A DNA stretch of 33,649 bases, taken from contig JAJEEH010000114.1 of NCBI GenBank assembly GCA_022821105.1, positions 1-33,649 of the forward strand, in the 5' to 3' direction. The translations under genes and the position numbers were made by a program. Source of the DNA: Acidimicrobiia bacterium. Lineage in GTDB: Bacteria > Actinomycetota > Acidimicrobiia > Acidimicrobiales > Bin134. Below, piece after piece: positions 1-33,649 of the stretch (positions are counted from its first letter, which is position 1; the number at the start of each line of letters is the position of its first letter). Below the pieces are notes generated by a model, which saw nothing but the letters and a program-made list of their open reading frames with translations, was not told the origin of the DNA and searched no databases.

Positions 1-237
1 GTTCTCCCGGCGAAACCGCACCAGCTCTGAGCGATACTCGGTCGTCAAACCCGGCTTGTCGCCCCGGTCGATGCGGGCCTGGCGGACCCAGTTGACCAGA
101 CTCGTCGCCCCGATCCCCAGATCATGGGCCACGTGGGCCACCGGCCTGCCCCCGTCCAACACCAACGCCACCGCGTCAGCCTTGAACTCCTTAGTGAACC
201 GCCGCCTGGTCCTGCCCGGCGGACCGTTCCTTTCCAT
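1..237 (-). CDS. IS3-family transposase OrfA, N-terminal part (cut by window edge)
   Basis: The visible 79 codons encode a basic helix-turn-helix protein of the IS3/IS911 OrfA type, which binds the element ends and is normally fused by frameshifting to the DDE-domain OrfB. Key stretches are RRRFTKEFKADAVALVLDGG at residues 11-30, then VAHVAHDLGIGATSLVNWVR, a classic HTH with the conserved tryptophan, and the onset of a leucine-zipper-like segment (SELVRFRREN) at the edge. The ATG at 237 follows a GGAGG about 14 nt upstream; an in-frame TTG at 240 is an alternative. The frame is open to base 1, so the gene continues outside. Whether the element is active cannot be judged. Confidence 0.8.
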   Translation of the reverse strand, partial: MERNGPPGRTRRRFTKEFKADAVALVLDGGRPVAHVAHDLGIGATSLVNWVRQARIDRGDKPGLTTEYRSELVRFRREN

Positions 238-290
238 CAATGATATGGTTACCTCCTAATCGAGGTGACCGGCCAAAGGGGGGATACTCA
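1..290 (-). mobile_element. End of an IS3-family-like insertion sequence (left end, partial)
   Basis: This is the terminal part of an insertion sequence whose remainder lies left of the window. It contains the start of an orfA-type transposase gene on the minus strand. Read on the minus strand, a candidate terminus begins TGAGTATCCCCCC at base 290, about 50 bp before the transposase start. That fits the TG...CA ends of IS3-type elements. Directly to the right the RCC1-type coding sequence resumes mid-repeat, which supports 290/291 as the junction. The boundary is inferred: the other inverted repeat and the target duplication are not visible. Confidence 0.6.
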
Positions 291-1764
291 CCTCGTATCG
301 CTTTCGGGGCGGAGCAATCAGGGGACGTGGTGCGGGCTCACTCAGGACGGGGGTCTCTTGTGTACTGACTTTGAAGGGTTCGGCCCGTATTCGCCTAACC
401 GATTTGGTCCTCCTGAGGGTCGGTTTTTGTCGGTGTCGGCAGGGCTGCTTCACTCCTGTGGAGTGCGCGAAGACTCCAGCGTGGCATGCTGGCGGCACCT
501 TCATGCATCCGATCTGGTGGGATTTCGGTCTGGGGTGCCATCAGGGCTCTTCTTGTCGGTGTCAGCGGGGATCGCGTTCACGGAGTTTGCCTGCGGTGTG
601 CGCGTCGACCGCATCATTGAATGCTGGGGCGATTCTGAGTTCGACCGAACCGGCCGCCTAGACGCGCCTGCGGGCCGGTTCGAGTCAGTGTCGGCGGGTT
701 GAGAGCACGCGTGCGGGATCAAAGAGGACCGCACTGTGGTGTGCTGGGGCGACAACAAGCACGGACGCCTCGAAGCCCCCGAGGGAAGGTTCAAATCGGT
801 GTCGGCGGGGTTCTGGTTCTCGTGCGGGATCCGCGACGACGATACCGCGACTTGTTGGGGCAACAACCTCAAAAGGGGCTATAACGCGCCTGACGGCCGA
901 TATTTGGACGTGTCAGCTGGCCAGGGTCTGGGCTGCGGTGTGCGAGAGGACAACTATGTGGTGTGCTGGGGGCCTCCCACTGCCGGCAGGTTCGGCGAGT
1001 TGGATGTGCCCTCTGGCCCGTTCTTGTCGGTATCTGCAGGACAGTCCGCGGCGTGCGGGCTTCGCCCCGACGGGACCCCGGAGTGCTGGGGGGAGGTCAA
1101 CCAGACTGCATGGTCATCCCTAACGGCCGGACCGATTCAGGTGGTGTATGCAGTTCCGGTGGATGTTGAACCGGCTCCAGGGCGCGTAGAGCAAATCGCT
1201 GGCGCTATGGCAGATGTGCAGGAATGGCTACGCGGTCAAACCGGCGGACGCCACCTTCGGCTCGCCAGAGGCAGCGACGGCATATCGGTCGTGACCGTCA
1301 ACTTGTCCGACAACGGTGCCAACCGTGATGACGTTCTAGCCGAAATATACGAGCAATTGGGCAAAAGGACGCCCCTGGCCGTGTTCGGTGAGGGCGAGTT
1401 TTCTGCGGCTAGCGGCTCCTACGAAACCGGATATGTCAGCTGCGCCCACGGTGGCCGCGACGCAGTGATGCTCTCAATTGTCAGATGTCGCCCGCACGGC
1501 AGCATTGCTGTTGTCGTCGCACACGAAATGGTCCATATGCTCGGGGCCGTTCCAGACTGCGCGCCCAACATTGCGGCCACCGCGGGTGTCTTGGTCCATG
1601 TCGACGACGCCCGCAATGACATCATGTACTACCAACACACCGGCATACCGCTTTCTCGCCTGATTCTCGATGTCGGCCGCGACGACTACTACATGCACGG
1701 TCGCGACGATTGCTACGACATCGCGGTGAACCCGCTGTTCGTCCACCCCGACTCCCAGTTTTGA
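291..1764 (+). pseudogene. RCC1-repeat protein with C-terminal zinc metalloprotease-like domain, truncated and interrupted
   Basis: The frame encodes about seven degenerate RCC1-type (beta-propeller) repeats, each built around FLSVSAG...CGVR.D..V.CWG, followed by a domain containing HEMVHMLG (HExxHxxG, near base 1530), a zincin-type zinc-binding motif. Such proteins are usually exported, but no signal peptide is present. The 5' end appears replaced by the IS end at 290/291, so the first repeat begins abruptly (LVSLSG, then a TWCGL segment). A TGA at 700-702 interrupts repeat four between SAG and EHACG; the frame then continues unchanged to 1764. In related repeats that position is an ordinary residue, so a nonsense mutation (for example TGG to TGA) is likely. 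A GTG at 736 could restart a 342-aa product with three repeats plus the protease-like domain. I read it as a decayed gene; readthrough is not excluded. Confidence 0.75.
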
Positions 1765-1848
1765 GGAGACGGTGGTGCGCCCACAAGAAACTCAAGTGAC
1801 ACGAAAAGCGCGACCAGTTATCAGGAGAAATCCAGGGCAGGTCTTTGG

Positions 1849-3123
1849 CTAACTGTCCGTAATCCGGGCGGCAATCAGGCGACGAGGTTCAGGAGCGGTG
1901 TTGGCGATGGTCAAGGCCGAACTCAGGGCATCGTGGGCCGTGGGCAATAGGGAGGGGTCGTCGGTGTGGAGTTCGGCGATGATCTCGCCGGCAATCACCC
2001 GGTCGCCGTGGACGCGGCGTAGGAGCACTCCGGCCGAGGCCGACACGTCGTCCTCTTTACGGGCTCGGCCTGCGCCCAACCGCCAGGCGGCTACTCCTAC
2101 TGCCAGGGCGTCGATGCGGTTGATCACCCCATCGGCCGGCGCGGTCCAGTGGTCCACCACTTTGGCGGTGGGCAAGGGAGCGGCGGGGTTGCCGCCTTGG
2201 GCGGCCACCATGGCTTGCCAGGTGTCCATGGCCTGACCGGAAGCCAACACGTGGGCGGGGTCGGCGTCCAGGTCGGCCAACTCGACCATTTCTTGGGCCA
2301 GGGCCAGGGTTACTTCCACCAGATCGACGGGGCCGCCTCCGGCCAGCGCTTCCACCGCCTCGGTCACCTCGAGGGCGTTGCCTGCGGCTAGGCCCAGTGG
2401 TTGGTCCATGTCGGTGAGGAGGGCCACGGTGTTCACGCCGTTGGCGTGGCCCAAACCGACCATGGTTCGGGCCAGCTCCTGGCCCATGGCCGGGTCGGGC
2501 AGGAACGCCCCGGAGCCGAACTTCACATCCAGCACCAGCCCGCTAGTGCCCTCGGCGATCTTCTTGGACATGATCGAACTGGCGATCAGCGGGATTGAGG
2601 CCACCGTGCCGGTCACGTCTCTCAGTGCGTATAGCACCCGGTCGGCGGGGGCCAGATCGGCGGTGGCCGCGGCGATCACCGCGCCTACCTCCTGAAGTTG
2701 GGCGAGGAACTCGTCGTCGCTCAGGGCGGCGCGCCAGCCGGCGATGGCCTCCATCTTGTCGAGCGTGCCCCCGGTGTGGCCCAGTCCCCGTCCGGAGAGC
2801 TGGGGCACCGCTGCGCCGCAAGCCGCCACCAGCGGGCACAGCACCAGCGACACCTTGTCGCCCACGCCGCCGGTGGAGTGCTTGTCGACCGTGGGCCGCG
2901 CCAGGCTCGACAAGTCCAGCCGCTGGCCGCTGTTGATCATGGCTGCGGTCCAGGTGGCCAGCTCCCGAGAGGTCAGGCTCCGCCACACGATGGCCATGAG
3001 CAGCGCGGCGGCCTGCTCGGCGGGGATGTCTCCCGTGGTTACCCCGTCGATGAACCAGTTGATCTGCTCATCGCTCAGCTCGCCGCCGTCTCGCTTGGCG
3101 ACGATGAGATCGACTGCGTTCAC
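1849..3123 (-). CDS. deoA: Thymidine / pyrimidine-nucleoside phosphorylase
   Basis: This cytosolic enzyme splits thymidine or uridine and deoxyuridine with phosphate to free base and (deoxy)ribose-1-phosphate. The 424-aa length matches the family (about 430-440). The family signatures are clear: KHSTGGVGDK at residues 81-90 (phosphate binding) and SGRGLGHTGGTLDKME at 110-125. The GTG start at 3123 overlaps the stop of the cytidine deaminase gene by 4 nt, indicating translational coupling. It is the last gene of a nucleoside import and salvage operon, so the likely flow is cytidine to uridine to uracil plus sugar phosphate. Whether it is strictly a thymidine phosphorylase or a broader pyrimidine phosphorylase cannot be told from the motifs. 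Confidence 0.95.
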   Translation of the reverse strand: MNAVDLIVAKRDGGELSDEQINWFIDGVTTGDIPAEQAAALLMAIVWRSLTSRELATWTAAMINSGQRLDLSSLARPTVDKHSTGGVGDKVSLVLCPLVAACGAAVPQLSGRGLGHTGGTLDKMEAIAGWRAALSDDEFLAQLQEVGAVIAAATADLAPADRVLYALRDVTGTVASIPLIASSIMSKKIAEGTSGLVLDVKFGSGAFLPDPAMGQELARTMVGLGHANGVNTVALLTDMDQPLGLAAGNALEVTEAVEALAGGGPVDLVEVTLALAQEMVELADLDADPAHVLASGQAMDTWQAMVAAQGGNPAAPLPTAKVVDHWTAPADGVINRIDALAVGVAAWRLGAGRARKEDDVSASAGVLLRRVHGDRVIAGEIIAELHTDDPSLLPTAHDALSSALTIANTAPEPRRLIAARITDS

Positions 3124-3509
3124 GGCAGATCTTCGGGACCGAAAGCCCCGGGCAGCAGGTCGCCCACGGTGAGCGTCTCGTTCACTTGGCAGCTGGCGCC
3201 GCCCGCCTCATAAAGCAGTTGGCGGCAGCGCCCGCACGGGGTGAGCGGGTTTCCGTCGCCGTCGGTTACCGCTACCGCTACCAGCCGTCCGCCGCCGGTG
3301 CGGTGCAGGTCGCCCACCAGGCCGCACTCGGCGCAGAGCGTAAGGCCGTAGGAGGCGTTCTCCACGTTGCAACCGGTTACCACCCGGCCATCATCGGTGA
3401 GCGCGGCCGCACCTACCGACAGCTTTGAGTACGGGGCGTAGGCGCTCTCGGAGGCCTTGTGGGCGGCAGCCCACAGCTCGCTCCACGGAATCGCCTGCTC
3501 AGTGCCCAT
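3120..3509 (-). CDS. cdd: Cytidine deaminase
   Basis: This enzyme hydrolytically deaminates cytidine and deoxycytidine to uridine and deoxyuridine. The 129-aa protein is the size of the short tetrameric class. Zinc ligands are visible as C59 (in CAECG), C92 and C95 (PCGRC), with E61 as the proton shuttle. The substrate-binding segment NVENASYG lies at 48-55. The gene starts 15 nt after the permease gene and overlaps deoA by 4 nt, so it belongs to the same transcript. Its product would convert imported cytidine into a substrate for the phosphorylase encoded next. Confidence 0.95.
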   Translation of the reverse strand: MGTEQAIPWSELWAAAHKASESAYAPYSKLSVGAAALTDDGRVVTGCNVENASYGLTLCAECGLVGDLHRTGGGRLVAVAVTDGDGNPLTPCGRCRQLLYEAGGASCQVNETLTVGDLLPGAFGPEDLP

Positions 3510-3524
3510 CTGACCTCGTTTCGG

Positions 3525-4835
3525 CTACTTGCTTCGCTGGAAGGGCTGGCCCGCCGCCGCCGGCGGGATCGACCGGCCCACCGCCCCGGCCACCACCACC
3601 AGCGTGACAATGAAGGGGAGGGCCTGGAGGAACTCGCTGGGGATCTCGAATCCGCTTACTTCCACCCCTAAGAACTGGAGGCGGGTGCCCAGCGCCCGGG
3701 AGAAGCCGAACAGCAGCGCCCCGCCGAACGCTCCCCACGGGGTCCACTTTCCGAAGATCAGCGCGGCCAAGGCGATGAACCCGGCGGCGTTGGTCATGTT
3801 GTCCTCGAAGCGGGTCTGCGACTCCATTGAGAACCAGGCCCCGGCCAAACCGGCGATGAGCCCGCCCAAGATCACCGACTGATAGCGGATCCGCACCACG
3901 TTCACGCCCAGCGTCTCGGCGGCGTGGGGGTTCTCGCCGCAGGATCGCACCCGTAGTCCCCAGGGCGTGCGGAACATCACCAGCCAGGTGCCGATCACTA
4001 CCAGGTACATCATCCAGTAGATGGGCTTGCCCCGGAACAGCTGGTCGCCGATCACCGGTATCTCCGACAGCAGGGGCAAGCCGAACTCGGAGGTGCCCAC
4101 CCCGGTGGTGATGCCGGTTTTCACAATCACCTCCGAGCGCAGGAACCCGGTGAGCCCCAGGGCGAACAGGTTGATCACCACGCCGCCCACGATCTGGTTC
4201 ACCCCGAAGCGGATAGACAGCACGGCGAGGAGGGCGGCCACTACTCCGCCGGCCAGCACCGAGATGAGGATGGAGAACCACAGCCACCCGGTGGATTGGG
4301 CATCTCCGATGGTGGCGTAGGTCATGTAGCCGATGCCGGCCCCGGCCAGCATGGTGCCCTCGATGCCGATGTTGATGATGCCCGAGCGCTCGCACCACAA
4401 GCCGGTGGTTGCTCCCAAGGCCAGCGGGGTGGCCAGTACCAGCGACTCGTTGAACAGGTTGACGATATTGGTGCTGGGATTGTCGGACAGGGCCAGGCTG
4501 AGCACCAGCAGCAGGGGAATCACCGCCAGCGCACTCAGGAGCCGGGCCGGGGTGGCCCACCGTCGTGCTTCGGGCGGGGCGAAACCCAGCACGGCGGTGA
4601 GCAAGAACAGCACGCCGATGGCGATCACCCAGGTTGGGGGGTGGAACCCGATTCCCGCCGGGTCGGGGGGCGGCTCGAAGTTGAACCGCCGACTGGTGCC
4701 GCTGATGGCCGGGGCCACTCCGGCGAGCAGCGCGATGCCCAGCACCCCGAACACCAGTCCGGTGATCGACTGGCGATCCAGGCCAATCCGCCCTGAGGCT
4801 CTGGTTGCGCCCGCGGCGTGTTCGACGGTGGTCAC
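3525..4835 (-). CDS. Nucleoside-type ABC transporter permease (NupQ/YufQ-like)
   Basis: This is a membrane permease of the branched-chain amino acid/sugar/nucleoside (BPD_transp_2) family, 436 aa with many hydrophobic segments. The motif ERSGIINIGIEGTMLAGAG is diagnostic of the second permease of BMP-linked nucleoside transporters such as B. subtilis NupQ. The N-terminus carries an extra hydrophilic and hydrophobic extension before the conserved core, longer than the roughly 320 aa of NupQ. The ATG at 4835 overlaps the preceding permease gene by 4 nt. It should pair with the upstream permease as a heterodimer driven by the ATPase encoded upstream. The nucleoside substrate is inferred from the family and the linked cdd and deoA genes. 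Confidence 0.9.
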   Translation of the reverse strand: MTTVEHAAGATRASGRIGLDRQSITGLVFGVLGIALLAGVAPAISGTSRRFNFEPPPDPAGIGFHPPTWVIAIGVLFLLTAVLGFAPPEARRWATPARLLSALAVIPLLLVLSLALSDNPSTNIVNLFNESLVLATPLALGATTGLWCERSGIINIGIEGTMLAGAGIGYMTYATIGDAQSTGWLWFSILISVLAGGVVAALLAVLSIRFGVNQIVGGVVINLFALGLTGFLRSEVIVKTGITTGVGTSEFGLPLLSEIPVIGDQLFRGKPIYWMMYLVVIGTWLVMFRTPWGLRVRSCGENPHAAETLGVNVVRIRYQSVILGGLIAGLAGAWFSMESQTRFEDNMTNAAGFIALAALIFGKWTPWGAFGGALLFGFSRALGTRLQFLGVEVSGFEIPSEFLQALPFIVTLVVVAGAVGRSIPPAAAGQPFQRSK

Positions 4836-5992
4836 ACCGCCCCCTCAATGGAGGTGGCCTTGAACGGGCTCTGGTCGTGCTCGCGCACTCTGAACAGGTA
4901 GCGGACAATGGCGTCAGCGGCCACGAAGAGCAACACCATGGCCTGGATGATCCGCACCACGTCGATGGACACGTCGGCCTCCTGTTGCATCAGCGGCGCC
5001 CCCGACAGCATCGATCCCCACAGCAGGGCGGCCGCGATGATGGCCACGGGGTTGGTGCGGGCCAAAAGGGCGATGGCGATGCCGTCGAAGCCCATCAAAA
5101 AGAAGGTGCCCGGCTGGAAAAACCCGTTGGTGCCCGAGATCTCCGAGGCTGCGGCCAAGCCGGCGAACGCCCCGGACGCGGCCATTGAGGCCACGATCAC
5201 CCGGTTCACGTTGATGCCCGCGTAGTGGGAGGCGTGGGGGTTCAATCCCACGGTGCCCACCTCAAACCCGAACGTGGTGCGCTTGAGCACGAAGGCCACC
5301 ACGAAACAGATCCCCACCAGGGCGAACAGCCCGGTATGGAGAACGGGCTGGCTGTCCACCAACTCGGGCAACACCGCAGTGTCAGAGATGGGATCGGTGC
5401 GGGGAACGGTGCTCTCGGTGTCTCGCAGCACCACCGGATCGCGGGAGTTCACCATCCAGCGGACACCGAACAACACCAAGGAGTTGAGCATGATGGTGCT
5501 GATCACCTCGTGAGCACCGGTCTTGGTTCGCAGCACACCGGGAATCCCGCCCCAGATGGCGCCCCCCATGGTTCCGGCGATGAGGATCAGAGGAATGGCC
5601 ACGATGCCGGGCAGGTCGGACATCCACGAAAGCGCCCCCACATAGGCCGCAGTGATGCCCCCGGCCAGGAGCTGGCCTTCGGCGCCGATATTGAACAGCC
5701 CGGCTCGGAAGGCGAAGGCCAAGGCCAGCGCCGACCCGATGAACGGCACCGACCGGGCCAGCGATCCCGCGATCTCGTCGCCCCCGCCCACCATGCCCCG
5801 CAACAGCGCCCAGTAGGCGGTGAAGGGGTTTACCCCGATGATGGAGATCAGCACCCCGCCGACCACGAACGACAACAAGATTGCGTAAAGCGATACGTAC
5901 AGCGGCTGCAACCGCCATGCCTCGGTGAGCACACGGTGGACTTGGCCGGCCGCCCGCCCTATCCCGGCGTTGGCGTTTCGGGCGCCGTTCAC
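4832..5992 (-). CDS. Nucleoside-type ABC transporter permease (NupP/YufP-like)
   Basis: A 386-aa polytopic membrane protein, the first permease of the BMP-type ABC importer. The signature FRAGLFNIGAEGQLLAGG is the counterpart of the SGIINIGIEG motif in its partner. A first membrane segment follows a short cytoplasmic N-terminus (around residues 32-55), and hydrophobic helices continue through the protein. The ATG at 5992 overlaps the ATPase gene by 4 nt, and its own end overlaps the next permease by 4 nt, so ATPase and both permeases form a tightly coupled unit. Length is close to the roughly 350 aa of B. subtilis NupP. Substrate assignment rests on context. Confidence 0.9.
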   Translation of the reverse strand: MNGARNANAGIGRAAGQVHRVLTEAWRLQPLYVSLYAILLSFVVGGVLISIIGVNPFTAYWALLRGMVGGGDEIAGSLARSVPFIGSALALAFAFRAGLFNIGAEGQLLAGGITAAYVGALSWMSDLPGIVAIPLILIAGTMGGAIWGGIPGVLRTKTGAHEVISTIMLNSLVLFGVRWMVNSRDPVVLRDTESTVPRTDPISDTAVLPELVDSQPVLHTGLFALVGICFVVAFVLKRTTFGFEVGTVGLNPHASHYAGINVNRVIVASMAASGAFAGLAAASEISGTNGFFQPGTFFLMGFDGIAIALLARTNPVAIIAAALLWGSMLSGAPLMQQEADVSIDVVRIIQAMVLLFVAADAIVRYLFRVREHDQSPFKATSIEGAV

Positions 5993-7533
5993 CGCTGGCC
6001 TTCCGATGAGCCAGTCGCCATGAGCAGTCCGAGCTCTTCCCGGGTGGCGTCGGCGGCGTTTACCGTTCCGGCCAGTCGGCCCCGATAGAGCACGCCGATC
6101 CGATCAGACAGCGACATGATCTCGTCCAACTCGGCCGACACCAACAGCACCGCCACTCCCCGGTCGCGCAGCTCGATGATCTTTCGGTGGATGAACTCGA
6201 TTGAGCCCACATCCAGGCCTCGGGTGGGCTGGGCCACCACCAGGGCTTTGAGGTCGCCGGTCAGCTCTCGGGCCACGATCACCTTCTGCTGGTTGCCGCC
6301 CGACAACGTGTCGATGACGGCGTCAACCCCGGGGGTGCGGACGTCGAATTGCTCCACCAGCTCTTGGGCCTCGGCGTTGATGGCGGCGGTGTTGCGCACC
6401 CCACGCTGGGAGAACTTGCGGTGGTGGTAGCGGTTGAGCACCAGGTTGTCGGCGATGGTGTACTGGGCCACCACCCCGTGCTTGCTGCGGTTCTCGGGCA
6501 CGTGGGCCACGCCCAGTTCGGTGATCTTGCGGGGACTCCAGTCGGTGGTTTCCTGGCCGAGTATTTCCACCCGTCCCCCGGCGGTCGGACGCATCCCGCA
6601 AACGGCCTCCACCAGCTCCCTCTGGCCGTTGCCCTCCACGCCGGCGATTCCGAAGATCTCACCGGCTTTCACCTCTACGTCGAAGCCGGTGACCGTTTCC
6701 ACTCCCCGGTCGTCGGCCACCCGCAGGCCTTGGGTCCGAAGCACCGGTGCCCCCGGGTCGGCCTCGGCCTTGTCCACCCGGAAGACCACGTCGCGGCCCA
6801 CCATCAGATTGGCCAGCGACTGCTGGGTGGCGCCCTCGGCTGTGGCGGTTCCCACCACCCGGCCTGCCCGCAGCACGGTGATGCGGTCGGCCACCGCCAG
6901 CACCTCGCGCAGCTTGTGGGTGATGAAGATGATCGACTTGCCCTGGCCGGTGAGGCTCTCCACCACCCCGAAGAAGTCGTCCACCTCTCCTGGAGTCAGC
7001 ACCGCGGTGGGCTCGTCGAGGATCAGGATGTCGGCATCGCGGAACAGCGCCTTGACCAACTCCACTCGCTGTTGTTCCCCCACCGACAGGTCGCCCACGG
7101 TGGCGTCGGGGTCAACGGCCAGGCCGTAGCGCTCAGCCAAGCTGTCGATCTGGCGGCGGGCTGAGTCCAGATCGAGGAACGCCCCTTTGGTGACCTCGTT
7201 GCCCAAGATGATGTTCTCGGCCACCGTGAACACCGGGATGAGCTGGAAGTGCTGATGGACCATGCCGATGCCCCGGGCGATGGCATCACCTGAGTCTTCG
7301 AAGTGGACCTCTTCGCCCCGCACCTTGATGGTGCCCTGGTCGGGCCGGTACAGCCCGAACACCATATTCACCAGGGTGCTCTTGCCCGCGCCGTTCTCTC
7401 CCAGCAGGCAGTGGATCTCGCCCTGGTTGAGGGTGAGGCTCACGTCGTCGTTGGCCACCACCCCTGGGAAGGCCTTGGTGATTCCCTCAACCTCCAGCAC
7501 CGGACGTGCCGCGCCCCCGCTTGCCTGAGCCAT
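5989..7533 (-). CDS. Nucleoside-type ABC transporter ATP-binding protein (NupO/YufO-like, two ABC domains)
   Basis: A 514-aa protein with two fused ATPase domains, the standard form in sugar and nucleoside importers (RbsA, NupO). In the first domain, Walker A is GENGAGKS at 45-52, the signature is LSVGEQQRVEL and Walker B is ILILDEPTAVLTP. The second domain has a degenerate Walker A (GVEGNGQREL), as usual for this family, with LSGGNQQKVIVAREL and ALVVAQPTRGLDVGS. The ATG lies 99 nt downstream of the binding-protein stop, across a strong hairpin, and the gene overlaps the next permease by 4 nt. It would power uptake of nucleosides delivered by the lipoprotein encoded upstream. Confidence 0.95.
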   Translation of the reverse strand: MAQASGGAARPVLEVEGITKAFPGVVANDDVSLTLNQGEIHCLLGENGAGKSTLVNMVFGLYRPDQGTIKVRGEEVHFEDSGDAIARGIGMVHQHFQLIPVFTVAENIILGNEVTKGAFLDLDSARRQIDSLAERYGLAVDPDATVGDLSVGEQQRVELVKALFRDADILILDEPTAVLTPGEVDDFFGVVESLTGQGKSIIFITHKLREVLAVADRITVLRAGRVVGTATAEGATQQSLANLMVGRDVVFRVDKAEADPGAPVLRTQGLRVADDRGVETVTGFDVEVKAGEIFGIAGVEGNGQRELVEAVCGMRPTAGGRVEILGQETTDWSPRKITELGVAHVPENRSKHGVVAQYTIADNLVLNRYHHRKFSQRGVRNTAAINAEAQELVEQFDVRTPGVDAVIDTLSGGNQQKVIVARELTGDLKALVVAQPTRGLDVGSIEFIHRKIIELRDRGVAVLLVSAELDEIMSLSDRIGVLYRGRLAGTVNAADATREELGLLMATGSSEGQR

Positions 7534-7572
7534 GCGCAGCCCAGGCTACGCCATACAACCGAAGCGGCACGC

Positions 7573-7611
7573 GAAAGGCGGCGGCTGAAATTTGCTCAGC
7601 CGCCGCCTTTC
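7573..7611. terminator. Perfect 16-bp inverted repeat between binding-protein and ABC ATPase genes
   Basis: The left arm, 7573-7588, begins GAAAGGCGGCGGC; the right arm, 7596-7611, is its exact reverse complement, and a 7-nt AATTTGC loop lies between. The stem is mostly GC. No long T-tract follows on either strand, only CTTTC. In the minus-strand operon it would sit in the mRNA just after the lipoprotein stop codon (7633). It most likely acts as an attenuating or partial terminator or as a 3' mRNA-stabilising structure. That would let the binding protein be made in excess over the membrane complex, a known strategy in ABC importer operons. Confidence 0.7.
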
Positions 7612-7632
7612 AATTGTCGATCGCGGGATCGG

Positions 7633-8871
7633 TTAGTCGCAGAGTGAGCCCTCGCCAATGAACAGGCCGTCGATGCCGCACACTCCGGTGTCGATGGTGC
7701 CGGCAGCCAGTCCGGCCCGCACCATCTCCACGTTGGCGGCCGCCTCGGCGCTAACTGCCGCGTCGTGGAACGGGGCGTAGGTGATGCCCAGGTTCTCGGC
7801 GGTCAGCACGAACGGCCCGCCGGCGAAGCTGCCTTGGATGGTGGTGGCGATTTTGCGGAACACCGACAAGTCCACCCGCTTGATGGCCGAGCTGGCCAGG
7901 TTCTCCGAACCAGGAGCAGAACCGCCGTTGAAGGTGGTGTAGTACTCGTCTTGGTCTACGCCGATGCCCCAGGCGCCAGCCTCAGCGGCGGCCTTGATCC
8001 CGCCCGAGCCGGTGGGGCCACCGGCGCCGAAGATCACGTCGGCGCCGTCGCCGATGAACTGCTGGGCGTCGGATGCGCCCTTGGCCGGATCGGTGAAGCT
8101 CTCGTTGTACACCGACAGCACCTGGATGTCGGGGTCGATGTACTTGGCGCCGGCCTCGTAGCCGTTGACGAACTTGACCACCGGGGGCACGTCCTCGCGT
8201 CCGGCCACCACGCCGACCACGCCCGACTCGCTGAGTGAGGCGGCCAAGGCACCGGCGATGAAGCCGCCCTCGTGCTCGTTGAACAAAACGCCCACGTAGT
8301 TGGACGGGTACTCGGGGTGCCACTGGTCGATGCCGATGTAGTTGATGTTGGGATTCTCCTCGGCCGCCACCATGGTGTCGGTGCCGAGCAAAAAGCCCAC
8401 GGTGATTAGCACGTCGGGGTTCTCGCTGGCCGAGGTGCCGAGGTTGGCGTCGTAGTCGGCCTCCGAAGCGGTCTCGATCACGCTGGTGTCCTCGATGCCG
8501 AAGCACTCGGCGGCGCCAACCATGCCCTCATAGGCGAACTGGTTGAAGGTGCCGTCGTCCACCTTGCCGATATCGGTGACCATGTTCACTCGGAAGCCGT
8601 CGGGGGCCTGGATCCCACCCCAAGCCGCGCACTCTTCTTCCAAGCTGATGAGAGCGCCGGAAGGCGCCTCGGGGGCGGGCGCTTCAGTGGGCTCAGGCGC
8701 GGGCGCCTCGGTTGGCTCGGGGGCCGGCGCTTCGGTGGGCTCGGGGGCCGGTGCCTCCGTAGGGGCGGGCGCCGGGGCCGTTTCCGTGTCGTCGTCGTCG
8801 TTGCCGCAGCCCGCAGCCACCAAGGCCAGGCAAAGCAGCAGGGCGAACAAGGCCATGAGTTTCTTACGCAT
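7633..8871 (-). CDS. BMP-family ABC transporter substrate-binding lipoprotein (nucleoside binding)
   Basis: A 412-aa exported lipoprotein that would capture nucleosides outside the membrane for the ABC complex encoded downstream. The signal peptide runs MRKKLMALFALLLCL..., with lipobox VAAGC and lipidated Cys22. A flexible linker with four PTEAPAPE repeats (residues 37-68) spaces the binding domain from the membrane. The mature part has the BMP/PnrA-type core, including MVTDIGKVDDGTFNQFAYEG and GIDQDEYYT. The ATG is preceded by a strong GGAGGGG Shine-Dalgarno 5 nt upstream. It is the first gene of the salvage operon. The family includes purine nucleoside receptors, so the substrate could be purine or pyrimidine; downstream cdd and deoA favour pyrimidines. 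Confidence 0.93.
   Translation of the reverse strand: MRKKLMALFALLLCLALVAAGCGNDDDDTETAPAPAPTEAPAPEPTEAPAPEPTEAPAPEPTEAPAPEAPSGALISLEEECAAWGGIQAPDGFRVNMVTDIGKVDDGTFNQFAYEGMVGAAECFGIEDTSVIETASEADYDANLGTSASENPDVLITVGFLLGTDTMVAAEENPNINYIGIDQWHPEYPSNYVGVLFNEHEGGFIAGALAASLSESGVVGVVAGREDVPPVVKFVNGYEAGAKYIDPDIQVLSVYNESFTDPAKGASDAQQFIGDGADVIFGAGGPTGSGGIKAAAEAGAWGIGVDQDEYYTTFNGGSAPGSENLASSAIKRVDLSVFRKIATTIQGSFAGGPFVLTAENLGITYAPFHDAAVSAEAAANVEMVRAGLAAGTIDTGVCGIDGLFIGEGSLCD
8668..8763 (-). repeat. Four 24-bp tandem repeats encoding the PTEAPAPE linker
   Basis: Four consecutive near-identical 24-bp units inside the lipoprotein gene encode residues 37-68 as PTEAPAPE repeated four times. The units differ mainly at synonymous positions. 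Such low-complexity Pro/Glu/Ala spacers lie between the lipid anchor and the folded domain of many Gram-positive lipoproteins and can change copy number by slippage without shifting the frame. Confidence 0.85.
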
Positions 8872-8899
8872 CTGAACCCCTCCGTCTGATGCCGGTGAT

Positions 8900-8920
8900 T
8901 GGACTTACGAGGCTAGTCCA
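8900..8920. promoter_or_regulatory. Candidate operator dyad upstream of the nucleoside operon
   Basis: TGGACT (8900-8905) and AGTCCA (8915-8920) form a 6-bp dyad with a 9-bp spacer in the 104-bp divergent region between the lipoprotein gene (minus) and the SDR gene (plus). It sits about 30 bp upstream of the lipoprotein start, where a repressor could block transcription. No regulator gene is visible nearby and the motif matches no operator I recognise, so this is only a candidate. Confidence 0.3.
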
Positions 8921-8963
8921 GGACGGTGGCAACCACAGTGTCGGACCGACCACTCGAAGTGTC

Positions 8964-8969
8964 TACGCT
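8964..8969 (+). promoter_or_regulatory. Candidate -10 box (TACGCT) for a leaderless SDR transcript
   Basis: TACGCT fits the TANNNT -10 consensus and ends 6 nt before the ATG at 8976. That spacing would place transcription start at or next to the A of the ATG. No Shine-Dalgarno sequence precedes this ATG. A convincing -35 is not seen. Confidence 0.4.
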
Positions 8970-8975
8970 GGGGCC

Positions 8976-9713
8976 ATGTCAAGGCTTGCAGGAAAGACAG
9001 CAATCGTCACTGGCGCGGCCCGGGGCACTGGCGAGGTCATCGCCCAGATGTTCCGGGATGAGGGGGCCGCGGTGGTGGCCACCGACATTGCCGAAGGGGA
9101 CGGAATCGTCAAACTCGACGTGACCAACGAGGCCCACTGGGACGAGGTGGTGAGCGGCATGGACCAGGTGGACGTGCTGGTGAACAACGCCGCCATCTTG
9201 CACATGGGGCCCATCGAGCGCACCTCGGCCGACACCTACCGCCAAGTGCTGGACGTGAATCTGGTGGGGCCGTTCTTGGGCATGCGGGCGGTTGTTGGGC
9301 CGATGCGGGCCTCCGGGGGCGGTTCCATCGTCAACATCAGCTCCATCGACGGGCTCATCGGGATGAACGGGATTTCCGCCTACGGGGCCAGCAAGTTCGG
9401 CCTCGGGGGGCTGATGCGCTGCGCGGCCCTGGAGCTGGGCCGCTCCGGCATCCGGGTGAACAACGTGTGCCCCGCGGGTGGCAACCCCGCCATGTACTCG
9501 CAGTGGTTCGACCAGATGATGTCGTTCATGGATGAAACCGCGGCCTACTCGGCCAATCGGGGCATCCCCGGCGAGGTCCCCCTGGAGTGCATTGCCGCCG
9601 CCGCGCTGTTTTTGGCCTCCGACGAGTCATCCCACATCACCGGTGCCGATCTGCCGGTGGACGGCGGAGCGGCCGCCGGAGTGGTTATCGAGGGCTTGAA
9701 CAGCCTGGAGTGA
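8976..9713 (+). CDS. Short-chain dehydrogenase/reductase (SDR) family oxidoreductase
   Basis: A 245-aa classical SDR that would use NAD(P)H to interconvert an alcohol and a ketone. The Rossmann motif TGAARGTGE lies at 12-20 and the NNAA motif near residue 70. The catalytic residues are S123, Y136 and K140 (YGASK), with the usual 13-residue Ser-Tyr spacing. The end LPVDGG plus a short tail is typical of 3-alpha/20-beta-hydroxysteroid dehydrogenase-like members. I chose ATG 8976 over an upstream in-frame start at 8889 because SDRs begin a few residues before the first strand and a -10-like box lies just upstream. The substrate is unknown. It is followed on the same strand by a di-iron protein and a bicupin. 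Confidence 0.9.
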   Translation: MSRLAGKTAIVTGAARGTGEVIAQMFRDEGAAVVATDIAEGDGIVKLDVTNEAHWDEVVSGMDQVDVLVNNAAILHMGPIERTSADTYRQVLDVNLVGPFLGMRAVVGPMRASGGGSIVNISSIDGLIGMNGISAYGASKFGLGGLMRCAALELGRSGIRVNNVCPAGGNPAMYSQWFDQMMSFMDETAAYSANRGIPGEVPLECIAAAALFLASDESSHITGADLPVDGGAAAGVVIEGLNSLE

Positions 9714-9797
9714 GCGGGTGCCGCGAGGTCTCATTCGAAACTCTCGGCAGTATCATTCAATCAAGTGCCCTGGCCAACGGCGGCAGAGGAGAGACGC

Positions 9798-10940
9798 ATG
9801 GCTCCGCCTACTCGCACTGATGAGGAGATCATCGGACGCGCCGACGTGAACGACATCGACACCATCATCGACATCTCTCGAACCAACAGCGATGTCACCT
9901 CAATAATCCACGCGGTCCAGGACAACAGCGACGCCCTGTTCACCTGGGATTATGCCAAGGGGGCCCGGCCCAAGCTGGAGCGCCTCTACGAGAAGGCCAA
10001 GACATCGCAGTGGAACGCCCAGACTGATTTGGACTGGTCTATCGAGGTTGATCCCTACGAGGCGTTCAACATTTTCACCGAGTCCGCAAGCCGCGATGAG
10101 TTTGAGCGCGAGGACAGGCCCGATCTGCCCACCGCCAACTGGGGCGAGGCCGAATGGCGGGAGTTCTCCCTTGAGACCTTCAAGTGGCGGATGAGCCAGT
10201 TCCTCCACGGCGAACAGGGCGCCCTGCTGTGTACGGCCAAGATCGTGGAGACCGTCCCGTGGATCGACGCCAAGTACTACGCCGCCACCCAGGTGGTGGA
10301 CGAGGCCCGTCATGTGGAGGTTTTCGGCAAGTACCTCGACGAGAAGCTGGGCGACTCCTACCCGATCAACGTCCACCTCAAGATGCTGCTCGACGACATC
10401 ATCAACGACAGCCGCTGGGATATGACCTACCTGGGCATGCAGATCATGGTGGAAGGCCTGGCCCTGGCCGCCTTCGGCTTCATGTACCAGCTCACCCCCG
10501 AGCCCCTGCTCAAGAAGCTCCTCCGCTATGTGATGGCAGACGAGGCCCGCCATGTGGCCTTCGGCGTGCTCAGCCTCCAGGAGTTCTACAGCGAGCTCAC
10601 CACCCCTGAGCTGCGGGAGCGCCAGGAGTTCGCCTTTGAGGCCGCGGTGCGAATGCGCGACCGGTTCCTGTCCCAAGAGGTGTGGGAGCGCATGGGCGTG
10701 CCGGTTCGGCCCATGGTGGAGAACTTCCTGTCATTACCCGCCGACCAGAAGCCGTTCCAGAACATCCTGTTCTCCAAGATCGTGCCCAACTGCAAGAAGC
10801 TGGGTTTGCTCGATGCGGGCGACGGCTGGCTGCGGCGCCGGTTCGAGGAGATCCACGTCATCGAGTTCGAAGACTGGGTGGACACCGGCGAGGAGTACGA
10901 GGACTTCCAGTTCGAAGAGGCCGCCGCGGTCTCAGCGTAG
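9798..10940 (+). CDS. Ferritin-like di-iron protein (AurF/R2-like oxygenase candidate)
   Basis: A 380-aa helical protein with a complete carboxylate-bridged di-iron ligand set: E139, E169-xx-H172 (DEARHVEVF), E219 and E249-xx-H252 (DEARHVAFG). This arrangement occurs in ribonucleotide reductase R2-like proteins, AurF-type N-oxygenases and related ferritin-like monooxygenases, which activate O2 to oxidise a substrate. No R1 gene is adjacent, so a ribonucleotide reductase subunit is less likely. The ATG at 9798 follows GAGGAGAGACGC, a good Shine-Dalgarno. A bicupin gene starts 12 nt downstream, suggesting cotranscription. The substrate cannot be inferred; the di-iron assignment is strong, the specific activity is not. 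Confidence 0.8.
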   Translation: MAPPTRTDEEIIGRADVNDIDTIIDISRTNSDVTSIIHAVQDNSDALFTWDYAKGARPKLERLYEKAKTSQWNAQTDLDWSIEVDPYEAFNIFTESASRDEFEREDRPDLPTANWGEAEWREFSLETFKWRMSQFLHGEQGALLCTAKIVETVPWIDAKYYAATQVVDEARHVEVFGKYLDEKLGDSYPINVHLKMLLDDIINDSRWDMTYLGMQIMVEGLALAAFGFMYQLTPEPLLKKLLRYVMADEARHVAFGVLSLQEFYSELTTPELRERQEFAFEAAVRMRDRFLSQEVWERMGVPVRPMVENFLSLPADQKPFQNILFSKIVPNCKKLGLLDAGDGWLRRRFEEIHVIEFEDWVDTGEEYEDFQFEEAAAVSA

Positions 10941-10952
10941 ATCCCGGTTTTC

Positions 10953-11702
10953 ATGGCCAAGCTGAGCCTGACGCCGCTGGCCGAGGTGGCTGCCGAGTCG
11001 ATTGCCGGCGGCACGTCGCGACGGTTCAGCCCCGAGGGCTACAGACTGTGGATCGAAGTGCTCGATCTTGAGCCGGGTGGCGGGGTTACGTGGGCTCCGG
11101 CTGACGGCGACGAGGCGATATATGTGGCCGACGGTGAGGCCGATGTGATCGAGTATCGGCCCGACGGCCGACGGTCGGCCTGCTGCCCGACCGGGGGAGC
11201 GGTGATCGTGGAGCAGGGGGCCCGCGCCGCGCTGACATCGGTTGGACCATGCCAGTTAGTCCGGTTCGGCGCGACCGATCCGGTGGGGGTCTATGGGCGG
11301 GGCGTGCATGTGTTCGGCCCCCGCGGTTGGGGCTTCAGCGGTGATCCGGCCGGAACCCACGCCACCTGGTTCTCCGACTCCACCTGGGAGTCCACCCCGC
11401 TGACCCTTCTTCGGGTGGAGCGGGACACCCCCCGCCAAGGCCCCGCCCACCACCACTCGCAAGACGAGATCATCTACCTGCTCGACGGAAGCATCTCTCT
11501 GGGTTCACTGAATGCCGAACCGGGGGCCATTCTGTGCATCCCCGCCGACGTCCGCTACCGCATCACCGCCGGCCCCGTGGGCTATCGCTTCCTCAACTAC
11601 CGCAGCGGCCCCGCCGTCCAGGTCTACGAGCGGGATTCAGCGCCCCAACTCGAAAACGTCGCCGCCCGAGACGGCTACCTCATCGACGATCGCATCTTGT
11701 AG
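10953..11702 (+). CDS. Bicupin (two-domain cupin) protein
   Basis: A 249-aa protein with two cupin-like halves. The C-terminal half has a clear metal site, HHHSQDE with H166-H168 and E172, followed by YLLDGS and the second cupin motif PADVRYRI. The N-terminal half (residues 30-130) has cupin spacing but lacks the histidine cluster, so it is probably structural. Cupins of this type are often dioxygenases, isomerases or sugar/small-molecule binding proteins. It begins 12 nt after the di-iron gene, so they may act on the same compound. It converges on, and overlaps by 23 nt, the DCC-family gene on the other strand. No specific function is assigned. Confidence 0.75.
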   Translation: MAKLSLTPLAEVAAESIAGGTSRRFSPEGYRLWIEVLDLEPGGGVTWAPADGDEAIYVADGEADVIEYRPDGRRSACCPTGGAVIVEQGARAALTSVGPCQLVRFGATDPVGVYGRGVHVFGPRGWGFSGDPAGTHATWFSDSTWESTPLTLLRVERDTPRQGPAHHHSQDEIIYLLDGSISLGSLNAEPGAILCIPADVRYRITAGPVGYRFLNYRSGPAVQVYERDSAPQLENVAARDGYLIDDRIL

Positions 11703-12108
11703 CCCCCGGCCAGCGAATGCGAAATCGGTTGTTGGCCACCAGGCGATACATGCCACGGGCCAGCGGGTTGACCGGTCCCCAAGTCATAAGCCGGCCCACT
11801 ACGGGCCAAAGGCCGCCCATGGCCCCGAGCGCGCCGGCGATGCTGCGATGGTTGTCCCAGCGAGTGCCATCGGGGCCGATCCACCACGCCGAGCGGGCCA
11901 CGTCTTCTTCAGAGAGGCCAAGGGCATCCAAGTCGATCTGCTGGGAGGGAACCACCCGATAGTCGTCGCTCAGCCGGCGCTGCGCCCAGCGAGCCGTCGC
12001 GGTGCAAAACCCGCAATCGCCGTCGTATACCAGTGTTCCCGCGGGAATCAACGAGGAGGTGTGCGAATCAGACTCAGCTGTTGCGTCCGGCATTGGGCTT
12101 TCGCCCAT
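11680..12108 (-). CDS. DCC-family (DUF393) thiol-disulfide oxidoreductase-like protein
   Basis: A roughly 142-aa protein with YDGDCGFC near the N-terminus (C32 and C35), the defining DxxCxxC element of the DUF393/DCC family, which is related to thioredoxin folds. The later WPVVG...NPLARGMYRLVANNRFR segment is also typical. The likely start is ATG 12108, preceded by AAGAAGG 6 nt upstream; ATG 12093 is an alternative. Either start lies inside the last codons of the bL37 gene in another frame (35- or 20-nt overlap), suggesting translational coupling. Family members are thought to act in redox chemistry but few are characterised. Confidence 0.8.
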   Translation of the reverse strand: MGESPMPDATAESDSHTSSLIPAGTLVYDGDCGFCTATARWAQRRLSDDYRVVPSQQIDLDALGLSEEDVARSAWWIGPDGTRWDNHRSIAGALGAMGGLWPVVGRLMTWGPVNPLARGMYRLVANNRFRIRWPGATRCDRR

Positions 12109-12163
12109 GGTTGGCCTTCTTGCGCCGTGCTCTGGCCTTGCGTTTTTGGGTGCGCTTCGACAT
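12074..12163 (-). CDS. Large ribosomal subunit protein bL37 (29 aa)
   Basis: A 29-codon gene: MSKRTQKRKARARRKK, then ANHGRKPNAGRNS and TGA. It is 14 or more Arg/Lys residues and ends in KANHGRKPNA, closely matching the KANHGKRPNA end of mycobacterial bL37, the tiny 50S protein first seen in cryo-EM structures. A strong Shine-Dalgarno, GCGGAGG, sits 5 nt before the ATG at 12163. The downstream DCC gene overlaps its end. The gene is divergent from ychF, with a 54-bp shared upstream region. It is too short for ordinary gene callers. The family match is from memory of the mycobacterial protein, but composition, motif and ribosome binding site agree. Confidence 0.85.
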   Translation of the reverse strand: MSKRTQKRKARARRKKANHGRKPNAGRNS

Positions 12164-12217
12164 TCAAACCTCCGCGTCTCTTTCAAGACTACCGAGTGTC
12201 ACTAACGTGAACGATCC

Positions 12218-13294
12218 GTGGAGCGCTTCGGATTCGTTGGTCTGCCCAATTCGGGCAAGTCCTCCCTCTACAACGCCTTGATCGGGTCAGACGTTCTAGC
12301 CGCCCCCTACGCCTTTGCCACCACCGACTCAAACGTAGGCGTAGCCAAGGTGGTCGACCCCCGGCTTGACGCCATCGCCGAACTCAGCGGTTCCCGCACC
12401 GTGACGCCGGCCAGCGTGCAGTTCACCGACATCGGGGGATTGGTAGAGGGCGCCAGCCGGGGCGAGGGGCTGGGCAACCGCTTTCTGGCCGGCATCCGGG
12501 AGGTGGACGCGGTGGTGTTCGTCCTCCGAGCCTTCGTAGACCCCGACGTGCCCGGGCCGACCGATCCCCTGGAGCACCTCAGGGTGCTGGAGATCGAGCT
12601 GACGCTGGCCGACTTGGAATCGGTGGAGAACCGGCTGGTGAAGCGGCGCAAGTCGGCCGTTCAAGACCGTTCGCTGGCGGGGGAAGTGGCTGCGTTGGAA
12701 GCCGCCGCCGAGGTGCTGGGAGAGGGCGTCCCGCTGTACCGCAGCGACCTGACGGCCAAACAGCGGACCGACCTCTGGGAGAGCTTCCTGCTCACCAACC
12801 GACCGGTGCTGGCCGTAGTCAACATCGGCGAGGACCAGCTCGACGACACCGATTCGGTGATCGAGCCGGTGGCCGCTGAGCTGGATGGCCGGGCCGGAGC
12901 CATGGCGGTGTGCGTGCAGCTTGAAGCCGAAGCTGCCCAGCTACCTGGCGAGGAACGGGCTGAGATGCTCGAAGGCCTGGGCTTGGGCGAGGGGGCTTTG
13001 GGCCGGTTCACCCATGCGTCCTACGACCTGCTGGGCTTGCGGACTTTCTTCACCACCGGCGACAAGGAGACCCGGGCCTGGACTTTTCGCCTGGGCGCCA
13101 CCGCCCCGGAGGCCGCCGGCCGCATCCACACCGACTTTCAGCGGGGCTTCATCCGAGCCGACGTGATCGGCTGGCAGGAGCTGTTGGAGGCGGGCGGCTG
13201 GACCAAGGCCAAGGAACTGGGCGTGATGCGCACCGAGGGCCGTGACTACCTCGTAGCCGACGGCGACGTAATGGAGATTCGCTTCAATGTTTAG
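12218..13294 (+). CDS. ychF: YchF/Ola1-family P-loop GTPase/ATPase
   Basis: A 358-aa cytosolic Obg-related NTPase that binds ribosomes and prefers ATP in characterised members. The P-loop is GLPNSGKSSLYN (8-19), G3 is DIGGLVEGASRGEGLGN, and the G4 position is NIGE rather than NKxD, the hallmark of YchF that explains relaxed base specificity. The C-terminal TGS domain is visible from LRTFFTTGDKETRAW to the end (GDVMEIRFNV). Length matches the family (about 360). The GTG start at 12218 gives the expected N-terminus; no strong Shine-Dalgarno precedes it. A TAACGT box 9 nt upstream could drive a short-leader transcript. The gene is divergent from bL37. Confidence 0.95.
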   Translation: MERFGFVGLPNSGKSSLYNALIGSDVLAAPYAFATTDSNVGVAKVVDPRLDAIAELSGSRTVTPASVQFTDIGGLVEGASRGEGLGNRFLAGIREVDAVVFVLRAFVDPDVPGPTDPLEHLRVLEIELTLADLESVENRLVKRRKSAVQDRSLAGEVAALEAAAEVLGEGVPLYRSDLTAKQRTDLWESFLLTNRPVLAVVNIGEDQLDDTDSVIEPVAAELDGRAGAMAVCVQLEAEAAQLPGEERAEMLEGLGLGEGALGRFTHASYDLLGLRTFFTTGDKETRAWTFRLGATAPEAAGRIHTDFQRGFIRADVIGWQELLEAGGWTKAKELGVMRTEGRDYLVADGDVMEIRFNV

Positions 13295-13347
13295 GGGTTA
13301 TCAAAGTCCCTCTTGAACAAACGCCGCTGGAGTTGGAAAATCTGGTG

Positions 13348-13698
13348 ATGGCGTGGCTCGTCTGCGACGACCGGGTGCTGGCCACCGTGGAGTTTGCCGC
13401 CGGTTGGCGGGAGCGGGCTCTGGGGCTGCTGGGCCGCGACCAGTACGAAAAGGCACTTCTGCTGCGACCGGCGTTCTCGGTCCATACCCTGGGAATGCGA
13501 TTCCCCATCGATGTGGCCTACCTGGACCGCAATCTGGTTGTGCTGAAGACGGCCACCATGGGTCGGCACCGGGTCGGTATGCCGGTGTTGCGGGCTCGGG
13601 CAGTGTTGGAGGCTGAGGCCGGCTCTTTCGCCCGATGGGGGATAAAACCCGGCGATCGGCTCCAAGTGAGGCAGACTGCTGGTAGCGGCAGGGGATAG
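13348..13698 (+). CDS. DUF192 family protein
   Basis: A small protein (about 116 aa from ATG 13348; in-frame TTG 13333 and GTG 13345 are alternatives). It carries the DUF192 pattern: RALGLLGRD near the start, FSVHTLGMRFPIDVAYLD in the middle, and the C-terminal GDRLQV. The family adopts a small beta-barrel and its role is poorly defined. Many homologues are secreted, but here no signal peptide is seen. It follows ychF after about 50 nt and precedes rsmI by 27 nt, all on the same strand. Confidence 0.8.
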   Translation: MAWLVCDDRVLATVEFAAGWRERALGLLGRDQYEKALLLRPAFSVHTLGMRFPIDVAYLDRNLVVLKTATMGRHRVGMPVLRARAVLEAEAGSFARWGIKPGDRLQVRQTAGSGRG

Positions 13699-13725
13699 AC
13701 AAACTCATGCATCCGGGGAGGAAGC

Positions 13726-14553
13726 ATGGCTGGCAGATTGGTACTGGTTGCTACTCCGATCGGCAACCTCGGCGACTTGTCCCCCCGGGCCATAGAGGTG
13801 CTGTCCAAAGCTGACGTTGTGGCCTGCGAGGACACTCGCCGCACCGGACGCCTCTTGGCCCACGCCGGGGTGAACGCTCCCCGATTGCTGGTGGTGAACG
13901 AGCACACCGAAAAGGCCGGTGCGGGCGAGATCGCCAACCTGATCATCGACGGGAGCATGGTGGCATTGGTCACCGATGCCGGCACCCCGGCGGTTTCTGA
14001 TCCGGGGGCCAAGGTGGTCAAAGCGGTGCTCAAGGTCGGGGGAGAGGTGGAGGCCGTTCCCGGCCCGTCGGCCGCGCTGGCCGCCCTGGTGGTGAGCGGC
14101 CTTCCCACCGGGCGCTTCTGCTTCGAGGGATTTCTCCCGAAAAAGGGCCGCCACCGATCCGACCGCATTGAGGAGTTGTCCCAGGAAGCCCGCACCATGG
14201 TGTTGTTCGAAGCCCCTCACCGGTTGGCCCGCACGCTGGACGATTTGGCCGCGGCGTTGGGGGGAGAACGGGCGCTGGCCATCGTGCGAGAACAGACCAA
14301 GCTGCACGAGGAGATATGGCGGGGCACCTTGGCCGATGCCGTCGCCAGGGCCGAGGAAACCGAGCCCCGAGGCGAGTACGTGCTGGTGGTGGCCGGCTGC
14401 CCCGATCCTGCACCGCCCTCTGAATCCCAAATCAGGATGGCACTCAATGAGCGGCTAGCCGACGGCTTGTCCCGTCGGGATGCCGCCGCCGCGGTGGCCG
14501 CCGATCTCGGCGTATCCCGACGAGCCGTGTACCAGATGAGTCTGAAAGACTGA
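13726..14553 (+). CDS. rsmI: 16S rRNA (cytidine(1402)-2'-O)-methyltransferase
   Basis: Uses S-adenosylmethionine to methylate the 2'-OH of C1402 in the 16S rRNA P-site, fine-tuning decoding. The 275-aa protein belongs to the tetrapyrrole-methylase fold. It shows LVATPIGNLGDLSPRAIEVL at the N-terminus, CEDTRRTGRLL, VTDAGTPAVSDPG, the PGPSA motif, and FEAPHRLARTL. A clear GGGGAGG Shine-Dalgarno precedes the ATG. In mycobacteria the gene lies in the same chromosomal region close to metG. The C-terminal segment ends in an HTH-like stretch (RRDAAAAVAADLGVSRRAVY), common in actinobacterial RsmI. Confidence 0.95.
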   Translation: MAGRLVLVATPIGNLGDLSPRAIEVLSKADVVACEDTRRTGRLLAHAGVNAPRLLVVNEHTEKAGAGEIANLIIDGSMVALVTDAGTPAVSDPGAKVVKAVLKVGGEVEAVPGPSAALAALVVSGLPTGRFCFEGFLPKKGRHRSDRIEELSQEARTMVLFEAPHRLARTLDDLAAALGGERALAIVREQTKLHEEIWRGTLADAVARAEETEPRGEYVLVVAGCPDPAPPSESQIRMALNERLADGLSRRDAAAAVAADLGVSRRAVYQMSLKD

Positions 14554-14600
14554 CCCTTCCAGAGACCCCAACCACTGGCCCCACCGGCCCAGGAGTCCCC

Positions 14601-15065
14601 ATGAGCGACGTCAAGCCCATTCCCGACGACTATCCCCGCATCACCCCATACTTGTGTGTCGGCGGCGCAGCCGCGGCCATCGACTTCATGGTCGAGGTGT
14701 TCGATGCCACCGAGCGCATGCGGATCCCCGCACCCGGCGACATGATCGGCCATGCCGAGGTGGCCATCGGCGACGGGCTCATCATGGTGTCCGACGAGTA
14801 CCCCGATATGGGGGTGCTCGGACCGAATTCCATCGGCGGAACCGCGGTCACCATCAGCGTCTACGTGGAGGACGCCGACGCCACCTTCGCCAAAGCTGTT
14901 GCCGCCGGAGCCACCGCTGAGCGGCCGGTGGAAACCCAGTTCTACGGCGACCGGGGCGGCATGTTCGTCGACCCGTTCGGCCACCGCTGGCATGTAGCCA
15001 CCCATGTTGAGGATGTGTCCCCCGAGGAGATGGCCCGCCGTTCCGCCGAAATGTTCGGGGAGTAA
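14601..15065 (+). CDS. VOC (glyoxalase/PhnB-like) family protein
   Basis: A 154-aa single vicinal-oxygen-chelate protein. It starts with RITPYLCVGGAAAAIDFMVE, the usual PhnB-like opening, contains HAEVAIGDGLIMVSDE and ends with the family's DPFGHRWHVATHVEDV. Candidate metal ligands are the HAEV histidine and acidic residues late in the fold, but the reaction is unknown: PhnB-like proteins include many without assigned activity. The ATG follows an AGGAG Shine-Dalgarno, 47 nt after rsmI. It sits between rsmI and metG without an obvious functional link. Confidence 0.85.
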   Translation: MSDVKPIPDDYPRITPYLCVGGAAAAIDFMVEVFDATERMRIPAPGDMIGHAEVAIGDGLIMVSDEYPDMGVLGPNSIGGTAVTISVYVEDADATFAKAVAAGATAERPVETQFYGDRGGMFVDPFGHRWHVATHVEDVSPEEMARRSAEMFGE

Positions 15066-15093
15066 CACATCGGGATCAGCGGGCCGAGGAAAG

Positions 15094-15099
15094 TAGTGT
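15094..15099 (+). promoter_or_regulatory. Candidate -10 box (TAGTGT) for a leaderless metG transcript
   Basis: TAGTGT ends 6 nt before the GTG start of metG, the same spacing as the boxes at 8964 and 29252, and no Shine-Dalgarno lies in the 6-nt gap. This would place transcription start at the GTG. A matching -35 is not evident. Confidence 0.4.
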
Positions 15100-15105
15100 G
15101 AAGCG

Positions 15106-16605
15106 GTGTCGCGCTATTTCCTGACGACCCCGATCTTCTACGTCAACGACGCGCCCCACATCGGCCACGCCTACACCGTCTTGAACGGCGATGCCGTAAC
15201 CCGCTGGCACCGGCTCCTGGGCGACGACGTCTTCTACCTCACCGGCACCGACGAGCACGGCCTAAAGGTGCAGCGGGCCGCCGAGGCCAACGGCCTGTCC
15301 CCGCTGGACCAGGCCGACGGCACCAGCCAGCGCTTCCGGGAAGCGTGGGCTGAACTCGGGGTGGCCAACGACGAGTTCATCCGCACCACCGAGCCCCGCC
15401 ATCACCAGGCCGTGCAGACGCTCATGCAGCGGGCCTACGACAACGGCTACATCTATTCGGCGGTCTACGACGGCTGGTACTCGGTGTCCGACGAGGCTTA
15501 CGTCTCCGAAGAAGACGTGACCGAAGAAGACGTCGAGTCGGGTCGAGTGGAGCGCATGACCGAGGAGAATTACTTCTTCAAGCTCTCCGAGTTCGAGGGG
15601 CCGCTGCTGGAATGGTTTGAAGCCAACCCTCAGAACATCACTCCCGAGGGGTATCGCAACGAAGCCCTGGGGATCATCCGGGGCGGCTTGCGAGACATTT
15701 CCATCACCCGCACCTCCATCGACTGGGGCATCCCCGTGCCCTGGGCCGAGGGCCATGTGTTCTATGTGTGGTACGACGCGCTCACCAACTACGCCACCGC
15801 GGCCGGCTACGGGAACGACGATGAGCGGTTCTCGCAATGGTGGCCGTCGGTGCGCCACCTGCTCGGCAAAGACATCATCCGCTTCCACTGCGTGTACTGG
15901 CCGGCCATGCTTTTGGCCGCCGGGGTGAAGGACCTGCCCCAATACCACGTGCATGGCTGGCTTCTGGTGGGCGGGGAGAAGATGTCGAAGTCGGCGTTCA
16001 ACCAGATCTCGCCCACCGACCTCATCGGAGACTTCGGTGTGGACGGCTTCCGCTACTCCCTGCTCCGGGACACGCCGTTCGGCCCCGACAGCGAGGTCAG
16101 CCACGAGGCCCTCCAACACCGCTACAACACCGATCTGGCCAACAACTTCGGCAACTTGTTGCAGCGCTCTTCCACGCTGGTTCACCAAAAGTGCGACGGG
16201 ATCGGGCCGGCGCCCGACACCGACCACCCGCTGGCCGACATCGCCGCCCAGGTGTACGCCGATGCCGCCGCGGCCTGGGACCGGTTCCAGCCGTCGGTGG
16301 CCCTTGAGGCCACTTGGCGCCTCATCCGCGAGACCAACGAGTACTTGCAGGCCACTGAGCCATGGAAGATGGACCCCGGGCCTTTGGTCAACACGGTGTT
16401 GGGCAACGCCCTCGAGGCTCTGCGGATTGTGTGCGTGCTGGCCAGTCCGGCCATTCCCGCTTCTTGTGAGGCCGCGTGGACCCGACTGGGCCTCGACGGC
16501 TCACCTCTCGACCAGCGGCTTCCGGCGGCCGCGGTGTGGGGGCAGTACCCCGGTGGCCTGCCGGTGGCCGAGGGCGATCCGCTGTTTCCCCGATTGCGGG
16601 GCTGA
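15106..16605 (+). CDS. metG: Methionyl-tRNA synthetase
   Basis: Charges tRNA-Met, including the initiator, with methionine. It is a 499-aa class I synthetase with the HIGH motif at H18-H21 and KMSKS at K292-S296. The connective region (about residues 115-165) has no cysteine pairs, so it is the zinc-free short form without the C-terminal tRNA-binding dimerisation domain, as in mycobacteria. The GTG start yields the expected SRYFLTTPIFYVN opening. The stop is followed two bases later by the GTG start of tatD, so the two are probably cotranscribed, as in the mycobacterial metG-tatD-rsmA region. Confidence 0.97.
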   Translation: MSRYFLTTPIFYVNDAPHIGHAYTVLNGDAVTRWHRLLGDDVFYLTGTDEHGLKVQRAAEANGLSPLDQADGTSQRFREAWAELGVANDEFIRTTEPRHHQAVQTLMQRAYDNGYIYSAVYDGWYSVSDEAYVSEEDVTEEDVESGRVERMTEENYFFKLSEFEGPLLEWFEANPQNITPEGYRNEALGIIRGGLRDISITRTSIDWGIPVPWAEGHVFYVWYDALTNYATAAGYGNDDERFSQWWPSVRHLLGKDIIRFHCVYWPAMLLAAGVKDLPQYHVHGWLLVGGEKMSKSAFNQISPTDLIGDFGVDGFRYSLLRDTPFGPDSEVSHEALQHRYNTDLANNFGNLLQRSSTLVHQKCDGIGPAPDTDHPLADIAAQVYADAAAAWDRFQPSVALEATWRLIRETNEYLQATEPWKMDPGPLVNTVLGNALEALRIVCVLASPAIPASCEAAWTRLGLDGSPLDQRLPAAAVWGQYPGGLPVAEGDPLFPRLRG

Positions 16606-16607
16606 GG

Positions 16608-17348
16608 GTGCGCTGGATCGACAACCACTGCCATCTGGAGTCGGACACGCTGGATGAAGTCGTCGCCCAGGCGACGGCGGCCGGAGTGGAGCGCCTGATA
16701 GACGTGGGCACCGATGCGGCCACTTCGATCGCCGCAATATCCAAAGCCGCAGCCTGCGATCTGGTCTGGGCCACCGCGGGGGTTCACCCTCACGAGGCTC
16801 GCCACGGCATCGGCGGCATCGAGGAGCTGCTGGGATCACACCGGGTGGTGGCCGTGGGGGAATGCGGGCTCGACTACCACTACAACCACTCGCCTCCCGC
16901 CGACCAGCAGGAAGTGTTCGCCGCCCAAATCGACATGGCCCACCGACATCAGATGCCCTTGGTGATCCACTCCCGAGAGGCGTGGGACGACACCTTCGCC
17001 ATCCTGGATGAAGGCGGAGTGCCCGACCACACGGTGTTCCACTGCTTCACCGGGGGCGCCGACGAAGCTCGGGCCGCGCTGGATAGGGGGGCCTACCTGT
17101 CGTTCAGCGGCATCGTGAGCTTCCCCTCCGCCGACGAAGTGAGGGCCGCTGCGGCGCTGTGCCCCCTCGACCGACTGCTGGTGGAAACCGACTCGCCGTA
17201 TCTGGCCCCGGTCCCGCTGCGGGGCAAGCCCAATTCTCCGGCCAACCTTCCCCTAGTGGGAGAGGCATTGGCCGGGGTCCATGGTGTGGCCCTTGAGACG
17301 GTGGCCGAACTCACCTGGGACAACGCGGCCGCTTTCTACCGCCTGTGA
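16608..17348 (+). CDS. tatD: TatD-family metal-dependent hydrolase/DNase
   Basis: A 246-aa TIM-barrel hydrolase of the TatD/YcfH family, implicated in DNA 3'-5' exonuclease and repair activity. Metal ligands are seen in NHCHLE (H7 and H9), GECGLDYH (Glu bridge), VIHSREA (His), FHCFTGG (His) and ETDSPYLAP (Asp). The GTG at 16608, two bases after the metG stop, gives the canonical start; an upstream in-frame extension would overlap metG and is rejected. Its TGA overlaps the GTG of rsmA by 4 nt. In mycobacteria rpfB separates tatD and rsmA; here nothing does. Confidence 0.92.
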   Translation: MRWIDNHCHLESDTLDEVVAQATAAGVERLIDVGTDAATSIAAISKAAACDLVWATAGVHPHEARHGIGGIEELLGSHRVVAVGECGLDYHYNHSPPADQQEVFAAQIDMAHRHQMPLVIHSREAWDDTFAILDEGGVPDHTVFHCFTGGADEARAALDRGAYLSFSGIVSFPSADEVRAAAALCPLDRLLVETDSPYLAPVPLRGKPNSPANLPLVGEALAGVHGVALETVAELTWDNAAAFYRL

Positions 17349-18163
17349 CCCTCACCCGCACCCAGGTGCTGGACCTGCTGGATCGCCACGGCCTGGCGCC
17401 CAGCCGGGCCATGGGCCAGAACTTCGTGGTCGACCCCAACACCATCGATGCCATGGTCCGGGCTGCGGAGCTGGCTCCCGAGGATTCAGTGGTCGAGATC
17501 GGCCCCGGGCTGGGGTCGCTTACTCGAGCGCTGGCCGCCGAGGTCCGCCACGTGCTCGCCGTGGAGGCCGACCGCCACCTGTTGGCCCCGCTGGCCGAGG
17601 TGGCCGACGCTCCCAACGTGGAGATCGTCCACGCCGATGCCACCACCACTGAGTGGCGAACGAAACTGGGCGCTAGCCAGAGCCGATGGGCGCTGGTGGC
17701 CAACCTGCCCTACAACATCGCCGTCCCCCTATTGCTCGACCTCTTGGACAACGAACCCCGCATCGAGACCTTCACCTTCATGGTGCAGCGAGAGGTGGCC
17801 GAGCGGCTGGTGGCCCCGGTGGGAACCAAGGCCTCCGGGATACCCACCCTCAAGGTGGCCTACTGGTGCGAAGCCCGCATCGTCCGCTCGGTGCCCGCCA
17901 CCGTCTTCTATCCCCGACCCCGAGAGTCATCCGCCGTGGTCCGCTTGGTCCGCCGTCCAGCCCCCGCCGTCGACGCCGACCCCGACCGCCTGTTCTTCCT
18001 CATCCGCACCGCCTTCGCCCAGCGCCGCAAAATGCTGCGCCGCTCCCTAGCCGCCCACCTCACCCCCGACCACTTCACCCAAGCGGCCATCCCCCCCACC
18101 GCCCGCCCCGAGCAGCTCACCCTCGCCGACTGGGCTGAGCTTTCTGCCATAGCCTCAGCTTGA
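17345..18163 (+). CDS. rsmA: 16S rRNA (adenine(1518)-N6/adenine(1519)-N6)-dimethyltransferase
   Basis: KsgA-type enzyme that dimethylates two adjacent adenines in the 3' hairpin of 16S rRNA during late 30S assembly. The 272-aa protein shows the SAM motif VVEIGPGLGSLTRAL, the acidic residue in LAVEADRHLL, HADAT, and the catalytic NLPYNIAVPLL motif, followed by MVQREVAERL and FYPRPRESSAVVRL. The GTG start overlaps the tatD stop (GTGA), and its TGA overlaps the ATG of ispE by one base (TGATG), so tatD, rsmA and ispE are translationally coupled. Confidence 0.96.
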   Translation: MTLTRTQVLDLLDRHGLAPSRAMGQNFVVDPNTIDAMVRAAELAPEDSVVEIGPGLGSLTRALAAEVRHVLAVEADRHLLAPLAEVADAPNVEIVHADATTTEWRTKLGASQSRWALVANLPYNIAVPLLLDLLDNEPRIETFTFMVQREVAERLVAPVGTKASGIPTLKVAYWCEARIVRSVPATVFYPRPRESSAVVRLVRRPAPAVDADPDRLFFLIRTAFAQRRKMLRRSLAAHLTPDHFTQAAIPPTARPEQLTLADWAELSAIASA

Positions 18164-18882
18164 TGACTACGGTCTCGGCTCCAGCCAAGCTCACGCTGTC
18201 GTTGCGCATCACCGGCGTGCGAGACGACGGGTACCACCTGATCGATGCCGAGATGGTGACGCTTGATTTGGACGACACGCTGAACATCGAGGCAGGCCAT
18301 GGGGTGGTTATCGAGGGCGATGGCGACGTTGACCCCGACGACAACCTCATCACCGGGGCGCTGGCCTTGGTGGGGCGCACAGCCCGTGTCACTGTGGCCA
18401 AGCGGATCCCGCCGGGGGCCGGATTGGGGGGAGGATCGGCCGACGCCGCCGCAATCCTCCGCTGGGCGGGTTACACCGATGTAGAGGGAGCAGCTCAGCT
18501 GGGGGCCGACGTCCCCTTTTGCTTGGTCGGCGGCAGGGCTCGTGTCCAGGGCATCGGCGAACTCGTGCAGCCGCTGGAGCACATCCCCCGAACGCTCACA
18601 CTGCTCATTCCCCCGTTCGGCTGCTCCACGCCCGCGGTGTACCGCCGTTGGGACGAGATGGGTGGTCCGGAGGGACCGAGAGGCAACGATCTTGAGCCCG
18701 CTGCTCTGGAAGTGGAACCCCGCCTGGACCGATATCGCCAGGCGCTAGAGCAGGCCACCGGCCAGATGGCGCGGCTGGCGGGAAGCGGCTCTTCCTGGTT
18801 TGTGGAGGGCGCCTACCCCGGAGACGGTCGCATCGTGGTGGGCACCGTACCGGCTGAATCCCAACCGGTGGGAGAAGGCTGA
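18163..18882 (+). CDS. ispE: 4-diphosphocytidyl-2-C-methyl-D-erythritol kinase (compact)
   Basis: GHMP kinase of the MEP isoprenoid pathway, phosphorylating CDP-methylerythritol. Seen are the N-terminal SAPAKLTLSLRITGVRDDGY with the catalytic-lysine motif, the ATP loop PPGAGLGGGSADAAA, GADVPFCLVGGRA and the glycine motif LAGSGSSWFVEG. At 239 aa it is clearly shorter than usual (about 280-310); the gap lies mainly between the ATP loop helix and GADVPF, and at the C-terminus. All motifs remain, so it is probably functional. ATG 18163 is chosen over the TTG one codon upstream. The stop codon lies in the first copy of the 43-bp repeat shared with the bS22 gene end. Confidence 0.9.
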   Translation: MTTVSAPAKLTLSLRITGVRDDGYHLIDAEMVTLDLDDTLNIEAGHGVVIEGDGDVDPDDNLITGALALVGRTARVTVAKRIPPGAGLGGGSADAAAILRWAGYTDVEGAAQLGADVPFCLVGGRARVQGIGELVQPLEHIPRTLTLLIPPFGCSTPAVYRRWDEMGGPEGPRGNDLEPAALEVEPRLDRYRQALEQATGQMARLAGSGSSWFVEGAYPGDGRIVVGTVPAESQPVGEG

Positions 18883-18960
18883 GAGCTACTTGCCGCGGGC
18901 TCTCCGCTGGAAACGCGAAGGCTGAGAACTACTTGCCGCGGGCTCGCCGCTGGAAGCGAG
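18875..18960. repeat. 43-bp tandem duplication containing the 3' end of the bS22 gene
   Basis: 18875-18917 and 18918-18960 align without gaps at 39 of 43 positions. The right copy holds the real last codons and stop of the minus-strand bS22 gene. The left copy repeats them (minus strand RFQRRARGK then stop) and also contains the ispE TGA. The ancestral junction probably had the ispE and bS22 stops almost abutting, and a duplication inserted 43 bp. The left copy has no start codon and is a remnant. Confidence 0.85.
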
Positions 18961-19030
18961 TGCGCTTCAACATCTTCTTGTGCTTCTTTTTGCGCATCCG
19001 CTTGCGGCGCTTTTTGATCAACGATCCCAT
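18929..19030 (-). CDS. Small ribosomal subunit protein bS22 (33 aa)
   Basis: A 33-codon gene: MGSLIKKRRKRMRKKKHKK followed by MLKRTRFQRRARGK and TAG. It matches the AURKAIP1/COX24-type family of about 33 residues, known as bS22 in mycobacterial 30S structures, where the consensus is MGSVIKKRRKRM.KKKH. More than half the residues are Lys or Arg. A GGAG lies a few bases before the ATG at 19030, and a TAGCGT box on the minus strand (19040-19045) could be its -10. It is convergent with ispE, and its 3' end is tandemly duplicated. Gene callers usually miss it because of its size. Confidence 0.92.
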   Translation of the reverse strand: MGSLIKKRRKRMRKKKHKKMLKRTRFQRRARGK

Positions 19031-19142
19031 GGTGGCTCCACGCTAGCCCGACCCGCGCTCCCACCAATAACCCGAGAGTTCATATGGCGGTCATGGAGTA
19101 GCCTGCAATTGGTGCCTGATGACTGCATAGCAAGGGGCTCCT

Positions 19143-19215
19143 TGGCGAGTAGTTCAAGTGGCAGAACGCCTGGCTTTGGACCAGGAGGTTGCAGGTTCGA
19201 GTCCTGCCTCGCCAG
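19143..19215 (+). tRNA. tRNA-Gln (anticodon TTG)
   Basis: The sequence folds as a complete cloverleaf. The acceptor stem is TGGCGAG/CTCGCCA, the D-arm GTTC/GAAC, the anticodon stem CCTGG/CCAGG with loop CTTTGGA (anticodon TTG, reading CAA), the T-arm GCAGG/CCTGC with loop TTCGAGT, and G is the discriminator. The 3' CCA is not encoded (CCG follows). The variable loop is 5 nt. It lies just upstream of glmU, a frequent actinobacterial arrangement. Confidence 0.95.
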
Positions 19216-19246
19216 CCGCGCTAGAAATACAGCAGTGATTGTCGAG

Positions 19247-19262
19247 AGCGGGTTGGCCCGCT
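19247..19262 (+). promoter_or_regulatory. Small hairpin between tRNA-Gln and glmU
   Basis: AGCGGG (19247-19252) and CCCGCT (19257-19262) form a perfect 6-bp stem with a TTGG loop, ending 6 nt before the glmU ATG. There is no T-tract, so it is not a standard terminator. It could help tRNA 3' processing or shield the glmU start. No Shine-Dalgarno is visible between it and the ATG. Confidence 0.3.
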
Positions 19263-19268
19263 GAACAC

Positions 19269-20234
19269 ATGACGGCTGATCCCCTTCCCCTGTCGGCGAT
19301 CGTGTTGGCCGCGGGCAGGGGTGCTCGCATGAGGTCGGGGCGGCCCAAGCCCCTCCACGATGTCTGCGGCCGGGCCATGCTCCTGCATGTGATCGACGCG
19401 GTGGCCGCGGTCAATCCCCGCCAGATCTCGGTTGTGGTGGGATTCGGCGCGGAAGAAGTGGCCAAGCATGTCACCGAGGAGGCCTACGACTTGCGCATCG
19501 ACTTTGTCGAGCAGCCCGTGCAGCGGGGCACGGCTGATGCCGCCGCCTTGGGGCTGTCGGCCCTGGACAGCGATGTCGACGATGAGGATGTGCTGGTGAT
19601 ACTGGCCGATATGCCGCTAATTCAGGGCCAGACACTGAGGGGCCTGACCTCCCAGCACCGGCTCGCCGGGTCGGCGGCCACCGTGGCCACTGCGGCTGAA
19701 GAGCCCGCCGAGCTCTTCTGCTTCCGCCGAGGCCTGCTGTCTCCCGCTTTGCGCCGGCTGGCGGCCAGCGACTCTGGGCTTGAGTACAGCCTCTCCGACG
19801 CCGTCGAAGTGCTCACCTCCGCAGGCCACGACTCGGGGTCGTATGCCATCGACGAGTCGGAGGCCCAGGGGGTGGACGACCGAGAGCAGCTGGCCTTCGC
19901 CGAGGCGGAGATGCGCCAGCGCATCAATCGCAACTGGATGGTTGCGGGAGTGCGCATTATGGCCCCCCACAGCGCGTACATCGACGTGAGCGTGAAGCTG
20001 ACCCCCGATGTGGTTATCCACCCCGGCGTGGTGCTAAGAGGACAAACGGTGATTGGCGAAGGTGCTGTAATCGGACCCCATACTCACTTGGTGGATTGCG
20101 TGGTCGGTCCCCGAGCGGTGGTAGAGGCGGTGTCGGCCACTGATGCCGAGATCGGGGCCGATGCCCAGGTGGGGGCCTACATCACCCTGGAGCCTGGCGC
20201 TCAGATCCCGCCCGCTTCGACTCAAGGAAACTGA
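19269..20234 (+). CDS. glmU: GlmU-like UDP-GlcNAc pyrophosphorylase lacking the acetyltransferase half
   Basis: The N-terminal uridyltransferase domain is recognisable: LAAGRGARM at 13-21 followed by RPKPLH (K27), then ADMPLI, EYSLSDAVEVL, and the linker INRNWMVAGVRIMAPHSAYI that precedes the left-handed beta-helix. Full-length GlmU is about 450-480 aa; this ends at 321 aa after roughly four or five hexapeptide coils and so lacks the C-terminal acetyltransferase active site (region of E. coli H363 and beyond). The next gene begins 4 nt after the stop, so no remnant follows. The nucleotide loop is also diverged (GRGARM for GxGTRM, TADA for TGHA). It probably makes UDP-sugar, but GlcN-1-P acetylation must come from elsewhere if it uses that route. 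Start ATG 19269. Confidence 0.85.
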   Translation: MTADPLPLSAIVLAAGRGARMRSGRPKPLHDVCGRAMLLHVIDAVAAVNPRQISVVVGFGAEEVAKHVTEEAYDLRIDFVEQPVQRGTADAAALGLSALDSDVDDEDVLVILADMPLIQGQTLRGLTSQHRLAGSAATVATAAEEPAELFCFRRGLLSPALRRLAASDSGLEYSLSDAVEVLTSAGHDSGSYAIDESEAQGVDDREQLAFAEAEMRQRINRNWMVAGVRIMAPHSAYIDVSVKLTPDVVIHPGVVLRGQTVIGEGAVIGPHTHLVDCVVGPRAVVEAVSATDAEIGADAQVGAYITLEPGAQIPPASTQGN

Positions 20235-20238
20235 ATCT

Positions 20239-21219
20239 ATGGAACTTGTCACCAAGAAGAAGCTGGCCATCATCTCAGGCCGGGCCAATCACGACCTGGC
20301 TGCTGAGATTGCCGACGCTCTCGGCGAGGAGTTGGTGGAGCCCAACATCGCCGACTTCGCCAACGGTGAGATCCACTGTCGATTCGAGGAGTCGGTGAGG
20401 GGCACCGACGTGTTCATCGTCCAGAGCCACACCGCCCACGGCGACGCCTCCATCAACGACGCCGTTATGGAGCACCTCATCATGGTGGACGCAGCCCGGC
20501 GGGCCTCGGCCAAGCGCATCACCGCGGTGTGCCCCTTCTACGGCTATGGCCGCCAAGACCGCAAAGCCGCGGGCCGCGAGCCCATCACCGCCAAGCTGAT
20601 GGCCAACACCTTCCGTACCGCCGGAGCCAATCGGATGCTGAGCGTCGACCTCCACTCCGGTCAGATCCAGGGATTCTTCGACGGCCCTTGGGACCACCTC
20701 ACCGCCATGCCGGTGCTGGTGGACTATCTCAGGGACTTCAACGGCGAACTGGTGATCGTGTCGCCCGACGCTGGCCGGGTGAAGGTGGCCGAGCGCTACA
20801 CCAACGAGCTGGACGCCGACCTGGCCATCGTCCACAAGCGCCGGGCCATGGACGTCAAGCACGCGGTGGAGGTGATAGAGGTGGTGGGCGACGTGGAAGG
20901 CCGCACCTGCGTGCTCATCGACGACATGATCGACACCGGGGGCACCATCGTGGCCGCAGCCGACGCCCTGGCGGCCCGGGGGGCGGCCACCATCGTTGCC
21001 GCCACCACCCACGGCGTGTTCTCCGGCCCAGCCATAGACCGTCTCAAGAACTCGGTGATCTCCAAGGTGGTGGTCACCAACACCCTGCCGCTGTCGCCCG
21101 ACAAGCAGATCGACAAGATCGAGGTGCTCTCGGTGGCCCGAATCATCGCCGACGCCATCGACGCCGTGTTCGAGGACACCTCAGTCTCCGAGATCTTCGG
21201 CGGCAAGAACCTCTCGTAG
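20239..21219 (+). CDS. prs: Ribose-phosphate pyrophosphokinase (PRPP synthetase)
   Basis: Makes PRPP from ribose-5-phosphate and ATP for purine, pyrimidine, NAD, His and Trp synthesis. The 326-aa protein shows IADFANGEIHCRFEESVRG at the N-terminus, the ATP-loop region VCPFYGYGRQDRK, VDLHSGQIQGFF, and the PRPP motif CVLIDDMIDTGGTI. The start at 20239 follows AAGGA and lies 4 nt after the glmU stop. The glmU-prs pair is conserved in Actinobacteria and Firmicutes. Salvage by the nucleoside operon at the window's left would feed the same nucleotide pools. Confidence 0.97.
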   Translation: MELVTKKKLAIISGRANHDLAAEIADALGEELVEPNIADFANGEIHCRFEESVRGTDVFIVQSHTAHGDASINDAVMEHLIMVDAARRASAKRITAVCPFYGYGRQDRKAAGREPITAKLMANTFRTAGANRMLSVDLHSGQIQGFFDGPWDHLTAMPVLVDYLRDFNGELVIVSPDAGRVKVAERYTNELDADLAIVHKRRAMDVKHAVEVIEVVGDVEGRTCVLIDDMIDTGGTIVAAADALAARGAATIVAATTHGVFSGPAIDRLKNSVISKVVVTNTLPLSPDKQIDKIEVLSVARIIADAIDAVFEDTSVSEIFGGKNLS

Positions 21220-21267
21220 CGGCTTAGCCGTTTTGGGCTGCGGCCCGGTAGGATTGCTGGCTGCGCT

Positions 21268-21957
21268 ATGGCTGATCTGATCTTGAAGACCGAAACCCAG
21301 CGGGAGCTGGGAACCCGCCCGTCTCGCCGTCTGCGCCGCTCGGGGCATATTCCCGGCGTGGTGTACGGACTGGGCGGCGATTCGGTTGCCGTCGCGGTGG
21401 ACGCCCGAGAGCTGTGGTCAGCCCTGAACACCGATGCCGGCCTTAACGCCCTGCTCACCTTGGAGGTGGACGGAGACCGCCAGCTGAGCCTGGTCAAGGA
21501 GTTGCAGCACCACCCTGTGCGCAACGAGGTCATCCATGTGGACTTCATCCGGGTGGATGCCGACGTGGCCGTCGAGGTGGAGGTTCGGTTGGTGCTGGAG
21601 GGCGAGGCCACCCAGGTGAACAACGAAGACGGTGTGGTGGATCAGGCCGCCTTCACCGTCCGAGTACTGGCTAAGCCCGAAGCCATCCCCAACGAGCTGA
21701 CCATCGACATCAGCGAGATGACCATGGGTGACACGCTGAGGACCGGCGACATCGAGCTGCCCGAAGGTGTCGAGCTGGCTGGCGACCCCGAGGAGCTGGT
21801 GGCCAGCACCTCGATCGCGGTTATCGAGATCGAAGAGCCCGAGGTCGATGAAGAGCTCGAGGTGGAGCTGGACGAGGACGGCCAGCCGATCGTACGCGAG
21901 GACGACGACGAAGAGGCCGAAGCCGACGCCGACGCCTCCGAAGACGCCGAGAGCTAG
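21268..21957 (+). CDS. rplY: Large ribosomal subunit protein bL25 (Ctc form)
   Basis: A 229-aa 5S rRNA-binding protein of the long Ctc type. The N-terminal L25 domain has RELGTRPSRRLRRSGHIPGV and VVYGLGG, then KELQHHPVRNEVIHVDFIRV; the second domain contains KPEAIPNELTIDISEM. The C-terminus is a highly acidic tail (about residues 185-229, mostly Asp, Glu and Ala), typical of actinobacterial versions. It starts 48 nt after prs and is followed closely by pth, the conserved rplY-pth order. A short CGGC-TTA-GCCG hairpin with TTTT just after prs (around 21220-21235) may be a weak terminator. Confidence 0.95.
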   Translation: MADLILKTETQRELGTRPSRRLRRSGHIPGVVYGLGGDSVAVAVDARELWSALNTDAGLNALLTLEVDGDRQLSLVKELQHHPVRNEVIHVDFIRVDADVAVEVEVRLVLEGEATQVNNEDGVVDQAAFTVRVLAKPEAIPNELTIDISEMTMGDTLRTGDIELPEGVELAGDPEELVASTSIAVIEIEEPEVDEELEVELDEDGQPIVREDDDEEAEADADASEDAES

Positions 21958-21976
21958 CCGCTCGGCGCCCATCGCC

Positions 21977-22588
21977 ATGCCCTCCCGCTGGCGATCCCGC
22001 AAGAAGCACACCGACAGCCCGGCTGATCTCGTCGTTGTGGGATTGGGCAATCCCGGCGACAAGTTCGTGGGCTCCCGCCACAACGTGGGCGCCGAAGTGG
22101 TGGAGCTGTTGGCCGAGCGCCACGGACAGGTGCTGGGCAAAAGCCGGCAAGCGGCCCTTGTCGCCGAGGTTCGGGTGGATGGCAAGCGAGTGGTGCTGGC
22201 CTTCCCTCAGACCTTTATGAACAAATCCGGTGAGGCCGTTCGGGCTTTGGTGCGCCGGTGGAACATCGCCGAGCACCTGGACCGCCTCGTGGTGGTCCAC
22301 GACGAGCTCGATCTGCCTCCAGGGCGCATCAAGGTGAAGTTCGGCGGTGGGCTGGCCGGGCATTACGGCCTGTCGTCCATCAAGGCCCATCTCCACTCCG
22401 CCGAGTTCACCCGGATCCGCATTGGGGTGGGCAAGCCCCCCGACTCCCGGGCTGGGGCCGACTACGTGCTGAAGCGACCGGGACGGGCCGACCGGGACAG
22501 TCTGGATGACGCAGTGGAGCGGGCGGCCGAGGCCGCATTGGCCCTGCTGGAGCACCCGGTAGACATTGTCATGAACAGGTACAACTGA
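21977..22588 (+). CDS. pth: Peptidyl-tRNA hydrolase with an atypical active-site residue
   Basis: Cleaves peptidyl-tRNA released by stalled ribosomes. The 203-aa protein has VGLGNPGDKF (N25), SRHNVG (catalytic H35), FMNKSG (N82) and VVHDELDLPPG (D109), all matching the E. coli residues N10, H20, N68 and D93. The next motif reads GHYGL, placing Y130 where GHNGL normally supplies Asn114, a substrate-binding residue. The rest of the fold is intact. ATG 21977 lies 19 nt after the rplY stop; the first 15 residues are a basic extension before the core. The last codons are the first unit of a 20-bp triple repeat that runs to the mfd start. Confidence 0.92.
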   Translation: MPSRWRSRKKHTDSPADLVVVGLGNPGDKFVGSRHNVGAEVVELLAERHGQVLGKSRQAALVAEVRVDGKRVVLAFPQTFMNKSGEAVRALVRRWNIAEHLDRLVVVHDELDLPPGRIKVKFGGGLAGHYGLSSIKAHLHSAEFTRIRIGVGKPPDSRAGADYVLKRPGRADRDSLDDAVERAAEAALALLEHPVDIVMNRYN

Positions 22589-22630
22589 CCGTGATCAGGT
22601 TTCACCGATGATGAACAGGTTCAACTGATG
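22571..22630 (+). repeat. Three 20-bp imperfect tandem repeats bridging the pth stop and mfd start
   Basis: Units start at 22571, 22591 and 22611. Unit 1 (ATGAACAGGTACAACTGACC) carries the pth stop codon. Unit 3 (ATGAACAGGTTCAACTGATG) ends in the mfd ATG. Unit 2 (GTGATCAGGTTTCACCGATG) is a degenerate copy. Units 1 and 3 agree at 17 of 20 positions, and units 2 and 3 at 15 of 20. The array fills the whole pth-mfd gap. An AACAGG element precedes each TGA, so the array may set the ribosome-binding context of mfd. Confidence 0.8.
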
Positions 22631-25600
22631 GCTGCCCCGGCGGTTGCTGCGGCTGGGCCGGGTCTGGCCGGCCTCGGTCGGCTCTTGGCCTCGGACCCGA
22701 CAGTGGTCGAGGTGCTCGGACAGCGCAATGCCAATTTGGCGGTGGCAGAGTCGGGCCAGGCTGCCGTGTTGGCCGCCATTGCCGAGCTGAACGGCCGCCG
22801 CCCGGTGGTGGTGGCCGTGCCCACCACCGCTGACGCCGAGCGCCTAGCCGGCGATCTGGCCGCGATGCTCGATGGGGGCGCCGCCTTGTTCCCGGCGTGG
22901 GAAACGCTGCCGTTCGAGCGGATCAGTCCGGGTGTGGAGACAATGGGGCGGCGATGTGAGGCCATTTGGCAGCTCCACGAGCCGGATAGGTGCCCGCCGG
23001 TGGTGGTAGCCCCGATTCGGGCGCTGCTCCAGCGCCTGGTGTTCGACTCTGACGACTCCGAGCCGGTGACGGTGGCCTCGGGCGACCGAGTCGACCAGGA
23101 GGGACTGGTTGCTGATTTGGCGGCTCGGGGCTATCGGCGCGATGTGCAGGTGGAGCACCGGGGTGTGTTCGCAGTGCGGGGCTCGATTGTCGACGTGTTC
23201 CCATCTACCGCCGACAGTCCGGTGCGCATCGACCTGTGGGGCGACGAGGTGGACCGGCTGACCGAGTTCTCTGTGGCCGACCAGCGGGCCACCGACCCGA
23301 TTGACCAGGCGGTGATATATCCCGCTCGAGAGGTGAGGCCGGTGGCGGCGGTGCGGGCCGCGGCGCAGAAGCTGGTGGCCTCGCGACCCTGGGGCCGGGA
23401 GCAGTGGGAGCGGTTGGCCGAGGGCCAGTTCTTCGACGGAATGGAATCGTGGCTGCCCTGGCTCATCGACTCAGACGAGCTCATCACCGACCGCCTCGGC
23501 GCCGACGCCCTGGTTGTGCTGCTGGAACCCGGACGGCTGCGAGATCGCGCCGCCGACATCGCCGCCGAGGAAGCCGACTTGGCGGGGGCGCTGGCTCAGA
23601 CCTGGGGGGCGGCGGGAGAGGAGTTCCCCCGCTTGCACGTGGACTACGACCGGCTGCTGAGCGCTTGCGAGTCGCCGGTGTGGACCATGACCGCGGTGCC
23701 GGCCTCCCCGTCCACTCCGGTGGTGTCGGTGGGAGGGTGGGCGTCGGCCATCGGTGATCCGTCGGCTCCTGTGGAGCAGGTGTCTCGGCTGCTGGCCGAG
23801 GGGTACACGGTGCGGGTGGCCGCCGACGGTGCCGGATCGGCCACCCGGTCGGCCGCGCTTTTGCGAGAGCACGGTGTGGACCTCCCGGTTAACACCGGCG
23901 GCGACGCCGGCCTCAGGGGCTCCTCCGACCTCTCGGGAAGCGTGGTGGTGGCCCCCATTCAACGGGGGTTTGTGCTGCCTGATGCCCGTCTGGCCGTGCT
24001 AGGTGAGGCCGATCTCACCGGCCGCCGCCGGGCCCACCGGCGCAGCCGTCCCCGTCAATCGTCGGCCCAAGAGCTGGACGACCTGGCCGCCGGCGACTAT
24101 GTGGTCCATCGCCACCACGGCGTGGGCCGCTACGCCGGCATGGTGAACCGCTCCATCGGCGGAATGAGCCGCGACTACCTGCTCGTGGAGTACCGGGGCG
24201 GCGACAAGCTCTATGTGCCCACCGACCAGGTGGACGCCGTGCGCCGCTACTCGGGGGGTGAGTCGCCCACCCTGAGCAAGATGGGGGGTGCCGACTGGCA
24301 GCGGACCAAGAGCGGGGTGCGCTCCGCGGTCAGCGAGATCGCCAAGGAACTGGTGGTGCTGTACCAGCGTCGGATCACCACCCCCGGCCGGGCGTTCTCC
24401 CCTGACACCCCGTGGCAGACGGAGATGGAGTCGGCCTTCGGCTACCAGCTCACCCCCGATCAGCACAAGGCCATTGTGGAGGTAAAGGCCGACATGGAGC
24501 AGACCCTGCCCATGGATCGGCTCATTTGCGGCGATGTGGGATTCGGCAAGACCGAGGTGGCCATACGGGCAGTGTTCAAGGCGGTCCAAGACGGTGCTCA
24601 GGCTGCGGTGCTGGTGCCCACCACGCTATTGGCCCAACAGCACTACCAGACTTTCGGCGATCGGTTCGCCGGCTATCCCATCCGGGTTGAGGTGCTGAGC
24701 CGGTTTTTGTCCCCTGGCCAGGCCCGCAAGGTGGTGAGCGGCCTGGCCGATGGATCAGTCGACGTGGTGATCGGCACGCACCGCCTGCTGTCCGACGACA
24801 TCGCCTTCCGGGACTTGGGGCTGTTGGTGGTGGACGAGGAGCAGCGCTTCGGGGTCACCCACAAAGAGTCCATCAAGTCGATCAAGGCCGATGTGGACGT
24901 GATCACCCTCACCGCAACGCCCATACCCCGGACCTTGGAGATGAGCCTCACCGGCATCCGCGACCTCACGCTGCTGCACACGCCGCCCGCCGACCGCCAG
25001 CCCATCTTGACCTACGTGGGTGCCTTCGACGAGCGCCCGGTGGCCGAGGCCATCCGCCGGGAGCTGCTGCGCGACGGCCAGGTGTTCTTCGTCCACAACC
25101 GGGTGGCCAGCATCGACCACGTGGCCGCCGATCTTCGGGAGATGGTGCCCGAGGCCCGCATCGCGGTGGCCCACGGTCAGATGGACGAGGGAACGCTGGA
25201 GCAAGTGGTGATCGACTTTTGGGAGCGGGCCTACGACGTGCTGGTGTGCACCACCATCATCGAGTCGGGAATCGACATGCCCACCGTGAACACCCTGGTG
25301 GTGGACCGGGCCGACCTTCTGGGACTGGGCCAGCTCCACCAGCTAAGGGGCCGGGTGGGCCGGGCCGGCGCCCGGGCCTACGCCTATCTGTTCACCCCCG
25401 AGGGCCGGGTGATCACCGAGGAGGCCTACGAGCGGCTGAAGACGATCGGTGAGGCCACCGAGCTGGGATCAGGGTTCAAGATCGCCATGCGGGATTTGGA
25501 GATCCGGGGTGCGGGCAACATGCTGGGAACCGGCCAGTCGGGTCACATCGCCGCGGTGGGCTACGACCTTTACTGCCAGCTCGTGACTGAAGCGGTGGCC

Positions 25601-26107
25601 GAGCTGAAGGGCGAGACCCCGCCCGAGCCGGTCGAGATAAGCATCGATGTGCCCCAGGCCGCCAGCATTCCGGCCGATTACATGCCCAAAGAGGAGCTGC
25701 GGTTGGAGGCCTATCGGCGGGTGGCCGGGTGCCAGAGTCCCGACCAAGTTGACGACGTGGCCGCCGAGTGGATCGACCGCTATGGGCCGATCCCCGATGT
25801 GGCCCAGACGCTGCTGACAGTGTCCCGGCTGCGGTGCGAGTGCCTGCGCACCGGGGTTCGTGATGTGGCGGTGGTGAAGGGCCCCGGCTTCGGCGGCCCG
25901 AAGTGGGTGGCCCGGCTCAGCCCGCTGAGGCTCCGGCCCAGCCGCCGGGTTCGATTGGAGCGCCTATACCCGCAGGCCACCTACCACGAGGCCGCCGGCC
26001 TGCTCGTGCTCCCGATTGAATCGGCGGCCGTGGCGGTGGAGACAGTCATCGCCACCCTGAGCGACCTGGTTCCCGATGACGAGCCCGCCGAAGCGGCGGC
26101 ATCGTGA
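22628..26107 (+). CDS. mfd: Transcription-repair coupling factor
   Basis: A 1159-aa DNA translocase that removes RNA polymerase stalled at lesions and recruits UvrA. The UvrB-like N-terminal module is visible (FPAWETLPFERISPGVE, GVFAVRGSIVDVFP, PVRIDLWGDEVD). It is followed by the CarD-like RNA polymerase-interacting domain (GDYVVHRHHGVGRYAGM), then RecG-like helicase motifs: Walker A GDVGFGKTE (about 634-642), VVDEEQRFGV, TLTATPIPRTLEM, and QLRGRVGRAGA. The C-terminal regulatory domain follows. ATG 22628 overlaps the end of the 20-bp repeat array. In mycobacteria mfd is likewise followed by mazG and then eno. Confidence 0.97.
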   Translation: MAAPAVAAAGPGLAGLGRLLASDPTVVEVLGQRNANLAVAESGQAAVLAAIAELNGRRPVVVAVPTTADAERLAGDLAAMLDGGAALFPAWETLPFERISPGVETMGRRCEAIWQLHEPDRCPPVVVAPIRALLQRLVFDSDDSEPVTVASGDRVDQEGLVADLAARGYRRDVQVEHRGVFAVRGSIVDVFPSTADSPVRIDLWGDEVDRLTEFSVADQRATDPIDQAVIYPAREVRPVAAVRAAAQKLVASRPWGREQWERLAEGQFFDGMESWLPWLIDSDELITDRLGADALVVLLEPGRLRDRAADIAAEEADLAGALAQTWGAAGEEFPRLHVDYDRLLSACESPVWTMTAVPASPSTPVVSVGGWASAIGDPSAPVEQVSRLLAEGYTVRVAADGAGSATRSAALLREHGVDLPVNTGGDAGLRGSSDLSGSVVVAPIQRGFVLPDARLAVLGEADLTGRRRAHRRSRPRQSSAQELDDLAAGDYVVHRHHGVGRYAGMVNRSIGGMSRDYLLVEYRGGDKLYVPTDQVDAVRRYSGGESPTLSKMGGADWQRTKSGVRSAVSEIAKELVVLYQRRITTPGRAFSPDTPWQTEMESAFGYQLTPDQHKAIVEVKADMEQTLPMDRLICGDVGFGKTEVAIRAVFKAVQDGAQAAVLVPTTLLAQQHYQTFGDRFAGYPIRVEVLSRFLSPGQARKVVSGLADGSVDVVIGTHRLLSDDIAFRDLGLLVVDEEQRFGVTHKESIKSIKADVDVITLTATPIPRTLEMSLTGIRDLTLLHTPPADRQPILTYVGAFDERPVAEAIRRELLRDGQVFFVHNRVASIDHVAADLREMVPEARIAVAHGQMDEGTLEQVVIDFWERAYDVLVCTTIIESGIDMPTVNTLVVDRADLLGLGQLHQLRGRVGRAGARAYAYLFTPEGRVITEEAYERLKTIGEATELGSGFKIAMRDLEIRGAGNMLGTGQSGHIAAVGYDLYCQLVTEAVAELKGETPPEPVEISIDVPQAASIPADYMPKEELRLEAYRRVAGCQSPDQVDDVAAEWIDRYGPIPDVAQTLLTVSRLRCECLRTGVRDVAVVKGPGFGGPKWVARLSPLRLRPSRRVRLERLYPQATYHEAAGLLVLPIESAAVAVETVIATLSDLVPDDEPAEAAAS

Positions 26108-26154
26108 TCGGGCACGCGGCGTGCTAGAGAAGGTGGCGTGATGGGGAGGACTGT

Positions 26155-27471
26155 ATGGCCAAGGTGATTGCTGCCGGGCTCGGACCGGCCGGTGTTGAGC
26201 TGATCACCGGTGAGGTGCTCGGGGCCATAAGCCAAACCAGCCGCCGTTTTGTTCGCACCAGCCGCCACCCCGCCGCGTCGGCAGTGGAGCTGGCGCAATC
26301 GTTCGACGATGTCTATGAGCAGGCCTTCTCCTTCGAGGAGGTGTACGAGGCCATCGTGGACCGCTTGGTGGCCGAGGCCGAGGGCACCGACGGCGACGTG
26401 CTCTATGCCGTGCCCGGCTCCCCGCTGGTGGCCGAGCGCACGGTGGAGTTGCTGCGATCCGTGCCCGGAGTGGAGTTGGAGGTGCTGGCCGGCTTGTCGT
26501 TCGCCGATCTGGTGTGGGATCGGATCGGTGTCGATCCCCTGGCCAGCGGGGTGCGGCTGGTGGACGGACGCCGGTTCGCGATGGACGCCGCCGGAGAGCG
26601 GGGGCCGCTGTTGGTGGCCCAGTGCGACTCGGCTCATGTGCTCAGCGATATCAAGCTGGCCGCCCTGGAATCACTCGATCGCTCGTCCGCGGGCGAGGCT
26701 GGACAACCGGTAACCGTGTTGCAGCGCCTGGGCCTGCCCGACGAGCAGGTGTTCGAGGTGTCCTGGGCCGAGTTGGACCACGCCGTCGAGCCCGACCATC
26801 TCACATCGCTGTACGTGCCCGAGATGGGCGCACCCATCGCCCGGGAAGTGGCCCGGTTCGCCGATCTGGCTGTCGAGCTGCGCCGCCGCTGCCCCTGGGA
26901 CAAGGAGCAGACCCACCAGTCGTTGCGAGGCCATCTGCTGGAGGAGACCTACGAGGTGCTGGAGGCCCTCGACGCGGTGGATCCCCACAGCCTGTCGGGT
27001 TATGAGGAGCTTGAGGAGGAGCTGGGCGACCTCCTCTACCAGATTGTGTTCCACTCGGTTCTGGCTGCCGAAGCCGGTCAGTTCACGTTGGCCGATGTGG
27101 CCCAGGGCATCCACGACAAGCTCAAGTCCCGCCATCCCCATGTGTTCGGCCCGACAGATTCAGACCGGGCCGACCCAGACAGCGCCGATGAGGTGTTGGT
27201 CAACTGGGAGGCCATCAAGCGGGATCAAAAGGGAAGGGACTCGGTGATGGATGGCATCCCTCCCGGTCTGCCCGCATTGCTGTTTGCCGACAAGGTGATC
27301 CACAAGGCCCGCTCGGTGGGGGTGGAGCCCGAGGTGGACACCGCCACGGTGGCCGGGCGGCTCTATGATGCCGTCTTGGCTGCCCAGGCGGCCGGTTTGG
27401 ATGCCGAATCAGAGCTCCGAGCGTTGGCCAATGCCGTCGGAGACCAAATTCGCACCGCTGAAATTTCTTGA
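26155..27471 (+). CDS. mazG: Nucleoside triphosphate pyrophosphohydrolase, tetrapyrrole methylase-MazG fusion (YabN-like)
   Basis: A 438-aa fusion. The N-terminal part (about 1-225) has the tetrapyrrole/corrin methylase fold opening VIAAGLGPAGVELIT and YAVPGSPLVAERTVELL, as in B. subtilis YabN. The C-terminal part (from about 240) is MazG: RRRCPWDKEQTHQSLRGHL, the metal-binding EETYEVLEAL (near 263) and EEELGDLLYQIVFH. MazG hydrolyses (d)NTPs to monophosphates, probably clearing aberrant nucleotides; whether the methylase half is active is unknown. A GGGGAGGA Shine-Dalgarno precedes the ATG, 47 nt after mfd. A second MazG-type segment (SVMDGIPPGLPALLFADKV) completes the domain. Confidence 0.93.
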   Translation: MAKVIAAGLGPAGVELITGEVLGAISQTSRRFVRTSRHPAASAVELAQSFDDVYEQAFSFEEVYEAIVDRLVAEAEGTDGDVLYAVPGSPLVAERTVELLRSVPGVELEVLAGLSFADLVWDRIGVDPLASGVRLVDGRRFAMDAAGERGPLLVAQCDSAHVLSDIKLAALESLDRSSAGEAGQPVTVLQRLGLPDEQVFEVSWAELDHAVEPDHLTSLYVPEMGAPIAREVARFADLAVELRRRCPWDKEQTHQSLRGHLLEETYEVLEALDAVDPHSLSGYEELEEELGDLLYQIVFHSVLAAEAGQFTLADVAQGIHDKLKSRHPHVFGPTDSDRADPDSADEVLVNWEAIKRDQKGRDSVMDGIPPGLPALLFADKVIHKARSVGVEPEVDTATVAGRLYDAVLAAQAAGLDAESELRALANAVGDQIRTAEIS

Positions 27472-29212
<1,741 letters not shown>

Positions 29213-29251
29213 CGGGTCCGAGCCGATAACAGACCCTGTCGCCTACGGCGG

Positions 29252-29257
29252 TAGCGT
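29252..29257 (+). promoter_or_regulatory. Candidate -10 box (TAGCGT) for a leaderless SDR transcript
   Basis: TAGCGT fits TANNNT and ends 6 nt before the ATG at 29264, the same geometry as at 8964 and 15094. No Shine-Dalgarno precedes the ATG. No clear -35 is seen. Confidence 0.4.
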
Positions 29258-29263
29258 CGGTAC

Positions 29264-30073
29264 ATGACCAGCGCTGACAACTCCCCGGTCCCCCGCTATC
29301 CCGATTTGCTGCGCCTCGATGGCCGGGGCTTCGTGGTGGTCGGCGCGGGGCAGGGGATGGGCCGCCAGACCAGTCATGCCCTTGCGCAGTGCGGTGCCCG
29401 GGTGGTGTGCGTGGACATCGACGGTGACCGGGCCGCGGAGATCGCCGAGGAGGTGGGCGGCGTGCCGTGGTCGGGAGACGCCACCGCACGGGCCGACGTG
29501 GAGCGACTGCTGGACGACTCGGTGGCCGCTCTGGGCCAGGTGTACGGGCTGGTGGACATCATCGGCATGGCCGAGTGGGGCTTCATCGTGGACATGGACG
29601 ACGGAGTGTGGGATCGCCAGATGGCCATCAACCTGCGCCACGCCTATCTGCTGGGCCAGGTGTTCGGCCGCCACATGGTGGCCAACGGGGAGGGATCTAT
29701 GGTGTTCATCGCCTCGGCCTCGGGGATGGACGGCGCCCCGAACCACGCCGCCTACGGGGCGGCCAAGGCCGGACTCATGGCCTGGGTGAAGTCGATGGCG
29801 GTGGAGATGGGCCCCCACGGGGTTCGGGCCAATGCGGTCGCCCCCGGGGCCATTGCCACTCCCCGGATCATGGACATGCTGAGCGACGCCCAGCGCGCCC
29901 ACTCCAGCGGCAACGCACCGATCGGCCGCATGGGCCTGCCCGCCGACATCGCCGGAGCGGCCCTGTTCTTGTCGTCGCCGCTGGCCAGCTACGTGAGCGG
30001 GCGAACTCTGCTGGTGGACGGCGGCGTGGGCGCCAAGTTCCCCTACTCCTCCCTCAGTGAATTGGATGATTGA
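29264..30073 (+). CDS. SDR family oxidoreductase with atypical NNAG motif
   Basis: A 269-aa short-chain dehydrogenase/reductase. The nucleotide-binding glycine motif is VVVGAGQGMGRQT, Asp in VCVDIDGD suggests NAD(H) preference, and the active site has Ser in FIASASG, Y163 and K167 (YGAAK). It ends in LLVDGGVGAKFPYSS. The structural NNAG motif after strand four is replaced by IIGMAE, a departure from most SDRs. The reaction is unknown. It follows divIC by about 50 nt and precedes the J-domain gene by 10 nt, so it may be cotranscribed with the latter. Confidence 0.88.
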   Translation: MTSADNSPVPRYPDLLRLDGRGFVVVGAGQGMGRQTSHALAQCGARVVCVDIDGDRAAEIAEEVGGVPWSGDATARADVERLLDDSVAALGQVYGLVDIIGMAEWGFIVDMDDGVWDRQMAINLRHAYLLGQVFGRHMVANGEGSMVFIASASGMDGAPNHAAYGAAKAGLMAWVKSMAVEMGPHGVRANAVAPGAIATPRIMDMLSDAQRAHSSGNAPIGRMGLPADIAGAALFLSSPLASYVSGRTLLVDGGVGAKFPYSSLSELDD

Positions 30074-30083
30074 CTGAGGGGTC

Positions 30084-30740
30084 ATGCCGGAGCGGTCGCA
30101 CTACGACGTTCTGGGTGTATCCCCCGATGCCAAGCCCGAGGCCATCCGACGGGCCTACTTGCGCCAGGCCCGCCGGTGGCACCCCGACCGTCCGACGGGC
30201 GACGCCGAGCAGATGCGGGCCGTCAACGAGGCCTGGGAAGTCTTGGGGGATATTCGATCCCGCGCTGCCTACGACCGGAGTCTGGCCCGAAGCGCGCCCC
30301 GTCCGCCGAGCCCGTCCCGACCGGCAGGCTCGCGTCCGTCGCCCAACGCCCCCCGTCCCGCGTCCAGCCCTCGATCTGCTGAGACCCCTCCGAGTCCGTC
30401 CCTCGAGATTGTTGGCATCCGGTGGCGGTGGCTCAGCCTGGCGGCGGTCGTCTTGGCCGGGGTGGCGGTTGTGGTGATCTTCTTGGCCACATCGGCCATC
30501 GACGACTCCGATCCGACCAGCCCGCCCACGGCGTCTGCGCCAGTGTCGCAGTCGCGCCCCGAGCCTGGAGATTGCTTCCTCATCGGCACCACCACCCTTA
30601 TAACCGTGCCCTGCGATCACCCCCACGACGGCAAGCTCGTGGAGTGGGTTCCATTGGGCGCCCCCTGTCCTCCCGACACTGACCTTCACTGGGTGCGCTC
30701 CGCCCAAGAAGCCGTCTGCTACCTGACCCCGTCTGGCTAG
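30084..30740 (+). CDS. Membrane-anchored J-domain protein with extracytoplasmic C-terminal domain
   Basis: A 218-aa protein. The J-domain occupies about residues 5-66, with the HPD motif at H33-D35, so it could stimulate DnaK at the membrane. A Pro/Ser-rich linker (70-106) leads to one transmembrane helix (about 117-136). The outside part has a threonine/proline spacer and a small domain with GDCFLIG and VPCDHPHDGKLVEWV, resembling the septum-formation/DUF4190-like extracellular domains of actinobacterial membrane proteins; its three cysteines could form a disulfide. A GAGGGG Shine-Dalgarno precedes the ATG. It is convergent with the MFS gene, and the two ends overlap by 4 nt. Confidence 0.85.
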   Translation: MPERSHYDVLGVSPDAKPEAIRRAYLRQARRWHPDRPTGDAEQMRAVNEAWEVLGDIRSRAAYDRSLARSAPRPPSPSRPAGSRPSPNAPRPASSPRSAETPPSPSLEIVGIRWRWLSLAAVVLAGVAVVVIFLATSAIDDSDPTSPPTASAPVSQSRPEPGDCFLIGTTTLITVPCDHPHDGKLVEWVPLGAPCPPDTDLHWVRSAQEAVCYLTPSG

Positions 30741-31924
30741 TGGTCCAGCGTGCCGCGGCGTAGGCGCGATATCACCGCGGACATGGCCAGGAATCCGATG
30801 ACGCTGGGGAGGGTGACGATGGCGATTGCACTGCCCACCGAGAGTCGGGTGGCGGCCAGCGTGCCGACCAACAGGGGGACGGTGAGGTTGGCAGTGCGGA
30901 GGCCGCCGGTGAGCGCACCGAGGCCGACACCTGGCCGCCCGGGATGCTGGGCTGCGGCGTCGTAGAGGATCGGACTCAGATTGGCCACCCCTAGGCCGGC
31001 AATGGCGTATCCGACGAGGGTGAGGTTTTGGTCGGGAGACAGGGTGGCGGCCGCCAGCCCGACGCCGGTGAGGGCGATCGACATGCTGAGGAGTCGGGTT
31101 TCCCCCAGTCGAGCAGCAATGAAGTCGCCTGAGAAGCGGCCCCCGGTCATCCCTGCGGCCACGGCTACATAGCCCAGGGCGGCCACGCCGGTGGTGGCCG
31201 AGAAGTCGTCGGTGAGCCGGAACGCAGCCCAGTCGATCGCGGTGGACTCAAGGGCAATGGAGAAGAATCCGACCAGCAGAAATGCCGCCAGCGCGGGCGA
31301 GATCCGCCGCTTTGCGGCCCTGTTCTCTTCCATCGCGCCGGAAGCGGCGCCGTCGGGGTGCTCGTCTACCCGGAGCAGGCCCCGGCTGGCGAGACCGAGG
31401 ACCATGAGGAGGATCGCCGCGGCACATGCCAAGTGGGCGGATACCGAGATGCCCGCAGCCGCGATTCGAGACGCGGAAACCCCTCCGATCACGGTCCCGA
31501 GGCTCCAAAGCCCGTGCAGACGGGTCATTACCGGGGTGTGCCGCCGAGCGCTCAGCCACGACCCCTGCATGTTCATGGCCACGTCCATCAACACGTCGAA
31601 GGTTTGCAGGGCGATCAAACCCACCAGCAGCACCAGCGGGGTGCGGGCGATGCCGATGACCGGCAGCGACAGGGCGGTGAGCGTGCCGGCGGCCAGCATC
31701 ACCCTCCGGGTTCCGAAGCGGCTGACGGCCGGACCAACCACCGCACTTCCCACCAGGCCGCTGATCCCGGCGATGGACAAGAGCAAGCCGACTTCGGCCA
31801 CGCTGATGTCCACGCGGTCTCGGATCTCGGGAAGCCGGGGGATGAACGAGGCGAACAGCGCGCCGTTCACGAAGAACTGGACGGCGACCGCTCCCAGGGC
31901 CCGTTGGTCCGATGCGGTGAACAT
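30737..31924 (-). CDS. MFS transporter (YbjJ-like)
   Basis: A 395-aa protein with about 12 hydrophobic segments in two halves, separated by a charged central loop (near residues 190-215, DEHPDGAASGAMEENRAAKRR). The FIPRLPEIRDRVDIS stretch near the N-terminus and the SRFGTRRVM loop between helices two and three fit the major facilitator superfamily, in particular the YbjJ-type group. The substrate is unknown. A TACTAT box on the minus strand lies 12 nt before the ATG (31937-31942) and could be its -10. It is divergent from the amidohydrolase gene across about 130 bp, in which I see no other gene. Confidence 0.88.
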   Translation of the reverse strand: MFTASDQRALGAVAVQFFVNGALFASFIPRLPEIRDRVDISVAEVGLLLSIAGISGLVGSAVVGPAVSRFGTRRVMLAAGTLTALSLPVIGIARTPLVLLVGLIALQTFDVLMDVAMNMQGSWLSARRHTPVMTRLHGLWSLGTVIGGVSASRIAAAGISVSAHLACAAAILLMVLGLASRGLLRVDEHPDGAASGAMEENRAAKRRISPALAAFLLVGFFSIALESTAIDWAAFRLTDDFSATTGVAALGYVAVAAGMTGGRFSGDFIAARLGETRLLSMSIALTGVGLAAATLSPDQNLTLVGYAIAGLGVANLSPILYDAAAQHPGRPGVGLGALTGGLRTANLTVPLLVGTLAATRLSVGSAIAIVTLPSVIGFLAMSAVISRLRRGTLDH

Positions 31925-32053
31925 AGGGAACGGGCAATAGTAGGTCTTGGCCCTTACGGAGAGTGCGGCTCGCCGGCTGTTACCACCTGCCGCCCGGTTG
32001 TCCTACTCTTGGCAGACCAACTGACATCCAGGAGCAACCGAGGAGAGCCGGAC

Positions 32054-33268
32054 ATGCGGCATGGGTACAAGGTTTTTGACGCCGACGGGCACGTGGTGGA
32101 GCCCAAGAATCTGTGGGAGCGGTTCTTGGACCAGAAGTTCCAGCACCGGGTGGGCTGGAAGGAAGTCCCCGGCCGGGAGGCGTTCCGCCCGGCCACCGTG
32201 GACGGCCGCTATACCCAGAGCCGGGTCACCATCTACGGCGACTTCATGGAAGCGGTGAACTGGACCTACGACGTAATGCGGGACAAATACGGCCAGGCCG
32301 TGGTGGACAACGGCTTCCCCGGCGACGCCGTGGCCCAGGCCATGCCGCTCGACGGCATGGACTTCATGGTGATCTACGGCCCCGGCTACGACCTCTGGTC
32401 CGACGGCATGGACCCCGAGCTCCAGGCCGGCATGTGCCGGGCCTACAACCGCTGGGGCCAGGAGATGCGGGAGATGTCTGGGGGACGGGTCATCGCCTCG
32501 GGGCCGGTGGTTATGAACGACGTGCACCGGGCGGTGGAGGAGATCCAGTACGCCTACGACCATCTGGGCACCCGGTGCTTCTTCGCCCGGCCCAACATGT
32601 TCAACCGCCGGATGCTGGGCGACCCCTACTACGACCCCATGTACGAGCTGCTCCAAGACCTGGACTGCGCGTTCGCCACCCATGACTTCATGGGCCACAA
32701 CGGGTCGTCGGCTGGCGCCGACCGGTTTGAGACGTTCACCGAGTGGCACACCGTCTGCCACCCCCACGAGGCCCAGATGGCCATGCTGTCGATGATCTGC
32801 AACGGGGTCTTCGAGCGGTTCCCCCGGCTGCGGGTGGCCTACATGGAGGCCAATTGCGCTTGGTTGCCGTGGTGGCTGTGGCGTATGGAAGAGCACATCG
32901 AGCTGTCGGGCGATTACGAGAAGCCGGGGCTCACCAAGTCGCCCCAGGAGTACTTCCAGGACAACTGCTTCATCTCGGTGGAGCCCGACGAGTACCTCGT
33001 TTACCACGTGATCGAGGAGCTGGGCGACGACAAGATCGTGTGGGAGAGCGACTACCCCCATCCCGACTCCAAGTACCCGGAGGCGGTGCAGTCTTTCTTG
33101 GATCTGCCCAAGGTTTCAGACGAGTCCAAGCGCAAGATCCTGTGGGACAACTCCCTCGACCTTTACCGGTTCCCCGAGGGCTACCTGCCCGACGAGTTCA
33201 TCGAGGCCACCAGCTACGAATACGACCCGTCGACTTACGTGCCCAAGGTTCCCGCCGGAGTGGGCTGA
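32054..33268 (+). CDS. Amidohydrolase-family (PF04909-type) TIM-barrel hydrolase/decarboxylase
   Basis: A 404-aa protein of the amidohydrolase-2 group. The N-terminal metal motif reads FDADGHVVEP (D9, D11, H13) instead of the classic DxHxH. Further ligand candidates are the His in THDFMGHNG, YMEANCAWLPWWLWRM, and the C-terminal ESDYPHPDS, typical of the ACMS decarboxylase-like set in Actinobacteria. The family catalyses hydrolysis or decarboxylation of small, often aromatic, acids. GAGGAGAG precedes the ATG at 32054; upstream in-frame extensions run antisense through the MFS gene and are rejected. It is followed after 3 nt by a cupin gene, so the two are likely cotranscribed. No substrate is assigned. 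Confidence 0.88.
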   Translation: MRHGYKVFDADGHVVEPKNLWERFLDQKFQHRVGWKEVPGREAFRPATVDGRYTQSRVTIYGDFMEAVNWTYDVMRDKYGQAVVDNGFPGDAVAQAMPLDGMDFMVIYGPGYDLWSDGMDPELQAGMCRAYNRWGQEMREMSGGRVIASGPVVMNDVHRAVEEIQYAYDHLGTRCFFARPNMFNRRMLGDPYYDPMYELLQDLDCAFATHDFMGHNGSSAGADRFETFTEWHTVCHPHEAQMAMLSMICNGVFERFPRLRVAYMEANCAWLPWWLWRMEEHIELSGDYEKPGLTKSPQEYFQDNCFISVEPDEYLVYHVIEELGDDKIVWESDYPHPDSKYPEAVQSFLDLPKVSDESKRKILWDNSLDLYRFPEGYLPDEFIEATSYEYDPSTYVPKVPAGVG

Positions 33269-33271
33269 GCG

Positions 33272-33649
33272 ATGGCGTCGCCCCATGATGTCCCGGGCGT
33301 GGAGCCCATCTTCCGCCATCTCGACGACGAGGATCTAAAGGTTCAGCAAGTCCGTACCCAAATGCATCCCGACGGGCAGAAGTCGGTGTGGGAGAAGTGG
33401 TTCACCTTCGGCAGCCACGGCAAGCAGTACCTGTCGATGTGGGCCCGCTGGGATCCGGGCATGATCGTGCACCGCCACGGCCACCACTCCCCCCAGGTGA
33501 TGTACGTGCTGAGCGGCGATCTGATGTGCGGCGACGTCCACTGCCCCGCCGGCACCCACATTGAGCTCCCTCACGGCGCGGCGTTGGGCCCCCTCATCGC
33601 TGGCCCCGACGGCGTGGAGCTGTTCGAGGTGATGATGGGCGACGCCGCC
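33272..33649 (+). CDS. Cupin-domain protein, partial (runs off the right edge)
   Basis: The 126 visible codons encode a single cupin. HRHGHHSPQVMYVLSGDL (from H67) is the first cupin motif, with H67, H69 and H71/H72 available for metal binding but Gln (Q75) near where the usual glutamate stands. CPAGTHIELPHGAALGPL is the second motif. The segment SVWEKWFTFGSHGKQYLSMW precedes the barrel. The ATG lies 3 nt after the amidohydrolase stop, so the two genes form an operon and may act on the same compound. The C-terminus lies outside the window; the enzymatic role is unknown. Confidence 0.8.
   Translation, partial: MASPHDVPGVEPIFRHLDDEDLKVQQVRTQMHPDGQKSVWEKWFTFGSHGKQYLSMWARWDPGMIVHRHGHHSPQVMYVLSGDLMCGDVHCPAGTHIELPHGAALGPLIAGPDGVELFEVMMGDAA

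Follow-up and report, generated by a model that had tools for sequence, protein, structure and literature searches.

GlmU of sponge-living Candidatus Poriferisocius appears stripped of both classical activities, with a 3pnn-type nucleotidyltransferase as candidate replacement

The glmU orthologue of Candidatus Poriferisocius, a genus of sponge-living Acidimicrobiia, predicts a protein that lacks both the C-terminal acetyltransferase domain and the sugar-binding lobe of the uridyltransferase domain. The reading that we favour, at a probability of roughly 0.6, is that both classical activities would have been lost in two steps, and that a separate sugar nucleotidyltransferase, designated NT280, would have taken over the uridyltransferase step. 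GlmU makes the cell-wall precursor UDP-GlcNAc, and is regarded as nearly universal and essential in bacteria and as an antibiotic target. A literature search found no paper that treats GlmU together with Acidimicrobiia, and none that describes such a replacement.

The glmU locus

The window, meaning the whole stretch of DNA analysed, comprises 33,649 nt of contig JAJEEH010000114.1 from a metagenome-assembled genome (MAG) of 3.28 Mb in 302 contigs that is 90% complete [GenBank assembly GCA_022821105.1]. The genomes compared with it are also mostly incomplete MAGs, and 22 genomes of the genus, including this one, were available. Translation of the ORF identified as glmU gives 321 aa and a stop codon, and prs begins 4 nt past the TGA, in agreement with an earlier note made from the sequence of the window. 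The order ispE, tRNA-Gln(ttg), glmU, prs (Table 1) identifies the 321-aa ORF as the GlmU orthologue by position, and the overall fold is that of GlmU. In Pfam the protein matches an NTP transferase domain (MobA-like) and a single hexapeptide stretch. GlmU models are its best matches in NCBIfam, yet all score far below their cut-offs. The match to the equivalog TIGR01173 reaches 228.6 bits in two pieces, covering model positions of about 2-129 and 169-343, where the curated cut-off is 366.85 bits over 452 positions.

Table 1. Location of features at the glmU locus of the window and at loci in other genomes.
Feature	Location	Strand	Description and basis
ispE-like GHMP kinase	18160..18882	+	Conserved syntenic neighbour; syntenic in L179, L183 and L180
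tRNA-Gln (ttg)	19143..19217	+	ARAGORN; conserved upstream neighbour marking the syntenic glmU slot; same order in relatives
glmU remnant, 321 aa	19269..20234	+	Nucleotidyltransferase core without sugar-binding lobe, helical arm, start of left-handed beta-helix; domain and GlmU-model matches, GlmU structure matches, purifying selection
Nucleotide-binding loop LAAGRGARMRSGRPKPLH	19305..19358	+	G14, R18 and K25 equivalents retained; residues 17-26 modelled with low confidence
ADMPLI	19605..19622	+	Equivalent of the Mg2+ ligand D105 kept
Internal deletion junction	19695..19700	+	About 37 residues gone between residues 143 and 144 of the remnant, including G140 and E154
GVDDR	19869..19883	+	N227 equivalent changed to D; alignment
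First coils of left-handed beta-helix	19965..20231	+	Stop at about E. coli position 346, short of K351, H363, Y366, N377 and K392
prs (ribose-phosphate pyrophosphokinase)	20239..21219	+	4 nt downstream of the glmU remnant
NT280 relatives directly followed by NahK-type kinases	L339:1501-3467; L354:3986-6045		Another family of the order; Hymenobacter plasmid
Enlarged GlmS, examples	L186:10785-14291; L192:5833-9186; L189:11364-14519		Further examples at other glmM loci

Loss of the acetyltransferase domain across the order

Aligned with E. coli GlmU (from NC_000913), the 321-aa protein stops upstream of all five residues that we take to form the acetyltransferase site (Table 1). The earlier note had described a GlmU without its acetyltransferase half, and this was borne out, as neither a second GlmU nor a stand-alone protein resembling the hexapeptide-repeat C-terminal domain was found in the host genome. 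The loss had been attributed to this lineage, but comparison of GlmU lengths reveals that the C-terminal cut is common to the whole order. In the 60 relatives, GlmU alignments to TIGR01173 break off at around position 344 of the model's 452, and no full-length protein was seen at the locus. In a phylum-wide sample of 158 genomes, GlmU again stops close to 344 in the members of the order that were listed (at 362 in one of them), and it reaches about 450 in the three genomes sampled from other orders of the class (G075, G102 and G113) and in most of the remaining phylum. The missing acetyltransferase half is therefore a feature of the order and not of this lineage.

The shortened GlmU typical of the order is about 365 aa long, and the uridyltransferase site is intact in most families. 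Like the Poriferisocius remnant, it lies beside prs and stops close to E. coli position 350-357. Family f47 (G078, G104, G178, G198 and G208), in the same phylum but outside the class, has a GlmU that was shortened independently and breaks off at about model position 334-355.

Deletion within the uridyltransferase domain

Poriferisocius GlmU differs from the form typical of the order, which keeps GYGR, E154 and N227, in a further, internal deletion. The uridyltransferase domain is short of about 37 internal residues, corresponding to E. coli positions of about 134-168, and for this reason the GlmU model always matches in two pieces. G140, E154 and N169 are, on residue roles from known GlmU structures, presumably the sugar-binding residues of the site. 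The first two fall in the deleted segment, and the equivalent of N169 is P in the copy in the window and variable among congeners. At the N227 equivalent the Poriferisocius copies have D. Hence, the uridyltransferase domain that had been reported as present is there as a nucleotidyltransferase core but not as a complete domain.

The equivalents of G14, R18, K25, Q76, G81, T82 and D105 are kept in the Poriferisocius copies, so that the nucleotide loop is present together with K25, Q76, T82 and D105, though its motifs have indeed diverged as had been noted. The AlphaFold model of the remnant has a mean pLDDT of 78, falling below 50 at residues 17-26, and GlmU structures are still its best matches, 2qkx ranking first. 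The bifunctional enzymes of M. tuberculosis and E. coli, the best structural matches, thus share with the remnant the glycine-rich loop, these four residues, the helical arm and the start of the beta-helix, but are 456 aa rather than 321 aa long and include the acetyltransferase domain, the sugar-binding lobe with G140 and E154, and N227 in place of D. The missing residues suggest that the remnant would be catalytically dead.

The gene was found in 19 of the 22 Poriferisocius genomes, including that of the window, with 81-100% identity. Further decay was found elsewhere. In G004 and G017, two streamlined congeners, glmU is cleanly gone and tRNA-Gln is followed by prs, and in two other families (G047 and G055) there is likewise no gene left between them. 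G048 has a degenerate frame of 336 codons at the site that lacks the nucleotide loop, and G140, E154 and N169 are all altered together in G029, G033, G038 and G052. In G054 and G059, GlmU was detected neither at the prs locus nor with the GlmU model. MurA and GlmM matches are present in all 60 relatives, indicating that UDP-GlcNAc is still needed and must be made another way in Poriferisocius.

NT280, a candidate replacement

NT280 is a sugar nucleotidyltransferase of 267-291 aa that was reached via G047 and G055, which lack GlmU, and that is also found in G017, at G017:C18:7611-8411. It matches the Porphyromonas gingivalis structure PDB 3pnn over its full length (profile E-value 3e-64, TM-score 0.89), placing it among the 3pnn-type sugar phosphate nucleotidyltransferases, and the predicted structure has a pLDDT of 91. 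A full set of sugar-nucleotidyltransferase motifs is present (GLGSRFGGxKQ, KPWGTAHA, NADDYYG, VSMNxWAF and GVTNP).

Searches with an NT280 alignment detected it in all 22 Poriferisocius genomes, split across two contigs in one (G000). It occurs in 10 of 10 families with a damaged or absent GlmU (Poriferisocius and G047, G048, G054, G055, G059, G033, G038, G029 and G052) and, as a distant form, in only 3 of 27 families with intact GlmU sites (G025, G042 and G043). The association gives a Fisher p of 8e-7, from families that are not independent and with no correction for phylogeny. The GlmU copies in G022 and G042, a fragment and one broken by a contig end, were both scored as intact, and G031 and G051, which have neither NT280 nor GlmU, were excluded because prs was also not found in either assembly. 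In a tree of prs the state of GlmU changes at least 6 times, and the well-supported branches supply only 2 independent pairs, both in the expected direction.

Two relatives of NT280, one in G025 and one encoded on a Hymenobacter plasmid, have an NahK-type N-acetylhexosamine 1-kinase as their neighbour, and on the plasmid the two genes overlap. These neighbours suggest that at least some members of the NT280 family use HexNAc-1-phosphate. Taken with the co-occurrence, they make NT280 the best candidate for a GlcNAc-1-P uridyltransferase. Unlike the 3pnn-type genes that adjoin NahK, NT280 was not seen with a kinase beside it in Poriferisocius, and its substrate is proposed to come from the GlmS-GlmM route rather than from salvage. 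GlmM and MurA are present in G017, though no match to GlmS or to an NahK-type kinase was found in the approximately 77% of this 1.8 Mb genome that was covered. In G017, glmM is not followed by glmS as it usually is.

Alternatively, NT280 may be a UDP-glucose pyrophosphorylase that has nothing to do with the change in GlmU, with UDP-GlcNAc supplied by another, unseen enzyme and the co-occurrence due to shared ancestry in two clades. The nearest folds to NT280 in Foldseek after 3pnn are mainly UDP-glucose pyrophosphorylases (GalU) and RmlA, indicating that UDP-glucose may be the product, and no ordinary GalU was found in G017; the small number of independent pairs also fits. Although the fold is shared, identity to RmlA and GalU is low at about 14-22%. 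This explanation is considered unlikely, as it does not account for the NahK HexNAc-1-kinases beside relatives of NT280, and as PF00483 matches in G047, which has MurA, are limited to NT280 and an IspD-like protein. A UAP1-type pyrophosphorylase is not available as the other enzyme, since PF01704 matches nothing in the genus. Among the 60 relatives PF01704 matches a single UAP1/UGP-type pyrophosphorylase (G027:C1:3063911-3065017), in a genome of another family whose GlmU site is intact. An RmlA-type protein was also rejected, since the PF00483 matches in G017 are a mannose-1-P guanylyltransferase-like protein and an RmlA that is encoded separately from NT280, within an rmlACBD operon.

It is distinctly unlikely that the remnant is itself still a GlcNAc-1-P uridyltransferase, a compact form in which other residues hold the sugar and a separate acetyltransferase is the partner. 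The kept nucleotide-site residues, the strong purifying selection described below and the continued best match of the model to GlmU would all be expected of such an enzyme. However, G140 and E154 are deleted and N227 is replaced, two congeners with MurA and GlmM have no such gene at all, and GlmU is likewise damaged or missing in the other families that carry the close form of NT280. The first half had been taken for a working GlcNAc-1-P uridyltransferase, and this would no longer hold given the deleted lobe and the nucleotidyltransferase that co-occurs with the damage. For the same two reasons a change to a different sugar-1-phosphate, also proposed earlier, is unlikely, though some other nucleotidyl transfer is possible.

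Selection on the remnant

Pairwise comparison of the Poriferisocius loci gives a median dN/dS of 0.11 for the remnant, against 0.06 for prs. The protein sequence of the remnant is thus under purifying selection, and the gene has probably been repurposed rather than being a pseudogene. Many residues are invariant in the start of the beta-helix and in the nucleotide loop, and the retention of these two regions, with the dN/dS, suggests that the remnant may bind a nucleotide in a scaffold or sensor role.

An AAGGA-type ribosome-binding sequence in the last codons of the remnant lies upstream of prs and may serve it. The gene could accordingly be decaying slowly and be kept only for this sequence at its 3′-end and for translational coupling to prs, as the sequence and the short spacing occur in nearly all congeners and the gene has gone in G004 and G017. 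This is very unlikely, since coupling by itself would not select the protein sequence, and a dN/dS of about 0.11 applies over the whole length, with the many invariant residues named above. An assembly or sequencing artefact, conceivable for a window drawn from a fragmented MAG, has a negligible probability, as congeners share the length (320-331 aa), the deletion junction and the spacing of a few nt to prs, including at two loci on single-contig chromosomes [GenBank accession numbers OX638344.1 and OX638350.1].

Search for an acetyltransferase

Apart from the remnant, Hexapep matches in the host genome were taken to be DapD, a protein resembling gamma-carbonic anhydrase, a piece of a sugar nucleotidyltransferase and repeat-rich frames, and none resembled a stand-alone C-terminal domain of GlmU. 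The conserved genes around glmM and glmS are rplM, rpsI, glmM, an enlarged glmS and that for alanine racemase, and none of the products was recognised as an acetyltransferase. In many families of the order the GlmS encoded beside glmM has a length of about 1050-1200 aa, and in others it is of the ordinary 613 aa. The enlarged form carries an insertion ahead of the remainder of the glutaminase domain, and is extended at the C-terminus by ∼300 aa that match nothing in Pfam. It was rejected as a hidden acetyltransferase, as Pfam finds only GATase and SIS domains in it and families with the 613-aa GlmS also have a truncated GlmU. The GNAT encoded beside NT280 in G054 is of the tandem type and may be MshD-like; it was not counted as evidence.

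Proposed explanation and significance

The favoured loss of both activities in two steps would begin with the ancestor of the order, in which GlmU lost its C-terminal domain, leaving a protein of ∼365 aa whose uridyltransferase site has survived in most families. Some other acetyltransferase would then have supplied GlcNAc-1-P, or GlcNAc-6-P. In the second step, as the co-occurrence suggests, NT280 would have taken on the reaction of UTP with GlcNAc-1-P in the Poriferisocius lineage and several other families, freeing GlmU. The loss of the sugar-binding lobe in Poriferisocius, the clean deletion in two congeners and the point decay or full loss in other families would have followed. The remnant would keep a nucleotide-binding pocket and a beta-helix trimer, serving as a scaffold, a nucleotide sensor or a catalyst of a different nucleotidyl transfer, and would be dispensable in the smallest genomes.

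A broader form of this explanation is advanced tentatively, with the odds slightly against it. The order as a whole would make UDP-GlcNAc without the GlmU acetyltransferase, via an undescribed GlcN-phosphate acetyltransferase, and in at least two clades a 3pnn-type nucleotidyltransferase would have displaced the GlmU uridyltransferase too, with GlmU either retained by selection as a pseudoenzyme with a new role or deleted.

An annotation as bifunctional GlmU is unsuited to these genes. If the explanation is correct, at least one missing enzyme of peptidoglycan precursor synthesis would be exposed and the GlmU step would be shown to be replaceable. The intact, damaged, remnant and deleted forms of GlmU would then provide a natural series for studying non-orthologous replacement.
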